Source: Microbulbifer pacificus (GTDB lineage: Bacteria; Pseudomonadota; Gammaproteobacteria; Pseudomonadales; Cellvibrionaceae). From it: 64,000 nucleotides of DNA. Each line of letters starts with the position of its first letter. Within the stretch, counting starts at the first letter, position 1. The translations under genes and the position numbers were made by a program. Location: contig NZ_CP137555.1 of NCBI RefSeq assembly GCF_033723955.1, forward strand, positions 2,224,001 to 2,288,000. Direction: 5' to 3'. Positions 1 through 64,000 of this stretch are shown here, piece after piece. A model generated the notes under the pieces. It had not been told where the DNA came from. It worked only from the letters and a program-made list of their open reading frames with translations, and did no database searches.

Positions 1-417
1 GTGGACGGCAATGATGTAGTGGCGGTGGCCTGGGCGGTACGGGATGCGCTGCGGCGTGCGCGCAGTGACGAAGGGCCGGCGCTGATCGAGGCCATTTCCT
101 ATCGACTCTGCGACCACACCACCGCCGACGATGCCAGCCGCTACCGCAGCGGGGAAGAACTGCAGCAGGCCTGGCAGTGGGAGCCGGTCGCGCGGCTGGA
201 GACCTATCTTCGCGGTGAAGGGCTGTGGAGCGATGCCAAGCAGCAGGATCTCGCGCGGGAGCTGGCGCAGACCATGGAGGCGGCGCTGAACAGCTGGGAG
301 TCGCGCGCGCCGGAACCGGCCACCGCCATCTTCGATCATCTCTACGCGCAGCTGCCGGAAGGCCTCTACGAGCAGTACGACCAGCTGCGCGAAGAACTAC
401 AGGGGGCACGGGAATAG
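1..417 (+). CDS. 2-oxoacid dehydrogenase E1 component, alpha subunit (C-terminal part)
   Basis: The window opens inside this gene. The first readable residues, VDGNDVVAV, are the internal motif that follows the thiamine-diphosphate site in pyruvate and branched-chain E1 alpha subunits, so the real start is upstream. The remaining 138 residues run through YRLCDHTTADDASRYR, a family hallmark, to a TAG stop directly before the E1 beta ATG. Together with E1 beta it decarboxylates a 2-oxoacid and passes the acyl group to E2 in the cytoplasm. The E1 alpha/E1 beta/E2 order fits the alpha2beta2 type (branched-chain or pyruvate); the substrate cannot be decided from this fragment. Confidence 0.9.
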   Translation: MDGNDVVAVAWAVRDALRRARSDEGPALIEAISYRLCDHTTADDASRYRSGEELQQAWQWEPVARLETYLRGEGLWSDAKQQDLARELAQTMEAALNSWESRAPEPATAIFDHLYAQLPEGLYEQYDQLREELQGARE

Positions 418-1425
418 ATGGGGGAGTCGGCAAACAGCATCACCCTGGTTGAAGCGGTCACCCAGGCACTGGCCTACGAACTCGCCAATGACCCCCAGGT
501 GGTGGTATTCGGGCAGGATATCGGTGCCAACGGTGGTGTATTCCGGGCAACCGATGGCTTGCAGAAAAGATTCGGAGCGGAGCGGGTGCTGGACACACCG
601 CTGGCAGAAAACATGATCGCCGGCATCGCCGTGGGTATGGCGACCCAGGGGCTGAGGCCGGTGGCCGAATTCCAGTTTATGGGCTTTATCTACCCGGGCC
701 TCGACCACATCCTCAGTCACGCCGCGCGCATGCGCAATCGCACCCGCGGCCGGCTCAGCTGCCCCATCGTCTATCGCGCGCCCTATGGCGGCGGCATTCA
801 TGCACCGGAACATCACAGCGAGAGCACCGAGGCAATATTCGCGCACATTCCCGGTCTGCGCGTGGTGGTGCCCTCCTCCCCCGCGCGCGCCTACGGCTTG
901 TTGCTGGCCGCCATCCGCGACCCGGACCCGGTGCTGTTTCTGGAGCCCAAGCGTATTTACCGCGCCGTCAGGCAGCCGGTGGCGGACGATGGCGAAGCGC
1001 TGCCACTGGACCGCGCCTTCGTCCTGCGGGAGGGCGGCGACCTGACCCTGATTGCCTGGGGTGCCAGCGTGAAGGAAACCCTGGCCGCAGCCGAGCAGTT
1101 ATCCACAGAGGGCATCGAGGCGGAAGTCATCGACCCCGCGACCCTGAAACCGCTGGATATCCACAGCATCATCGACTCGCTGGAGAAAACCCGTCGCTGT
1201 GTGGTGGTGCACGAAGCCGCGCGCTTTGGCGGGCTCGGTGCGGAAATCGCCGCGCAGATCCAGGAGTACGCCTTCGACCTGCTGGACGCCCCGGTGCAGC
1301 GGGTTACCGGCTACGACACCGTCATGCCCTACTACCAGCTGGAACAGGTCTATCTCCCGGGGGTGGAAAGGATACTTGCCGGCGCGCGCGCAGCACTGGG
1401 TTATGTGCGGGAGGGCGGCCGGTGA
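418..1425 (+). CDS. 2-oxoacid dehydrogenase E1 component, beta subunit
   Basis: A 335-residue transketolase-like beta subunit, the full normal length. It begins with ITLVEAVTQAL and VVVFGQDIGANGGVFRAT, typical of E1 beta; the GGIHAPEHHSES stretch and the C-terminal transketolase domain with VVVHEAARFGG follow. It forms the alpha2beta2 E1 heterotetramer with the preceding gene, whose stop codon abuts this ATG. Its TGA overlaps the GTG of the E2 gene (GTGA), so the three genes are translationally coupled in one operon. A BkdA2-like or PdhB-like role is equally possible. Confidence 0.93.
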   Translation: MGESANSITLVEAVTQALAYELANDPQVVVFGQDIGANGGVFRATDGLQKRFGAERVLDTPLAENMIAGIAVGMATQGLRPVAEFQFMGFIYPGLDHILSHAARMRNRTRGRLSCPIVYRAPYGGGIHAPEHHSESTEAIFAHIPGLRVVVPSSPARAYGLLLAAIRDPDPVLFLEPKRIYRAVRQPVADDGEALPLDRAFVLREGGDLTLIAWGASVKETLAAAEQLSTEGIEAEVIDPATLKPLDIHSIIDSLEKTRRCVVVHEAARFGGLGAEIAAQIQEYAFDLLDAPVQRVTGYDTVMPYYQLEQVYLPGVERILAGARAALGYVREGGR

Positions 1426-2573
1426 AAATCTTCAAGTTGCCGGACCTCGGCGAAGGCCTGCCGGACGCCACCATCCGTGAATGGCAGGTGCGGGAGGGCG
1501 ACAGTGTGGTTGCCGACCAGGTCCTGGTTACTGTGGAAACCGCCAAGGCCCTGGTGGAGGTGCCGTCACCCTATTCGGGTAGGGTGGAAAAACTGTTTGC
1601 CGCCGAGGGTGAAACCCTGGAAACCGGCCAGCCGCTGATCGGCTTCCAGCAGTCCGGTGGCGAGACCGCAGCACCGAAGCCGGCGGATTCCGGCACCGTG
1701 GTCGGCAAAATCGAATCCGGCAGCGAGGCTCTCGCGCGCGAGCAGCGCCCCGTTTCCCATCGCCCCCGCTGCGCTACCCCCGCGGTGCGCGCGCTGGCGC
1801 GGCAACTGGGTGTGGATCTCACCAGGCTCCACCCCGTCGGTTCCCGTTTCACCGAAATCGAGGTGCGTAACGCCGCCGGCCAGCCGCTCCCCGGGACGGG
1901 CGAAGTATCTGCGCAACGGGTAGCGGATACAGCCAAACCGGCAGTCGCCACCGGCACGAGTGCAGAGCCCGCTCGTCGCGCCATGGCGCTGGCCATGAGC
2001 CGCAGCCGCGATCTTGTCTGCCCCATGACCCTTTGCGACGAGGTGGATATTTCCGACTGGCCCAAGGGCACCAACGCCACCCTGCGATTGCTCCGCGCCA
2101 TCGCCCACGCCGCCGCCAGCGAACCCAACCTCAACGCCCATTTCACAAACGACACCCTGGAACCACAGGCCCCGGTGAATATCGGCCTCGCCGTGGATGC
2201 CCCCAAGGGCCTGTTCGTGCCGGTGATCAAGGACGTGGCCGCCCACAGCGACGAAGACCTGCTGGCGGCAATATTCCGCTTCAAGCAACAGGCCAGCGAG
2301 GGCAGCATCCCCCAAAAAGACCTCCAGGGCGCCACCATTCATCTGTCCAACTTCGGCAGCCTCGGCGGGCGCTTCGCCACCCCGGTAGTGGTGCCGCCGC
2401 TGGTATGCATCGTCGGCGCCGGCCGCAGTCACAAGGCCGTGCTGCCCCACAAGGGCAAGGCGCGGGTGCGCAAACTGCTGCCGCTCTCCATTACCGCCGA
2501 CCACCGCGCGGTCACGGGCGGTGAACTCGCCAGATTCCTAAAAAAATTGAGTGAATTTCTCACAGAACCCTGA
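1422..2573 (+). CDS. Dihydrolipoamide acyltransferase, E2 component of a 2-oxoacid dehydrogenase
   Basis: A 383-residue E2 with one lipoyl domain (about residues 1-75; the lipoyl lysine lies in VETAKALVEV), a linker, a peripheral subunit-binding domain (about 112-150, starting ATPAVRALARQLGV) and a C-terminal acyltransferase domain. The active-site motif is DHRAVTGGE instead of the common DHRxxDG; the T variant also occurs in some bacterial E2 relatives, so it is probably functional. The start is a GTG overlapping the E1 beta stop. No E3 gene follows, so the complex must borrow lipoamide dehydrogenase from elsewhere. Confidence 0.92.
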   Translation: MKIFKLPDLGEGLPDATIREWQVREGDSVVADQVLVTVETAKALVEVPSPYSGRVEKLFAAEGETLETGQPLIGFQQSGGETAAPKPADSGTVVGKIESGSEALAREQRPVSHRPRCATPAVRALARQLGVDLTRLHPVGSRFTEIEVRNAAGQPLPGTGEVSAQRVADTAKPAVATGTSAEPARRAMALAMSRSRDLVCPMTLCDEVDISDWPKGTNATLRLLRAIAHAAASEPNLNAHFTNDTLEPQAPVNIGLAVDAPKGLFVPVIKDVAAHSDEDLLAAIFRFKQQASEGSIPQKDLQGATIHLSNFGSLGGRFATPVVVPPLVCIVGAGRSHKAVLPHKGKARVRKLLPLSITADHRAVTGGELARFLKKLSEFLTEP

Positions 2574-2593
2574 ATTCGGGTTGGCAAGCTAAG

Positions 2594-2628
2594 TTTCGAT
2601 TCGCTATCCTTTGGTTTCGAAACGAAAG
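2594..2628. promoter_or_regulatory. Candidate DeoR-type operator upstream of the deoR-glmS genes
   Basis: Two related sites, TTTCGATTCG (2594-2603) and TTTCGAAACGAAAG (2615-2628), lie just before the regulator start. The second is nearly palindromic. Iterated CGAAA/TTTCG motifs are typical of DeoR-family binding sites. The position, 22 bp before the ATG at 2650, suggests autoregulation plus control of glmS. It also argues against a start at 2611, which would place the operator inside the coding region. Confidence 0.5.
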
Positions 2629-2649
2629 ATAAGGGTTGCACCCCGCTCC

Positions 2650-3411
2650 ATGTCCAAACGCAACACCCAACAGCGCCGCCACCAGATACTGGGGCATATC
2701 AATGACGCCGGCGAAGCCAGCGTGGAAGAGCTGGCGCGCCAGTTCGAAACTTCGGAAGTTACGATTCGAAAGGATCTGGCGGCGATGGAGGACAGCGGGC
2801 TGCTGTTGCGCCGCCACGGCGGCGCCATCCCGCTGCCGCGGGAATTGGTGGGTGAAGATCCCCTGTCCCAGACCAAGCGCGCCATCGGCTGCGCCGCGGC
2901 GGAGCTTATCCGCGACCACAACCGCATCGTCATCGACTACGGCCGCACCACCACCGGCCTGATCCCGGAACTGGACAAAAAGCGCGGCCTGGTGGTGATG
3001 ACCAACTCCCTGCATGTGGCCAACCAACTGCGGGAGCTGGAAAACGAACCGACCCTGTTGATGACCGGCGGTACCTGGGACCCGCACTTCGAGGCCTTCC
3101 AGGGCCAGGTCGCGGAGCAGGTACTGCGCGGATACGACTTCGACCAGGCCTTCATCGGTGCCGACGGCATCGATCTGGAGCGCGGCACCTGCACCTTCAA
3201 CGAACAGATCGGCCTTTCGCGGGTGATGGCGGAAGTCGCACGTGAGGTCATCGTGATGGCGGAATCCAGCAAGGTGGGGCGGCGGATACCCAACCTGGAA
3301 TTGAGCTGGGACATGTTCGGGACGTTGGTGACGGACAGCGGCATTGACGACAAGGTTTGTGCACAGCTGGAACGCAGAGGCCTGCGCGTGATTTGCGCGG
3401 ACGTGAAGTAA
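2650..3411 (+). CDS. DeoR-family transcriptional regulator, probable glmS regulator
   Basis: A 253-residue DeoR-type repressor. The N-terminal winged helix-turn-helix covers about residues 6-60 (VEELARQFETSEVTIRKDL, then LLRRHGGA). The DeoR sugar-phosphate sensor domain follows, including FIGADGID, a FNEQ motif and the final VIVMAESSKVG stretch. I chose the ATG at 2650 because residues before MSKRNTQQRR look non-conserved and overlap the operator. The gene sits 24 bp before glmS, an arrangement seen in pseudomonads and relatives, so it probably senses a glucosamine-phosphate-type ligand and controls amino-sugar synthesis. The ligand is inferred. Confidence 0.85.
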   Translation: MSKRNTQQRRHQILGHINDAGEASVEELARQFETSEVTIRKDLAAMEDSGLLLRRHGGAIPLPRELVGEDPLSQTKRAIGCAAAELIRDHNRIVIDYGRTTTGLIPELDKKRGLVVMTNSLHVANQLRELENEPTLLMTGGTWDPHFEAFQGQVAEQVLRGYDFDQAFIGADGIDLERGTCTFNEQIGLSRVMAEVAREVIVMAESSKVGRRIPNLELSWDMFGTLVTDSGIDDKVCAQLERRGLRVICADVK

Positions 3412-3435
3412 CAACAAATTATTGAGGTTAGAGAA

Positions 3436-5265
3436 ATGTGTGGAATCGTAGGCGCTCTCGGTCAGCGCAATGTCACCGGAATCCTGCTGGAAGGTCTGCG
3501 CCGCCTGGAATACCGCGGTTATGACTCCGCCGGCGTATGCCTGGTCAACGGCGATGGCCAACTGCAGCTGCGCAAAACCCAGGGCAAGGTCGCCGATCTC
3601 GAATCCGCGCTGGATAACAGTCCCACTGCCGGTCAGCTCGGCATCGCCCATACCCGCTGGGCCACGCACGGCGTACCTTCGGACAAAAACTCCCACCCGC
3701 ACACCTCCGGCAACTTCGCCCTGGTGCACAACGGCATCATCGAAAACTACCAGGAACTGCGCGACCAGCTCATCGCCAAGGGTTACGAATTCCAGTCCGA
3801 AACCGATACCGAAGTCGTCGTGCATCTGATCCACGACCTCGCCAAAGATGGCCGCGACCTGTTGCAGGCCGTTTCCGCCGCTACCAAACAACTCCACGGG
3901 GCCTACGCCCTCGGCGTCGTCTGCTCCACCGAACCCGAGCGTCTGGTATGCGCCCGCCTCGGCAGCCCGCTGGTGATCGGCGTCGGTATCGAAGAGAACT
4001 TTATCGCCTCCGACCCCATGGCGCTGCAGCAGGTAACCGACCGCTTTATCTTTCTGGAGGAAGGCGACATCGCCGAAGTCACCCGCGAAAGCATAGCGGT
4101 GTGGGACAAAACCGGTGAAGAAGTCAGCCGCCCGGTGAACAAACTGCAGGGCGGCCACGACGCCGCCGACAAGGGCCGCTACCGCCACTATATGCAGAAG
4201 GAAATCTTCGAGCAGCCAAAAGTGGTGGAAGCCACCATGGCCGGCCGTATCGGTGAACACTCGGTGCTGTCCCAGGCACTGGGCACCGCCGCAAATGAAA
4301 TCCTGCCGAACGTAAAACAGGTGCAGATCGTCGCCTGCGGTACCAGCTATCACGCCGGCCTGGTCGCGCGCTACTGGATCGAAGACTGGGCCGGCGTGCC
4401 CTGCTCCGTGGAAGTTGCCAGCGAAATCCGCTACCGCAAAACCGCGGTGCGCCCGGGTACCCTGTTCGTCACCATCTCCCAGTCGGGAGAAACCGCCGAC
4501 ACCCTCGCCGCGTTGCGCCAGGCCAAGGAACTCGGCTACCTCGCCTCCATGACCATCTGCAACGTGCCCAACAGCTCCCTGGTGCGCGAATCCGAACTGC
4601 ACCTGATGACCGAGGCCGGCCCCGAAATCGGCGTCGCTTCCACCAAGGCGTTCACCACCCAGCTGGTAGCATTGCAGATCTTCTGTATCGCGCTGGCCAA
4701 GGCCAACGGCATGAGCGGCGAGCGCGAGGCGGTACTGGTCAGCGCCCTGCACCAGTTGCCAAAACTGATGGAAAAATTCACCGGTCTCGACGCTTTGGTG
4801 CAGGCCACCAGTGAAGCCTTCGCGGAAAAAAATCACGCGCTGTTTTTAGGCCGCGGTGTGGAATACCCGATCGCGCTGGAGGGTGCGCTCAAGCTGAAAG
4901 AAATTTCTTACATCCACGCGGAAGCCTACCCCGCCGGCGAACTCAAGCACGGCCCGTTGGCGCTGGTGGACTCGGATATGCCGGTGATCGTCGTTGCCCC
5001 CAACGACGAGCTGCTGGAAAAGCTCAAGTCCAACCTGCAGGAAGTGCGCGCCCGCGGTGGAGAGCTGTTTGTATTTGCCAGCCCGCAGGCGGGATTCAAG
5101 AGCGAGCCTGGCGTGACCGTGGTGGAAGTGCCGGATGCCCCGGAGAGCCTGCAGCCAATTCTGTACACGGTACCGCTGCAGTTGCTGAGCTATCACGTAG
5201 CGCTGTTGAAAGGTACCGATGTGGACCAGCCGCGGAATCTGGCTAAATCAGTGACCGTTGAATAA
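3436..5265 (+). CDS. glmS: Glutamine--fructose-6-phosphate aminotransferase (isomerizing)
   Basis: A 609-residue GlmS, the usual length. It converts fructose 6-phosphate and glutamine to glucosamine 6-phosphate, the first step toward UDP-GlcNAc for peptidoglycan and LPS. The N-terminal nucleophile Cys2 is in MCGIVGALG; the class II glutaminase domain spans about residues 2-220, and two SIS isomerase domains follow ([12 protein letters not shown] in the first, [18 protein letters not shown] in the second). The chain ends in [11 protein letters not shown], the conserved C-terminal loop. The ATG follows a GAGGTTAGAG ribosome site. It is cotranscribed with the DeoR-type regulator; glmU is not adjacent. 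Confidence 0.98.
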
Positions 5266-5308
5266 GTTGTTATGCTTAACGTCTTCCTTTCCCGACAGGG
5301 GGAAATCG

Positions 5309-6178
5309 ATGTTGCGCAGACTGACCCTGGTATTGATCGCTAGTATTTCGACGGTGTTGCTGTCGGCCTGCTCCTCGGGCGCATTTTTTCTTGCCAACCT
5401 GCCGGTGAAATTCGCTGGCCCAGAGGTGCACCGGGATATCAGCTACGGTCCGCAGCTGTGGCAAAAGCTGGATATCTACCTGCCGGAGGAAACAAGCGCC
5501 CCGGCGCCGGTACTGGTGTTTTTCTACGGCGGGCGCTGGACCTTTGGCAAAAAAGAGCAGTACGCATTTGTCGCCAAAACATTTGCAGACGCCGGCTATA
5601 TTGTGGTGCTGCCGGACTACTCCAAGTATCCGGCGGTGAAATTTCCGGTGTTTGTCGAAGATGCTGCCAAGGCGGTCGCTTGGACACACGATCACATACA
5701 TCTTTATGGCGGCGACACCTCGCGCTTCTATATCTCGGGCCACTCGTCCGGTGCACATATGGGTGCCTTGGTCTCGGCCAATCCCGAGTATCTGAAAACC
5801 GAGGGCAAGCCGCTTTCCATCGTCACTGCCTTTGCCGGGTTGGCCGGGCCCTATGATTTCATACCGGAAGCGGAAGATCTGAAAGACATTTTCGGCCCGC
5901 CGAACAATTATCCGAATATGCAGGTGCCGACCTTTATCCGCGGCGATGAGCCGCCGATGCTTTTGTTACATGGCGCCGACGACAAGGATGTGATTCAGCG
6001 CAACCTGAATCGGCTGAGAGATAAAATCGAGAAGTCTGGCGGCGCTGTGGAAGCCCACATTTACGATGACGTGGACCATATCGATATGATCGGGTCTCTC
6101 AGCTGGCTATTGGAATTTAAGGCGCCTGTAGAGAGGGATATGTTGGAATTTTTCGAGCGTCAATCACCGAAGCAGTAA
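5309..6178 (+). CDS. Lipoprotein alpha/beta-hydrolase (carboxylesterase-like)
   Basis: A 289-residue exported hydrolase. The start at 5309 is preceded by AGGGGG and gives a lipoprotein signal peptide with lipobox LLSAC, so the mature protein should be anchored by an acylated Cys at residue 20. The BD-FAE/esterase core carries an oxyanion-like FFYGGRW segment, the nucleophile elbow GHSSGAH with Ser146, and probable Asp and His near GADDKDV and DDVDHID. The frame remains open to 5258, but that start lacks a signal peptide and overlaps glmS. It resembles kynurenine-formamidase/arylesterase-type proteins; the substrate is unknown. Confidence 0.85.
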   Translation: MLRRLTLVLIASISTVLLSACSSGAFFLANLPVKFAGPEVHRDISYGPQLWQKLDIYLPEETSAPAPVLVFFYGGRWTFGKKEQYAFVAKTFADAGYIVVLPDYSKYPAVKFPVFVEDAAKAVAWTHDHIHLYGGDTSRFYISGHSSGAHMGALVSANPEYLKTEGKPLSIVTAFAGLAGPYDFIPEAEDLKDIFGPPNNYPNMQVPTFIRGDEPPMLLLHGADDKDVIQRNLNRLRDKIEKSGGAVEAHIYDDVDHIDMIGSLSWLLEFKAPVERDMLEFFERQSPKQ

Positions 6179-6209
6179 ACGAAATAGAACAAGCATCCGC
6201 CTGTCCGCC

Positions 6210-6392
6210 TCATTCACCAGGAACAATGCGTAGTTGTGTACCGGTGCAGTAATCCAGGATTTCCAGCTTGGCCTGCGCTGTACGCAGTGCATTGGCGGCA
6301 ATGATCTTGCTTTCGTCCGCCTGCGGCGACCGGCAATTCAGCACATCCGATATAGCCACGGCCTTGGATTTCTGGCCCCGCAGAGTCGCCAA
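6210..6392 (-). CDS. Possible small protein of unknown function
   Basis: An open frame of 60 codons from TTG, immediately downstream of the secreted-protein gene that ends at 6429 on the same strand. Its C-terminal half (AANALRTAQAKLEILDYC) has protein-like composition, but there is no convincing ribosome site, no recognisable domain, and overlapping frames on both strands are also open. It could be the remnant of a larger gene. The 250-bp stretch 6179-6428 holds nothing else I can support. Confidence 0.15.
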   Translation of the reverse strand: MATLRGQKSKAVAISDVLNCRSPQADESKIIAANALRTAQAKLEILDYCTGTQLRIVPGE

Positions 6393-6428
6393 AAAGTACA
6401 GCTACCAGGCCTTTGAATTCTGGAGGGC

Positions 6429-7295
6429 TCAGGTGATCCACGTTAGCCGCGATTCCTTGAGTATCCACTTCCCGTCCTTGTTTTCGTACTCAGCCTCTCC
6501 CCCTTGGTAAACCAGCTCGAAATGGACAATGGCCCTGGTCAGGTCACCGTTGAAATCGATCCGGCTGATGGTTGGGTCTGTGACCAGTCGCCACCCTCCC
6601 CAGTGGCCGTGGTAAATTTTCAAATACTGATTGAGGAATTGCAGTCGCTTGTTGCTTTCTCCAATCGCCATTGCCGGGGCCATGATGTTGCCCTGGCCTG
6701 CTGGCGTGGATTCTCCACCGAGAAACATTAACAACCGGTTTTTGTACTCCTCGGTAAGAATGAGCGCGAGTTTGTTGCCCTGAATCTGAGGGCGGAAATT
6801 GTGGAGAGTGGACTCGAAAACGATATTATCGGGATCAATAGGATATCGATCCTGTTTTAACTGCCGATAGACGTTCACGTCGATGCTGTTCTGTATTACA
6901 TAGTATTTTACGCCGGTGAACTGGTCGGTGCCCCACTCAGGTTTCCCGATGCGTCCGAGGTTTGCGGGCTGATAAAAATCCTTGAATATTTCGTAGGTGA
7001 AGCGGAAGGCTTTCGGCAGCCCGTCCAGTTGCCGATCGGTGATCGGCGGATTGAGGTCTGCCCAGCCGATGAAAAAGCTGTCCAGCAATGTGCTGTTCTG
7101 ATCCAGGTAAGCCCGATAAAGACGGAACTCCTGATATAGCTCGCGCTCACCGCGCGTGTATTCAGGAACTTCATCGTAAAGATTATCTGGAATAAATGGC
7201 TGTTGCTGGGGCGGCTTTTCCTGTGGGCAGGTGCATTCTTCTGCAGTTGTTTTAGTGCTGAGCAGAGCAAGTAGAATCAGGGCGAGAATACGCAT
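6429..7295 (-). CDS. Secreted protein of unknown function
   Basis: A 288-residue protein with a signal peptide (MRILALILLALLS, cleavage near residue 18) followed by a short Cys/Pro/Gln-rich segment. I chose the ATG at 7295 because upstream codons would place 13 hydrophilic residues before the signal; GGAAGAG and AGG lie just upstream. The C-terminal third (WGGWRLVTDPTISRIDF through DGKWILKESRLTWIT) resembles the beta-rich end of an NTF2/SnoaL-like fold, which is only a visual impression. It is the last gene of a minus-strand operon with two MpaB-type oxygenases and a TonB-dependent receptor, so it may assist in binding or processing their substrate. Confidence 0.7.
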   Translation of the reverse strand: MRILALILLALLSTKTTAEECTCPQEKPPQQQPFIPDNLYDEVPEYTRGERELYQEFRLYRAYLDQNSTLLDSFFIGWADLNPPITDRQLDGLPKAFRFTYEIFKDFYQPANLGRIGKPEWGTDQFTGVKYYVIQNSIDVNVYRQLKQDRYPIDPDNIVFESTLHNFRPQIQGNKLALILTEEYKNRLLMFLGGESTPAGQGNIMAPAMAIGESNKRLQFLNQYLKIYHGHWGGWRLVTDPTISRIDFNGDLTRAIVHFELVYQGGEAEYENKDGKWILKESRLTWIT

Positions 7296-7354
7296 AGCCT
7301 GGCTCTTCCATTGGCACTGGCCTAGTATGGACACGAAAAAATACAGATAAACAA

Positions 7355-8242
7355 CTAATCCGTAGTTTGTACTGTTTTGTGCTTTACATTATCGCGTTCG
7401 AGTTTTAACAGTCGTTCTGGCGCCAGCTGTGCTATGTCATAGCCCCCTGGGTAAGTCCGGTAACCGTTGGGCCAGATCGGCTCTCCGAAACTTCCGAATA
7501 GCGCAAGCCACTTTGCCCGCAATTTCAGTAACAACGGTACCACTGTTGTATAAAAGCGGCCTGGGGACTCCAGCTGCACGGCATTGCGGGTCGCTTCATC
7601 TAGAAGCACCGCAGATACCGGTCTTACAAAATATCTAAATGGCTTGGGCAGCCAGGATTGCACAACCGCAAGCGTTGCATTGGATACCGAGCGATTGGCG
7701 CTACTGAACGTGAAGTGGTCACGCACATATTGTTCACTGAACTGGCGAATGGCGTTCAGCGATGGGGGGATATCCTGTATTGCCATGCGCTGCCCGACGT
7801 TGCGCCAAAAAACGTACAGCGCGACCTGTTCGTTTTCGCTCAATCTGCGCCAACCGTAGCGCTGGATCCAGTCGATGGGGTCCAGCATGAAGGTGGAAAG
7901 TACGAACAGGTAGTCTTCGTTGCGGATGGAAAAATACCCGTGGGTGCGGTTAATCCTCTGTAGTGCGGAACGGCCCTCCGGACTGTCGTAGCCAAAGCGC
8001 AACAGCTGCAGCATCAGCAGTGAGGTATCGTCGTAGCGCTTTTGCCCGTTGCTGGTGAATTCGCCGGTGCGCGCAAGCAATCCGCTGATACTGGGCGAGG
8101 CGAATGTCCTGAACAGGGCCAGCTCCAGTGCGCGGTTGAAATCCCACAAGAAACCATCGCAAATAATCAGGCGAGCGATTTCACAGTGATCTTCATGCGC
8201 GCACAAACGGGCGATTTTTTTTCGATTCTTATTTCTGAACAT
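7355..8242 (-). CDS. MpaB / rubber-oxygenase-type putative oxygenase (second copy)
   Basis: A 295-residue protein of the MpaB/MpaB'/rubber-oxygenase catalytic domain group. Recognisable features are FNRALELALFRTFASPSIS, TGEF, QKRYDDT, INRTHGYFSIRNEDYLFVLS and the DIPPS turn. The family is heme-linked in Lcp rubber oxygenase and MpaB is implicated in oxidative cleavage of a prenyl chain. No signal peptide is evident. Its ATG lies 14 bp inside the preceding oxygenase gene, so the two are coupled. The two oxygenases belong to different branches of the superfamily rather than being a simple recent duplication. The substrate is unknown. Confidence 0.8.
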   Translation of the reverse strand: MFRNKNRKKIARLCAHEDHCEIARLIICDGFLWDFNRALELALFRTFASPSISGLLARTGEFTSNGQKRYDDTSLLMLQLLRFGYDSPEGRSALQRINRTHGYFSIRNEDYLFVLSTFMLDPIDWIQRYGWRRLSENEQVALYVFWRNVGQRMAIQDIPPSLNAIRQFSEQYVRDHFTFSSANRSVSNATLAVVQSWLPKPFRYFVRPVSAVLLDEATRNAVQLESPGRFYTTVVPLLLKLRAKWLALFGSFGEPIWPNGYRTYPGGYDIAQLAPERLLKLERDNVKHKTVQTTD

Positions 8243-9119
8243 TTCTGGCGCTACGGTAGAGATAATTTTCCGGTAACCCGAGACGCTGGCAGGCGTGTAC
8301 CGCTGGACTGGCCTTGATTACAAGCCGGTCCGCCAGGCGACCAGTAAGCCTTATCAGACGTCGCTCCCAGTTTTTCAGGCGCCAGCGGGTTTGGAGCTGC
8401 AGCGATTGCTGTGCCCAACCCGGCAGGATATCCACGGCGGCGCGCACCAGCATGCGCTGGTAGGGCCGCAGTGGAAGGGGAAATATCGGCGTGCGCAGCA
8501 TCAGTTCGAGGAACTCGTCGATGATGCCCGTGGGTCGCAATTGCGGGCGCATATGCTCGAACAGTTCGTCCAGCGCCGCCACCGAGTCCGGCGCGCCAAC
8601 GGCGCCATACAGCGTGGCGGGAACCCTAGCCTCGCGGTATACGTCATCCTTTTCCGCAAGCGACAGCGGCTTTACCAGCTGGCTGTAGGCCTCCACAAAA
8701 CCAAAGCTGGCGGTGGCCTGCACCCAGTTCAGCAGCTCCACGTCGTTGGCGTTGTAGCTACGACCATCTTCGGTGATGCCGGAAATGTTGCCGTGCATTC
8801 GGCGTATCCCGGCAATCATCGCCTCGGCTTTGCTGCGCGGCCCGTACACGGTGACCATCGCGGCAAGCCCGGTGCGACGCAGCCGGCCGAGGGGATCGGT
8901 GCGAAACGTCGTGTTGTTCCACACGCCGTCGCGCACCCGCGCCTCTGCCAGCTCCAGAATGACGGCGGTGACACCGCCGACAAACATGGACACCGGGTTC
9001 TTGAAAATGCGCCAGGTTACGGAGTCCGCAGGGACAAGGGCCTCTTCTCCCTGTGGTTGACCGAAGTCGAACCTGACTTCTTTGTTCCACGTGCGATACG
9101 CGTGTCTTACGTCTTCCAT
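8229..9119 (-). CDS. DUF2236 / MpaB-family putative oxygenase (first copy)
   Basis: A 296-residue classical DUF2236 protein. Typical landmarks are GGVTAVILELAEARV, TDPLGRLRRT, VYGPRSKAEAMI, MHGNISG and LNWVQATASFGF. Family members are predicted heme oxygenases related to Lcp. I chose the ATG at 9119, just past the receptor stop at 9125, since upstream codons would lie inside the receptor gene. A purine-rich GCGAGGC lies about 15 bp away, so translation is probably coupled to the receptor. The chain overlaps the next oxygenase by 14 bp. Whether it holds heme cannot be judged without an alignment. Confidence 0.82.
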   Translation of the reverse strand: MEDVRHAYRTWNKEVRFDFGQPQGEEALVPADSVTWRIFKNPVSMFVGGVTAVILELAEARVRDGVWNNTTFRTDPLGRLRRTGLAAMVTVYGPRSKAEAMIAGIRRMHGNISGITEDGRSYNANDVELLNWVQATASFGFVEAYSQLVKPLSLAEKDDVYREARVPATLYGAVGAPDSVAALDELFEHMRPQLRPTGIIDEFLELMLRTPIFPLPLRPYQRMLVRAAVDILPGWAQQSLQLQTRWRLKNWERRLIRLTGRLADRLVIKASPAVHACQRLGLPENYLYRSARNVQK

Positions 9120-9124
9120 CAAAC

Positions 9125-11461
9125 TCAGAAACTGCCTCGCAGGGTCAAACCGTAGGTGCGGGGATAGGAAACATACGCATTGTAGTCCCCCGCCTGTAGT
9201 GGCGAGTCGAAGTGCACGCTGGCGTAGCGGTTGTCGCTGCAGTTCTGGCACCAGGCAGACAGCGACCAGCTGGTGGAATCCGGGCGCAGCCCGATATTCG
9301 CGGCGTACTCACTCTGCGCGTCGACCTTAAGGTTGTTGGAGGTGTTGGAATAGATTTCGGAGTTGTACACCATCCCCACACGGCCAAACAGATTCAGGCC
9401 AGTGGCGATGGGACGCTCGAAATCGAGAGCCAGGTTCGCAGACAGATTCGGTGCCATGGCAAATTCGCGGTCGGCGAGAATGCCCAATACCGGATCGTCG
9501 CCAAAGCGCGCTTCCGCCAGGTGCGTGAGGTCAAACATCAGCGAAAAGGTGTCGTTCAACACGAACTGGTTTTCCAGCTCCAGGCCGTAGACCGTCGCCT
9601 CTGGCGCATTGTCGACACTGAAGCGGGTGCCCTGGAACTGCGCCAGCTGCAGGTCTTCGATGTCGTTGTAGAACACTGCGAAGTTGCTGCGCGCGCGCCC
9701 GTTCCAGTATTCGGTTTTCAGGCCCAGCTCGTAGCCATCCATATATTCGGCGCGGTAGGTTGGATCCCCCGGTATCGCACCGGGAACCTCTTCCGGGTTG
9801 TTCAGGTTGGTGCCGGCGCCGCTGTTGTCGATGTTCACCCCACCGGACTTGTAACCGCGGCTGTAGGAGGCGTAACCCATCACCTGCCCGGTGAAGTGGT
9901 ATTGCGCTGACAGCGAACCGCTGAAGGCGTCCTCCTCGTAGTGATCGTCAAACTCCGGCCCGGGCTGGGCGGTGAGCACCCGGAATACGGCGTTGGGCGC
10001 GGGGGTGAATGCATTGCGGAACATGGCGCCGTTCTTCTCGTCGCGGGAATAGCGCAGGCCAACGGTCAGCCCGAACTGTTCATTGACGTCCAGGTTCCAG
10101 TGCGTAAAGGCGGCGTGGGAGCGGCTGTCTGCGGGCATGTCCACATCGCTCCACTGTCCTTCGGTGGCATCCACGGTGCCGGCGGGAAAGCCATAGAGCT
10201 GGGTAAACAGGGTATCCCAGTAGAACTGTGCCTGGTCGCCCCACCAGAGTTCGTGGTGCGCATCGATGTCTTCATCGGCGTAATACGCTCCAACCACATA
10301 GTCGCCGCCAGAAAAGGGACCGAAACTTTCCACATCACCATTCAGGGTGAACTCCTGGGAAATCATCTTGGTTCTGAGGGATTCACTGATGGAGAGGATA
10401 TTGGCGCCGACAAAATCCGCATCCATGCCCTGCTGGGAGATGCGCCAGTCGCGAATGCTGGACACGGACTTGAGCGTGCGCCCGCCGTCCAGCTCCCAGG
10501 CCATGTGCAGTACCGCGCCCTTGTCGTCGATGGACTGGTCGGTGGGGTTACTCAGCACCTGCTGGTAGTCCTTCAGATTTTCCGACGGCAATTGTTTGCC
10601 CTGCGCCAGTACCAGTGCATTGATAAATGGCTGGGTGGGGCCGTCGATGGCGTCCACCTGGCCGTAACAGCAGTTATTCTGCTCGTCGAACCAGTCGATA
10701 ATCAGGCGGCTCGAAAAGGTCTCTGAGGGTTGGTACAGGAACTGAACCTTGGCGCCGCGAGGCTCGCGACCGTTGTATTCACCGCCGTTGGGGTCCTCGA
10801 TATAGCCGTCTTCGCTGCCCCAGATGGCGGCCACGCGCATGGCCGCTTTGTCGCTCAGTGGCACGTTGGTGGCACCGCGCACCAGCTGGTTGCCGTAGTT
10901 GCCGACCCCCACTTCATAATCCACGCTGAAGTCATCGGTGGTCGGCGCCTTGCTGTTGAGGATCAGGGCGCCGGCGGAGGTATTCTTGCCGAACAGCGTG
11001 CCCTGCGGGCCGCGCAGAATCTCCAGGCTCTCCATATCCAGCCAGTTCTGCATGGCCTGGCCGGCGCGGGTGCGATAGACACCGTCCACAAACACGCCCA
11101 CCGCGCCCTCGAACGCGCGGCTGTTGCCCACGGTGCCGATACCGCGGATCACGATATTGGCGCTGTTGGCGGCGCTGTTGACCACCGCAAAGCGGGTGCT
11201 GGAGGAGATCTGCTGGATGTTCGCAATGCTGTCCACCTGGGCGGCAGCCAGCTCGTCGCCGGTGACCGCGGTGACGGCCACCGGCACTTCCTGCAGGTTT
11301 TCTTCGCGGCGCTGGGCGGTAACCACCACCTCTTCCAGCTGGCGCGCCTCCTGGGCGGATACCGCGAACGGCACCGCCGCGGCAATTGCCGCCGCCAGTG
11401 CGGTAGTTGCTACGGTCAGGTTGCGCAGGAAAGGATTGTCGTACGTATGCTTAGTAGCCAT
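9125..11461 (-). CDS. TonB-dependent outer-membrane receptor
   Basis: A 778-residue receptor. The ATG at 11461 is preceded by GAGAGGGAAG and gives a signal peptide ending near AVSAQ. A TonB box (LEEVVVTAQ) and plug domain follow (VPVAVTAVTGDEL, then VDGVYRTRAGQA), then a 22-strand-type barrel ending in the aromatic terminus GLTLRGSF, needed for BAM assembly. It belongs to the large proteobacterial TonB receptor group common for plant or terpenoid compounds, but ligand specificity is not readable. It heads a minus-strand operon with two MpaB-type oxygenases, suggesting import of a hydrophobic or bulky substrate for oxidation. Upstream it diverges from VF530. Confidence 0.92.
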   Translation of the reverse strand: MATKHTYDNPFLRNLTVATTALAAAIAAAVPFAVSAQEARQLEEVVVTAQRREENLQEVPVAVTAVTGDELAAAQVDSIANIQQISSSTRFAVVNSAANSANIVIRGIGTVGNSRAFEGAVGVFVDGVYRTRAGQAMQNWLDMESLEILRGPQGTLFGKNTSAGALILNSKAPTTDDFSVDYEVGVGNYGNQLVRGATNVPLSDKAAMRVAAIWGSEDGYIEDPNGGEYNGREPRGAKVQFLYQPSETFSSRLIIDWFDEQNNCCYGQVDAIDGPTQPFINALVLAQGKQLPSENLKDYQQVLSNPTDQSIDDKGAVLHMAWELDGGRTLKSVSSIRDWRISQQGMDADFVGANILSISESLRTKMISQEFTLNGDVESFGPFSGGDYVVGAYYADEDIDAHHELWWGDQAQFYWDTLFTQLYGFPAGTVDATEGQWSDVDMPADSRSHAAFTHWNLDVNEQFGLTVGLRYSRDEKNGAMFRNAFTPAPNAVFRVLTAQPGPEFDDHYEEDAFSGSLSAQYHFTGQVMGYASYSRGYKSGGVNIDNSGAGTNLNNPEEVPGAIPGDPTYRAEYMDGYELGLKTEYWNGRARSNFAVFYNDIEDLQLAQFQGTRFSVDNAPEATVYGLELENQFVLNDTFSLMFDLTHLAEARFGDDPVLGILADREFAMAPNLSANLALDFERPIATGLNLFGRVGMVYNSEIYSNTSNNLKVDAQSEYAANIGLRPDSTSWSLSAWCQNCSDNRYASVHFDSPLQAGDYNAYVSYPRTYGLTLRGSF

Positions 11462-11719
11462 CGGGAGCTTCCCTCTCATCGTTTCATTATCTTTATCGAG
11501 TGATCGGGCCACGGGCGCACAGCGTCTGCCTTTACTACCTGCGCCGCCAGCCAACAGGGGTCGGATCATGGGCAGTATGTAAGGGGCGGTGAAAATAGCT
11601 TCGTCTGTTTGGATGAATTTGCGTTAAATTCACCAGTGGAAACATTCAGAGAATTTTGGCGCCAAAGCCAATGAGATCCGCCATGCACAGAGTGGCGGTG
11701 ACTGCAGAGCGAGGAAAAC

Positions 11720-11962
11720 ATGCATCACGATCAGCCCAACAATCCCCTGCATGGCGTCAAGCTGGAGACCATCGTGCTCGAGCTGGAAAACCATTACGGA
11801 TGGGAGGGGCTCGCCGAGCGCATACCGGTGAACTGTTTTCGCAATGACCCTTCGGTGAAATCCAGCCTGAAGTTTCTGAGGAAAACACCCTGGGCCAGGG
11901 AAAAAGTAGAGGAGCTTTACGTCGCGACGTTCAGCGCTGCAAATCCATGGAAGAAGTCTTGA
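11720..11962 (+). CDS. VF530 family (DUF2132) small DNA-binding protein
   Basis: An 80-residue protein matching the VF530/DUF2132 family over its length: [40 protein letters not shown] and [11 protein letters not shown]. The Vibrio fischeri founding member has a structure resembling DNA-binding folds; a cellular role is not established. The ATG follows GAGGAAAAC. It stands alone, divergent from the TonB receptor. Confidence 0.93.
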
Positions 11963-12013
11963 GACCACCCAGAGGAAGGTGAGATCTGTTATCCGTTGTG
12001 TGTAAGGCGGATA

Positions 12014-12101
12014 TCCACGTACGTGGAAATGGTATGGAAATCGAATTTAAAAATGCGCGGGTAAAAAGCAGCCTGTCGCTGTTATTTATATCCCGCGCAT
12101 T
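12014..12101. terminator. Inverted repeats between convergent genes
   Basis: Two symmetric elements lie between VF530 (+) and the small outer-membrane protein gene (-). TCCACGTACGTGGA (12014-12027) is a perfect palindrome. AATGCGCGGG (12052-12061) and CCCGCGCATT (12092-12101) form a 10-bp stem with a 30-nt insert that itself can pair (AGCAGC with GCTGTT). Their position between convergent genes suggests a bidirectional terminator, although no long T run follows. Confidence 0.4.
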
Positions 12102-12133
12102 CTCAGATGGAGTCAATTTGTAAACGGCAGCTA

Positions 12134-12547
12134 TCAGAAGCTGTAACTCAGGCGCAGATTGGCTACGCCTCTGTCACCGTATGCGTTTGCATCAAGCTCG
12201 ACATTGAAGGCTGAACCGGCATTCACACCGATACCGACACCGCCGGCAATTCCGCTTGTGCTGCGCCCGCCCACCACGCCGCCTTTGGCAAGAAAATAGA
12301 CGTCACCAGACGTGCGATAGGTCCCGAAAACCCCGCCAAATGTCACCAGGGTGTCCCGGGTAAATTCACCGTGGACGCCCCAGCCGCTGTCACCCTGATA
12401 ACCCATATTGAAACCTGGGCCGCTACCAGCGGGTGAGCCGTCGATACCACCATAGTGAACGCCGGCATAAAAGCCCTGGGGCTTGGCGAGAGCAGCGGTC
12501 GGTAGTGCGAAAATGAACAGCGCGGGAATCAGAAATTTTTTATTCAT
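12134..12547 (-). CDS. Small outer-membrane beta-barrel-like protein
   Basis: A 137-residue protein with a clear signal peptide (MNKKFLIPALFIFALPTAALA, cleavage about residue 21). The mature part is glycine-rich with alternating hydrophobic and polar residues (YAGVHYGG, GWGVHGEFTRDT, GGVGIGVNAG) and ends in LRLSYSF, an aromatic terminus typical of outer-membrane barrels. At about 116 mature residues it could form a small eight-strand barrel. No specific family is recognised. Convergent with VF530. Confidence 0.7.
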   Translation of the reverse strand: MNKKFLIPALFIFALPTAALAKPQGFYAGVHYGGIDGSPAGSGPGFNMGYQGDSGWGVHGEFTRDTLVTFGGVFGTYRTSGDVYFLAKGGVVGGRSTSGIAGGVGIGVNAGSAFNVELDANAYGDRGVANLRLSYSF

Positions 12548-12835
12548 TATGTGTTTTCAATAAATTGTTGGCATATGAAGTAAACCGCCAAAGGCATTGC
12601 CTCGTGGTAAGGCCGCGCACTGCCCTGTGGTGTCATAGAGCCCTTTACGGCGGCGCCTAAATTAACGGGTGCTCATACTGTGGTCAAGCCGGTGCGATAT
12701 TCGAAAATACGACGAAAATTCTTGATACCGGCATTCAGTAAATGCCCGGCAGTGCGTGTTTTTTCTGACTATTTTTCTTGCGTAAGTGAATTCCCGCCCT
12801 GCCATGGGGCGTATCAGTGCATTTTCGGAGTAGCG

Positions 12836-13372
12836 ATGGCAAGAATATCAACCTGGTGTTTACTGGCGGTGTCCCTGTTGGTGTCTGCCTGCACAGGAAT
12901 CCCCGAGGGGGTTCAGCCGATCGACAATTTCGAGATCGATCGCTATCTCGGCAAATGGTACGAAATCGCGCGCCTGGATCACTCCTTCGAGCGCGGGTTG
13001 AGCCGGGTTACCGCCGAGTACACCCTGCGGCATGACGGTGGAGTGAAGGTGGTCAACCGCGGCTTTGATGCACAGAAGGCCAAGTGGAAGGAGTCTGTCG
13101 GCAGGGCGTATTTCGTCGGCGCGCCGAATGTGGGGCACTTGAAGGTTTCGTTCTTCGGGCCCTTTTACGGCTCCTATGTCATTTTCGAGCTGGACAAAGA
13201 ATATCGCTACGCGATGGTTTCCGGGCCGGATCGTTCCTATCTGTGGCTGCTGTCGCGCACGCCCACGGTGGATGAGTCGGTGAAACAGCGTTTTCTCGAG
13301 CGCGCCGGTGAACTGGGCTTTGCTACCGCTGAGCTGATTCTGGTGGAGCAGTCGCCCATCACACCGGACTGA
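12836..13372 (+). CDS. blc: Lipocalin family lipoprotein (Blc-like)
   Basis: A 178-residue bacterial lipocalin. The ATG at 12836 follows a CGGAG ribosome site and gives a lipoprotein signal with lipobox LVSAC (acylated Cys20). The lipocalin signature FEIDRYLGKWYEIARLDHSF occurs right after the linker; FFGPFYGSYVIFELD, then YRYAMVSGPDRSYLWLLSRTP, are the conserved second and third blocks. Blc-type proteins bind lysophospholipids or fatty acids at the outer membrane and are usually stress-induced. The preceding 288 bp (12548-12835) is the divergent promoter space with the outer-membrane protein gene; I see no clear operator there. Confidence 0.93.
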   Translation: MARISTWCLLAVSLLVSACTGIPEGVQPIDNFEIDRYLGKWYEIARLDHSFERGLSRVTAEYTLRHDGGVKVVNRGFDAQKAKWKESVGRAYFVGAPNVGHLKVSFFGPFYGSYVIFELDKEYRYAMVSGPDRSYLWLLSRTPTVDESVKQRFLERAGELGFATAELILVEQSPITPD

Positions 13373-13514
13373 ATGCCCTCCCCTGCGCGGTAGTCACGCC
13401 ATTAACTATGTTCCCTTTCAGGCCGCTTTAGGGGACTCATTTCCCAATGGGCCCGGCATGCGGGGCTTATCTATACTGCCTGAAGCTGATTGATATACAC
13501 ACAGTGGTGGCGGT

Positions 13515-14060
13515 GTGAGTTCTTGCGAATCCTGTCGCGGCGAGGCCGTCGCGGCTGCAACCGATTATTCCGGTCCCCCCTTTTCCGATCGGAGAAGGTT
13601 TCTGTGCACCCAACTGGTTGTGGGAGGCGCCTTGGCGGTTTGTCCCGCCGCACTGCTGCAGGCGCAGACGAACCTGCCCGGTGACGCAAAGGAAGCCAGT
13701 TCGCGTCTCGGCAAGTTTTTTGCCATTTCCCAGAAGCTGCTCAGCCCGCTGCCGGTGAATACGCACCTGGATCAGCGGGTGGCGGCGAGATTGCTGGCGG
13801 CACTCAACAGTGAATACCCCAGTTTTCCGCAACAGCTGGATCTGTTCCCCGATGACCCGGGCTACGGCGACCGGCATTCACCGGTGGCGCAATTGATCGT
13901 TGCGGCCTGGTATCTCGGTACCGTGGGCAAGACCCTGGTGACCTTCGAGCGCGCGCTGATGTATCGACTCACCGCGGATATGCTTCCCGTTCCCTCCTAC
14001 TGCACCGGCAGGCCCGGTGACTGGGCCAGTGCGCCTTCGGTAAATGGCGGGAGGGATTAG
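13515..14060 (+). CDS. Small Tat-exported subunit of a GMC-type membrane dehydrogenase (FAD-SLDH family)
   Basis: A 181-residue protein with a twin-arginine signal (SDRRRFLCTQLVVGGALAV) after a 23-residue N-terminal extension. The mature part (FFAISQKLL, then VAQLIVAAWYLGTVG and a terminal YCTGRPGDWASAP) matches the small subunit of sorbitol/fructose/gluconate-type flavocytochrome dehydrogenases. In that family the small subunit carries the Tat signal for the whole complex. The start is GTG; no ATG precedes the RR motif. It is followed 2 bp later by the GMC subunit, forming a three-gene operon with the cytochrome. Confidence 0.85.
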   Translation: MSSCESCRGEAVAAATDYSGPPFSDRRRFLCTQLVVGGALAVCPAALLQAQTNLPGDAKEASSRLGKFFAISQKLLSPLPVNTHLDQRVAARLLAALNSEYPSFPQQLDLFPDDPGYGDRHSPVAQLIVAAWYLGTVGKTLVTFERALMYRLTADMLPVPSYCTGRPGDWASAPSVNGGRD

Positions 14061-14062
14061 GC

Positions 14063-15676
14063 TTGGCAGGCGTCGAAGCGGAATATGTGGTGATCGGCTC
14101 CGGCGTGGCCGGCGCTCTGGTTGCCAATGAGCTGGCGCGGGCGGGGAAATCGGTACTGATACTGGAGGCGGGCCCGCGGGTGCCGCGCTGGCAGACGGTG
14201 GAGCGCTTTCGCAACCAGCCGGACAAGACCGACTTCATGGCGGCCTACCGCTCGGCGCCCTGGGCGCCGCACCCGGAGTATGGGGCGTTCGCCAACGACT
14301 ACCTGATTCTGAAGGGCAGCCACCAATTCAATTCCCAGTACATCCGCGCGGTGGGCGGGACTACATGGCACTGGGCCGCCTCCTGCTGGCGCTTTCTGCC
14401 CAGCGACTTCAAGCTGCAAAGCCTGTACGGCGTAGGCCGCGATTGGCCTATCGACTACAGCGAGCTGGAACCCTGGTACCTGCGCGCAGAACAGGAATTG
14501 GGAGTGTGGGGGCCGCAGGATGAAGCGCTGGGCTCGCCTCGCAGCGCCCCCTACCCCATGGCACCACTGCCGCTGTCCTACAACGAGGCGCGGGTGAAAA
14601 CGCGCATGAATGAGCACAATCCAAAGTGGCGGGTGGTGACCGAACCGGTGGCGCGCAACAGCCGCCCCTACGACGGCCGGCCCACCTGCTGCGGCAACAA
14701 CAACTGCATGCCCATCTGCCCGATCGGTGCCATGTATAACGGCATCGTGCATGTGGAAAAGGCGGAGGCAAACGGTGCTGAACTTATCCACAGCGCGGTG
14801 GTGAACCGGCTGGTGAGCGAGGGCGATCGAATCGTTGCCGCCGAGTACAAGGACCCGGCGGGCAACAATTACCGGATCTCCGGCAAGAAATTTATTCTCG
14901 CGGCAAACGGTATTGAGACACCGAAACTGATGCTGATGTCCCACGGTCGCAACCACCCCACCGGGGTCGGCAACAGTTCGGATATGGTGGGCAGGAACCT
15001 GATGGACCACCCGGGCACCGGGGTGCGCTTCTATGCCGACGAGCGCCTGTGGCCGGGGCGCGGCCCACAGGAAATGACGTCGGTCATTGGCTTTCGCGAC
15101 GGCGCCTTCCGTGCGCAATACGCCGGCAAGAAGCTGCACCTGTCGAATATCTCCGCGATCGAAAAAGCTGCGCGCCATGTACTCTCACAGCGCGACCCTA
15201 TCGACACCCCCGAACTCACCGAGCGTATCCGCGACCGCGCCGCGCGCTATGTGGAGTTCAACAGCTTCCACGAGTTGCTGCCGCACCCGGAAAACCGCAT
15301 CCGCCCGAGCACTTCGGAAAACGATGCCAGCGGTATACCGAGGCCGGAAATCACCTATCGTATCGACGATTATGTAGTGAAAAGTACCGCCCACACCCGC
15401 GAGACCTATGCCGAGATTGCCAAATTGCTGGGTGGCACCGAGGTGACGTTTGTCGATGACTTCGCGCCCAATAACCACATCAGTGGCACCACCATCATGG
15501 GTGAGAGCGCGGCCGATTCCGTGGTGGATAAGGATTGTCGCACCTTCGATCATCCCAACCTGTTTATCGCCGGCAGCGCGGTGATGCCTACCGTTGGCAC
15601 GGTCAATGTCACCCTGACCATTGCCGCCCTCGCCCTGCGCCTCGCTGACACCCTGATCCGGGAGGGAGGCGGATGA
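14063..15676 (+). CDS. GMC-family FAD oxidoreductase, catalytic subunit of a periplasmic dehydrogenase
   Basis: A 537-residue GMC flavoprotein. The dinucleotide-binding fold is at the N terminus (VVIGSGVAGALVANELA), followed by the VGGTTWHW loop, a CCGNNNCMPICPIGA cysteine cluster typical of gluconate/sorbose dehydrogenase large subunits (probably an iron-sulfur site), and the GMC_oxred_C end with NNHISGTTIMG and a final LFIAGSAVMPTVGTVN. It has no signal peptide, as expected if it is co-exported with the Tat small subunit. The TTG start follows GGAGGGAT. The stop overlaps the cytochrome ATG. It likely oxidises a sugar, sugar acid or polyol; the substrate is open. Confidence 0.92.
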   Translation: MAGVEAEYVVIGSGVAGALVANELARAGKSVLILEAGPRVPRWQTVERFRNQPDKTDFMAAYRSAPWAPHPEYGAFANDYLILKGSHQFNSQYIRAVGGTTWHWAASCWRFLPSDFKLQSLYGVGRDWPIDYSELEPWYLRAEQELGVWGPQDEALGSPRSAPYPMAPLPLSYNEARVKTRMNEHNPKWRVVTEPVARNSRPYDGRPTCCGNNNCMPICPIGAMYNGIVHVEKAEANGAELIHSAVVNRLVSEGDRIVAAEYKDPAGNNYRISGKKFILAANGIETPKLMLMSHGRNHPTGVGNSSDMVGRNLMDHPGTGVRFYADERLWPGRGPQEMTSVIGFRDGAFRAQYAGKKLHLSNISAIEKAARHVLSQRDPIDTPELTERIRDRAARYVEFNSFHELLPHPENRIRPSTSENDASGIPRPEITYRIDDYVVKSTAHTRETYAEIAKLLGGTEVTFVDDFAPNNHISGTTIMGESAADSVVDKDCRTFDHPNLFIAGSAVMPTVGTVNVTLTIAALALRLADTLIREGGG

Positions 15677-16992
15677 GGTCCGCCATTGCCCTCGCAGCGA
15701 TACTTTTTGCGCTCTCTCCGCTGGCGTGGGTCCGCGCACAGGAAATCTGGGACATCGCCGCACAAGAGGAGGTCAATCGCGAACTGAACCGACCTGAACT
15801 GATCGAAAAAGGTCGCTATCTAGCCGTTGCCGGCGACTGCAGGGCCTGCCACACCCGCGCTGGGGGTCCGGTCTTTGCCGGTGGTCGCGCCATGGCGATA
15901 CCTGCGCTCGGAACCATATACAGCAGCAACATCACCCCGGACGCCAACAGTGGTATTGGCGGCTGGTCGCTGGAGGAATTCGACGGTGCACTGCGCCGGG
16001 GTATTGGTAAAGGTGGGCGCAATCTCTACCCCGCCATGCCCTACGAGGCCTATGCGAAGATTACCGACGACGATATCGCGGCACTCTACGCCTACTTCAT
16101 GTTCGGGGTGGAACCGGTACACGACAATCCACCCGCCAATACCGTGCGCAAGACGCTCAGCGCGCGCTGGCCACTGAAGGTCTGGAATTACCTGTTCGCG
16201 CCGGATAAGCCGTTTAAACCGAACCCGCAGCAGAGCGATGAGTGGAATCGCGGCGCTTATCTGGTGCAGGGCCTCACCCATTGCGGTGAGTGCCACACTC
16301 CCCGCGGTATCGCGTTCCAGGAAAAGGCCTACGATGAAACGGACAAAGGCTTCCTCAGTGGCGGCCCGGTGTTCGATGGATGGCGGGCCTACAACATCAC
16401 CCCGCATCCGGTCAGTGGCATCGGCCAGTGGAGCGCTGAGCAGCTCACCCAGTACCTGAAAACCGGCCACGTAAACCGCCTCGCCCAGGCCGGCGGCCCG
16501 ATGGCGGAAGCCGTGGAAAACAGTTTCGCGAAAATGACCGACAGCGATATCGCCGCCATGGTCACCTACCTGCGCAGCATCCGCCCCATCAACAGCGGCG
16601 CCAGGCATCCGCGCCAGCAGCTGGGCTCCGCGGCCAGCGATGTGATCATCAAGCGGGGAAATTCTCTGGCGGTAGACCGCAGCCCCATACTTCACTCCGA
16701 CGGCGCGCGCCTGTATCTCGGCCTGTGTGCCAGCTGCCACGCTGTGGACGGCACCGGCAGCAGAGATGGCTACTATCCCTCACTGGTACACAACTCCACC
16801 GTGGGTGCGGCCAGTGACCACAACCTGCGCCAGGCCATTCTCCAAGGCGTAAGCCGCACGGTGAATGGAGAAGAAAAAATGATGCCCGGCTTCGCCAGCG
16901 AGCTGGGAGAACAAGACCTGAAAAACTTGCTGGGCTACCTGCGCCGCCAGTTTGCGACACCGGCCGAGAGCGGTGCCTCCGCGAAAAATTGA
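15673..16992 (+). CDS. Triheme cytochrome c subunit of the GMC dehydrogenase
   Basis: A 439-residue c-type cytochrome with a signal peptide (cleavage near WVRAQ, residue about 23) and three CxxCH heme sites: CRACH (Cys56), CGECH (Cys204) and CASCH (Cys352), spaced evenly in three cytochrome c domains. Such subunits pass electrons from the GMC flavoprotein to ubiquinone or the respiratory chain. ATGA overlap with the GMC gene shows tight coupling. Unlike several acetic-acid-bacterial relatives, I see no clear C-terminal membrane helix in this chain. Confidence 0.92.
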   Translation: MRSAIALAAILFALSPLAWVRAQEIWDIAAQEEVNRELNRPELIEKGRYLAVAGDCRACHTRAGGPVFAGGRAMAIPALGTIYSSNITPDANSGIGGWSLEEFDGALRRGIGKGGRNLYPAMPYEAYAKITDDDIAALYAYFMFGVEPVHDNPPANTVRKTLSARWPLKVWNYLFAPDKPFKPNPQQSDEWNRGAYLVQGLTHCGECHTPRGIAFQEKAYDETDKGFLSGGPVFDGWRAYNITPHPVSGIGQWSAEQLTQYLKTGHVNRLAQAGGPMAEAVENSFAKMTDSDIAAMVTYLRSIRPINSGARHPRQQLGSAASDVIIKRGNSLAVDRSPILHSDGARLYLGLCASCHAVDGTGSRDGYYPSLVHNSTVGAASDHNLRQAILQGVSRTVNGEEKMMPGFASELGEQDLKNLLGYLRRQFATPAESGASAKN

Positions 16993-17180
16993 CTATCGAA
17001 CGGTGAAATTATCCGTGCCAATAAAAATAAATTAGAAATTCGACTCTGGCACTATTTCTGTAGCCCCCGCTATTCGTAAAAACTGATACTTTCGTACCAA
17101 TAAACGCTGAAATTAGCGGTTTTTATGCCGGTATAAGTCCGTTAAAGTTCCGAATCCTATCTTTTCCACGGAGCGGAAAC

Positions 17181-17642
17181 TTGCAGGAACTTGGAATCCC
17201 CTTCTGGGCATTGCTCATTATTGCCTTTGCACTTGTCATGCTGTTTACCGATATCGGTAAGGCCTACACCTTTTCTGAAATGCGCTTGGAAATTACCTGT
17301 CAGGGTGTGCCGGCGGTCGGCGCTGTCGTCAAAAGACGGATTCGCTGGCAAAAGGAACTCACGGATGAGTTTACTGCAGATAGCAGTGGAGTAGTCGTTC
17401 TCCCACAGGTGCGCGAACGCTCAATCATGCAGTTTACTCCATCGGAATTTGTGGCTTCACAAGTGCTGGTTGTGCAGTTTTCCAACCAGGAGTTCAAGAT
17501 CTGGATCAACGCCAAACGGCGGCCACAAAATAACTCCGAGCTGGATGGGAACCCGATGACAATGAAGTGTGAGCTTTCGGATGAACAGCGGTTGGTGACG
17601 GATTTTCGGAATTCATTTCTAACCAATTGCACCTGGAAATAA
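17181..17642 (+). CDS. DUF6795-like exported protein, copy 1 (candidate lipase immunity protein)
   Basis: A 153-residue protein with an N-terminal hydrophobic segment (FWALLIIAFALVMLF) followed by DIGKAYTF, then a transthyretin-like beta domain (AVGAVVKRRIRWQKE, DEFTADSSGVVVLPQV). It resembles the DUF6795 family by sequence feel. The only usable start is a TTG after CGGAGCGGA. It is a clear paralogue of the next gene: both share DIGKAYTFS, WQKE, DEFTAD, FVA[SA]QV, NSEL and end in a CxWK tetrad. Position before a class 3 lipase suggests a periplasmic or inner-membrane protein that neutralises the lipase. This role is inference. Confidence 0.6.
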   Translation: MQELGIPFWALLIIAFALVMLFTDIGKAYTFSEMRLEITCQGVPAVGAVVKRRIRWQKELTDEFTADSSGVVVLPQVRERSIMQFTPSEFVASQVLVVQFSNQEFKIWINAKRRPQNNSELDGNPMTMKCELSDEQRLVTDFRNSFLTNCTWK

Positions 17643-17654
17643 CGGCGTTAATCA

Positions 17655-18125
17655 ATGGACAAAATGTTTTTCAAAAAAATATTTCTGTTAATTATTCTCC
17701 TACCAGCGAGTGGCTATTGTATGGCGGTATTGGATATTGGAAAGGCCTACACCTTCTCCGGAATGAACCTGAAAATTACGCACAAGGGTAACCCGGCGGC
17801 CAATGCCAAGGTGACGAGAATTGTCGAATGGCAAAAGGAGAAGGTTGATGAATTCACCGCAGACGAGAGCGGCAGAGTCACCCTGCCGGAAGTCAAGGAG
17901 CGTTCCCTCAGCCAGCTTTTACCCGTGCAGTTTGTGGCGGCTCAGGTCGTCAATGTTGAATTCCAAGGGGAAGAATACGAGATCTGGGTCAATAGCAAGA
18001 TGAGCCCGGGAAAAAATTCTGAACTGGGCGGCCATCCGCTAGATCTTGAATGCGAACTTACCCGCGAGCCGGTAGCCGTAGAAGATTTCGATACGATTCT
18101 GGTCACCAGCTGTCACTGGAAGTGA
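17655..18125 (+). CDS. DUF6795-like exported protein, copy 2 (candidate lipase immunity protein)
   Basis: A 156-residue paralogue of the preceding gene with a better signal peptide (FFKKIFLLIILLPASGYCM). The mature domain carries GNPAANAKVTRIVEWQKE, DEFTADESGRVTLPEVKERS, FVAAQVVNVEFQGEEYEIW and a final SCHWK. The two Cys near the C terminus (in LECEL and SCHWK) are present in both copies and could form a disulfide in the periplasm. It begins 12 bp after copy 1 and ends 28 bp before the lipase, so the three genes form an operon. The same immunity-like reading applies. Confidence 0.65.
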   Translation: MDKMFFKKIFLLIILLPASGYCMAVLDIGKAYTFSGMNLKITHKGNPAANAKVTRIVEWQKEKVDEFTADESGRVTLPEVKERSLSQLLPVQFVAAQVVNVEFQGEEYEIWVNSKMSPGKNSELGGHPLDLECELTREPVAVEDFDTILVTSCHWK

Positions 18126-18153
18126 CGTAAATAACCGAAACAGGGAAATAGTT

Positions 18154-19320
18154 ATGTCAGAGCTGGACCCGAATTTTGCTGCGCGTCTCGCTTCCGGTGT
18201 TTATGCGGTAAAAAACGAAAAAACCAGAAGTGCTTTCTATACCACTTTCAAAAATTATCTGGAGCTGGGAGAAGACCGGAAACTGCAAAGTAGCGGGCTG
18301 ACCGGGAAAACCGGCGGCATTCTCCTGCAGACCTCCCACATGATGGCTGTGGCAGCGGAAGGGAAATCCGGCAGCGCCTATGAGAATCAAGCTGTTATTG
18401 CGATCAAGGGTACTGCAAGCCTGATGGATGGCCTGACGGACCTGAATGCGGGACTCAAGAGCGCGAAAACCGGCGGTATGGTTCACCAGGGCTTTCTGTC
18501 CACGTTCAATTCATTCGTAGATCAGTTGCCGCAGTTTTCTACCAATGTTCACACTATCCACTGCGTCGGCCACAGCCTTGGTGGTGCACTGGCGACCCTG
18601 ACGGCAGATTGGTTGAAGTCGCACTCAGGGCGCCAGGTGAAGCTTTATACTTTCGGATCGCCGCGGGTCGGCCTTGAATACTACGCCGCCAAAACCGGGC
18701 GACGGATAGGCGCCGCTAATATCTACCGGGTCTACCACCAGACTGACCCGGTACCAATGGTGCCGACCTGGCCTTTTTTCCATGTCCCCGACGGGGGTGA
18801 CGGCGATTTCCTGCTGCCCTCCGGCCTGCACCTGAAGCCGTGGGAATTTCACAGCATGGACAGGTATGCCAAATCCACCAGAGGGGAAGACAATCAGCCG
18901 CTGGACTGGCCCAAACTGAAATCACGCCGCCCCCAGGATTTCCTCGATTCCAGTATCGAAGCCTGGCTGAAGGCCGACGGCGTGGTTTCGTTTACTCTGA
19001 ACACCGCGCGGCTGCTGAGCGCGGCGATTCTGTGGGTGGTGAAAAAGCTGATCAATCTCACGGGGATTGCGGTAGTGATGGCGGGAAGTACCACCTTTAC
19101 CCTGCTGGACCGCCTCGCCATGCTGATGAGCAAGGGTCTGCAGCTGGCCAAGGATATTTCCATCTGGGTGCTGCGCCTGATCCGGCGTATGGCGCAGATG
19201 CTGGGTATCGTGATTCGCGAGGGCGCGGAGATGACCCTGAATTTCATCCGCCAGGTGTTTATCCAGGCGCATCACGCGGTGTCGGAACTGGTGCGCCAGG
19301 CCGGCCGCACCCTGCACTGA
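18154..19320 (+). CDS. Class 3 lipase with hydrophobic C-terminal region, possible secreted effector
   Basis: A 388-residue alpha/beta hydrolase of the lipase_3 (Rhizomucor-type) family. The nucleophile elbow is VGHSLGGAL with Ser141; Asp198 in QTDPVP and His233 in EFHSMDRY fit the other triad positions. No signal peptide is present. After about residue 275 the chain becomes a series of hydrophobic or amphipathic helices (LLSAAILWVVKKLI, GIAVVMAGSTTF, LGIVIREGAEMTLNFI), unusual for a housekeeping lipase and reminiscent of membrane-inserting tails of delivered phospholipases. Two exported paralogous small proteins precede it in the same operon. No VgrG, Hcp or PAAR gene is in the window. Confidence 0.85.
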   Translation: MSELDPNFAARLASGVYAVKNEKTRSAFYTTFKNYLELGEDRKLQSSGLTGKTGGILLQTSHMMAVAAEGKSGSAYENQAVIAIKGTASLMDGLTDLNAGLKSAKTGGMVHQGFLSTFNSFVDQLPQFSTNVHTIHCVGHSLGGALATLTADWLKSHSGRQVKLYTFGSPRVGLEYYAAKTGRRIGAANIYRVYHQTDPVPMVPTWPFFHVPDGGDGDFLLPSGLHLKPWEFHSMDRYAKSTRGEDNQPLDWPKLKSRRPQDFLDSSIEAWLKADGVVSFTLNTARLLSAAILWVVKKLINLTGIAVVMAGSTTFTLLDRLAMLMSKGLQLAKDISIWVLRLIRRMAQMLGIVIREGAEMTLNFIRQVFIQAHHAVSELVRQAGRTLH

Positions 19321-19352
19321 TTCCGCTGGTAAACCTTACCGGACCGAAGGCG

Positions 19353-19369
19353 CGGGGCTTACAGCCCCG
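19353..19369. terminator. Short hairpin between convergent genes
   Basis: CGGGGCT and AGCCCCG form a 7-bp stem around a 3-nt loop, between the lipase end (+) and the antiporter end (-), overlapping the latter's stop codon. No T run is present on either strand, so it is at best a weak bidirectional terminator. Confidence 0.3.
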
Positions 19370-21272
19370 GTCTGATAATCCCGGTCTTGTTGCGCCCCTT
19401 TTTGCCGCCTTTGCTTTGCTCTTCTTTTCCGGCACCCACGCGCTTGTTGTCCCAGTGATGATCCAGATGCAGGTCCGGGTCGCGGCGGTCTTCCCGCAGC
19501 GCTTGTAGCAGCTGTTCGCGGTAGATCCTGGTCTGCGCGATGTGCTGGGATTCGTCGCGCCAGTAAGGGAACAGAGATTCCAGCATGCGCTGGTCGTGCT
19601 GTTTGAATTTGCGTGCGGCCCTGTGGGCCCGGTGGTAGGAATAGCCCAATAACTGCAGCGCGCCGGCTCCGATCTCCAGCGCGCTGTCGACGGTTTCGCG
19701 GTAGATGTATTTCACGCCCGCTTCCATCAATGCGTACTGGTGCATACGGTTGCGCGCGCGCGCGAGGATGGTGATGTGTGGGTAGTGCTTCTGGATACGG
19801 CTGACGATCTCCAGTGACGCGGCCTGGTCGCTCAGGGTGAGGATGGCGATCTTCGCATTGTCGGCACCGGCCGCGTGTAGCAGGTCATCGCGCGAGGCGT
19901 CGCCATAGTAGGCCTTGATACCGTAGCGGCGCACCAGCTCCAGCTGCTCGGCGTTGTGCTCAAGCAGGGTGGTGTCGAAGCCGCAGGCATTCAGCAGGCG
20001 CCCGGAAATCTGGCCGTAGCGGCCGTAGCCGATGATGATCACCGGGGAGCCATCGTCCTGGGGGGCGCTGTCGGGAATATCCGGGGTGCGCGGGCCGGTG
20101 AAGTAGCGCGGCTGGATCAGCTGTTCATAGGCCAGCAACAACAGTGGCGTGAAGGCCATGGACAGGGCAATCAGCGCGATCAGCAGGCTGCTGACATCGC
20201 TCGGCAGCACCTGGTTCTGGCTCGCGAAGGCCAGCAGTACGAAACCGAACTCCCCCGCCTGCGCCAGGGATACCGCAAACAGCCAGTCCTCACCCCGTGC
20301 CATGCCACGCACCCGCGCCAGTGCAAACAGCACCGCGAATTTCACCAGCACCAGCATCGCCAGTAGCCCGAGCAGCAGCAGCGGCTTCTGCATCACCAGC
20401 GCGAGATCCAGGTTGGCGCCGACGGCGAGGAAAAACAGTCCCAGCAGCAGGCCCTTGAACGGCTCGATGTCCGCTTCCAGCTCGTGGCGGAACTCGCTCT
20501 CCGCCAGAACCACGCCGGCGATAAAGGTGCCGAGGGCCGGCGACAGGTTGAGCCAGGTCATGACCGCGGCCGCACCCAGTACAATCAGCAGGGAGCAGGC
20601 GGTGAAAAGTTCGCGGGTGCGCGCGCCCACCACCAGCCGCAGCAGCGGGGTAAGCAGGTAGCGCCCCGCCAGCACCAGCGCGGCAATGGCACCGAGTACC
20701 GCGAGGGCATAGGCCCAGCCCTGCAGGTGTTCCGGGTTACTGGCCACCTCCACGGTCGCCAGCAGCGGCAGCAGCGCAAGAATCGGGATGACCGCAATAT
20801 CCTGGAACAGCAACACGCTGAACGCATTGCGTCCGCCCTCGGTCTTGAGCAGATTTTTTTCCGACAGTGACTGCAACACGATTGCAGTGGAGGACAGCGC
20901 AAGAATCAGGCCGACAGCGGTACCGGTGCGCCAGTTGAAGCCGAATAGTGCCATCGCCAGCCCGCAAACTGCAGCGGCGGTGATCAGCACCTGCGCGCCG
21001 CCGGTGCCGAAAATGGCGCCGCGAAGGGACCACAGCTTGCGCGGCTGCAGCTCCAGGCCGATCAGGAACAGCATCAATGCGACCCCGAACTCCGCGAAGT
21101 GCATCTCGTCGCTGGTGTCGCCCACCAGGCCGAAGGCGTGTGGGCCAATCAGCACCCCTGCTACCAGGTAGCCGAGCACCGAGCCGAAGCCCAGGCGTTT
21201 GGCCAGCGGCACGGAAATCACCGCAGCGGCGAGGAAGATGACGGCTTGTAGCAGGTAGTTATCGTGCGGCAT
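19359..21272 (-). CDS. CPA2-family monovalent cation:proton antiporter with RCK domain (KefB/KefC-like)
   Basis: A 637-residue membrane protein. The first about 385 residues are a Na+/H+ exchanger-type transmembrane domain with a dozen hydrophobic segments (LGYLVAGVLIGPHAFGL, EFGVALMLFLIGLELQP, LALSSTAIVLQSL). A cytoplasmic TrkA-N/RCK domain follows, with the nucleotide fold VIIIGYGRYGQISGRLL and an acidic end of the second strand (TLLEHN). The charged C-terminal tail is long. KefB/C homologues export K+ in exchange for H+ during electrophile stress. The gene lies 47 bp after the CPA1 antiporter on the same strand, probably one operon. Confidence 0.9.
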   Translation of the reverse strand: MPHDNYLLQAVIFLAAAVISVPLAKRLGFGSVLGYLVAGVLIGPHAFGLVGDTSDEMHFAEFGVALMLFLIGLELQPRKLWSLRGAIFGTGGAQVLITAAAVCGLAMALFGFNWRTGTAVGLILALSSTAIVLQSLSEKNLLKTEGGRNAFSVLLFQDIAVIPILALLPLLATVEVASNPEHLQGWAYALAVLGAIAALVLAGRYLLTPLLRLVVGARTRELFTACSLLIVLGAAAVMTWLNLSPALGTFIAGVVLAESEFRHELEADIEPFKGLLLGLFFLAVGANLDLALVMQKPLLLLGLLAMLVLVKFAVLFALARVRGMARGEDWLFAVSLAQAGEFGFVLLAFASQNQVLPSDVSSLLIALIALSMAFTPLLLLAYEQLIQPRYFTGPRTPDIPDSAPQDDGSPVIIIGYGRYGQISGRLLNACGFDTTLLEHNAEQLELVRRYGIKAYYGDASRDDLLHAAGADNAKIAILTLSDQAASLEIVSRIQKHYPHITILARARNRMHQYALMEAGVKYIYRETVDSALEIGAGALQLLGYSYHRAHRAARKFKQHDQRMLESLFPYWRDESQHIAQTRIYREQLLQALREDRRDPDLHLDHHWDNKRVGAGKEEQSKGGKKGRNKTGIIRPGL

Positions 21273-21319
21273 GAACGCTCTTTGCAGTTATCGGGTTAGC
21301 AGCCGCTGCGACGGGAACA

Positions 21320-22615
21320 TCAGTCTGCCGGGATGGCGGGATCGCCCTCCGGGAAGACCGCTGCGCGGCTGCGGTGAATCAGTGGGGCAATAGTGGAGCC
21401 CTGAACCACGATGGAGAAGAGTACCACGCCGTAGGTCATCACGATCCACAGGTGGCGCAGGTCGTGGTCGCCGGCAATCACGTGGCCCGCGGGAATCGAC
21501 ATCGCCAGAGCCAGTGCCAGGCCACCGCGCAGCCCGCCCCAGACGAGGATGCGCTCGGTGTAGGGATGGTATTTGCGATGGCGCTTCAGGATCAGGAACG
21601 GAATTTTCACCGCCAGGGTGCGGGCCAGCAGCACCACCACGATGGCCACCGCAATCAACACGAAGTCGATCGGCTGCAGGTTGATGGTGATCAGGAACAG
21701 ACCCACCAGCAGGAACAGGATGCCGTTGAGGAATTCCTCGGTAATGGTCCAGAAGTGATCCAGCTCGTGCTGGCTCACCCGTGAGAAGCCACGCTCGCGG
21801 GTGTAGTTGCCGATGATGATGCCGGAGACCACCATCGCCAGTGCACCGGAAACCCCGAGTATGTTGGCAGTGGCAAAGCCCGCGGTGGGGATCACCAGGG
21901 TCAGCAGCAGTTCCAGGCTGTGGTCGTTGGTGGAGCAGATCAGCCAGTGGAACAGTGCGCCGATTGCCAGACCGAGGGCGATACCACCCAGCGCCTCAAC
22001 CATGAACAAGTGGCTGATGGCGGGCAGCGTCGGTTCGGTGCCATCGAAGGCCAGCGCGTAGATCACTGCGAATACCACGATGCCGAAGCCATCGTTGAAC
22101 AGTGACTCCCCTTCCACCTGAATGGAAATCTGCTCCGGCGCCTTCATGCTCTTGATGATCGCCAGCACCGCAATGGGGTCCGTGGGGGAGATAAGCGCGC
22201 CGAACAGCAGGCAGTACACCAGTTCCACCGGCATGCCGATAAAACCGAAGAAGTAATACATCATGTAGCCGACCGCGAAGGTGGAAATCAGGGTGCCGAA
22301 AATGGCGAGCAAGGTGATTTCCACTTTCTGGTTGCGCAGCATCAACAGGTCGATGTGCAAACTGCCGGCGAACAGCAGGAAGCCGAGCATGCCTTTGAGC
22401 AGCAGGTCTTCGAGATTCAGCAGCGGCAGCAGTTGTGCCGCCCAATCCCGCAGCTCGACGATCTCCAGTTTGCCGAGGCCGATGACGATCAGTGACAGCG
22501 CCAGCGAGCCCGCGGTGATGGCGATGGTAGTCTGGGTGCGCAGTACATATTGATTGAGGAAACCGAGAAACACGGAGACAGCAGCGAGAAAGCAAAAAGT
22601 GTAATAGACGTCCAT
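21320..22615 (-). CDS. CPA1-family sodium:proton antiporter (NhaP-like)
   Basis: A 431-residue integral membrane protein with about 12 hydrophobic segments. The CPA1 hallmarks are LFGALISPTDPIAVLAI, GESLFNDGFGIVVF (the ND motif that binds the cation) and WGGLRGGLALALAMS. It exchanges cytoplasmic Na+ (or K+) for H+ and helps pH and salt homeostasis, consistent with a marine host. Upstream of the RCK-containing antiporter in the same direction; the pair gives two ion-exchange routes. The C-terminal tail after the last helix is short, unlike SOS1/NhaP members with regulatory tails. Confidence 0.92.
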   Translation of the reverse strand: MDVYYTFCFLAAVSVFLGFLNQYVLRTQTTIAITAGSLALSLIVIGLGKLEIVELRDWAAQLLPLLNLEDLLLKGMLGFLLFAGSLHIDLLMLRNQKVEITLLAIFGTLISTFAVGYMMYYFFGFIGMPVELVYCLLFGALISPTDPIAVLAIIKSMKAPEQISIQVEGESLFNDGFGIVVFAVIYALAFDGTEPTLPAISHLFMVEALGGIALGLAIGALFHWLICSTNDHSLELLLTLVIPTAGFATANILGVSGALAMVVSGIIIGNYTRERGFSRVSQHELDHFWTITEEFLNGILFLLVGLFLITINLQPIDFVLIAVAIVVVLLARTLAVKIPFLILKRHRKYHPYTERILVWGGLRGGLALALAMSIPAGHVIAGDHDLRHLWIVMTYGVVLFSIVVQGSTIAPLIHRSRAAVFPEGDPAIPAD

Positions 22616-22659
22616 GTGGGCGCGGGGTCTCCGGTGCGATGCGGGGGATTACCTCTAAC

Positions 22660-22687
22660 TGTAGGAGCCCGCGGGAGGGCTCCTACA
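22660..22687. repeat. REP-like hairpin
   Basis: TGTAGGAGCCC (22660-22670) and GGGCTCCTACA (22677-22687) form a perfect 11-bp stem with a 6-nt loop. The GTAGGAGC core is common in REP sequences of pseudomonads and relatives. It lies between the pirin stop and the antiporter start, so it could also end pirin transcription. Confidence 0.55.
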
Positions 22688-22740
22688 AAAAGCGGGGTTG
22701 AGCGCGCGCCAACTCGATGAGTAAATCTATCCGATAGAAA

Positions 22741-23646
22741 TTACTCGGTGAGCGTGCCGTTGTTGTAGTCGCGCACGGCCTGTTCGATTTCTTCGCGGGT
22801 GTTCATGACGAAGGGACCGTAGTGCGCTACCGGCTCGTTGAGCGGTCTGCCGTGCAGTACCAGCATCCCTGCGCCCTGTTCCGGTGCGTCTTCAGGCGCG
22901 CGCAATTGTAATGATTCACCGCTGCCAAACAACACAAGATTGCCGCGATTTACCACGCCGCGACCGGTATCCAGTGCGCCGCGATAGATGTACACCAGCA
23001 CCGAGTGTTCCGGCGATATACCCAGGTCGATTTGCGCGCCGGCCGCCAGGCGAATATCCGCCACTGCGGCCTCTGCGGCCGCATCCAGCAGTGGGCCATT
23101 CTCGGGTTGTCCATGCACCTGCCACTGACCGGCAAGTATGCGCAGCAGCGAGCCGCGCTCATCCAGTGGCACCTCGCGCACCTGTTCCGGCTGGATATCC
23201 CGCCATCCGGGCTTGCTCATCTTGTCCTGTGCGGCCATGTTGATCCACAGTTGGAAACCGTGCATGCCGCCCGCCCCCGGATCTTTGGATTGCGAAGGCA
23301 TTTCCGAGTGGATGATGCCGCGCCCGGCGCGCATCCACTGGGCGCCACCCTGGGCGATTGCACCGCGATTGCCAAGGTGGTCGCGGTGCTCGAACTCGCC
23401 GCTCAGCATATAGGTCAGGGTCTCGATGCCCCGGTGCGGGTGCGGCGGAAAACCGGCGATATAGTCGTCGGGATTTTCCGAGCGAATTTCATCGATCATC
23501 AGGAAGGGGCTGAAATCCTGGAACTGGAAGCCCGCAACCCGGTGAATCTTCACTCCGGCACCATCGGCGGATGGTTGACCCGCCACTACCCGCGCCGCGC
23601 GGCGGACAGCGGCGCCTGAAACGCTGTTCTGTGTGAATTTATCCAT
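22741..23646 (-). CDS. Pirin family protein (YhaK/YhhW-like)
   Basis: A 301-residue bicupin pirin. Metal ligands are in the N-terminal cupin: FPPHPHRGIETLTYML and the HSEMPS segment. Bacterial pirins include quercetin 2,3-dioxygenases and redox-sensing proteins. I chose the ATG at 23646, preceded by AGGAG; the longer frame starts inside the divergent LysR gene's promoter. It diverges from a LysR-type regulator, the same pairing as E. coli yhaK/yhaJ. Function here may be protection against quinones or aromatic electrophiles. Confidence 0.92.
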   Translation of the reverse strand: MDKFTQNSVSGAAVRRAARVVAGQPSADGAGVKIHRVAGFQFQDFSPFLMIDEIRSENPDDYIAGFPPHPHRGIETLTYMLSGEFEHRDHLGNRGAIAQGGAQWMRAGRGIIHSEMPSQSKDPGAGGMHGFQLWINMAAQDKMSKPGWRDIQPEQVREVPLDERGSLLRILAGQWQVHGQPENGPLLDAAAEAAVADIRLAAGAQIDLGISPEHSVLVYIYRGALDTGRGVVNRGNLVLFGSGESLQLRAPEDAPEQGAGMLVLHGRPLNEPVAHYGPFVMNTREEIEQAVRDYNNGTLTE

Positions 23647-23798
23647 GGTCCTGCTCCTCTGTTTCCGGCAGTATAGGCCGATAAAATCGCCAGAAAATGG
23701 CAAATAATCGCAACTAATATTCGAATGGCTCGACAGGTCATTTGGGCGCGCGGCATCACAAAACAGAAGCAGAAACAGCAACAGACAAAGGACAGTCT

Positions 23799-24686
23799 AT
23801 GGCGAAGGTAACGCTGGAACAGTGGCGTATGTTTCAGGCAGTGGTGGAACACGGCGGTTTTTCCCAGGCAGCGGACGCGGTACACAAGAGCCAGTCTTCT
23901 ATCAATCACGCGGTGCACAAGTTACAGGAGAGTCTCGGAATTCCCCTGCTCGAAGTGCGCGGGCGCAAGGCGGAACTCACCGAAGCCGGGCGCGTGCTAC
24001 TGAACCGCGCCAGCGGTTTGCTGGATGAAGCGGAAGCACTGGAGGCGGTGGCCGATAGTCTCGCCGCCGGCACCGAGGCGCGCCTGCGCCTGGCGGTGGA
24101 TGTCCTGTTCGATTACGAGGCGCTGCTCAATGCGGTGGAGCGCTTCGCCGGCGAATTCCCCCACACCCGCCTGGAGATCAGAGAGACGGTGCTTTCCGGC
24201 GCCGAGGAACTGCTGCTGCAGCAGGAAGTGGATTTCATCCTGTCGGCGCGCGTGCCCCAGGGCTTTGTCGGCGAGCCGGTCTCAAGGGTGAAGTTCGTGC
24301 CAGTCGCGCACCCAAACCACCCCCTGCACCAGCTGGGGCGTCCAGTGAACCGCGAGGATCTGAAAACCGCGCGGCAGATCGTGATGCGCGATTCCGCACT
24401 GAAAAATCGCCAGGATGCGGGTTGGCTCGGCTCCGACCAGCGCATCACCGTGACCAATGTGCACACCTCCATCGAACTGATTGAGCGCGGGCTGGGCTTC
24501 GCCTGGCTGCCACAGACGCGCATACGCGATTCCCTGTCTGCCGACCGGCTGCTGCCGCTGCGCACCGAGGAGCCCTGGGAGCGGGATGTCACCGTCTACC
24601 TGATTTACGCTGACAAGGATCGCGCAGGTCCCGCGGCCTGCCTGCTGTTGCGGGCGCTGCGCGAGGGGCTGCCACCGTTTGAATAG
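23799..24686 (+). CDS. LysR-family transcriptional regulator (YhaJ-like context)
   Basis: A 295-residue LysR-type regulator. The winged HTH covers about residues 5-65 (FQAVVEHGGFSQAADAVHKSQSSINHAVHKLQ), and the periplasmic-binding-protein-like effector domain follows. The ATG at 23799 is preceded by AAAGGAC; the earlier start lacks one. The gene diverges from pirin across a 152-bp AT-rich region that should hold its operator. Nearby DoxX and glutathionyl-hydroquinone reductase genes match the E. coli yqjF-yqjG-yhaJ-yhaK neighbourhood, where YhaJ responds to aromatic breakdown products. Orthology is inferred from context. Confidence 0.9.
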   Translation: MAKVTLEQWRMFQAVVEHGGFSQAADAVHKSQSSINHAVHKLQESLGIPLLEVRGRKAELTEAGRVLLNRASGLLDEAEALEAVADSLAAGTEARLRLAVDVLFDYEALLNAVERFAGEFPHTRLEIRETVLSGAEELLLQQEVDFILSARVPQGFVGEPVSRVKFVPVAHPNHPLHQLGRPVNREDLKTARQIVMRDSALKNRQDAGWLGSDQRITVTNVHTSIELIERGLGFAWLPQTRIRDSLSADRLLPLRTEEPWERDVTVYLIYADKDRAGPAACLLLRALREGLPPFE

Positions 24687-24737
24687 CGAGTTTTCGAAGT
24701 TGCGGTTGCGCAACAGATTGGCAGGCGGGAGGGCGTG

Positions 24738-25742
24738 ATGCGCAACAATAGCGGTGACATCAACTGGGGAATCATCGGTTGCGGCAATGTCACCGAGGTC
24801 AAGAGCGGCCCCGCCTTCAGCAAGGTGCCCGGCTCGCGCCTATACGCGGTGATGCGCCGGGACAGGGAAAAACTGATCGACTACGCCCGGCGCCACTCGG
24901 TGCCGAAATACTATGAGTCGGCCGAAGCGCTGATTCACGACCCCGAGGTGGACGCGGTGTATATCGCCACGCCGCCGGGCAGCCATCGGCAGTATGCATT
25001 GCAGGTCGCCAGCGCCAACAAGCACTGCTGCATCGAAAAGCCGATGGCGCTGAATGCCAGCGAGTGCCGGGAAATCCTCGACGCCTTTGCCGGCAAATCC
25101 GCACAGCTGTTCGTGGCCTACTATCGTCGCTCCCTGCCCCGCTTTAACCAGGTGAAGGCATGGCTGGATGCCGGAAAGATCGGTGCGGTTCGCCACGTAA
25201 GTTGGGGTTATTCCCGCCCGCCTTCGGAGCGCGCTTTATCTGGGGAGTATGACTGGCACACCGATCCGCAGATTTCCGGTGGCGGCCATTTTGTCGACCT
25301 GGCCTGTCACGGACTGGACCTGTTCATCTATCTGCTTGGGGACATCTCCGCTGCCAAGGGCATTGCCACCAACCAGCAGGGATTGTATCCGGCAGAGGAT
25401 GCAGTGGCGGCCTGTTGGATTTTCGACAGCGGCATCACCGGCTCGGGACACTGGAACTTCGGGGCGGGCGCCAGCTGCGACGATGTCATCATTACTGGCA
25501 GCGCCGGCAGTATTCATTTCTCGGTGTTTGGGTCTGGCCCGTTTGTCCTCGAGACGGCGGCGGGCGTCGAGCGTGCCGACATCAGCAATCCGGAAAATAT
25601 CCAGTATTTCCATATCGAGAATATGATCCAGCACCTGCGCGGCAATCTCCGTCACCCTTCGCTCGGTCAGGACGGGCAAAAAGCCTCGTGGGTCATGGAC
25701 CAGATACTGTCGGGATATTACCCGCCGACCACCGCAATCTGA
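24738..25742 (+). CDS. Gfo/Idh/MocA family NAD(P)-dependent oxidoreductase
   Basis: A 334-residue dehydrogenase. The Rossmann fold opens with WGIIGCGNVTEVKSGPAF; the conserved EKP motif is in CCIEKPMALNASE, and the catalytic-domain region GGGHFVDLACHGLDLF is typical. Such enzymes oxidise or reduce sugars and related polyols. The ATG at 24738 is better placed after GGCGGGAGGG than the GTG three bases upstream. It follows the LysR gene by 51 bp on the same strand. Its link to the quinone-stress neighbours is unclear. Confidence 0.9.
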   Translation: MRNNSGDINWGIIGCGNVTEVKSGPAFSKVPGSRLYAVMRRDREKLIDYARRHSVPKYYESAEALIHDPEVDAVYIATPPGSHRQYALQVASANKHCCIEKPMALNASECREILDAFAGKSAQLFVAYYRRSLPRFNQVKAWLDAGKIGAVRHVSWGYSRPPSERALSGEYDWHTDPQISGGGHFVDLACHGLDLFIYLLGDISAAKGIATNQQGLYPAEDAVAACWIFDSGITGSGHWNFGAGASCDDVIITGSAGSIHFSVFGSGPFVLETAAGVERADISNPENIQYFHIENMIQHLRGNLRHPSLGQDGQKASWVMDQILSGYYPPTTAI

Positions 25743-25814
25743 TCTCACAGGCCACTGCCGCAGCATCCGCTGCCAAGCGGCGCACGGCCGAATTCCTTAA
25801 TTGCCTTCCGATCG

Positions 25815-25843
25815 ATAAATTCGTCCATTCTGGACGAATTTAT
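25815..25843. promoter_or_regulatory. Perfect 12-bp dyad upstream of the DoxX-GST genes
   Basis: ATAAATTCGTCC and GGACGAATTTAT flank a 5-nt spacer, 90 bp before the doxX-like ATG. There is no T run, and its AT-rich, symmetric form looks like an operator for a homodimeric regulator. It could also act as terminator of the oxidoreductase gene. It does not show the T-N11-A spacing expected at its centre for a LysR site. Confidence 0.45.
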
Positions 25844-25932
25844 GCGGTTTTAGTTTCGAAAACCCGAACTACACTGAACAGCGTTGTCACTCCATACACT
25901 TTCCGCAACGGAAATCACTTGAGGATTCAGCA

Positions 25933-26337
25933 ATGAACAACGGAGTTCTGTGTGATTTTGGCAAGCTTCTCGCGCGCATTCTGATGTCGGTGATGTTTAT
26001 CGTCGCCGGTTACAGCAAGATCGGTGCCTACGCCGGCACCCAGGAATACATGGCATCCGCCGGCCTGCCGGGAATCCTGCTGCCACTGGTGATCCTGCTG
26101 GAGTTCGGTGGGGGCCTGGCGATTCTGTTCGGCTTCTGGACCCGCTGGGTGGCGCTGGCCCTGGCCGCCTTCTGTATCGCCAGCGCCTGGCTGTTCCACA
26201 ATGTCCCCGGCGATCAGATGCAACAGATCATGTTCATGAAAAACGTCACCATCGCCGGTGGCTTCCTGCTTCTCGCCTGCACCGGTGCCGGCCGCTTCAG
26301 CTTTGACCACGCCATGGCCAGGGTGAAAAACCGATGA
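25933..26337 (+). CDS. DoxX family membrane protein (YqjF-like)
   Basis: A 134-residue four-helix membrane protein. DoxX landmarks are ARILMSVMFIVAGYSKIGAY, GLPGILLPLVILLEFGGGLA and FGFWTRWVALALA. E. coli YqjF belongs to the same family and is induced by nitroaromatic derivatives through YhaJ. The ATG follows GAGGATTCAGCA. The gene starts a run with glutathionyl-hydroquinone reductase (37 bp downstream) and a GST, suggesting a role in quinone or electrophile detoxification at the membrane. Confidence 0.88.
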   Translation: MNNGVLCDFGKLLARILMSVMFIVAGYSKIGAYAGTQEYMASAGLPGILLPLVILLEFGGGLAILFGFWTRWVALALAAFCIASAWLFHNVPGDQMQQIMFMKNVTIAGGFLLLACTGAGRFSFDHAMARVKNR

Positions 26338-26374
26338 AACATGCTCGCGGCTATGACGGTAAGGGAGCGCGAAC

Positions 26375-27346
26375 ATGGGACTGCTGGTAAACGGCGAGTG
26401 GAAGGACCGCTGGTACGACACGGACAAATCCGGCGGTGAGTTCGAGCGCGAGGCCGCCCAGCTTCGCAACTGGATCACCGCCGACGGCAACGCCGGCCCC
26501 AGTGGCGAGGGCGGTTTTGTGGCGGAAAAAGACCGCTACCACCTCTACGTGTCCCTCGCCTGCCCCTGGGCGCATCGCACCCTGATCTTTCGCAGGTTGA
26601 AAAGGCTTGAGGATTATATCGGTGTGTCGGTAGTGAGCCCTTACATGCTGGAACACGGCTGGACCTTCAATCGCGACGAGGGCAGCAGCGGCGATGACCT
26701 CTACCGCAGCGAATACCTGCACCAGATTTACACCCGCCACCGCGCGGACTACTCCGGCCGCGTCACCGTGCCGGTGCTGTGGGACAAGGAGCGCGAGTGT
26801 ATCGTCAGCAATGAGTCGGCGGAGATTATCCGCATGTTCAATTCTGCATTCGACGGACTCACTGGGGACGAGCAGGATTTTTATCCACAGGATCTGTGCG
26901 GCGATATCGATGTCACTAACGAGCTGGTCTACCAGAATGTGAATAACGGCGTGTACCGCGCCGGTTTTGCTACCAGCAAATCCGCTTACGAGGCGGCGTA
27001 CCACCGGTTGTTCGAGGTGCTCGAACAACTGGAAAGGCGCCTTCAGCAGAACCGTTACCTCACCGGTGCGCGCATCACCGAGGCGGACTGGCGCCTGTTC
27101 ACCACGCTGATCCGTTTCGATGCCGTGTACCACGGCCACTTCAAGTGCAATAAACAGCGGTTGGCGGATTACCCAAACCTGTGGGGCTTTGTGCGCGAGC
27201 TGTACCAGTGGCCGGGGGTGGCGGAGACGGTGGATTTCCACCACATCAAGACCCACTACTATGCGAGTCACCGGAACATCAATCCCACCGGCATTGTGCC
27301 GGTGGGGCCTGAACTGGATTACGCCGCACCCCACGGTCGCGGCTGA
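26375..27346 (+). CDS. yqjG: Glutathionyl-hydroquinone reductase
   Basis: A 323-residue Xi-class glutathione transferase. The catalytic Cys is in YVSLACPWAHRTLIF; other family features are GVSVVSPYMLEHGWTF, VPVLWDKE, SNESAEIIRMFN and the C-terminal VDFHHIKTHYYASH. The enzyme reduces glutathionyl-hydroquinones to hydroquinones with glutathione. The preceding DoxX gene gives the same pair as yqjF-yqjG in E. coli. An AAGGGAG ribosome site precedes the ATG. Confidence 0.95.
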   Translation: MGLLVNGEWKDRWYDTDKSGGEFEREAAQLRNWITADGNAGPSGEGGFVAEKDRYHLYVSLACPWAHRTLIFRRLKRLEDYIGVSVVSPYMLEHGWTFNRDEGSSGDDLYRSEYLHQIYTRHRADYSGRVTVPVLWDKERECIVSNESAEIIRMFNSAFDGLTGDEQDFYPQDLCGDIDVTNELVYQNVNNGVYRAGFATSKSAYEAAYHRLFEVLEQLERRLQQNRYLTGARITEADWRLFTTLIRFDAVYHGHFKCNKQRLADYPNLWGFVRELYQWPGVAETVDFHHIKTHYYASHRNINPTGIVPVGPELDYAAPHGRG

Positions 27347-27377
27347 ATATTTGAGGCTCTCAGCCTGAGGAAAAGCC

Positions 27378-27977
27378 ATGAAGCTGTTCTATTCCCCCGG
27401 CGCCTGCTCCCTCTCCCCGCATATCGTTGCCTGTGAGGCGGGCATCGAGCTCGAGCTGTGCAAGGTCGACCTGCAGACCAAGCAGACCGAAAGCGGCGGC
27501 GACTACACCCAGGTCAACCCCAAAGGCTATGTGCCGGCACTGCAGCTGGAAGGCGGTGAAGTGCTGACGGAGGGGCCCGCCATAGTGCAGTTTCTGGCGG
27601 AGCAGAAACCGGATGCGCAACTGGCGCCGGAATACGGCACCCTGGATCACTACCGGGTACTGGAGTGGTTGAACTACATCTCCACCGAGGTGCACAAGAC
27701 CTTTGTCCCGCTGTTCTGGAATGGTTCCGACGGGGAAAAAGAGCGCGCGAAAATCCGGTTGGGCAATCGCTTCCAGTTTGTGGAAGAGCGCTTGGCCGGC
27801 GACTACCTGATGGGCAGTGAATTCTGTATTGCCGACGCCTACCTGTTCACCGTGTACAGCTGGTGTGACACGGTGGGTGTGGATACCGGCAACTGGCCGA
27901 AGCTCAAGGCCTTTGCCGAGCGCATGGCGGCGCGCCCGGGAGTGCAAAAAGCCCTGAAAGAAGAGGGGTTACTCTGA
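27378..27977 (+). CDS. gstA: Glutathione S-transferase, beta-class (GstA-like)
   Basis: A 199-residue GST. The N-terminal thioredoxin domain starts KLFYSPGACSLSPHI with the beta-class Cys10, followed by NPKGYVPALQLEGGEVLTEG with the cis-proline. The all-helical C-terminal domain carries GSEFCIADAYLFTVYSW. It conjugates or reduces electrophilic compounds. It lies 31 bp after glutathionyl-hydroquinone reductase, so the two probably share a transcript. Confidence 0.94.
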   Translation: MKLFYSPGACSLSPHIVACEAGIELELCKVDLQTKQTESGGDYTQVNPKGYVPALQLEGGEVLTEGPAIVQFLAEQKPDAQLAPEYGTLDHYRVLEWLNYISTEVHKTFVPLFWNGSDGEKERAKIRLGNRFQFVEERLAGDYLMGSEFCIADAYLFTVYSWCDTVGVDTGNWPKLKAFAERMAARPGVQKALKEEGLL

Positions 27978-27984
27978 ACGCGGT

Positions 27985-29229
27985 TCAGCGCCGCTGTTCG
28001 ATCTCGATTGGCTGCCATGCCCTGGCCACAAACAGCGCCATGCACAGCGCGGCGGCCGCGCAGCAAAGCATGCCGCCGGCTATGGGAACCAGGGTTCCGG
28101 TGTGGATGCCGTTCACCAGGCCGCCGAGCAGTCCCCCGGAAATAAACAGCGAGGCGCCATAGAGTGCATTCGCGGTACCGCTGATCTTGGGGAAGAACTC
28201 CAGGTAACAGGCGGCGGAGTTGGGGGCGATAATCCCGATACTGCCCATGGCCATCACCAGCGGCGCCATCCACGCCAGCAGCGGCTGGCTATTGCCGAAA
28301 TACAGTGTGCTCGCCAGCAACAGCCCGCAGGCGAGCGTCAGCAGCATCATCCCCGCCAGCAGTATCTGCCGCGGCTCGAACACCCTCAGCAGCCGGATAT
28401 TCAGTTGCATCATTACGGCGAGTCCCAGCACGCAACTGCCGAACATCAGGGGGAATTGCGAGGAGGACACGCCAAAGCGTTCCATAAATACGAAAGGTGC
28501 GGTGGTGATGTAGATGAACATACAGCCGCTCACCAGCGCCTGCCCGAACAGGAAACCCAGTGCCCGCGGGCAGCGGAAGATCTGGGCGTAATTGCGAAAC
28601 AGTGTGGTGCGGGACTCGCGCTGGCGGCGCGCGCGGCGGAACTTCGACACTGTCTCCGGCAGTATCCCGCGCACCAGCACGATCATTGCCACCGCATACA
28701 CCAGCAGGAAAATGAAGATTGCGTGCCAGTCGCCAAAACGCAGCAGCGTGGCGCCGATTACCGGGGCCACCATCGGCGCGATCAGCATCATGGTGGCGAT
28801 CATCGACATGATCCGCGCCGCGTCGCGCCCGTGGTACAGGTCGCGCACGATGGCACCGCAGATCACCGTGGCAAAGCCGCCCCCCACCGCCTGGCAGAAG
28901 CGCAGTGCCACCAGCATCTCGGCGCTGTTGGTGAACAGGATCATGGTGGTGCTGGCGATAAACATCGCCAGACCAATGGTGCCAATCAGGATGCGCCCGA
29001 GGCGGTCCGACAGCGGCCCGCCGAATATCTGGCCCACCGCAAACCCCAGCAGGTAACTGGATACCGAGTGCTGTATCAGCGCCACCTCGACCCCGAGCGC
29101 CTCGGCCATGGCGGGAATCGCCGGTAGGTAGGTGTCGATGGCAAAGGGCGTCAACGCCACCAGCGCGGCGAGACAGGGCGCGAGCCAGCGCGGTGGTTGG
29201 CCGTTGGCATCGAAGAAATTCGGGGGCAT
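27985..29229 (-). CDS. Bcr/CflA family multidrug efflux MFS transporter
   Basis: A 414-residue 12-helix MFS protein. The Bcr/CflA signature is ALTPFAIDTYLPAIPAMAE in helix 1, followed by QIFGGPLSDRLGR (MFS motif A). I chose the ATG at 29229; 29 residues encoded upstream are not family-like. Such pumps export drugs such as bicyclomycin, chloramphenicol or sulfonamides. It ends 7 bp from the end of the GST gene (convergent), so an export role linked to the glutathione genes is possible but not shown. Confidence 0.9.
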   Translation of the reverse strand: MPPNFFDANGQPPRWLAPCLAALVALTPFAIDTYLPAIPAMAEALGVEVALIQHSVSSYLLGFAVGQIFGGPLSDRLGRILIGTIGLAMFIASTTMILFTNSAEMLVALRFCQAVGGGFATVICGAIVRDLYHGRDAARIMSMIATMMLIAPMVAPVIGATLLRFGDWHAIFIFLLVYAVAMIVLVRGILPETVSKFRRARRQRESRTTLFRNYAQIFRCPRALGFLFGQALVSGCMFIYITTAPFVFMERFGVSSSQFPLMFGSCVLGLAVMMQLNIRLLRVFEPRQILLAGMMLLTLACGLLLASTLYFGNSQPLLAWMAPLVMAMGSIGIIAPNSAACYLEFFPKISGTANALYGASLFISGGLLGGLVNGIHTGTLVPIAGGMLCCAAAALCMALFVARAWQPIEIEQRR

Positions 29230-29374
29230 AACTACTCGGATAAAATCTGCGGGTGAACGCGCCCGCGCTGTGGAAAGCTTAGTCGGCGTGGTGCGGGAAC
29301 TGGATAGCGCCGGCATCTTAGCTGGCGACGGCTATGGGTTCCAGAACGGTGAAGAAGTTTTAGCCGGGCCGGCG

Positions 29375-31165
29375 TTACTGCGTCGGATCGAACAGCAGTT
29401 CGTCTCCAAGATAAAGACTCTGCCAGCGGGACGGTCGCAGGCCGAATTGGCCACTGCCAAGCCGGGTCTTTAGATCTGCAAAGGATTCATCGGTATCGCG
29501 GTTGTTTCCGCCAATGGAGACCCAGCCTTTGGGTCCGGAGGAGTAAGCGGTAATGCTCAGCCAGTGGCGGTCACCATTGCCGCTCTCGTTGTGGCGAAAC
29601 AGCAAGTACTCCGGACTTCCATCGCTGTCCAGATCCTGTACCAGCCAGAGACAGGAGTGCCGCTCTTCGCCACAGGATCGCGCCTCTAGTTCGAGCACGG
29701 CACGGTCTGGCGGCGGTGCACCTTCGGGCAGCACAGCGATCTGGCGCAAATCCTGCTCCCGGGCCTGCGCTTGCAGCGGGTTTTCGCGCAGTTTCCGGAT
29801 GCCTTCGGTTTTTCCCTTCAGTTCCTGCACATAAGCCGTGAGCTCGTCGTTTTGCCGTACTTGCGGCAAGTTCTCCAGCGTCTGTAACGCCTCGCGCCCC
29901 GGTCGTCCCAGTTTCTGCCGCAGGAAAAAGAAATCGAAATCCGCCAGCTCTGTGCGCCCGTCCTGCAGGCGCGCCAGTTGGCTGTCCGCGCTGATGCGCC
30001 AGAAATTCACCAGCGGCGACTGGGTAATCAGGCACACCGCCAGTACCCACAGCGCCGGCCCGGTATTGATCCGCCGCAACCACTCCGCCCAGTGTTCTCC
30101 CCGGCGCAGGATCGACAGGCTGTAGCTGGTGGCCAGCAGCGCCAGGGTCAGCGCCACCACAAATCCCCACAATCGCTCCGGGGTCCAGCCGTACTGGGCT
30201 ATCCGCAACCACAGGCCGTAGAGCGCGAACACCGTGTAAAACGGTGCCACAAGCAGCGCCAGCAGCAAAAGCCGGTTGATCCACTTGGGATAGCGCGCAA
30301 ACGGGAAGTCATCCTGGATCACACCGTTGGTAAAAAACAGCAGCAGTGCCACCAACCATAGCAGCAGCGCACTGCCGTGCCCGGTATCCCAGATGGGTTG
30401 CAGGCCGGTAAATGGCAGGGTGGCGAGGAACACAATGGTGAGCACCGCCAGCAGTGGCAGCAGCGCCACCAGCATGGTGCGCAGCAGCCGCTTCAGGGTC
30501 AGTACAAAACTCTGCTGGGAACGAAACAGAATCGCACCGCAGCCAGCCACCAGCCAGGTCACCGGGTAAAAGAACCAGTCCTTCCAGAACAGGTCGCTGA
30601 AAAACGGGATGCCCACCAGCTTGAACAGCGCCTGCCACAGGAACAGGATGAGCCAGAAAATGGTGGTAAACACCAGGGTGAGGCCGACGGTGAGGGCGTT
30701 GTCCCAAGAGAAGTGAAACAGGGCGGAATACTGCGGCTTCTGTAGTCGCTCCACGCCGGTAGCACAGGCGCGCAGCAGGAAGGCGACGATAAAGGTGGCA
30801 ATGATGATCGTCGGCACGAATTCAAGGGGAGGACCGCAAGGCACCAGTTCAGCAGGTGTGCACTGGTAGCCGCGGTAACCGGCGAGCAGCGCCAGCAACA
30901 CCGCGTAGCCTGCAATCACCCACCAGTAGCCCCGCGCCAGGCGCGGGGCGATGGTGACGATCACCAGCGGCGGAATGGTGATGGCGAGGGTGTAACAGAG
31001 GTACTGCCACACCGGCGACCAGGTGTCGACAGCGGCGAAAAACTTGAGTGCGTAAAGCGCAAGCCCCTGGATCAGGGCTGCGGTGAGAATCAGGCGCCTC
31101 TCGGTGGCACCGAGACTCTCGGCGTCAGAGAAATTTTCCGGCTGTTCGTCGCTGCTTCCCTGCAT
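29375..31165 (-). CDS. DUF4153 family membrane protein
   Basis: A 596-residue protein with about ten hydrophobic helices in the first 400 residues (e.g. LCYTLAITIPPLVIVTIA, LLLWLVALLLFFTNGV) and a soluble C-terminal region of about 190 residues containing LEARSCGEERHSCLWLVQDLDSDG-type text with repeated acidic/Arg residues. It matches the DUF4153 family in layout; function is unknown. It begins 12 bp after hexR on the same strand and is probably cotranscribed with it. Confidence 0.8.
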   Translation of the reverse strand: MQGSSDEQPENFSDAESLGATERRLILTAALIQGLALYALKFFAAVDTWSPVWQYLCYTLAITIPPLVIVTIAPRLARGYWWVIAGYAVLLALLAGYRGYQCTPAELVPCGPPLEFVPTIIIATFIVAFLLRACATGVERLQKPQYSALFHFSWDNALTVGLTLVFTTIFWLILFLWQALFKLVGIPFFSDLFWKDWFFYPVTWLVAGCGAILFRSQQSFVLTLKRLLRTMLVALLPLLAVLTIVFLATLPFTGLQPIWDTGHGSALLLWLVALLLFFTNGVIQDDFPFARYPKWINRLLLLALLVAPFYTVFALYGLWLRIAQYGWTPERLWGFVVALTLALLATSYSLSILRRGEHWAEWLRRINTGPALWVLAVCLITQSPLVNFWRISADSQLARLQDGRTELADFDFFFLRQKLGRPGREALQTLENLPQVRQNDELTAYVQELKGKTEGIRKLRENPLQAQAREQDLRQIAVLPEGAPPPDRAVLELEARSCGEERHSCLWLVQDLDSDGSPEYLLFRHNESGNGDRHWLSITAYSSGPKGWVSIGGNNRDTDESFADLKTRLGSGQFGLRPSRWQSLYLGDELLFDPTQ

Positions 31166-31177
31166 ATCGCGCCTTGA

Positions 31178-32032
31178 TCAGTGTTTTTCCTCGCGAAGGT
31201 TGTACAGCCCCTTCTTCAGTTTTAGCAGGTGCTCCTGCAGCTGCGGTCCCTTGCGCTGTGCCACGCCGATGGCGAGGACGTCGATCACCACCAGATGCGC
31301 GATGCGCGAGGACAGCGGCGTGTACAGCTCGATGTCCTCTTCCACGTCCACCTCCAGTGGAATGGTGGACTTTCGGGTCACAGGCGAGCCGCTGGGGCCC
31401 AGGCCGATCACCGTGGCGCCCTGGGCCTTGGCCATTTCCATGGAGCGCAGCAGCGAGGAAGTGCGTCCGCTCTGGGAGATGGCCACCACCACGTCGCCCG
31501 GCTCCATGCCCATGGCGGACATGCTCTGCATGTGGTGGTCTGAGTGGGCCGCGGCGGCAAGTTGCAGGCGGAAGAATTTGTGTTTGGCGTCGGCGGCTAC
31601 GGCACCTGAGGCGCCGAAACCGAAGAATTCGACGCGTTTGGCAGCGGCGATGGCGGTGATGGCCGCCTCCAGAGCGCGGTTGTCGATCTTGTCGCGCACG
31701 TTCAGCAGGGTATCGACGGTGGAGTCGAACACCTTGCGCTTGTACTCGGCGATGGTATCGGTCTCGGTGACCGCGATCTGGCCGAAGCTGGGGCTGGAGG
31801 CCAGCTGCTGGGCGAGGTTGAGCTTGAATTCCTGGAATCCGGAGCAGCCCACGGCGCGGCAGAAGCGCACGACCGTCGGTTCACTCACCTGGGCTTCGGT
31901 GGCCAGGTCGACGATGCGCATATGAATGATTTCGCCGGGGTTGGCGAGGATATACTCCGCAACCTTGCGCTCAGATTTGCGCATGGAGCTCAGCTGTTCG
32001 CTGATTTTCTGCGTGACTTCCGCTGGCTTCAC
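31178..32032 (-). CDS. hexR: RpiR-family regulator HexR
   Basis: A 284-residue regulator. The N-terminal HTH_6 domain (RKSERKVAEYILANP, then ATEAQVSEPTVVRFCRAVGCSG) is followed by a SIS domain (FFGFGASGAVAADAKHKFFR, SQSGRTSSLLRSMEMAKAQG). HexR in Gammaproteobacteria senses 2-keto-3-deoxy-6-phosphogluconate and represses sugar catabolism genes. The start is GTG at 32032 after AAGG. No zwf/edd/eda gene lies nearby, so it acts in trans. The promoter space toward uvrD is 300 bp. Confidence 0.95.
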   Translation of the reverse strand: MKPAEVTQKISEQLSSMRKSERKVAEYILANPGEIIHMRIVDLATEAQVSEPTVVRFCRAVGCSGFQEFKLNLAQQLASSPSFGQIAVTETDTIAEYKRKVFDSTVDTLLNVRDKIDNRALEAAITAIAAAKRVEFFGFGASGAVAADAKHKFFRLQLAAAAHSDHHMQSMSAMGMEPGDVVVAISQSGRTSSLLRSMEMAKAQGATVIGLGPSGSPVTRKSTIPLEVDVEEDIELYTPLSSRIAHLVVIDVLAIGVAQRKGPQLQEHLLKLKKGLYNLREEKH

Positions 32033-32282
32033 GACATTACCTTCTCTGGTTCAAGTCGTGCAGTTTAGCGGCATGGCGGGATGCTGGCGAGCGCTGATGG
32101 ACGTTGTAGGAGGCGCAGTGGCGGGCTTGCTACCGGGTTTGCCTTTGCGGGACACGAGCTAGGCGCCCCCCCTCAACCCATCCCTGGGGGCTCGGCTGCG
32201 GCCATCCAGGCCGCAGACGGTCTCGCAAAGCCGTACCCGGCATCAGGCCCCTCGCATCCGGGTTCAGTTGGTCATCAAAAAC
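32033..32282. repeat. Divergent hexR/uvrD spacer with a REP-like repeat
   Basis: This spacer contains no supported gene. From about 32150 to 32250 it is GC-rich with internal symmetry: CTGCGGCC (32196-32203) and GGCCGCAG (32209-32216) form a perfect 8-bp stem around ATCCA, and runs of C and G at 32165-32190 can also pair. The phrases CATCCCTGGGGGCTCGG and ACGGTCTCGC resemble interspersed palindromic repeats of marine Gammaproteobacteria. Copy number cannot be judged from one window. Confidence 0.4.
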
Positions 32283-32298
32283 CTGTTCATATAAACAG
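32283..32298. promoter_or_regulatory. LexA (SOS) box upstream of uvrD
   Basis: CTGT-TCATATAA-ACAG matches the Gammaproteobacterial LexA consensus CTGT-N8-ACAG exactly. It is embedded in a longer palindrome (AACCTGTT to AACAGGTT, 32280-32301). It lies 35 bp before the uvrD ATG, where E. coli uvrD also has a LexA operator. Confidence 0.8.
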
Positions 32299-32332
32299 GT
32301 TCCTTTTCTTTCCTCTGATACAATCGCCGCCC

Positions 32333-34564
32333 ATGGACGTATCTGAACTTTTAGACCCCCTGAACGACGCCCAGCGCGAGGCCGTAGCCGCGCCGCCGGG
32401 TAACCAACTGGTTCTCGCCGGTGCCGGCTCGGGCAAGACCCGCGTGCTGGTGCACCGCATCGCCTGGCTGATGATGGTCGAGGGCGCATCGCCCTACTCC
32501 ATCATGGCGGTGACATTTACCAACAAGGCCGCGCGCGAGATGCGCGGGCGCATCGAGGAGCTGCTGGGGGTAAACACCTTCGGTATGTGGGTGGGCACCT
32601 TCCACGGGCTAGCCCACCGCCTGCTGCGCACTCACTGGCAGGAAGCCAAACTGCCGCAGAATTTCCAGATTCTCGACAGCGACGACCAGCTGCGCCTGAT
32701 CAAGCGGGTGCAGAACGAGCTGGGGCTCGATGATAAGAAGTGGGCTCCGCGGGAGACCCAGTGGTGGATCGGTGCACAGAAAGACGAAGGCCTGCGCCCC
32801 CAGTACATCCAGCTGAGTGGCGACCCCTGGCTGCAGACCATGGTGCGTATCTACGCCGCCTACGAAGAGGCCTGCCAGCGCGCCGGTCTCGTCGACTTTG
32901 GCGAGCTGCTGCTGCGCGCCCACGAATTGCTGCTGAATAACGACGGCATTCTCGCCCACTACCGCCGCCGCTTTCCTTACATCCTGGTCGACGAGTTTCA
33001 GGACACCAATACGATCCAGTACGCCTGGCTGCGCCTGCTGGCCGGCGACGAGTGCCATATCACCGCCGTTGGTGACGACGACCAGTCCATCTACGGTTGG
33101 CGCGGCGCCAAGATCGAAAACATCCAGCACTTCGAGCTGGACCGCAAAGCGGTGCAGACGGTACGCCTGGAACAGAACTACCGCTCCACCAGCACCATCC
33201 TCAACGCCGCCAACGCGGTCATTGCCCACAACACCGGCCGCCTCGGCAAGGAGTTGTGGACCGAGGGCGAGAAAGGCGAGCCCATCGCGCTCTACTCTGC
33301 GTACAACGAGCAGGACGAGGCGCGCTTTATCGTCGAGCGTATCCGCGACTGGGTGCGCGACGGCAACCGCCGCGACAGCGTCGCCATCCTGTACCGCTCC
33401 AACGCCCAGTCACGGGTGCTGGAAGAAGGTTTGCTGCGGGAACAGGTGCCCTACCGCATTTACGGCGGCCAGCGCTTCTACGAGCGCCTGGAGATCAAGA
33501 ACGCGCTCGCTTACATGCGCCTGCTCACCAACCGTCATGACGACACCGCGTTCGAGCGGGTGGTAAACACCCCGACCCGCGGCATCGGCGCGCGCACCGT
33601 GGATATGGTGCGCGAGTTCGCGCGCGAGCATGGCAGTTCCATGTGGGCGGCGGCGGAGAAGATGCTGCAGCAGAAAGTGCTGGCGGCCCGCGCCGGCAGT
33701 TCGCTGGCGGGCTTCCTCAGTCTGATCGATGCGCTGGAAGAAGAGAGCATCGACAAGACCCTCGACCATATCGCCGAGATGGCCATCGAACAGACCGGTT
33801 TGATGGATTTCCACAGCAAGGAAAAAGGCGAGAAAGGCCAGACCCGGGTGGAGAACTTGCAGGAGCTGGTCAGCGCCTGCCGCGCCTTCGATGGTGCGCC
33901 CCAGGCCACCGACGCCGACGGCGAAGTGGTGGAGGAAGAGGAAGTGCCGCTGCTGAACCAGTTCCTCGACAGTGCGGCACTGGACGCCGGCGAGGGCCAG
34001 GCGGACGAGTTCGAGGACGCGGTGCAGCTAATGACGCTGCACTCGGCCAAGGGCCTGGAATTCCCGCTGGTATTCATGGCCGGGGTGGAAGAAAACTTGT
34101 TCCCGCACAAGATGTCCGCGCAGGAGCCCGGACGCATGGAGGAAGAGCGCCGCCTCTGCTACGTGGGCATCACCCGCGCCATGCAGAAGCTGTACATCAC
34201 CTACGCCGAGTGCCGCCGTTTGTTCGGCAGCGAGACCTACAACAAACCGTCGCGGTTTGTGAACGAAATCCCGGTGGAGTACATCCACGAGGTGCGCCTC
34301 AAGACCGAGGTTTCCAAGCCTCTGTTCCAGCCGAACTACGGCAAGTTCGGCGGCGGTATCAATCCGTACTCTGACGCCGCCCCGGACTTCGACGACGACC
34401 TGCCGCCGCTGGCGCTGGGTGGTCGCGTGGACCACGCCAAGTTCGGCGAAGGTACCGTGGTGCAGTTCGAAGGCAGCGGCCCGCGCGCGCGGGTACAGGT
34501 CAATTTCGATGATGCCGGCGCCAAGTGGCTGGTGGTCTCCATGGCCAAATTGCAACCTCTTTAA
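32333..34564 (+). CDS. uvrD: DNA helicase II
   Basis: A 743-residue SF1A helicase. Walker A is GAGSGKTRVLVHRIAWL; motif Ia is AVTFTNKAAREMRGRIE, motif II DEFQDTN, motif III DDDQSIYGWRGA, motif IV QNYRS, motif V TLHSAKGLEFP and motif VI VGITRAMQK. MWVGTFHGLAHRLLR is typical of UvrD rather than Rep. UvrD acts in nucleotide excision and mismatch repair. I used the ATG at 32333; upstream codons have no homology and cover the LexA box. The tail ends with WLVVSMAKLQPL, the UvrD Tudor-like end. Confidence 0.97.
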   Translation: MDVSELLDPLNDAQREAVAAPPGNQLVLAGAGSGKTRVLVHRIAWLMMVEGASPYSIMAVTFTNKAAREMRGRIEELLGVNTFGMWVGTFHGLAHRLLRTHWQEAKLPQNFQILDSDDQLRLIKRVQNELGLDDKKWAPRETQWWIGAQKDEGLRPQYIQLSGDPWLQTMVRIYAAYEEACQRAGLVDFGELLLRAHELLLNNDGILAHYRRRFPYILVDEFQDTNTIQYAWLRLLAGDECHITAVGDDDQSIYGWRGAKIENIQHFELDRKAVQTVRLEQNYRSTSTILNAANAVIAHNTGRLGKELWTEGEKGEPIALYSAYNEQDEARFIVERIRDWVRDGNRRDSVAILYRSNAQSRVLEEGLLREQVPYRIYGGQRFYERLEIKNALAYMRLLTNRHDDTAFERVVNTPTRGIGARTVDMVREFAREHGSSMWAAAEKMLQQKVLAARAGSSLAGFLSLIDALEEESIDKTLDHIAEMAIEQTGLMDFHSKEKGEKGQTRVENLQELVSACRAFDGAPQATDADGEVVEEEEVPLLNQFLDSAALDAGEGQADEFEDAVQLMTLHSAKGLEFPLVFMAGVEENLFPHKMSAQEPGRMEEERRLCYVGITRAMQKLYITYAECRRLFGSETYNKPSRFVNEIPVEYIHEVRLKTEVSKPLFQPNYGKFGGGINPYSDAAPDFDDDLPPLALGGRVDHAKFGEGTVVQFEGSGPRARVQVNFDDAGAKWLVVSMAKLQPL

Positions 34565-34572
34565 TGCCCAGT

Positions 34573-34672
34573 GTCATCCCGACGCAGGCCGGGATCCAGT
34601 AATCTACAGGACTGGCAGTAACGATAAAGACCCTGCCAGTCCCACTGGATCCCGGATCAAGTCCGGGATGAC
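34573..34672. repeat. About 100-bp palindromic repeat element
   Basis: The outer arms GTCATCCCG and CGGGATGAC pair, as do CCGGGATCCAGT (34589-34600) and ACTGGATCCCGG (34644-34655), and the inner ACTGGCAG (34611-34618) and CTGCCAGT (34633-34640). The whole element folds as one long imperfect cruciform. The CCCGGATCAAGTCCGGGATGAC family is a widespread repeat in Proteobacteria. It lies between uvrD and the TRAP binding protein and could terminate transcription. Confidence 0.7.
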
Positions 34673-34705
34673 GTAACAAAACCAACAATAAAAATTCAAA
34701 CGGAC

Positions 34706-35830
34706 ATGAAAAAAATAAACTGGTATCCGCCCGTCATTCTCGGCCTGCTCGCCCTGCTGGTGCTCACCTTCGGCGCACTCGTCGTTTCCCGTTCCGATCA
34801 GGAACAGAAGGTCACAACGCTTGAAAATACCGGCCAGCAGACCTTCGAGTGGAAACTCGTCACCACATGGCCAAAAAATTTCCCCGGCCTCGGTAGCGCG
34901 CCGGAGCGCTTCGCGAAAAAAATCGACCAGATGTCCAACGGCCGCCTGAAGATCAAGGTTTACGGCGCTGGCGAGCTGGTACCGGCCATGGGTGTGTTCG
35001 GCGCGGTTTCCGATGGCGCCGCCCAGGTGGGCCACGGCGCGGCCTATTACTGGAAGGGCAAGATTCCCGCAGCGCAGTTTTTTACCGCAGTGCCCTTCGG
35101 GCTCAACGCGCAGGAAATGAATGGCTGGCTGCACTACGGCGGCGGCCTGCAGTTGTGGGAGGAGCTCTACGCGCCGTTCAACCTGATCCCCATGGCTGGC
35201 GGCTCCACCGGTGTGCAGATGGCAGGCTGGTTCAACCGCGAGATCAATTCCGTCGAGGACCTGAAAGGCCTCAAGATGCGCATCCCCGGCCTCGGCGGTG
35301 AAGTGCTGAACCGCGCCGGTGGCACTGCCGTGACCATCCCCGGCGGCGAGCTGTACACCGCCCTGCAGACCGGCGTGATAGACGCCACCGAATGGGTAGG
35401 CCCCTACAACGATCTCGCCTTCGGCTTCCACCAGATCGCCAAATACTATTACTACCCCGGTTGGCACGAGCCCGGTTCGATCCTAGAGATCATCATCAAC
35501 AAGACCGCGTTCGAAAAACTGCCGAAGGACCTGCAGGCCATCGTGCGCACCGCCGCCCGCGACGCCAACCAGGACATGCTCGACGAGTACACCGCACGCA
35601 ACAATCGCGCGCTGAAAGAGCTGGTCGGCGAGCACGGGGTGGAGCTGCGCAAACTGCCAGACGATGTCATCGCCCACCTGAAAACCATCAACGACCAGAT
35701 CATGCAGGAAACCGCGGCGAAAGATCCGCAATTTGCGCGTATCTACCAGGCCTTTCAGGACTTTGAATCCCAGGTCATCCCCTACCACCGGATCAGTGAA
35801 GAGGCGTATTACAAAACCCGGGATCACTAA
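34706..35830 (+). CDS. TRAP transporter solute-binding protein (DctP family), orphan
   Basis: A 374-residue binding protein. An uncleaved or cleavable N-terminal hydrophobic segment (PVILGLLALLVLTFGALVV) precedes the DctP domain, which has WPKNFPGLGSAPERFAKKI, MSNGRLKIKVYGAGELVPA and AAYYWKGKIPA, and the GLKMRIPGLGGEV core. Similar proteins (TakP-type) bind 2-oxo or branched carboxylates. It has no dctQM neighbour; those lie at 52.6-54.6 kb on the other strand. It may serve them in trans or use a distant pair. Confidence 0.92.
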   Translation: MKKINWYPPVILGLLALLVLTFGALVVSRSDQEQKVTTLENTGQQTFEWKLVTTWPKNFPGLGSAPERFAKKIDQMSNGRLKIKVYGAGELVPAMGVFGAVSDGAAQVGHGAAYYWKGKIPAAQFFTAVPFGLNAQEMNGWLHYGGGLQLWEELYAPFNLIPMAGGSTGVQMAGWFNREINSVEDLKGLKMRIPGLGGEVLNRAGGTAVTIPGGELYTALQTGVIDATEWVGPYNDLAFGFHQIAKYYYYPGWHEPGSILEIIINKTAFEKLPKDLQAIVRTAARDANQDMLDEYTARNNRALKELVGEHGVELRKLPDDVIAHLKTINDQIMQETAAKDPQFARIYQAFQDFESQVIPYHRISEEAYYKTRDH

Positions 35831-36025
35831 TCCGAAGGCCAGTCACCAGGAATTGCCACTTTTTGCATAAAAATTAGGAAAAAAATCCGGCCAGCGGGGC
35901 TTAACCGGAATGCCTCGCTGGTGCTCGCCGCTCTGCAGAATTTCCCCCGGGGCAGACTGCGCATACCGCTTATTTATTGGGCGATTTTGGTGTCATAATG
36001 CCGGCCTGCTCCATCCCCTATTCAG

Positions 36026-36889
36026 TTGAAGACCGTGAAACCCCCAAAACGCCTGCAGCCCCTCGTCGATGACGGATTGATCGATGAAGTTATCAGCCGC
36101 CTGATGAGTGGCAAAGAAGCCGACATTTTCATTGTCCGCTGTGGTGACCATATCCGCTGTGCCAAGGTCTATAAAGATGCGATCAAACGCAGCTTCAAAA
36201 AGGCAGCCCAGTACCAGGAGGGCAGGAAAGTGCGCAGCGGACGCCAGGCGAGGGCCATGGAAAAGCGTTCCAACTACGGCCGCAAACAACAGGAAGAGAT
36301 TTGGCAAAATGCCGAGATCGACGCCCTGTCCCGGCTGAGTCGCGCCGGTGTGCGCGTACCGGAAACCTACGGTTGTGTCGATGGTGTACTGCTGATGGAA
36401 CTGGTCACCGACGAGGCGGGCGATGTCGCCCCGCGGCTCGGCGAAGTGATCATGTCGCAAGAGCAGGCGCTCGAAGATCACGCGCTGATGATGCACTACA
36501 TTACGCTCATGCTTTGCGCGGGCATTGTGCACGGCGACCTGTCCGAATTTAACGTGCTGGTGGATGATTACGGCCCGGTGATTATCGACCTGCCGCAGGC
36601 TATTAATGCCGCCGCCAACAACAGCGCGCGGGAAATGTTTGCCCGCGATGTGAACAACATGCGTCGCTACTATGGTGAATTTGCCCCCGAGCTACTGCAC
36701 ACGCAGTACGCCAAGGAAATTTGGGCGCTGTACGCCGAAGGTAATTTGACGCCGGATACTGTGCTCAGCGGCGAGTTTGAAGACGACAGCGACAGTGCCG
36801 ATGTAGACGGCGTGCTGGAAGAAATCAAAGCCGTGATGCGCGAGGAGCAGGAGCGGCAGCAGCGCATCCTTGAAGCGGAATATGAATAG
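36026..36889 (+). CDS. RIO-type serine protein kinase (PA4780-like)
   Basis: A 287-residue RIO1-related kinase. Key features: SGKEADIFIVRCGDHIRCAKVY (P-loop and lysine), GRKVRSGRQARAM, the catalytic loop IVHGDLSEFNVLV and the metal-binding IIDLP. Compared with eukaryotic RIO kinases it is short; bacterial homologues in Pseudomonas have the same length and a similar role in stress signalling that is not well known. The start may be TTG at 36026 or GTG at 36035; I kept the first because MKTVKPPKR resembles homologues. The acidic C-terminal tail is coiled-coil-like. Confidence 0.9.
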   Translation: MKTVKPPKRLQPLVDDGLIDEVISRLMSGKEADIFIVRCGDHIRCAKVYKDAIKRSFKKAAQYQEGRKVRSGRQARAMEKRSNYGRKQQEEIWQNAEIDALSRLSRAGVRVPETYGCVDGVLLMELVTDEAGDVAPRLGEVIMSQEQALEDHALMMHYITLMLCAGIVHGDLSEFNVLVDDYGPVIIDLPQAINAAANNSAREMFARDVNNMRRYYGEFAPELLHTQYAKEIWALYAEGNLTPDTVLSGEFEDDSDSADVDGVLEEIKAVMREEQERQQRILEAEYE

Positions 36890-37020
36890 CCTTCTGCCAA
36901 ACCGATTGCTTCAATCTGCCGCGATTAAATCCACCCCGCCGGGGGTTTAAACCAGGATATTTTTGATTGTGACCAGAACATAATTGGTTGCAGCTTTTTT
37001 ACCGTCATTTGGATTAATTA

Positions 37021-37374
37021 ATGTCGAACCGCAAATTTTTTTACAAAGGCCGCCAGGATCCGCGGGAAAACCATGTCAAATTCGGTTTTGCAACCAAGGC
37101 CTCCGCGAAATCCGGCAGCAAGAAATATCCGCTGCCACTGGTAGTGACCAGTGAAGAGCGCAAACGGGAAGTGGAAGCACTGGTGGCCGACGCACAGTTA
37201 TACGCAGAGGTCAGTATTGATAGCCGTGAGGGCGCAGTTGAATCCATTGCGGAACTGACGGCCCTGCTCAACAAAAAGGGTACGGTCAAACTCGACAAGA
37301 TTCCCGAGCGCAATGAGCCCTGCAGCTGCGGCAGTGGTAAAAAATACAAAAAGTGCTGTGGGCTGGGTGACTGA
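37021..37374 (+). CDS. PBPRA1643-type SWIM/SEC-C metal-binding protein
   Basis: A 117-residue protein. The C-terminal SEC-C zinc motif reads [17 protein letters not shown]. The N terminus ([21 protein letters not shown]) is conserved in the PBPRA1643 family, and the middle contains a short helical domain. SEC-C motifs in SecA and YecA bind zinc and ribosome or SecB partners; the role of this stand-alone family is unknown. It is monocistronic, followed by a strong terminator. Confidence 0.9.
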
Positions 37375-37433
37375 TTAGACGGACTTAAAGCTATCAAGCC
37401 GTTCCGGGATCGGACACTTATGCAAGCAAAAAG

Positions 37434-37459
37434 CGGGGCCAGCGGGCCCCGTTTTTTTT
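37434..37459 (+). terminator. Rho-independent terminator after the SEC-C gene
   Basis: CGGGGCC and GGCCCCG form a 7-bp stem with a 4-nt loop, followed by eight T residues. Confidence 0.9.
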
Positions 37460-37528
37460 GACCAGATAGTGATTCGTTTTGGTGCAAGTCAGGCATCCGA
37501 ATGCACCATGCATCGCGCGAAAACAGTG

Positions 37529-37700
37529 CCCTACCTCCCTAATATGACAGTTGTGCGCTTTGTAAAGGTGCGGTGACAAACTGTGACAATCAATCAGTAA
37601 CTCCTGACGTCTGCGGTTAATTAGCATCGGGCGGCCTTTGCTGTTGTTGTGGTTTTGTAACAGCGAAAAACAAATAAAAAATAAACTCTCAGGAGTGACC
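37529..37700 (+). promoter_or_regulatory. Leader and promoter region of protease 1, duplicated upstream of protease 2
   Basis: The 326-bp gap from 37375 holds the preceding terminator and then this leader. Its segments CTACCTCCCTA, ACAAACTGTGACA, AGTAACT and the ribosome-site area ATAAAAAATAAACTCTCAGGAG recur in the same order before the second protease (42886-43052). No classical sigma-70 boxes are obvious. The conservation suggests a shared promoter and untranslated region. Confidence 0.55.
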
Positions 37701-40700
37701 ATGAAAATAAAAACGCTGAGCAGCGCAATAGCTGCCGCGTTGTACAGTCTTGGGGCCATGCACAGCGTTCACGCTGCAGGTCAGGAAAAGGTGGTGCTCA
37801 AAACTCTGGATTTGAGCCAGCCGGTTTACCAGGAATACAAAGCGCAATATCAGAAAAACCAGGTGCTGGAAAACAACGGGGCCAATATCCAGCTCCAGAA
37901 TGCCAGTACCAACCAGAAATTTTTTCGCGAAGAAGGCCTCACCGGCACGCACAAATATTTCGTGCGCCTGAAAGACCTGCCTGCGGCCGTATACGACGGT
38001 GGCGTTGAAGGTCTGGCCAGCACCAAGGACCTGCTGAAAAGCGGCGCCAAAGCGCGCGGCAATCAAACCCTGAATGCCTACACCAGCCACCTGCAGTCCA
38101 AGCAGCAGGCCCTGGTGAGCCAGGCCGCCGGCAAAGGCGTTAACCTGCAGGTTCTGGAAAGCTTCCAGGTAGCCTTGAACGCGGTGACTGCAGAGCTGAC
38201 CCAGGATGAAGCGGAAGCGCTGTCCGAGCTGCCGAATGTTGCCGGCGTCGAGCGCGTGCGCATCTATGAACTGCTGACCGACGTCGGTCCGGAATTTGTC
38301 GGTGCTGGTGCTGCCTGGAACGGCGACAGCCGTATTGGCGGCAAGTACATGGGTGAAGGTATTGTTGCGGGTATCCTGGATACCGGCGTCAACACCGACC
38401 ACCCCTCTTTCGCCGCCACCGGCGACGATGGCTACACCGTACAGAACCCGCTGGGTGAAGGTGTGTACCTGCACGACTGTGCGGTAGATGGACAAGAAGA
38501 GCTGTGTAACAGCAAGCTCATCGGTATCTGGTCTCATGCAACGATTACCGATACTTTCCGCGGTCCTGAAGTCTGTCGCCGCGGCATTTGTACCCCGGGT
38601 GATATGCTGCGTCCGGCATACGGCGAAGACTACAACGGCCACGGTTCCCACACTGCGAGTACCGTTGCCGGTAACGTAATCAACAATGCGCCCTACTCGC
38701 TGCCGCAGCTGGCCGAGGTCAGCGACGGTCTCGATACCGGCTTCGATTTCGACAAGATTTCCGGTGTTGCACCGCACGCCAACATCATTTCCTACCAGGT
38801 CTGTTACCCGGAAGCCGGCTGTCCCGGCGATGCGCTGGTAGCCGGTATTGAACAGGCGATCCAGGACGGCGTAGACGTCATCAACTACTCCATCAGTGGT
38901 GGTGTGGATCCCTGGAACTCCGCCACCGAGCTGGCATTCCTCGCCGCGCGCGAAGCGGGTATCAGTGTTGCCGCCTCCGCCGGTAACGCAGGCCCCACCC
39001 TGCAGACCGTCAACCACACCTCGCCGTGGCTGACCAGCGTGGCCGCGACTACCCACAGCCGTGAAATGGCGGTGGAAACCGCTGTCAGCTACGCCGGCTT
39101 TATCGACCCCGCCGCCGGCAGCGAAGTGCCCAAGTGGTCCGAGACCGGACTGGTGGGCGGCTCCCTGAACTCGGAAGAAGTCACCGGTGTGGTGGTCTGG
39201 GCCAAGGATTACGCGGATGCCGCTGGCGTCAAAGACGGCAACGGCTACTGTGCGACCGAGTACGCGCCGGGCACGTTCGACTTCTACAAAGACGGCGTCA
39301 CCCCGATTGCCGATCCGGCTACCGGTGCCACCGCCGCCGATGGCGGTGTCAACGTCTTCGTCGTCTGCCAGCGCCACTCGGCCACCGATCCCAACGCCAA
39401 CGCGCGTACCGCGAAGGTCGCGAACATCAAGGCGGGCGGTGCCGACGGTTTCATCATGTACAACCGCGATCTCGACCAGGGCACCGTTGCCGAGGTCTAC
39501 GAGCTGCCGTCCGTGCACTTCACCAACCAGCAGTGGAACGGTGTTTACCCGGACGACGGCCTGGAAGACTGGGTCGACCACTCCACCCAGCGCGGCCACA
39601 TGATCACCCTGAAGCCGGCAACCGTTGCGCGCCGTATCGATCCGGCCGCGGCCGATCAGATGGCAGAGTTCTCCTCGCGCGGGCCTTCCGTGATCCCGGA
39701 AAACCGCGAAGTGATGTCCCCGAGCATCTCCGCGCCGGGTGTGGAGATCTACGCGGCCTATGCCGATGAACACCCGTTCAGTTCCGCCGCTTCCGGCGAC
39801 TATGCGACCCTGCAGGGTACTTCCATGTCCGCGCCCCACGTCACCGGTGCCCTGGCGCTGATGACCCAGGCTCACCCGGACTGGACCCCGGCGGAAATCC
39901 AGTCTGCGCTGCAGCTGACTGCCGTGGCGGAAGTGTGGGATCCCGCGCGCAACGAAAAAGCCAGCACCTGGGCCACCGGCTCCGGACGTCTGGATGTGGC
40001 CGCGGCGCTCGACGCCCAGCTGATCATGGATGTACCGGTTGAACAGTACCTCGAAGCCAACCCGGCCAACGGTGGCAACGCAGGTGGACTGAACACCCCG
40101 TACATGATCGACATGAACTGCCGCCTGAGCTGTACCTGGATCCGTACCGTGGAAGCTACGGTCGATGGAACCTGGAACATCTCCAGCAAAACCGGCGAGG
40201 CCAGTGTGAAGCTGAGCGCAACCCCGGCCACCTTCAGCCTGAAAGCGGGCGAGAAGCAGACCGTGGTAGTGACCGGCAGCTGGGTCGACTCCCAGAGCAT
40301 CCACGACGTGCCTTACGGCCTCAGCGTGTTTGGCGAAGTACTGGTTGAAAACGCCGCTACCCCGGGTGAAACCGTGGCGCGCATGCCGGTGGAAATGAAC
40401 CTGGCGCAGGGCGACCTGCCCACCGACATCAACATCACCGCGCACCGCGACCAGGACAAGTACACCCTGTCCGGGGTTGAGGTGAAGGATGCCCCGCAGC
40501 TCACCGGCCGCGTGTTCTCCAAGGTGGCGCCCGCCATCGAGACCATCGAGGTCAACCAGCGTGCCACCGGCAACGGTACCAACCTGTTCGAATACACCAG
40601 CGATGTTGAAGACCCGACAGTGCATGTGAGCTGGGTTTCCGTACCGGAAAACGCCGTGCGCCTGATCGCGGAAGTGCTGGAAAACCTGCACAGCGATGAG

Positions 40701-42752
40701 ACCCGCGCGAGCAACCGCTATGGCCAGCTGGGTCTGTATGTGGGTGTCGACCTGAACGGCGACGGTATTCCGCAGTACGACACCGAAGCCGTGTGTAAGT
40801 CCGTGCTCGCCAGTGGCGATGGCAAGGACTGGTGCAACATCAACTACCCGCAGGCGGGCAACTACTGGGTCGTGTGGCAGAACCACGCCACGTACAGCGG
40901 CGACTTTGTGGATGACTTCAAGGTTGCCACCGGTGTGGTCACCACCGAGCAGGACAGCGACCTGAGCTTGTCTCTGCCGTCCAGCGCGGAAGTGGGTGAA
41001 GCGTTCGACCTGAGCATCAACTGGCAGGATCTGGGCCTGGCCAAGGGCGAGTTCTTCTACAGTGCCTTCGACCTCGGCAGCAGCCCGACCAATGCTGGCA
41101 ACCTGGGTATGGTGCCGTTCAAGATCACCCGCAGCGACAACGATGTGGATATCGAGACCAGCAAGACTCGTGCCCGCGTTGGTGATGTGGTCGACGTGAC
41201 CGTCAAGGTGCAGCCGAACCTGTCCGGTTATGACCGCAGCTTCGAGCTGGCGAGTGTTCTGCCGGAAGGCCTGACCCTGGTGAGTGGCTCTGTGTCCGCC
41301 AGCCGCAGTGAATACCTCGGCGGCGTAGTGGAAACCGAAAATGGTTTCACCGTCACCGGTGCTCAGCTGAGCTCTGTGGACTGGAAACCGGAGTACGTCA
41401 TCACCAACTCTCTGGAAGACAGCATGTGTCGTACCCCAGATGTGGGCCTCGGCGACGGCTATATCGACCTGAAGCGGGCCGGTATCTACCCGAGTGACTA
41501 CTTCGGTGAGAACTACACCGACGGCGCAATCCCGTTCCCGTTCGAGTGGGTTTGGCCGGGCTTTGGCGACTACAGCTTCTACATGAACACCGAAGCGCCG
41601 TCGCTGCTGACCGACTCCATCTACATCCACCCGAACGGCGCCATCGACCTTAACGGCCTGATGTCCCGCAGCTATGGCTCCAACGCCGCGTTCGCCCCGT
41701 ATCCCTACACCCTGGGTACCGCGTTCCAGGTAGTCGGCGGTATGTGGTACGGCGCAGCCGGTAGAGTCTTTGGTGCGCTGTACAACCCGAGCGCCGACGA
41801 CGAGGTTAACTCCGGTACCACCGTGGCCTTTACCGACAACCACCTGATCGTGGAGTGGGACCGCATTGGCCGTATCGATCCGTCCACTAACCCGATGTCG
41901 CCGATGGACGACCACTACGATGTGGAGTTCATCCTGAGCCGCGGCTACGACCACAGTGACGGCGCCTACGAGATGTACCTGGCGTACGACAACCTGAACT
42001 GGGGCTCCCAGCTCGCCGGTACACTGACCGTTGGTACATATGCCACCGCCGGTGTGCGTGGTCTGAAATCTCCGGCGACCGCGTTCGGTGGTTTCGGTGA
42101 AAACGGCGACCTGTCTACCGCCATCGGTAACGGCAACCTGCCGTCGGTGCTGCATGACAACCAGGTGTTCTGCTTCGACTACCGTGGCCCGGAAACCTCA
42201 GCGTTTGAAATCACCTTCCAGGTGCGCGCAAACGCCAAGGCTGCCGGTACCGTGCAGACCATCGACGTTGGCAACGCCGTCGACGGACTGGACACCCTGC
42301 AGGTAACCGCGGACATCACCGTCCCCGGCAATATCACCCTGGGTGAGATCGCCGACCAGCAGGTGAACGAGGACGAAACGCTTGCGGGTATCACCGTGCT
42401 GTACGCGGACGAGGACAACGGTGCGAACGTGATCACTGTAACCGGTGACAACATCAGCGCTGAAATTCACGGTAACGCGTCCGGTTCCACCTTCGACCTG
42501 ATCCCGGCGGAAAACTTCCACGGCACCACTGAGGTGACGGTAACCGTTGCCGACGCGCTGTTCCCGAACGACGCCGTCTCCACCTCTTTCACCCTGACCG
42601 TGGTTTCCGACGGCGTGGATGAGTCTGCGGTTGAGGAAGAAGTCGTGGTTGAAGAGAAACCCAAGAAGAAAAAAGGTGGTTCCATGTTCTACCTGCTGGC
42701 CCTGCTTGCAGTGGCTGGCCTGATTCGTCGCCGCAGAATTACTCTGCACTAA
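37701..42752 (+). CDS. Giant S8 family serine protease with GlyGly-CTERM sorting tail, copy 1
   Basis: A 1683-residue subtilisin-type protease. Signal peptide 1-25 (ends HSVHA), then an I9-like propeptide (about 85-200). Catalytic residues: Asp227 in ILDTGVNTDHPSF, His314 in HGSHTAST, oxyanion Asn429 in SAGNAGP and Ser708 in GTSMSAPHVTG. A PA domain is inserted at about 490-620. Several beta-rich domains follow, then a cadherin-like domain (about 1540-1640) starting ITLGEIADQQVNEDE. A Lys-rich linker leads to the tail: Gly1659-Gly1660, a hydrophobic helix and RRRR. This is the GlyGly-CTERM pattern recognised by rhombosortase after type II secretion. The start is ATG after AGGAGTGACC. Its neighbour is a close tandem paralogue. 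Confidence 0.93.
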   Translation: MKIKTLSSAIAAALYSLGAMHSVHAAGQEKVVLKTLDLSQPVYQEYKAQYQKNQVLENNGANIQLQNASTNQKFFREEGLTGTHKYFVRLKDLPAAVYDGGVEGLASTKDLLKSGAKARGNQTLNAYTSHLQSKQQALVSQAAGKGVNLQVLESFQVALNAVTAELTQDEAEALSELPNVAGVERVRIYELLTDVGPEFVGAGAAWNGDSRIGGKYMGEGIVAGILDTGVNTDHPSFAATGDDGYTVQNPLGEGVYLHDCAVDGQEELCNSKLIGIWSHATITDTFRGPEVCRRGICTPGDMLRPAYGEDYNGHGSHTASTVAGNVINNAPYSLPQLAEVSDGLDTGFDFDKISGVAPHANIISYQVCYPEAGCPGDALVAGIEQAIQDGVDVINYSISGGVDPWNSATELAFLAAREAGISVAASAGNAGPTLQTVNHTSPWLTSVAATTHSREMAVETAVSYAGFIDPAAGSEVPKWSETGLVGGSLNSEEVTGVVVWAKDYADAAGVKDGNGYCATEYAPGTFDFYKDGVTPIADPATGATAADGGVNVFVVCQRHSATDPNANARTAKVANIKAGGADGFIMYNRDLDQGTVAEVYELPSVHFTNQQWNGVYPDDGLEDWVDHSTQRGHMITLKPATVARRIDPAAADQMAEFSSRGPSVIPENREVMSPSISAPGVEIYAAYADEHPFSSAASGDYATLQGTSMSAPHVTGALALMTQAHPDWTPAEIQSALQLTAVAEVWDPARNEKASTWATGSGRLDVAAALDAQLIMDVPVEQYLEANPANGGNAGGLNTPYMIDMNCRLSCTWIRTVEATVDGTWNISSKTGEASVKLSATPATFSLKAGEKQTVVVTGSWVDSQSIHDVPYGLSVFGEVLVENAATPGETVARMPVEMNLAQGDLPTDINITAHRDQDKYTLSGVEVKDAPQLTGRVFSKVAPAIETIEVNQRATGNGTNLFEYTSDVEDPTVHVSWVSVPENAVRLIAEVLENLHSDETRASNRYGQLGLYVGVDLNGDGIPQYDTEAVCKSVLASGDGKDWCNINYPQAGNYWVVWQNHATYSGDFVDDFKVATGVVTTEQDSDLSLSLPSSAEVGEAFDLSINWQDLGLAKGEFFYSAFDLGSSPTNAGNLGMVPFKITRSDNDVDIETSKTRARVGDVVDVTVKVQPNLSGYDRSFELASVLPEGLTLVSGSVSASRSEYLGGVVETENGFTVTGAQLSSVDWKPEYVITNSLEDSMCRTPDVGLGDGYIDLKRAGIYPSDYFGENYTDGAIPFPFEWVWPGFGDYSFYMNTEAPSLLTDSIYIHPNGAIDLNGLMSRSYGSNAAFAPYPYTLGTAFQVVGGMWYGAAGRVFGALYNPSADDEVNSGTTVAFTDNHLIVEWDRIGRIDPSTNPMSPMDDHYDVEFILSRGYDHSDGAYEMYLAYDNLNWGSQLAGTLTVGTYATAGVRGLKSPATAFGGFGENGDLSTAIGNGNLPSVLHDNQVFCFDYRGPETSAFEITFQVRANAKAAGTVQTIDVGNAVDGLDTLQVTADITVPGNITLGEIADQQVNEDETLAGITVLYADEDNGANVITVTGDNISAEIHGNASGSTFDLIPAENFHGTTEVTVTVADALFPNDAVSTSFTLTVVSDGVDESAVEEEVVVEEKPKKKKGGSMFYLLALLAVAGLIRRRRITLH

Positions 42753-42885
42753 TAGGTGACGCATGACCTGAGTGTGCAACCGGCTGACGGTTGCCACACT
42801 CCACGCTTAAAAAGGGCCGACTTGTCGGCCCTTTTCTTTTTTTCGAAATCCGCTAATTGCCCGCACCAATTTTTTCCTGTTCTTC
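42753..42885 (+). terminator. Terminator after protease 1
   Basis: AAAGGGCCGA and TCGGCCCTTT (42811-42834, CTTG loop) are followed by a T-rich tract to 42843. The rest of the stretch up to 42885 shows nothing else. It separates the two protease transcripts, so each has its own leader. Confidence 0.85.
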
Positions 42886-43052
42886 CCTTACCTCCCTATT
42901 GTGTCAAAAAAGGCTGAAAACCAGCGCCGTAACAAACTGTAACAGTTTATCGGTAACTGCCACGGCGCCCGGTTCTTTAGCATCGAGAGGCCTCTGCTGT
43001 TTTGGGTTAGTGACAGCAAATTGAAATAAAAAATAATCTCTCGGGAGTAGCC
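42886..43052 (+). promoter_or_regulatory. Leader and promoter region of protease 2, copy of the protease 1 leader
   Basis: This stretch repeats the protease 1 leader: TTACCTCCCTA, ACAAACTGTAACA, GGTAACT, TAGCATCG, GCCTCTGCTGTT and AATAAAAAATAATCTCTCGGGAG occur in the same order and spacing as upstream of 37701. The duplication unit therefore included regulatory DNA as well as the gene. No clear -35/-10 pair is evident. Confidence 0.55.
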
Positions 43053-46000
43053 ATGAAGATAAAAACGCTGAGTAGCGCCGTCGCTGCCGCGTTGTACAGT
43101 CTTGGGGCCATGCACAGCGTTCACGCGGCAGGGCAGGAAAAGGCGGAGCTCAAGACACTGGATCTGAGCCTGCCCGTATACCAGGAATACAAGGCGCAAT
43201 ATCAGAAAAACCAGGTGCTGGAAAATAATGGAGCCAATATCCAGCTCCAAAATGCACGCACCAATCAGAAATTTTTGCGTGAGGAAGGCCTCACCGGTAC
43301 GTACAAATATTTCGTGCGCCTGAAGGACCTGCCTGCTGCCGTGTACGACGGTGGTGTCGACGGCCTGGCCAGCACCAAGGATTTGCTGAAAACCGGCGTC
43401 AAAGCCCGCGGCAACAGCACGCTGAACGCCTACACCAGCCATCTGCAATCCAAACAACAGGCGCTGGTTAGCCAGGCGGCCGGCAAAGGTGTCCACCTGC
43501 AGGTGCTGGAAAGTTTCCAGGTCGCGCTGAACGCGGTGACCGCAGAACTGACCCAGGATGAAGCCGAGGCACTGTCCCAGCTGCCGAACGTGGCGGGCGT
43601 GGAGCGCGTACGCATCTACGAGCTGGATACCGATGTGGGTCCGGAATTTGTTGGCGCCGGTGCCGCCTGGGAAGGCAACAATGCCGTTGGCGGCCGCTTT
43701 ATGGGTGAGGGCATCGTTGCTGGTATCCTCGATACTGGTGTGAATACCGACCACCCGTCCTTCGCCGCCACCGGCGACGACGGCTACACCGTGCAGAATC
43801 CGCTGGGCAGCGACATTTATCTGCACGACTGTGCGGTAGATGGCCAGGCCGAGCTGTGTAACAGCAAGCTGATCGGTGTCTGGTCCCACCCCACCATTAC
43901 CGACAGCTACCGCGGTCCCGAGCGTTGCACCGCCCGTGGCTGTACCCCGGGCCCGATTCTGCGTCCGCCGATCGGTGAGGACTACGCAGGCCACGGTTCC
44001 CACACCGCCAGCACCGTCGCCGGCAACGTGATCTACAACGCACCCTATGTGCTGCCGGAAGCGGCCGAGGCCAGCGACGGCTTTGATACCGGATTCAAGT
44101 TCGAAAAAGTGTCCGGCATGGCGCCGCACGCCAACATCATTTCCTACCAGGTCTGCTACCCGGAAGCCGGCTGTCCGGCGGATGCACTGGTGGCCGGTAT
44201 TGAGCAGGCCATCCAGGACGGCGTAGACGTTATCAACTACTCCATCAGCGGCGGTGTCGACCCGTGGAACAGCTCTACCGAGCTGGCGTTCCTGGCGGCG
44301 CGCGAAGCGGGTATCAGTGTGGCGGCCTCAGCCGGCAACGCGGGCCCGAAACTCCTGACCGCGAACCATGTGTCCCCCTGGCTGACCAGCGTCGCGGCGA
44401 CCACCCATACCCGCGAGATGGCGATTGAAACCGCGGTGAGCTATGCCGGTTTCATCGACCCGGCCGCTGGCAGTGAAGTACCGGACTGGGCCGAGACCGG
44501 CCTCGTCGGCGGCTCGCTGAACCCGGAAGAAATCACCGGTGTGGTGGTGTGGGCCAAGGACTACGCCGATGCCGAGGGTGTGAAAGACAACAACGGCTAC
44601 TGCGCCACCCCCTACGCGCCGGGTACCTTTGATTTCTACAAGGACGGTACGGCGATCACAGATCCGGCCACCGGCGCCACCGCGGCCGACGGCGGCGTGA
44701 ATGTGTTTGTGGTGTGTCAGCGCCACGCCGCCAACGACCCCAATGCCAATGCGCGCACCGCCAAGGTGACGATCGTCAAGGCCGGTGGCGCGGACGGCTT
44801 CATCATGTACAACCGCGATCGCGACCAGGGCACCGTGCCCGAGCTCTATGAGCTGCCGTCGGTGCACTTCACCTACGACCAGTGGAACGGGGTCTACCCG
44901 GCCAACGGCCTGGAGGACTGGGTCGACAGCACTTCTGAGCGCGGTCACATGATTACCCTGAGCCCGGCTACCGTGGAGCGCCGCATCGATCCGGCCAACG
45001 CCGATCAGCTGGCGGACTTCTCCTCCCGCGGTCCCTCCCCTATCGCGGCAAACCGCGAAGTGATGGTGCCGAGCCTGGCAGCGCCGGGTGTGGCCATCTA
45101 CGCGGCCTACGCCGACGAACATCCCTTCAGCGAAACCCCTTTCTCTGCGGACTGGGATACCCTGCAGGGTACCTCCATGGCCGCGCCCCACGTTACCGGT
45201 GCGCTGGCGCTGATGACCCAGGCGCACCCGGACTGGACCCCGGCGGAAATCCAGTCTGCACTGCAGATGACCGCAATGGCGGACGTGTTTGACGCCGATA
45301 AAAATCAGGTGGCCAACAGCTGGGCGACCGGTTCCGGACGACTGGATCTGGCGGCGGCGATCGATGCGCAGCTGATCATGGACGTACCGGTGGAACAGTA
45401 CCTCGAAGCCAACCCGGCCAACGGTGGCAACGTCGGTGCGCTGAACACCCCCTACATGATCGACACTAACTGTCGTCTCACCTGCACCTGGATCCGCACC
45501 GTCGAGGCCACCGTCGATGGCACCTGGAACGTTTCCACCAAGACCGGTGAGGCCAGCGTGGCGTTGAGCGCGAGCCCGGCGACCTTCAGCCTGAAAAAAG
45601 GTCAGAAGCAGTCCATCGTGATGACCGGCAAGTGGGTCGATTCCCAGACCCTCACCGATATCCCCTACGGCCTGAGTGTGTTCGGTGAAGTGATGATCGA
45701 AAACGCTGCCACTCCGGGTACTAGCATCGCGCGCATGCCGATGGAGATGGTACTGGCGGAAGGTGACTTGCCGATCGGCGTCGACATTACCGCGCACCGC
45801 GAACAGGACAAATACACACTGTCCGGCCTCGAAACCCGTGATGCGCCGCAGCTCACTGGGCGCGTTTTTGCCAAAACCGCACCGACCATTGAGACCATTG
45901 AGGTACAGCAGCGCGCCAACGGCAACGGTTCCAACCTGTTTACGGTAACCGGTGACGTCGAGGATCCCTCGGTACATGTGTCCTGGGTTTCCGTTCCGGA

Positions 46001-48098
46001 AAATTCGGTACGCCTGATTGCCGAGGTCATCGAGAACCTGCACAGCGACAAGGCTCGCGAAAACGGTCGCTACGGCCAGCTGGGCCTGTACGTGGGTATC
46101 GACCTGAATGGTGACGGTATCCCGCAGTACGATACCGAAGCCGTATGTAAATCTGTCCTGAGCAGTGCCGATGGCAAAGACTGGTGTAACGTCAATTACC
46201 CGGCAGCCGGCAACTACTGGATCGTCTGGCAGAACCACGCGTACAGCGCGGAAGGTTTTGTGGATGATTTCCGCGTGGCTACCGGCGTGGTAAGTGCTAC
46301 CCAGGACAGCGACATGAGCCTGGCAATCCCGTCCAGCACCACCACCGGTGAAGCATTCGATGCGAGCATCCAGTGGCAGGAGCTGGGCCTGGCCAAGGGC
46401 GAGTTCTTCTACAGCGCCTTCGATCTGGGAAGCAGCCCCGCCAACGCGGGCAACCTGGGCATGGTGCCGTTCAAGATCATCCGCGGTGACAATGATGTGG
46501 CGATCGAGAGCAGCCAGACCCGCGCACGCGCCGGGGATGTAGTGGATGTCACCATCAAGGTGCAGCCGAACCTGTCCGGTTATGACCGCAGCTTCGAACT
46601 GGCCACCGAACTGCCGGAAGGCCTCACACTGGTAAGCGGCAGTGCCACTACCCACAGCGATTACCGGAGTGGTGTGGAAGAGACCACAAACGGACTGAAG
46701 GTGACCGGTGTACAGCCCAGCTCCGTGGACTGGAAACCGGAGTACGTGGTTACCAACTCGCGCGACGACAGCATGTGCCGTACTCCGAACGTGGGCGTTG
46801 GTAATGGTGGCTACATCGACCTCAAGGAAGTGGGTATCTACCCGAGCTCCTTCTTCAGCACCACCTACACGGAAGGCCCCACCCCGCTGCCGTTCAACTG
46901 GGTTTGGCCGGAGTTCGGTGACTACGCGTTCTACATGAACAAAGAGGCACCATCTATCGCCAGCGATGGTCTGTTCGTGCACCCGAATGGCGCCATCGAT
47001 CTCAACGGCATGTTGAGCTTTTTCGGTTCCAACACCTGGTTTGGTGAGGAGCGCCCCTATCAGTGGGGTACCCCGGTACAGGTCGTCGGCGGCCTCTGGT
47101 TCGGTGAACCGGGTGTGCTCTTCGGCGCACCGTACAACCCGAGCAACGACGACGAGGTGAACTCCGGCACTACCCTCGCCTTTACCGACAACCACCTGTT
47201 TGTCGAGTGGGACCGCCTGAGCAACCTGGACATCAGCACCATGCAGCCCACGGATAACAACTTCGATGTGGAGTTCATCCTGAGCCGCGGTTACAACCAC
47301 AGTGAAGGCGCGTACGAAATGTACCTGGCCTACGACAACCTGAACTGGGGCTCCCAGGTCAGTGGCTACCGCACTGTGGGCAATGGCGCCTCGGCCGGTG
47401 TCCGCGGCCTCAAATCACCGACCACGCAAATCGGTGGCTATGGTAAGTACGGAGACCTGTCCACAAACATCGGCAGTGGCAACCTGTACGACGTACTCCA
47501 CGACAACCAGGTGTTCTGTTTTGACTACCGCGGCCCGGAAACTTCGGCTTTCGAAGTATCCTTCCAGGTTCGCGTGAAAGGCGAAGCAACCGGTACCGTG
47601 CAGACCATCGACGTAGCCAATGCCGTTGACGGTCTCGACACTCTGCAGGTCGTTACCGACATCACCGTGCCCGGCAATATCACCCTGGGTGAAATTGCCG
47701 ATCAGCAGGTGAACGAGGACGAAGTGCTGAAGGGTATTACCGTGCTCTACGCCGACAATGACAACGGCAACAACGTCATCACCGTAACCGGTGACAACGT
47801 CACCGCCGACGTTCACGGCAATGAGTCCGGTGCGACCTTCGACCTGATGCCGGCAGAAAACTTCGATGGCACCACCGAAGTCACCGTCACGGTAACGGAC
47901 GCACTGTTCCCGAGTGATACGGCCTCCACTACCTTCACCCTGACCGTGGTATCCGACGGTGTGGATGAGTCTGTGGTTGAGGAAGTCGTAGTCGAGGAAA
48001 AACCCAAGAAGAAGAAAAAAGGTGGTTCCGTGTACTACCTGCTGGCCCTGCTCGCCGCAGCGGGTCAGATCCGTCGTCGCAAGCTCGCGTTGCGTTGA
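43053..48098 (+). CDS. Giant S8 family serine protease with GlyGly-CTERM sorting tail, copy 2
   Basis: A 1681-residue tandem paralogue of the previous gene, collinear throughout. The triad falls on identical residue numbers, Asp227, His314 and Ser708 (here GTSMAAPH instead of GTSMSAPH). Signal peptide, propeptide, PA insertion, cadherin-like domain and the tail KKKKKGGSVYYLLALLA with RRRK are all kept. The strongest divergence is in the region between the PA domain and the C terminus (e.g. residues about 1290-1430). Shared Cys in LHDCAVDGQ, AELC and CYPEAGCP suggest common disulfides. Both copies look intact, so they may have split substrate preference or simply raise dosage. The ATG follows CGGGAGTAGCC. 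Confidence 0.93.
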   Translation: MKIKTLSSAVAAALYSLGAMHSVHAAGQEKAELKTLDLSLPVYQEYKAQYQKNQVLENNGANIQLQNARTNQKFLREEGLTGTYKYFVRLKDLPAAVYDGGVDGLASTKDLLKTGVKARGNSTLNAYTSHLQSKQQALVSQAAGKGVHLQVLESFQVALNAVTAELTQDEAEALSQLPNVAGVERVRIYELDTDVGPEFVGAGAAWEGNNAVGGRFMGEGIVAGILDTGVNTDHPSFAATGDDGYTVQNPLGSDIYLHDCAVDGQAELCNSKLIGVWSHPTITDSYRGPERCTARGCTPGPILRPPIGEDYAGHGSHTASTVAGNVIYNAPYVLPEAAEASDGFDTGFKFEKVSGMAPHANIISYQVCYPEAGCPADALVAGIEQAIQDGVDVINYSISGGVDPWNSSTELAFLAAREAGISVAASAGNAGPKLLTANHVSPWLTSVAATTHTREMAIETAVSYAGFIDPAAGSEVPDWAETGLVGGSLNPEEITGVVVWAKDYADAEGVKDNNGYCATPYAPGTFDFYKDGTAITDPATGATAADGGVNVFVVCQRHAANDPNANARTAKVTIVKAGGADGFIMYNRDRDQGTVPELYELPSVHFTYDQWNGVYPANGLEDWVDSTSERGHMITLSPATVERRIDPANADQLADFSSRGPSPIAANREVMVPSLAAPGVAIYAAYADEHPFSETPFSADWDTLQGTSMAAPHVTGALALMTQAHPDWTPAEIQSALQMTAMADVFDADKNQVANSWATGSGRLDLAAAIDAQLIMDVPVEQYLEANPANGGNVGALNTPYMIDTNCRLTCTWIRTVEATVDGTWNVSTKTGEASVALSASPATFSLKKGQKQSIVMTGKWVDSQTLTDIPYGLSVFGEVMIENAATPGTSIARMPMEMVLAEGDLPIGVDITAHREQDKYTLSGLETRDAPQLTGRVFAKTAPTIETIEVQQRANGNGSNLFTVTGDVEDPSVHVSWVSVPENSVRLIAEVIENLHSDKARENGRYGQLGLYVGIDLNGDGIPQYDTEAVCKSVLSSADGKDWCNVNYPAAGNYWIVWQNHAYSAEGFVDDFRVATGVVSATQDSDMSLAIPSSTTTGEAFDASIQWQELGLAKGEFFYSAFDLGSSPANAGNLGMVPFKIIRGDNDVAIESSQTRARAGDVVDVTIKVQPNLSGYDRSFELATELPEGLTLVSGSATTHSDYRSGVEETTNGLKVTGVQPSSVDWKPEYVVTNSRDDSMCRTPNVGVGNGGYIDLKEVGIYPSSFFSTTYTEGPTPLPFNWVWPEFGDYAFYMNKEAPSIASDGLFVHPNGAIDLNGMLSFFGSNTWFGEERPYQWGTPVQVVGGLWFGEPGVLFGAPYNPSNDDEVNSGTTLAFTDNHLFVEWDRLSNLDISTMQPTDNNFDVEFILSRGYNHSEGAYEMYLAYDNLNWGSQVSGYRTVGNGASAGVRGLKSPTTQIGGYGKYGDLSTNIGSGNLYDVLHDNQVFCFDYRGPETSAFEVSFQVRVKGEATGTVQTIDVANAVDGLDTLQVVTDITVPGNITLGEIADQQVNEDEVLKGITVLYADNDNGNNVITVTGDNVTADVHGNESGATFDLMPAENFDGTTEVTVTVTDALFPSDTASTTFTLTVVSDGVDESVVEEVVVEEKPKKKKKGGSVYYLLALLAAAGQIRRRKLALR

Positions 48099-48151
48099 TA
48101 TGTGATCGAATGCGGCACCCGCGTTGTGGGTGTCGTATCTCAAACCATTAA

Positions 48152-48182
48152 AAAGGGCCGGCTTTGCCGGCCTTTTTTTTTG
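48152..48182 (+). terminator. Rho-independent terminator after protease 2
   Basis: GGCCGGC and GCCGGCC form the stem with a TTT loop, followed by ten T residues. Confidence 0.9.
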
Positions 48183-48261
48183 TTGGCAATGCGGTTAACT
48201 TCAGTCTTCTGAACACCTTAAGCCCACTGCTGGCGAAATATCAAACAACATAAGGGGCCAT

Positions 48262-49650
48262 ATGAAATATCTGGTTGAGCGCACTTTCATTCAGGTCGCG
48301 ATCGGTGTGCTGTTATTTGTTGCTTCCGAGTGTTTCGCCGCGCCCGCGCAGCCCCTGCATTTTCCCGAGCTACACCCGCCAAGTGCACCGGAGGACGCCG
48401 GATTTTCTTCAAGCAAGCTACAGGAGCTCGATGCCCTGATTTCCCGCGATGTGGCTGCGGGATTTCCCGGTGCGGTGCTGCTTATTATTCGGGATGGGAA
48501 AGTCGTCAAAAATACCAGTTACGGTTATCGGCAGAAATTCTCCGGTGCAAAACCGCTGGAAAATTTCGCTCCAATGACCACAGGCACGCTGTTTGATCTG
48601 GCGTCCAACACAAAAATGTATGCGACGAATTTTGCCTTGCAGAAACTCGTCAGCGAAGGTCGGCTGGATTTGCAGGCAAACGTGCGCGAATACCTGCCCG
48701 AATTTCGCGACCAGGAATCCGATGCCATCAAGGGTAAAAACGAACTGAGAATTGCGGATATCCTGCACCACAGCGCAGGGTTTATGCCCGACCCGCAATA
48801 TCACAATCAAGCCGTGGCAAAATCGCTTTACTCGCAGGACAGAAGTGTCACCTCACGCCTGATTTCACAGACACCACTGGCTTACCCACCGGGAACGGCC
48901 AACGTCTACAGCGATGTGGACTACATGCTGCTCGGTGAGATTATCGAGCGTGTTACTGGTCAGATGCTTGACGAATATGTGGAGCAATCCATCTACGCGC
49001 CACTGGGGTTGAAACACACGCGTTTTAATCCCCTGCAAAAAGGCTTTGCGCCCGCAGACTTCGCAGCGACGGAGCTTCAGGGCAACACCCGCGATGGTAG
49101 TATCACATTCCCCAATATCCGTACCGACACATTGCTCGGCCAGGTGCACGACGAAAAGGCGTTCTATTCCATGGCGGGTGTGTCCGGTCACGCGGGCTTG
49201 TTCTCCACGTCTGCAGATTTGGCGGTGCTGCTCCAGGTAATGCTCAATGGTGGCGGCTATGGTTCAGTTTCGCTGTTTAATCGCCAGACCATCTCGGAAT
49301 TTACCTCCCCCGCGGAAGCCGATCCCACCTTTGCCCTCGGCTGGCGCACCAATGGCAATGCCAGCATGCAATGGATGTTCGGGGAATACGCCAGCAATCG
49401 CGCCTACGGGCATACCGGCTGGACCGGCACCCTCACGATCATCGACCCTGAGTACAATCTTGGTATTGTGCTGCTCACCAACAAGAAGCATTCACCCGTT
49501 ATCAAGTCGGGATCCAATTCGGGAAAATTTATCGGGGATTTATTTGCGACTGGCCGTTACGGCGAGGTGGTATCGGGGGTTTACCGGGCAATGGGAATTT
49601 CTCAGGATCAGGGCTCGTCTGATCGGCTCATTGGCACCGGGCCAAAATAA
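48262..49650 (+). CDS. Serine hydrolase of the PBP4B (YfeW) type, beta-lactamase fold
   Basis: A 462-residue exported class C-like hydrolase. Signal peptide ends near FAAPAQ. Catalytic SxxK is Ser115-Lys118 in LASNTKMYATN, the second motif is Tyr216 in VYSDVDY and the third is His384 in GHTGWTG. The DLASNTKMYATN and ADILHHSAGF text is close to E. coli YfeW (PBP4B), a D,D-carboxypeptidase-like protein. It may also be an esterase. The ATG follows AAGGGGCCAT. It is alone after the proteases' terminator. Confidence 0.85.
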   Translation: MKYLVERTFIQVAIGVLLFVASECFAAPAQPLHFPELHPPSAPEDAGFSSSKLQELDALISRDVAAGFPGAVLLIIRDGKVVKNTSYGYRQKFSGAKPLENFAPMTTGTLFDLASNTKMYATNFALQKLVSEGRLDLQANVREYLPEFRDQESDAIKGKNELRIADILHHSAGFMPDPQYHNQAVAKSLYSQDRSVTSRLISQTPLAYPPGTANVYSDVDYMLLGEIIERVTGQMLDEYVEQSIYAPLGLKHTRFNPLQKGFAPADFAATELQGNTRDGSITFPNIRTDTLLGQVHDEKAFYSMAGVSGHAGLFSTSADLAVLLQVMLNGGGYGSVSLFNRQTISEFTSPAEADPTFALGWRTNGNASMQWMFGEYASNRAYGHTGWTGTLTIIDPEYNLGIVLLTNKKHSPVIKSGSNSGKFIGDLFATGRYGEVVSGVYRAMGISQDQGSSDRLIGTGPK

Positions 49651-49795
49651 TCAGCAAGTTTGGGCGATGTGCGCGAATTTTCGATGCGTACGTTAGTTAG
49701 CCTGTGAAACCATCGCTGTATTTGCGCGCACAATAGGTACCGGAAGCGGACTTGGTTTTATATGGGGTACAGAGCGTAAATTAAAATTCAACCAT

Positions 49796-50131
49796 TCATT
49801 GGTTGTCAGAAAAATAATAATCATTTTGATTGCGCCAGCTTATCCTTACAAAACTCCCACCAACAAGACCACTTTCTCGAAGGTATTCAAAAACTTCGGC
49901 AGGACTCCATTCTCTTCCGCTTGCAAAGGCAACATTGAGATCCCTGAGTTTTTCAAATATCGTTGCTTTGTCGTTTTTGTCTTTTGTTTCATACATGTAG
50001 TTATGTGTTTTTGGGTCTAATGAAAATCCAATTGAAGTAAGTTTTTCTTCGATAGGCTTTAATATCGGTTTTACGGAAATGGTTTTCCCATCAGCTTTGT
50101 GTACATAAGCACTAATTTTTACATGGTTCAC
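49796..50131 (-). CDS. Candidate immunity protein for the adjacent polymorphic toxin
   Basis: A 111-residue soluble protein with no recognised family. It begins with a GTG overlapping the toxin stop (GTGA), with GAGG about ten bases upstream. Its composition is AT-rich and hydrophilic (IEEKLTSIGFSLDP, YMYETKDKNDKATIFEKL), unlike the GC-rich neighbours. A small unrelated gene directly and overlappingly downstream of a toxin-like gene is the usual toxin-immunity layout. Absence of a signal peptide suggests that the toxin acts in the cytoplasm. Function is inferred. Confidence 0.55.
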   Translation of the reverse strand: MNHVKISAYVHKADGKTISVKPILKPIEEKLTSIGFSLDPKTHNYMYETKDKNDKATIFEKLRDLNVAFASGREWSPAEVFEYLRESGLVGGSFVRISWRNQNDYYFSDNQ

Positions 50132-51771
50132 CGTACGTATACCTCTAATAAAGTGGAGACACCATTCCCGTCGGTAGTCGGGATTGAGTCAATAACAATT
50201 TCAGGTGCGCCACCGGGAAGGTGATTCCCTGGGCCTAGAAAATATTCATTACCTTCTAAAGGGCTTCGCGACATCCTATCAATTACGTTTTCAATTTTTC
50301 GAACTTTAAAGCCGTCATTCAACGTTCCAGGAGTCAGCCCAAAGGCTTCTTCCAGCTCAGTCGCCTTTTTCTTGCTAATTACTGCTGGTGATTTTTCTGG
50401 AAGTTTCCCGAGAACGTCCGTAATTCCTTGCATGTCGGAAATAAATGTTCCGTTACGACCGATTGTGGGGTACTCATCCCATTCTGTCGGGCTAACATTG
50501 AACCCTATGTTATCTTCAAGCATCCTTTTTTGGCGCTCTCTTGCTTGAAGTATTGTTTCTTTGATTTCCAGGTCCTGAACTTTTATATCAGAGCTATCTT
50601 TTGATTTTTTAACACTGGCAGGACGACTTATTCCAAAGTCATTGATTGGGGGCGGAACGTCTAATTTTGGGAGTTCGTCTAGTGTGACCTGGGCTTTCTT
50701 ATGTTCCAAGTGCGAAAATTTTTTCGACATGGAACGTAGGCTTTTTGTATTCTCGGCGAAACTTTCTAGAAATTTTCCCACTTGCCGGAATTTTACCATG
50801 TGCCGAGTTAAATTTGAGCTTCCCAGCGCGAGCCCGGCTCCAGCGGTTACCGCCGCAAGTACTATGGTGAACAACACCTCAAACGCGGCACCACCCGAAA
50901 GCTCGGTAATCTCTAGCGCGTGCTGCGCGGCAGCGTAATCTTTCACAAAGCGACGCAGGTCTGCCTGCAGTGCGACATCTTCCCAAATGATGCCCGCGAT
51001 TTCCAAGGCGCGGTCGAATTGTTCTCTGGTGATGCTGCCGGGATCGAAGCCCAGAACCTGCACCAGTTCGCGCTTCTCGGCGGTAACCAGTTCATCCCGG
51101 CAGGCTTCGAGGAAACTGGTATTGTTGCTCCGCGTCTTCTGTAGGGCGCGGTAGCTGGCCTGAATTCCACGCAGGCTGCGCTGGACCGGATTGAGGCAGT
51201 CGTTGACGTCTTTTAGCCACTGGGTCAAATCTGTACCGGCGTCCCACAGGCCGGTGAGAAAGGCGCCGGTGTAGATCATGCCGCGGTTTACGGTGGTCTC
51301 CCTGCGCAGGTTTTGTGTGTGGTGGGCGGCCTCGGCCTTTTCTGCGGCGACGATGCCGGCGAGCGCAATGCGAATTTTGCTGCGGAGAACGCCCCGGTTG
51401 TCCGCCTCGGGCTTTTCAGCCGGCTTCTGTTTGGTCGAATTGATTTTGCTGAAACTGAGTTCGCCGTGATAAATGGCGTCCAGTATCAGCGCCCACCTGC
51501 CCTGGAGTTGCAGTGGAAGGGCGGTGGCGGAAGGAAGCGGATGCGGGTGAAATTCCCAGCCATTGCCCAGCCGATGTCGCAAGCGCTGAAAAAGCTCGGT
51601 GTTGTGAAAGTGGAAAACGGCCTGTTCCGCTCTGAACAGCTCATCGCCATTCAAATGTGGAAGGGCATCCAGTGCGCCCCGGTACTGGTCCGGGCCGGTG
51701 GAATTTAGCCAGTGACCGGAGGAAATAGCGTAGGTATTCCCGCGGTTGTCCGTGAGCTGGTAAATCGACAT
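50128..51771 (-). CDS. Polymorphic-toxin-like protein with hydrophobic delivery region
   Basis: A 547-residue multi-domain protein. Residues 1-120 are a globular N-terminal domain (MSIYQLTDNRGNTYAIS). A middle region from about 160 to 340 contains GMIYTGAFLTGLWDAGTDL and a hydrophobic stretch AFEVLFTIVLAAVTAGAG, which resembles the translocation part of delivered effectors. A charged linker (about 370-420) leads to a C-terminal domain of about 120 residues ending GPGNHLPGGAPEIVI. This last part is clearly more AT-rich than the first half, a mark of exchangeable toxin tips. I do not recognise the toxin family. No PAAR, Rhs or VgrG partner lies in the window. Confidence 0.65.
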   Translation of the reverse strand: MSIYQLTDNRGNTYAISSGHWLNSTGPDQYRGALDALPHLNGDELFRAEQAVFHFHNTELFQRLRHRLGNGWEFHPHPLPSATALPLQLQGRWALILDAIYHGELSFSKINSTKQKPAEKPEADNRGVLRSKIRIALAGIVAAEKAEAAHHTQNLRRETTVNRGMIYTGAFLTGLWDAGTDLTQWLKDVNDCLNPVQRSLRGIQASYRALQKTRSNNTSFLEACRDELVTAEKRELVQVLGFDPGSITREQFDRALEIAGIIWEDVALQADLRRFVKDYAAAQHALEITELSGGAAFEVLFTIVLAAVTAGAGLALGSSNLTRHMVKFRQVGKFLESFAENTKSLRSMSKKFSHLEHKKAQVTLDELPKLDVPPPINDFGISRPASVKKSKDSSDIKVQDLEIKETILQARERQKRMLEDNIGFNVSPTEWDEYPTIGRNGTFISDMQGITDVLGKLPEKSPAVISKKKATELEEAFGLTPGTLNDGFKVRKIENVIDRMSRSPLEGNEYFLGPGNHLPGGAPEIVIDSIPTTDGNGVSTLLEVYVR

Positions 51772-51981
51772 ATCCGTGTCTGATTGAATTGTGCGAAGCG
51801 AGGGATGCTACCGCGAAAGGCGGCAGTTAAAAAGTGTGTGCGGGGAAAGATGTGAGGGGGTAGCCGTGCGCGATTGAATGTGTGCCGCTCGGGAGCTTCG
51901 CGCGCAGAACGGGAATTCTCCGGCGCATCCCCAGGGAAATACGCCGGTGTTCAAATCTGAATTGCAGTGCTGAGTCTGTGT

Positions 51982-52371
51982 TCAGGGCAGCGGTCGCGTA
52001 CGCCCGCGATCGTCGATGGCGACAAAGACGAATTCACCCTCGGTCACTTTCACCTGCTCGCCGGTGTCGACCCGGGTCAGCCAGACTTCCACCATGGTCT
52101 TGATGGAAGAGCGCCCCACTTCGATGGCTTCGGCGTAGCAGCTTACGGTGGAGCCGACAGGTACCGGGCGCAGGAACACCATGCTGCCGACGGCGACGGT
52201 AGTGACACGGCCGCGGGCGATGCTCTGGGCGAGGATGGCGCCGCCGAGATCCATCTGCGACATCAGCCAGCCGGCGAAAACATCACCCTGGGGGTTGGTG
52301 TCGCGGGGCATGGACTGGGTTTGCAGGGTCAGGGTGCCGCTGGGTTGCGGTTCTTCATCAATGGCGGACAT
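51982..52371 (-). CDS. yciA: Acyl-CoA thioesterase YciA
   Basis: A 129-residue single hotdog-fold thioesterase. Family text: LQTQSMPRDTNPQGDVFAGWLMSQMD, with the Asn/Asp of the active site, AVGSMVFLRPVPVG and VTEGEFVFVAID. YciA hydrolyses a broad range of acyl-CoAs in the cytoplasm. The length is standard. It stands alone, with a 210-bp gap to the toxin gene and 222 bp to the TRAP genes; I see nothing definite in these gaps. Confidence 0.95.
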   Translation of the reverse strand: MSAIDEEPQPSGTLTLQTQSMPRDTNPQGDVFAGWLMSQMDLGGAILAQSIARGRVTTVAVGSMVFLRPVPVGSTVSCYAEAIEVGRSSIKTMVEVWLTRVDTGEQVKVTEGEFVFVAIDDRGRTRPLP

Positions 52372-52593
52372 CGCGAGTGCTCACAATTCTTAGATTTATT
52401 GGCCCGACAGCCGGCTGCTAACAAATACATGCGGCGCACAAATTGGCGCCCTGCCGTCAGGGTGGCGCATTCTAGCACAATGTGGGTACAAATTAGCCAG
52501 ACTTCCGTGCGTGAATTCCCGCATGACATCAGCATATTGTGCTGATCTTTCCCACGTAAACGCCGTTTTAGCCCGGATGAGCGCCGTTCCAGT

Positions 52594-53955
52594 TCACGAG
52601 GCCAGATAAGTCGGCAGCCAGGTGGCCAGGGATGGCCACAGTGCCAGCAGGCACATCACCAGCAACTGAATCGCGATAAACGGCACCACCCCGCGGTAAA
52701 TGGCACCGGTGGTCACCTCTACCGGCGCTACGCCGCGCAGGTAAAACAGCGCGAAGCCGAATGGCGGCGTCAGGAACGACGTCTGCAGATTTAGTGCAAT
52801 CATCACGCCAAGCCATACCGGGTCGAGTCCCATGGCCAGCAGTACCGGGCCGACAATGGGCACCACCACGAAGGTGATCTCGATGAAGTCGAGAATAAAG
52901 CCCAGCAGGAAGATCACCAGCATTACCAGCAGGGTGGCGCCGATGACACCGCCCGGCAGGTTGCTGAAGAAGTGGGTGACCACTTCCTCACCGCCAAATC
53001 CGCGGAATACCAGGGAAAACAGCGAGGCGCCGATCAGGATTGCGAACACCATGGCGGTGACCTGGAGGGTGCTCTGCCCTACTTCCCCGGCGCGCGCCCA
53101 GTTCAGTGCGCCGCGACCCCAGGCGAGGATGCCCGCCCCCAGCGCGCCCACCGCCGCGGCCTCGGTGGGCGTGGCGGCACCGGTGATGATGGAGCCGAGC
53201 ACCAGCAGCATCAGCGCGATGGGCGGGAACAGGCTTTTCAGGGTTTCCACCAGATCCACTTCTTCTTGCCGCTGTCGCTCCTGTGCAGACTCGTGTCTGG
53301 CGATAAACAGCAGATACAGGATATAGGCCGCCACCAGCACCAGTCCGGGAATGATCGCGCCCACAAACAGGTCACCGACGCTCACCGGTTTGGGGTTGAA
53401 AATGCCCTGATTCAGTTGCGCCTGTTGGTAGGCATTCGACAATGTGTCCCCCAGCAGCACCAGGGCAATGGAGGGCGGAATGATCTGGCCGAGGGTGCCG
53501 GTGGCACAGATGGTGCCAGTGGCGAGCTTGGGCGAGTAGCCCCGGTTTAGCATGGTCGGCAGCGACATCAGTCCCATGGTGACCACAGTGGCACCGACGA
53601 TGCCGGTGCTGGCGGCGAGCAGCGCGCCCACCACCACCACGGATACCGCCATGCCGGCGGGGATGCCGGAGAACACCCTCGCCAGATTGACCAGCAGCTC
53701 CTCGGCAATGCGGGCCCGTTCCAGCATCACACCCATCAGCACGAACAGCGGAACCGCCATCAGCGTGCCGTTCTGCATGATCCCGTAGAGGCGGTCGGGG
53801 AAGGCGCGCAGCAGTTCCGCGTCGAACACTCCGCCGACGATACCGAGGCCCGCGGCGAGCAGCGCGGTGCCGCCGAGGGTGAAGGCCACCGGATAGCCGA
53901 GCATGAGAGCCGCGCACACGGCAACGAACATCAGCAGTGGAATCAGTTCCATCAT
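52594..53955 (-). CDS. TRAP transporter large membrane subunit (DctM family)
   Basis: A 453-residue 12-helix protein of the DctM superfamily. Typical text: VPLFVLMGVMLERARIAEELL, GIVGATVVTMGLMSLPTML and TGTICATGTLGQIIPPSIALVLLGD, with GATLLVMLVIFLLGFILDFIEIT near the C terminus. It forms the sodium-coupled transport channel with the small subunit. The ATG overlaps the DctQ stop (ATGA). A 50-residue insert with QERQRQEEVD lies between helices 6 and 7, as in TakM-type proteins. There is no binding-protein gene beside it; see 34706-35830. Confidence 0.94.
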   Translation of the reverse strand: MMELIPLLMFVAVCAALMLGYPVAFTLGGTALLAAGLGIVGGVFDAELLRAFPDRLYGIMQNGTLMAVPLFVLMGVMLERARIAEELLVNLARVFSGIPAGMAVSVVVVGALLAASTGIVGATVVTMGLMSLPTMLNRGYSPKLATGTICATGTLGQIIPPSIALVLLGDTLSNAYQQAQLNQGIFNPKPVSVGDLFVGAIIPGLVLVAAYILYLLFIARHESAQERQRQEEVDLVETLKSLFPPIALMLLVLGSIITGAATPTEAAAVGALGAGILAWGRGALNWARAGEVGQSTLQVTAMVFAILIGASLFSLVFRGFGGEEVVTHFFSNLPGGVIGATLLVMLVIFLLGFILDFIEITFVVVPIVGPVLLAMGLDPVWLGVMIALNLQTSFLTPPFGFALFYLRGVAPVEVTTGAIYRGVVPFIAIQLLVMCLLALWPSLATWLPTYLAS

Positions 53956-54557
53956 GCGCCCACCTCCCCGGCGGTTTCCCGCACCGATACCGGGGGCTGT
54001 TCACTTGCCGAAACGCGCGGCGACTGCGTCGGTTGCTGCCGGCTGTCGGTTTCCAGCTGCATCAGGGTATTGAGCGCGCGGGCGAACTGGCTGACGCCCT
54101 GCAGAGCCAGCGTGGCCGCAGCCAGCGGAATCAGGCTTTTCAGCAGGTAGACGCCGCCGAGACCATCGGCGCTGTTGCTGGTCTCGTGCACAGCCCAGCT
54201 GCTGGCGGCGAAGTGCCACCCGCCAACGGCAATAAACGTGCAAAGCGGCAGCAGGAAAATCAGGCATCCCACCGCATCGACCCAGGCCTTGCCGCGGGCA
54301 GACAGGGTGCGGTAGAACACGTCCACCCGCACATGGGCTGAAGCCTGTAGTGCGTAGGCCAGGCCGAGCATAAAGGCGGCGCCGTGCAGGTAGGTGACCG
54401 TGTCCTGCAGGGCGAGGGAGCCGCCGTCAAAGCCGTAGCGCAGGGCGACGACGAGGCTCTGTATCAGGACCATGGCCAGGGTCAACCAGCCCAGCAGGTG
54501 ACCGCTGCGGCGGGTGAAGCAGTCGAGGCCGTTGGCGGCGCGCAACAGAAACTTCAT
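53952..54557 (-). CDS. TRAP transporter small membrane subunit (DctQ family)
   Basis: A 201-residue four-helix protein. The DctQ pattern includes FTRRSGHLLGWLTLAMVLIQSLVVALRYGF, LQDTVTYLHGAAFMLGLAYAL and the loop ASAHVRVDVFYRTLSARGKAWVD. A non-conserved hydrophilic tail of about 35 residues follows the last helix. It assembles with DctM. This gene is first in the minus-strand pair; the 284-bp region upstream (54558-54841) is a divergent promoter shared with pstS. Confidence 0.93.
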   Translation of the reverse strand: MKFLLRAANGLDCFTRRSGHLLGWLTLAMVLIQSLVVALRYGFDGGSLALQDTVTYLHGAAFMLGLAYALQASAHVRVDVFYRTLSARGKAWVDAVGCLIFLLPLCTFIAVGGWHFAASSWAVHETSNSADGLGGVYLLKSLIPLAAATLALQGVSQFARALNTLMQLETDSRQQPTQSPRVSASEQPPVSVRETAGEVGA

Positions 54558-54733
54558 GGGAGGTCTCTCAGATCATCTTTATTGTTCTGTTATTGATGCG
54601 AGAGCGTACCTTCTGGTCAAGGATTGCGCCAGCGCCGGGGGTGAACCTGTGTAGCTGGTGGGTTCTGTCGAGCGCACGTGGCGAAGCAGATTGAAACCAC
54701 TGGACGAAATTCAGTCAGAAAACCGGGGTGCGA

Positions 54734-54751
54734 CTGTAATCTGTTTGTAAC
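54734..54751 (+). promoter_or_regulatory. Pho-box-like site upstream of pstS
   Basis: CTGTAAT-CTGT-TTGTAAC fits the two 7-bp half sites with 4-bp spacer of PhoB boxes (consensus CTGTCAT). It lies 91 bp before the pstS ATG. Two mismatches in the first half and two in the second keep this tentative, but phosphate control of pst genes is general. Confidence 0.55.
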
Positions 54752-54841
54752 TTTTCATTCATAGAATCGTCACCAGTTCGAAATAGTATGCGCCGCGTAC
54801 AGTCCTTTTGACCTAATTGGCGACCACTTCTGGAGATAGCT

Positions 54842-55909
54842 ATGAACAACCGTTCTGTGAGCAAGAAAGTTCTGGCCTCGGCCCTGGCGGCCCTGACCAT
54901 TGCGGCATCCAACGTTGCCCTGGCGGCGCGTGACCACATCAGCATTGTCGGTTCATCCACCGTTTACCCCTTCACCACCGTGGTGGCCGAGCGTTTCAGC
55001 CGCTCCACCCAGTTCAAGACCCCGGTGGTGGAATCCACCGGCACCGGCGGCGGCATGAAGCTGTTCTGCCAGGGCGTGGGTGAGAACACCGCGGACATCA
55101 CCGGCGCTTCCCGTCGCATCAAGCAGTCCGAGCTGGACATGTGCCACGACAACGGCGTGGATGTAGTGGAAGTGCAGATTGGTTACGACGGCATCGTGAT
55201 TGCGAACGCCAAAAGCGACCAGCGTTTTGAACTCTCCCGCAAGGACCTGTTCCTGGCGCTGGCGAAAGACGTGCCGAACCCGGATGGTTCCGAGACCGTA
55301 GTTCCGAACCCCTACAAAACCTGGAAAGACGTGAATCCCACCCTGCCGGCACACAAGATCGAGGTTCTGGGTCCGCCCCCGACCTCCGGTACCCGCGACG
55401 CCTTCGCCGAGCTGGCGATGGAAGGTGGCTGCCAGCAGTTCGGCTGGGTCAAGGCCAAGGAAAAAGCCGACAGCCACACCTACAAGGCCATCTGCCACAA
55501 CCTGCGCGAAGACGGCGCTTACGTTGAAGCGGGCGAGAACGACAACCTGATCGTGAACAAGCTGGTTGCCAACCCCAATGCCCTGGGCATCTTCGGTTTC
55601 AGCTTCCTCGACCAGAATGCCGACAAGGTACAGGGCTCCCTGATCGAGGGTAAGGCGCCGACCTTTGACTCCATCGCCGACCAGAGCTACCCGGTATCCC
55701 GCCCACTGTTCATCTACGTGAAGAAAGCCCACGTGGACGTAGTACCAGGCATCAAGCAGTTCTTGGCGGAATTCACCAGCGAGCGCGCCTGGGGTGAAGA
55801 TGGCTACCTTGCGGACAAGGGTATGATCCCGCTGCAGGACAGCAAGCGTCAGCAGGTCGCTGGCGATGTGCGCAAGCTGAATGCACTGACTAATCTGGCT
55901 GCGAAATAA
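54842..55909 (+). CDS. pstS: Phosphate ABC transporter, periplasmic phosphate-binding protein
   Basis: A 355-residue binding protein with a signal peptide ending near NVALAA. The phosphate-binding features are IVGSSTVYPFTTVVAERF, STGTGGGMKLFCQG, ADITGASRRIKQSE and PPTSGTRDAFAELAM. It belongs to the PstS branch common in marine Gammaproteobacteria and Pseudomonas. It captures phosphate for PstCAB. The Pho-box-like site and the hairpin just downstream suggest strong pstS expression relative to the rest of the operon. Confidence 0.96.
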   Translation: MNNRSVSKKVLASALAALTIAASNVALAARDHISIVGSSTVYPFTTVVAERFSRSTQFKTPVVESTGTGGGMKLFCQGVGENTADITGASRRIKQSELDMCHDNGVDVVEVQIGYDGIVIANAKSDQRFELSRKDLFLALAKDVPNPDGSETVVPNPYKTWKDVNPTLPAHKIEVLGPPPTSGTRDAFAELAMEGGCQQFGWVKAKEKADSHTYKAICHNLREDGAYVEAGENDNLIVNKLVANPNALGIFGFSFLDQNADKVQGSLIEGKAPTFDSIADQSYPVSRPLFIYVKKAHVDVVPGIKQFLAEFTSERAWGEDGYLADKGMIPLQDSKRQQVAGDVRKLNALTNLAAK

Positions 55910-55936
55910 ACGCAGTCCACAGGTAGATGGATTTAC

Positions 55937-55963
55937 CGGCCAAGCCCTCTGAGGGCTTGGCCG
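55937..55963 (+). terminator. Hairpin between pstS and pstC
   Basis: CGGCCAAGCCC and GGGCTTGGCCG form an 11-bp stem with a 5-nt loop, followed by TTTCCG. The poor T run suggests partial termination or an mRNA-stabilising stem, which would raise PstS over the membrane components. Confidence 0.6.
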
Positions 55964-56065
55964 TTTCCGTATAAAAGAGCGCGGTTTTTCACCGCCATGC
56001 AAATGCGGCCGCAAGCGACCATAATGGCCGGCGTTTATGATCCAGTGAGTTAACCGAGCGATTCG

Positions 56066-57445
56066 ATGCAGACTCCCACACTCTTTGCCCTGTTGTTGCT
56101 GCTGATCCTGGTGGCCTACGGCACCGGCTTCAGCCGCGCCATCAGTGCCGCCCGCAGTCGCGGCGGTGTCCGCAGCCTGGCCTCGCTGCCCAGCTATTAC
56201 GGCGTGCACACCGCGCTCTGGTGCGGGCTGCCGGCGCTGGTCATCCTCGGCGTGTGGCTGGCGTTTGACGACGCCATCATTCGCGCTCTGGTATTGGGCG
56301 GTGTCACCGACCGGCCGGAATCCCTGTCCGGGCAGAACCTGCTGTACGCGCAGATCCAGAACCTGGCGGCGGGCAATCTTGTCGGCGAGGCCACGCCACA
56401 GCTGAGCGCGGCCGCCGCGCACCTGAACAGCCTGCGCCAGAGCGGCCAGTGGCTGCAGACCGCACTGATCCTGATTCTGGCCATTGGCCTGGGCGCCTAT
56501 GCGCTGTTGCGGGTAACCCCGGAGCTGCGCGCGCGGGAAAAAGTGGAAAAGGTGTTGCGCGCCATTCTGCTGATGTGCGCCTGCGCCGCGATCTTTACTA
56601 CCGTCGGCATCCTGCTGTCGGTGCTGTTCGAATCCGTGCGTTTCTTCCAGGCGGTGCCGGTTTCCGAGTTCCTGTTCGGACTGCACTGGAGCCCGCAGAT
56701 GGCACTGCGCGCAGACCAGGTGGGCTCGAGTGGTGCGTTCGGTGCGGTGCCGCTGTTTACCGGAACCTTGATGGTGTCCGCCATCGCGATGCTGGTGGCA
56801 GTGCCGGTGGGCCTGATGTCGGCGATCTATCTCGCCGAGTACGCGAGCAAACGGGTGCGCGCCTTCGCCAAGCCCCTGATCGAAATTCTCGCCGGTGTAC
56901 CCACAGTGGTGTACGGCTTCTTTGCCGCATTGACGGTAGCGCCGTTCATTCGCGACCTGGCCCAATCGGTAGGGCTGGAAGCGTCCAGTGAGAGTGCGCT
57001 GGCCGCGGGCCTGGTGATGGGGGTAATGATCATCCCGTTCGTATCGTCACTGTCCGACGATGTGATCAACGCGGTGCCGCAATCCCTGCGCGACGGTGCG
57101 CTGGGACTCGGCTCCACCAGATCTGAAACCGTGCGCAAGGTGGTGATTCCCGCCGCCCTGCCCGGCATCGTCGGCGGTGTGCTGCTGGCGGTATCCCGCG
57201 CGATTGGCGAGACCATGATCGTGGTGATGGCCGCAGGTCTCGCCGCCAACCTCACCGCCAATCCGCTGGAATCCGTCACTACCGTGACGGTACAGATTGT
57301 GACCCTGCTGGTGGGCGACCAGGAATTCGACAGCCCGAAAACCCTCGCGGCGTTTGCCCTCGGCCTGATGCTGTTTATCAGCACGCTGATTCTGAACTTT
57401 ATCGCCCTGTACGTAGTGAAAAAATACCGGGAACAGTATGACTGA
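56066..57445 (+). CDS. pstC: Phosphate ABC transporter permease PstC
   Basis: A 459-residue permease, longer than E. coli PstC (319). The extra about 150 N-terminal residues contain two hydrophobic segments (LFALLLLLILVAYGTGF and LWCGLPALVILGVWLAF) and a periplasmic loop, as in the extended PstC of pseudomonads. The core has EFLFGLHWSP, AIYLAEYASKRVR and the ABC-permease EAA loop LGSTRSETVRKVVIPAALPG. It overlaps pstA by 8 bp. Confidence 0.95.
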   Translation: MQTPTLFALLLLLILVAYGTGFSRAISAARSRGGVRSLASLPSYYGVHTALWCGLPALVILGVWLAFDDAIIRALVLGGVTDRPESLSGQNLLYAQIQNLAAGNLVGEATPQLSAAAAHLNSLRQSGQWLQTALILILAIGLGAYALLRVTPELRAREKVEKVLRAILLMCACAAIFTTVGILLSVLFESVRFFQAVPVSEFLFGLHWSPQMALRADQVGSSGAFGAVPLFTGTLMVSAIAMLVAVPVGLMSAIYLAEYASKRVRAFAKPLIEILAGVPTVVYGFFAALTVAPFIRDLAQSVGLEASSESALAAGLVMGVMIIPFVSSLSDDVINAVPQSLRDGALGLGSTRSETVRKVVIPAALPGIVGGVLLAVSRAIGETMIVVMAAGLAANLTANPLESVTTVTVQIVTLLVGDQEFDSPKTLAAFALGLMLFISTLILNFIALYVVKKYREQYD

Positions 57446-58739
57446 TCTGACCCAAACCAACCTGACGCAGCAACAGGTGCGCGAGCGAATCGCCAAACGG
57501 CTTGCCAGCCGCCACCGCAAGGAAAAACTGTTTCGCGGCCTCGGCATCGCCAGCATCGCGTTCGGCATTCTGGCGGTGGTGGTGTTGTTCACCGATATCA
57601 TCAGCAAGGGCGCCAGTGCCTTTGTGCAGACCCAGATTCAGCTGCAGGTCAATTACGACCCGGCGGAACTCGGCATCGACAAGGTGGACCACGAGAGCCT
57701 CGCGTGGGCGAATTTCGACGGTGTGATCCGCAATGCCCTGCGCGAGCGCTTTCCGGACGTCAGCGGTCGCTCGGAAAAGCGCGAGCTGTATTCGCTGGTC
57801 TCCAGCGGAGCCGGCTTCGATTTGCGCGAGCGCCTGGAGCGTAATCCCGGGCTGCTGGGACAGAGCGAAACCATCTGGGTGAACGCCGACGACGACGTCG
57901 ACACCTATGTGAAAAGCCTGTCGAAGAGTAAGGAGGGTTTTCTCGGCCGCACTTCCGAGCAGAAGGCGGGCTGGATCAATGCGCTGCTCGCCAGTGGTGA
58001 GATGGAAAAGCGCTTCAATAAAACCTTCTTTACCAACGGCGATTCCCGCGAGCCCGAACAGGCGGGCATTCGTGCGGCGTTGGTAGGTTCGCTGTTTACG
58101 CTGTTGGTGACGCTGGTGCTGTCCTTCCCCATCGGCGTGGCTGCGGCGATTTACCTCGAGGAATTCGCGCCGAAAAACCGCTGGACCGACCTGATCGAGG
58201 TGAATATCAACAACCTCGCCGCGGTACCGTCCATCGTGTTCGGTCTGCTGGGCCTCGCAATCTTCATCAACTTCTTTGAACTGCCGCGCTCGGCGCCGCT
58301 GGTGGGCGGCCTGGTGCTGACGTTGATGACACTGCCGACGATCATCATTTCCAGCCGCGCCTCTCTCAAGTCGGTGCCGCCATCCATCCGCGAAGCGGCC
58401 ATGGGCATGGGCGCCTCGCGCATGCAGGTTGTACTGCACCACGTGCTGCCGCTGGCGATGCCGGGCATGCTGACCGGTGCCATCATCGGTATGGCACAGG
58501 CGCTGGGCGAAACCGCACCGCTGCTGATGATCGGCATGGTGGCCTTTATCGTCGATGTGCCCCACGGCGTCACCGACCCGTCCACCGTACTGCCGGTACA
58601 GATTTTCCTTTGGGCCGACAGTCCGGAGCGCGCGTTTGTGGAGCGCACTTCCGCGGCGATCATGGTGCTGCTGGCCGTGCTGATCACCATGAACACCTGC
58701 GCAGTCTGGCTGCGCAAGAAACTCGAGCGCCGCTGGTAA
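57438..58739 (+). CDS. pstA: Phosphate ABC transporter permease PstA
   Basis: A 433-residue permease carrying the N-terminal DUF3333 extension (RIAKRLASRHRKEKLF, then LGIASIAFGILAVVVLFTD), about 170 residues longer than E. coli PstA. The core has FPIGVAAAIYLEEFAPK, VPSIVFGLLGLAIF and the EAA loop MGASRMQVVLHHVLPLAMPG. It pairs with PstC to form the phosphate channel. Overlap with pstC and a 35-bp gap to pstB indicate one transcript. Confidence 0.95.
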   Translation: MTDLTQTNLTQQQVRERIAKRLASRHRKEKLFRGLGIASIAFGILAVVVLFTDIISKGASAFVQTQIQLQVNYDPAELGIDKVDHESLAWANFDGVIRNALRERFPDVSGRSEKRELYSLVSSGAGFDLRERLERNPGLLGQSETIWVNADDDVDTYVKSLSKSKEGFLGRTSEQKAGWINALLASGEMEKRFNKTFFTNGDSREPEQAGIRAALVGSLFTLLVTLVLSFPIGVAAAIYLEEFAPKNRWTDLIEVNINNLAAVPSIVFGLLGLAIFINFFELPRSAPLVGGLVLTLMTLPTIIISSRASLKSVPPSIREAAMGMGASRMQVVLHHVLPLAMPGMLTGAIIGMAQALGETAPLLMIGMVAFIVDVPHGVTDPSTVLPVQIFLWADSPERAFVERTSAAIMVLLAVLITMNTCAVWLRKKLERRW

Positions 58740-58774
58740 GCGAAAGCGCGTAAGATAGCGAACGAGATAGAGCC

Positions 58775-59650
58775 ATGAGTACCATGACCCTGAATGCGGG
58801 CCCGGCAGCAACCGCCGAAGACGCAACCGCGGAGCAGAATTTTGTGAAGACCAGAGCGGAAAACATCAAGACCGTCGGCACCCCCTTCTGTGACGACGCC
58901 AAACTGCGCATGCGCAACGTCAATGTGTTTTACGGCGAAACCCAGGCGATTCACGACGTGAGCCTGGATATCGGCCGCAATGAAGTGGTGGCGATGATCG
59001 GCCCCTCCGGCTGCGGTAAATCCACCTTCCTGCGCTGCCTGAACCGGATGAACGACACCATCGAGGGTTGTCGCGTGGAAGGTGAGCTTAGCCTCGACGG
59101 CGATGCGATCTACGGCCCCAAAGTGGATGTGGTACCGCTGCGTGCGCGGGTGGGTATGGTGTTCCAGAAGCCGAACCCCTTCCCCAAGTCCATTTACGAA
59201 AACGTGGCCTACGGCCCGAAGATTCACGGCATTGCCAGCCGCCGTGCGGAACTCGATGAAATCGTCGAGAACAGCCTGCGTCGCGCCGGTCTGTGGAATG
59301 AGGTCAAAGATCGTCTCGACAAGCCCGGCACCGGCCTTTCCGGCGGTCAGCAGCAGCGCCTGTGTATCGCCCGCGCCATCGCGGTGAGTCCGGAAGTGAT
59401 TCTGATGGATGAGCCCTGCTCGGCACTGGATCCGATCGCCACCGCACGAATCGAAGAGCTGATCGACGAGCTGCGCGCGAACTACACCATCGCCATCGTC
59501 ACCCACTCCATGCAGCAGGCGGCGCGGGTGAGTCAGCGCACTGCCTATTTCCACCTCGGCAAGCTGGTGGAAGTCAACGATACCGAGACCGTGTTCACCA
59601 ATCCCGAGCACGAACTCACCGAAGCCTACATTACCGGCCGTTTCGGCTAA
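58775..59650 (+). CDS. pstB: Phosphate ABC transporter ATP-binding protein PstB
   Basis: A 291-residue ATPase. After about 40 non-conserved residues come [19 protein letters not shown], Walker [20 protein letters not shown], the Q-loop [12 protein letters not shown], signature [14 protein letters not shown] and Walker [14 protein letters not shown]. The family specificity for phosphate is given by the [16 protein letters not shown] text. An internal ATG could shorten the N terminus; I kept the ATG at 58775. Confidence 0.97.
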
Positions 59651-59674
59651 GGTTGGGGGGAGCCCACAGAGATT

Positions 59675-60370
59675 ATGGAAATGCATTTCGATCAACACAT
59701 CTCCCGCCAGTTCAACGAGGAGCTTGAAGGCCTCAAGACGGAAATGCTGGAGATGGGCGGCCTGGTCGCCCGTCAGGTAGCGGATGCGGTAGACGCACTG
59801 GCCAACGCCGACAGCGAGCTGGCGGAAAAGGTGCTGCAGGTGGAAGAGGAAATCGACCGCTGTGAAATGGAGCTGGACGAGCACGCCACCCTGATTATCG
59901 CCAAACGCCAGCCGGCGGCATCGGACCTGCGCATGGTGATGTCGGTAATCCGCAACGCCCGCGACCTGGAGCGCATGGGCGATGAGGCGAGCAAGATCGC
60001 GAAAATGGCCATCGCGCTCACCGACGAGGGCACCGCGCCCCGCGGCTACACCGAGATCCGCCATATCGCCAACGCCGTGCGCAAGATGCTGGACGACGCC
60101 CTCGACGCCTACACCCGCTTCGATGTGGAAGCCGCGCTGAAAACCCTGGCGGAAGACGAGCAGGTGGACATGGATTACCGCAGCGCGATTCGTGAGTTGA
60201 TCACCTACATGATGGAAGACCCGCGCAGTATTTCCCGGGTGATGAACGTGCTGTGGACCCTGCGTTCACTGGAGCGTATCGGCGACCATGCCAAGAACAT
60301 CTGTGAGCAGGTGGTGTACCTGGTGAAAGGCGCGGACATCCGTCACGGCAACAAAAAAAATCTGCGCTAA
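59675..60370 (+). CDS. phoU: Phosphate signalling regulator PhoU
   Basis: A 231-residue all-helical protein with two PhoU repeats. ISRQFNEELEGLKTEML, then EEEIDRCEMELDEHATLI, LRMVMSVIRNARDLERMGDEASKIA and LERIGDHAKNICEQVVYLVKG carry the metal-binding E/DxxxD motifs. PhoU links the Pst transporter to the PhoR/PhoB system as negative regulator. phoB and phoR are not in the window. A terminator follows at 60443. Confidence 0.97.
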   Translation: MEMHFDQHISRQFNEELEGLKTEMLEMGGLVARQVADAVDALANADSELAEKVLQVEEEIDRCEMELDEHATLIIAKRQPAASDLRMVMSVIRNARDLERMGDEASKIAKMAIALTDEGTAPRGYTEIRHIANAVRKMLDDALDAYTRFDVEAALKTLAEDEQVDMDYRSAIRELITYMMEDPRSISRVMNVLWTLRSLERIGDHAKNICEQVVYLVKGADIRHGNKKNLR

Positions 60371-60442
60371 CTGCGGATTGATTCACATATTGATTCCATC
60401 GGTGTTTCGGATCCCGAAAAAATACGCTGGAAATAATTTTAC

Positions 60443-60466
60443 AAAAGGCCGCTATTGCGGCCTTTT
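60443..60466 (+). terminator. Terminator after phoU
   Basis: AAAAGGCCGC and GCGGCCTTTT form a 10-bp stem with TATT loop; T residues are part of the stem and the following GTGTTTT is T-rich. Confidence 0.8.
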
Positions 60467-60814
60467 GTGTTTTCGCACCGGCTTGGATTGGGAATGGCTT
60501 GCTGCCGTTTTTCACTGGGTTGGAAAACCTCTGCCGCCACCGCCAGTCGCCGCGCACTTTCTCTCGTTAAGTCTTATTCAGCATTGGTTCAGTCGCCGCC
60601 TCACAGAATGCGCACACTTCCGTAATTGCACTTGTAGTTACATTACGGAAAACACGCGATAGTTGAGACGCTTGTCACACTTAACACTTATCGTTGCACT
60701 GAAATTTTCCATTGCTTAGAATCCGCGCCGCCTTTGTCCAAGGGCAAAAAATGGGTACGGGTACGAAAGTACAGATTTAAACGTACAGATGTAATTTAAA
60801 CAGGGAACACTTCC
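60467..60814 (+). promoter_or_regulatory. Promoter region of the porin gene
   Basis: No gene is supported in this stretch. TTCCGTAAT (60619-60627) and ATTACGGAA (60642-60650) form a 9-bp dyad with a 14-bp spacer. Nearer to the gene, GTAC occurs four times (60755, 60761, 60769, 60783), with GTACAGAT directly repeated at 14-bp spacing. CTTGTCACACTTAACACT near 60670-60690 only weakly resembles a Pho box. Confidence 0.35.
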
Positions 60815-61618
60815 ATGAAGTTCAAGTTTGCAGCTCTTCCGCTCATGCTGGTTTCTGCCTTCGCTGCTGCAGAACAGTACAACTCCTTCACCGACGCTGA
60901 CTATGAAAATCGCGATTACCGCGGTGCAGACGTCGACATTCTGGGCGTTCAGTCTCAGTACTATTTCGGAGCCCTGAACACCCTGGGTCCGCGCAAAGAA
61001 TTCAACTACATTCTGCCGGTGAGCAACATCTACGGCGGCGTTGCGTCTGTCGATGCCGGTCCGGTCGAAGATGAAATCGTGACCTTCGGTGGCGAATACT
61101 ACACCGGTCAGTGGAAGGTATTTGGTGAGTTCAGCGATGTGTTCTCCACCAATGTATACAGCGCCGGTGCTGGCTTCCTGTTTTCTCCCGACCTGCTCGC
61201 CGAAGTAGAAGCGGAGAAAATGGAAGATGAAGACACCGTGGTATACGTGCGTGGTAAATACAACCACCAGCTGAGCGGCACCGACTACATCGGCTTCACC
61301 GCAGAAATTGATGACGGTTTCGATTACCGCAGTCTTTCCTCCAAGTACTTCACCGCCCTGTCCGGTGGCCAGTACCTGACCGCGGAACTGGGTATTACCG
61401 ATACCGACGGTGCTGACTTCTACTGGAATGGTGCGCTGGAGTTTTACTTCAACGAAAACACCTCTGTAGGCGTGGCATACGACGAATTGGTGGAAGATTA
61501 CGAAATCAATGCCACCCATTTCTTCAATCGCAATGTTGCCGCCAAAGTGGCCTACGGCTCCAACCGCGATTTCGACGATCTGGATATGTTCCGCATTGGC
61601 GTAACCGTTCAGCTGTAA
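60815..61618 (+). CDS. Putative porin (outer-membrane beta-barrel)
   Basis: A 267-residue exported protein. Signal peptide MKFKFAALPLMLVSAFAAA; the mature part shows alternating strands rich in aromatic and acidic residues (YYFGALNTL, FGGEYYTGQWKVFGEFSDV, FYWNGALEFYFN) and ends in FRIGVTVQL, with a final hydrophobic residue typical of barrels but not Phe. It resembles the small 'putative porin' family of marine Gammaproteobacteria. A location behind the pst operon could mean phosphate-linked expression; this is not shown. Confidence 0.7.
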   Translation: MKFKFAALPLMLVSAFAAAEQYNSFTDADYENRDYRGADVDILGVQSQYYFGALNTLGPRKEFNYILPVSNIYGGVASVDAGPVEDEIVTFGGEYYTGQWKVFGEFSDVFSTNVYSAGAGFLFSPDLLAEVEAEKMEDEDTVVYVRGKYNHQLSGTDYIGFTAEIDDGFDYRSLSSKYFTALSGGQYLTAELGITDTDGADFYWNGALEFYFNENTSVGVAYDELVEDYEINATHFFNRNVAAKVAYGSNRDFDDLDMFRIGVTVQL

Positions 61619-61640
61619 TTTCTTTTCGGAAATTACCCAT

Positions 61641-61677
61641 AAAAAAAGCGGGCGAAGAAATTCGCCCGCTTTTTTTT
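61641..61677. terminator. Bidirectional terminator
   Basis: AAGCGGGCGAA and TTCGCCCGCTT pair around GAAA, with A and T runs on the two sides. It sits between the porin (+) and the M48 peptidase (-) and can end both. Confidence 0.9.
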
Positions 61678-61698
61678 GCTTCCGGCAACTGGAAATTA

Positions 61699-62991
61699 TT
61701 ATCCCTGATTACCCAGTTCCTGCACCCGTGCCTGCGCCTTGGTGCCAATATCCCCACTGTCCTGCGCGGCGATCTGATACTGGCTTAAGGCATTCTTGGT
61801 GTTGCCCTGCTGTTCGTATACCTGTCCCAGGTAGTAGTGCGCGTGCGCGGTATCCAGATACTGGGTGGAGCGGCTCAGGTCGCGCTCAGCGGCGGTGAAA
61901 TTTTTCAGCTGCGCGTTCAACATGCCGCGCATCAGCCAGTTGGAGAACAGGGTCGGGTTTTTCTGCACTGCGGTCTCATAGGACGCGAGCGCTTCCGTGT
62001 ACTGTTTTTTCTGCGCCAGCAAATCCCCTTCCAAGGCGTAGAAGGAAGCCTCCTTGGGTTGCAGCTTCTGGGCCTGGCGGGTGAGTGTCAGTGCGCGGTC
62101 GTAATCCTTCTTCCCCACCGCGGCGACGGCGTCGTCGTAGCTCTTGTAGGCATCCGCATCGCGCTTCAGCTGCGCAATCGCCTTCTGGTACTGGGTGCGG
62201 TTGGCTGTGCCCGCAGATAGCTTCTTCGCGTGCTCGACGTTTGCATTCACCCGCGACTGGGACGGCGGGTGGCTCGCGAACAGCGCTTCGAGCGCGCTGG
62301 ACTGGTTGCCCTTGGACAGCTCGACGAACTTCTCCTGCAGGCGCACCGCGCCCTGTGGGTCGTAGCCGGCGGCGGCCATGTATTTCATGCCGTAGCGGTC
62401 GGACTCCAGCTCGTTGTCGCGGCCGTATTTGGCGATGTAGGCGGAACCGCCGAACTGGCTGCCGAGGGAGACCAGGTCACCGTAGCCGGTGTTCTGGGTG
62501 GTGGCGCCGAGGATCGCGATGCCGGCACCGAGGATCTGCTGCTGCGACATGGCCGCGGCGGAATGGCGCGCGGCGGCGTGCACGATTTCGTGACCTAGCA
62601 CCGCGGCCAGCTCGGCTTCATCTTCCAGCAACACCAGCAGGCCGCGGTTTACCGCAATCTTGCCGCCCGGCAGCGCCCAGGCGTTGGGCACCGAGTTGTT
62701 CAGTACCACGAATTCGTAGGGCAGCTGGGGCTGGTCGGAGACCTTCGCCAGTTTCTGGCCCACGTTGCTGACGTAGGACTGCAGTGCCGGGTCGACCAGG
62801 TATTCACCGCCCTGGGTCTGCTGCGCCTTCGGATACTGCTGCGCGCCCAGTGCCACCTCCTGGCTCTGCGACATCAGCGACAGTTCCTTTTTGCCGGTAA
62901 CCGGGTTGACCGCACAGCCAGCGATTCCGGCGGTCACAGAGGCCGCAATCGCCGTGGCCAGCAGTCGGTTTGCAATTGAACGCGGAATCAT
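61699..62991 (-). CDS. M48 family metallopeptidase lipoprotein with TPR repeats
   Basis: A 430-residue zinc peptidase. The ATG at 62991 follows GGGAGAGACC and gives a lipoprotein signal with lipobox IAGC (Cys about 26). The M48 domain has HEIVH (His134, Glu135, His138) and the third-ligand motif ELESDRYG. The C-terminal about 170 residues are TPR-like (YDRALTLTRQAQKLQPKEASF, then YTEALASYETAVQKNP). The layout is that of BepA/YfgC-type outer-membrane quality-control proteases, but with a lipoprotein anchor. Convergent with the porin. Confidence 0.9.
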   Translation of the reverse strand: MIPRSIANRLLATAIAASVTAGIAGCAVNPVTGKKELSLMSQSQEVALGAQQYPKAQQTQGGEYLVDPALQSYVSNVGQKLAKVSDQPQLPYEFVVLNNSVPNAWALPGGKIAVNRGLLVLLEDEAELAAVLGHEIVHAAARHSAAAMSQQQILGAGIAILGATTQNTGYGDLVSLGSQFGGSAYIAKYGRDNELESDRYGMKYMAAAGYDPQGAVRLQEKFVELSKGNQSSALEALFASHPPSQSRVNANVEHAKKLSAGTANRTQYQKAIAQLKRDADAYKSYDDAVAAVGKKDYDRALTLTRQAQKLQPKEASFYALEGDLLAQKKQYTEALASYETAVQKNPTLFSNWLMRGMLNAQLKNFTAAERDLSRSTQYLDTAHAHYYLGQVYEQQGNTKNALSQYQIAAQDSGDIGTKAQARVQELGNQG

Positions 62992-63092
62992 AGGTCTCTC
63001 CCTGTATAATGTTCGATCTTTTGACAAGGCCGCGGTTGGCGCCGCGGCCGGATTCAAGGCCGATTATTGTACACAGTCCGGAGAATGAGGTT

Positions 63093-63584
63093 ATGACGAC
63101 CGCGCTGCAGATTATCGAATTATTTGCCGGTACCAATCCCGATGGTGAGCCGGTGGTGGAGCGGTTGCAGGTCAAGGTCAACGAGGACGACAGCGTACAG
63201 CTGGTACGCTCCCCTGCGTTTATCAAGGGCATCGCCAGCGGCGACACCATCAAGATCAACCGCCAGGATCCACAAAAGCCGGGCTTCGACCTGGTGAAGC
63301 GCTCCGGCAATCTGGCGGTGCGGGTCTTCTGCCGCAGTGACAGCACCAAGCTCTCTGATCAACTGACTCCGCAGATCGAGAAACTCGGCGGCGAACTGGA
63401 TATGGAGAGCCCGCGCCTGCTGGTGTACAGCATCCACGTGAGCTGCGGTTTCGACGAAATTGAGCAGATCCTCAACAGTGCGTGCGACGGCGCCAACAGT
63501 GTCTGGTACTACGGCAATGTGTACGATCCGGTGGATGGGCAGACGCCGCTCAACTGGTGGCAGGACATCCTCAAACCGGAATAA
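63093..63584 (+). CDS. DUF4265 domain protein
   Basis: A 163-residue cytoplasmic protein; the ATG at 63093 follows GAATGAGG. Text such as IIELFAGTNPDGEPVVERL, RSPAFIKGIASGDTI and SGNLAVRVFC fits the DUF4265 family. The function is unknown. It diverges from the M48 peptidase gene with a 101-bp spacer. Confidence 0.8.
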   Translation: MTTALQIIELFAGTNPDGEPVVERLQVKVNEDDSVQLVRSPAFIKGIASGDTIKINRQDPQKPGFDLVKRSGNLAVRVFCRSDSTKLSDQLTPQIEKLGGELDMESPRLLVYSIHVSCGFDEIEQILNSACDGANSVWYYGNVYDPVDGQTPLNWWQDILKPE

Positions 63585-63594
63585 AGCTACTGCG

Positions 63595-63730
63595 CGTGCG
63601 CCTGGCGGCGTCCGGCGGTGCTCACAATCCTCACGTACATATGTACGCTCCGGTTGTTGCGCTCCGGCGGTCACTACCAGCCACCCGCTCGCTACGCTTT
63701 CTTGGGCCCCATACGGCCACAAATTGAATT
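63595..63730. repeat. Probable interspersed repeat before yaaA
   Basis: A GC-rich stretch with a central palindrome CGTACATATGTACG (63634-63647) and nearby CTCCGG/GCTCCGG repeats. Phrases such as CTCACAATCCTCACGTACAT and ACGCTCCGG resemble repeats that recur between genes in marine Gammaproteobacteria. Six frames are open through parts of it, which reflects composition. Copy number is untested. Confidence 0.4.
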
Positions 63731-63742
63731 AGAGCTTGCTGT

Positions 63743-64000
63743 ATGCTGATCGTTATCTCCCCAGCCAAAACCCTCGATTACGAGAGTGACATCCCTGCGC
63801 TGGGAACCACCCAACCGGACTTCCTGAAAGAGTCCGCCGCACTGATTGAAGAGCTGAAAGTACTGAGCCCACAGGATATCTCCGGGCTGATGAAAATCTC
63901 CGACAAGCTGGGCCTGCTCAATTACGATCGCTTTCACAGCTGGAAACGGCCGTTCACCGACGACAACGCCCGCCCCGCGCTGCTGGCGTTCAAGGGCGAT
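63743..64000 (+). CDS. yaaA: Peroxide stress protein YaaA (5' part)
   Basis: The first 86 codons of YaaA (DUF328), cut by the window end. MLIVISPAKTLDYESD is the family start, followed by LMKISDKLGLLNYDRF and RPALLAFKGD. E. coli YaaA lowers free iron and limits DNA damage during peroxide stress. The ATG at 63743 is the family start; no strong ribosome site is visible before it. Confidence 0.92.
   Translation, partial: MLIVISPAKTLDYESDIPALGTTQPDFLKESAALIEELKVLSPQDISGLMKISDKLGLLNYDRFHSWKRPFTDDNARPALLAFKGD

Follow-up and report, generated by a model that had tools for sequence, protein, structure and literature searches.

The described systems closest to the gene pair analysed here are NADase toxins and their immunity proteins. 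For Tne5, the toxin of the Tne5/Tni5 pair of Pluralibacter gergoviae, PMC13285283 reports that a change of E1482 had little effect and that K1392 mattered more. A second pair is Tne3/Tni3 of Pseudomonas aeruginosa PALA37, and according to PMC9846239 Tni3 resembles IFS; it must be noted that PMC10539506 gives the name Tne3 to another toxin. The third system is SPN, the NAD glycohydrolase of streptococci, with IFS (PDB 4kt6, 3pnt, 7wvh). Here we describe a locus in a 64,000-nucleotide stretch of Microbulbifer pacificus DNA (the window), in which, judged from their sequence, a 547-residue and a 111-residue gene look like a polymorphic toxin-immunity pair. In the open-licence literature on neighbouring subjects we noticed no publication on the toxin tip, which may still have been published.

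Results

Both genes lie on the minus strand. The putative toxin gene (50128..51771, ATG start, 547 aa) is present in a single copy in the genome and its product has 53 homologues, itself included. As the preliminary description had stated, it overlaps the downstream gene (49796..50131, GTG start, 111 aa), and the overlap is 4 nt. Upstream of the pair, on the same strand, there is a thioesterase gene (51982-52371), downstream a convergent gene (48262-49650) that matches a beta-lactamase family. Further along, 43053-48098 encodes a large subtilase-like protein (1681 aa); by eye its end resembles a sorting signal, having a glycine pair and arginines as well as a hydrophobic stretch.

The layout read earlier from the sequence, with a hydrophobic delivery region and a charged linker, was found again. 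The N-terminal part and delivery module occupy residues 1-317 (50821..51771, minus strand), and the hydrophobicity of the protein peaks at residues ~291-318. Residues 318-405 (50557..50820, minus strand) form an AT-rich linker, in which the charged fraction is 0.33 vs 0.25 overall. The toxin tip, predicted to be an ART-fold NADase-like domain, consists of residues 406-547 and, with the stop codon, spans 50128..50556 (minus strand). The GC scan proposed in the preliminary description was done on the DNA alone and placed a sharp change at codon 318 (window position 50815), where the GC content falls from 0.591 to 0.407 (log-likelihood ratio 33.7, compared with at most 12.8 in 200 shuffles). The window as a whole has a GC content of 0.594, linker residues 321-405 have 0.404, the tip 0.448 and the small gene 0.363; of 1258 segments 1100 nt long, 0.32% had a GC content as low as that of 49796-50895. 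Thus the claim that the drop is kept into the small gene held, and its place has to be qualified: the onset is in the linker, 70-90 residues ahead of most tip alignments, which begin at residues 385-410.

The tip was found in 35 of the 53 homologues (the toxin itself included), the other 18 having only the N-terminal part in common with it. The exchange is seen best with P0002, which is 86-95% identical to the 547-aa protein (four blocks) up to residue 317 and only 18-24% (three blocks) beyond, with 21-24% in the linker; here a different end follows a kept N-terminal part, as in polymorphic toxins. Conversely P0003, also from Microbulbifer pacificus, has 66% identity in the tip, 16-30% in the linker and 35-71% in the N-terminal blocks. 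Because of these block identities and the change point at codon 318, we consider the linker, the tip and, by composition, the immunity gene to be an exchanged cassette.

The last 142 residues were also found on PAAR, RHS, VgrG, PF13665, DUF6861 and CdiA-like proteins (the last, L045 and L047, so called for their haemagglutinin repeats and DUF637), and the occurrence of one tip on several trafficking modules is again a property of polymorphic toxins. A scan of genome contigs yielded 21 tip loci, among others in Corallincola, Marinobacter, Pseudomonas, Duganella, Rhodanobacter, Limnobacter, Nitrospirillum, Roseovarius, Aeromonas, Caballeronia, Pectobacterium and two Phocaeicola. Among 293 genomes of its own order the Microbulbifer genome was the only clear carrier (two matched at E 0.001, the second being judged a chance match). 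At E 0.1 the tip had matches in 8 of 392 genomes in the family of L051, and for four of these E was below 1e-20. TssC was present in 16 of the 21 tip genomes; the five others (L031, L041, L043, L045, L047) comprise a small MAG, both Phocaeicola and both genomes with the CdiA-like proteins. In six proteins (P0045-P0050) one RHS end with the tip follows six different upstream sequences, some with enzyme or receptor domains, all joined at a FRYYSP stretch; these junctions are either assembly chimeras or real cassette insertions. At three loci (L049, L051, L052) the tip frame is broken and the immunity gene is retained.

Other genomes encode the region around residues 115-353 too, some 500 residues into VgrG-type proteins and ahead of RHS repeats, and the ends there are unrelated. 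The VgrG-type assignment of these module carriers is our reading, which P0041 supports for the tip only. TssC was detected in 23 of 26 genomes carrying the delivery part and in 66 of 267 other genomes (Fisher p 1.6e-10, to be read with the reservation that the genomes are related and therefore not independent). A module common to VgrG and RHS effectors and co-occurring with T6SS is what a T6SS cargo protein would have. The three carriers lacking TssC were G269, where the frame stops 7 residues after the delivery-part match, G284, where the match is weak, and the Microbulbifer genome itself. In this genome, a single contig rated 100% complete, searches for TssC, TssK, VgrG, PAAR and phage sheath matched nothing, thus among these components no T6SS machine was found beside the cargo. 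The locus of the pair is absent from the corresponding place in three congeners. Loss of the T6SS after acquisition of the cassette and acquisition without a T6SS both fit these data. The delivery module was also seen with many other ends (in L002, L003, L007, L014, L016, L028, L030 and others), several of which resemble NADase, transferase or nuclease tips by eye.

Linkage of the small gene was assessed by leave-one-out searches, the profile being built without the tested locus and, for L038 and L043, also without a near copy. Of 28 places that bear the tip, 27 had a member of the immunity family beside it (the window, L031-L049, L051, L052, L062-L065 and L074), as expected of a polymorphic toxin with its immunity gene; at L050, where the tip is cut short, the same search found none. 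In the window the 111-aa protein was the sole match among 493 ORFs. A 4-nt overlap was present at 13 of 20 tabulated toxin/immunity junctions. The profile search collected 34 proteins, counting the 111-aa protein itself, and in alignment A2 the family members were 18-45% identical to the latter. The suggestion of an exchanged tip travelling with its immunity gene is thus supported by the P0002 swap, by the tip on other trafficking proteins and by the 27/28 linkage, and the pair is present in many toxin-bearing relatives.

The structure model of the 111-aa protein, although of high confidence (pLDDT 92.5, pTM 0.85), gave no clear fold match among solved structures. Its profile matched a stretch of the phenylalanyl-tRNA synthetase beta chain (2rhq, E 2.5e-4), which is absent from the fold list. 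The family profile matched the four proteins encoded after Tne5-like tips at E 0.24 or worse, and hhalign gave a probability of 0.07% against three of them, thus no likeness to a Tni5-type immunity protein was found. One locus (L046, 10353-10697) has a second member of the 111-aa family. On a Rahnella sikkimica plasmid (L072, 1972-2235) a Tne5-like tip is followed by an 87-aa gene, relatives of which (43-53% identity) were seen at five of 22 tip loci examined (L034, L036, L037, L038, L046), near HLPGG tips that have another immunity gene; perhaps these are stacked orphan immunity genes.

Neither the 547-aa protein, its tip included, nor the 111-aa protein had a credible family match in Pfam or NCBIfam, and among the Pfam matches of the tips up to E 0.5 none names SPN. 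A profile comparison of the tip, as the preliminary description had suggested, and a fold comparison were also made. The tip is homologous to the domain of the NADase toxin Tne5 (hhalign P 4.7e-9, 29% identity over 105 columns, to be taken as homology and not as placement in the published Tne5 clade), with an alignment score of 53.9 and at most 20.9 in 100 shuffles; it thus aligns with a toxin, rather than full-length with a non-toxin enzyme. The nearest fold was that of SPN NADase, with 117-120 residues aligned and 15-17% identity in the fold alignment; KptA, pertussis toxin S1, DarT1 and PARPs were weaker rows.

Invariant in 41 of 41 tips were N425, S427, P428, D432, Y434, I437, G438, G441, D446, E474, G478, L479, R491, S503, G507, N508, F511, G515, H517, L518, P519, G521, P523, E524 and T532. 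Of these, H517, L518, P519 and G521 lie in the GPGNHLPGG motif (residues 513-521, 50209..50235, minus strand), with which the domain was first thought to end; it lies 26 residues before the end. E524 aligns with Tne5 E1482, so an acidic equivalent is present; its invariance and alignment are no proof of catalysis, because the change of E1482 had little effect in Tne5. K1392 of Tne5 was aligned to F424, next to the invariant N425, in a low-confidence stretch. The Tne5-like sequences retain the PxGxE and WxPGG motifs. PxGxE was not seen in the 30 tips inspected, and H517, if the motif is read literally, stands at the W position of WxPGG in all 41 tips. In our gap-free reading of the stretch before E524, HLPGG is opposite KTSGG, RLPTG or ILPNN of the Tne5-like sequences, and on this ground we consider both motifs lost in these tips.

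Discussion

The modularity of the protein, the exchange point, the linked immunity family and the homology to Tne5 were established in this work. In our judgement the two genes probably encode a polymorphic antibacterial effector and the immunity protein to it; they would consist of a T6SS-type module and an exchanged cassette with an ART-fold NADase tip of the SPN/Tne5 group, and the pair is probably stranded, since no T6SS gene was found in its own genome. We infer from these results the toxicity, the NAD hydrolysis and the mode of action of the immunity protein. Residues 1-317 would serve as T6SS-type cargo and delivery module, and residues 318-547 together with the 111-aa gene would be the cassette swapped by recombination. 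Once in the cytoplasm of a rival, the tip, a putative ART-fold enzyme belonging with the SPN/Tne5 NAD(P) glycohydrolases, would cleave NAD(P) to nicotinamide and ADP-ribose and bring metabolism to a halt; binding of the 111-aa protein would obstruct the cleft of the tip. The pair may have been retained after loss of the T6SS, or gained without it, perhaps being useful for its immunity gene.

It is unlikely that the tip, instead of hydrolysing NAD, acts as an ADP-ribosyltransferase on protein or RNA in the target cell, since its closest sequence relative and its closest fold are both NAD glycohydrolases and, by the account in PMC13285283, Tne5 had no protein ADP-ribosylation activity. Nevertheless, the fold family has transferases, as the weaker rows (KptA, pertussis toxin S1, DarT1, PARPs) show, the hallmark motifs of the NADase branches are altered in the tips, which have an invariant histidine, and RhsF-CT, an Rhs tip with ART fold, is reported to modify RNA (PMC13324451). 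The missing match to curated toxin families and the predicted nature of the toxin activity would also suit an enzyme of ordinary metabolism that works with a small partner protein and is no toxin at all, but the patchy distribution, with one clear carrier among the 293 genomes of the order, the attachment to weapon proteins, the fixed tip-immunity pairing and the homology to a proven toxin make this hardly credible.

As regards the role of the pair in its own genome, we see about an even chance that the toxin is an idle relic and that the immunity gene alone is useful, against neighbours firing the same tip. This would agree with the lack of matches for TssC, TssK, VgrG, PAAR and phage sheath, with the survival of immunity genes beside the broken tips mentioned above, with the presence of the tip on another Microbulbifer protein (P0003) and with the orphan immunity described in Serratia (PMC10539506). 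Against this stands the toxin frame, unbroken through its 547 codons, as it might be after a recent loss or if the toxin were still in use. An intact frame in a genome without matches to these components, and the use of the tip by CdiA-like proteins elsewhere, could also mean that the toxin exits the cell by another route. Given the co-occurrence of the N-terminal part with TssC in 23 of 26 genomes we find such a route quite improbable, and equally so that the N-terminal module exports the toxin from a cell without T6SS or contractile tail; as the 547-aa protein matched no Pfam family credibly, no other export domain was seen.

With the probable effector-immunity assignment, an enzyme class and an antidote family to go with it are proposed for a cassette without Pfam or NCBIfam match, which is spread over Pseudomonas, Vibrio, Aeromonas, Pectobacterium, Phocaeicola and others. 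The SPN/Tne5 group would gain a branch without its hallmark motifs and with a different immunity protein, and for this reason the residues essential for NAD hydrolysis could be tested by comparison. Whether such cassettes persist for the immunity gene could be examined in this genome, where the effector is intact and no machine was found. If export without a T6SS were true, weapons now classed with the T6SS would have a second, so far unrecognised way out of the cell.

It remains to compare the pair with the named systems. Some effectors with DUF6861 (PF21724), e.g. L042 and P0030, have the same tip, whereas DUF6861 was not found in the 547-aa protein at E 1. SPN, although the best row of the fold comparison, is according to PMC9846239 a toxin against human cells, whereas the tip described here sits on antibacterial delivery proteins. 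With Tne3/Tni3 the pair shares the reading as an SPN-like NADase and the distribution over PAAR, RHS and CDI-type proteins reported in PMC9846239; the PxGxE and WxPGG motifs given there for Tne3 are missing from the tip family, and Tni3 resembles IFS, whereas the model of the 111-aa protein resembled no solved fold clearly. Nearest in sequence is the toxin of the Tne5/Tni5 pair: besides the homologous tip, PMC13285283 describes the same nearest solved structure, RHS, PAAR and CDI carriers and a small gene downstream. The tip differs from Tne5 at about seven of ten aligned positions, has neither PSGNE nor WLPGG, has no clear equivalent of K1392 and carries the invariant H517, and it is paired with an immunity family of ~110 aa that is distinct, at the level of detectable similarity, from the four small proteins encoded after Tne5-like tips.
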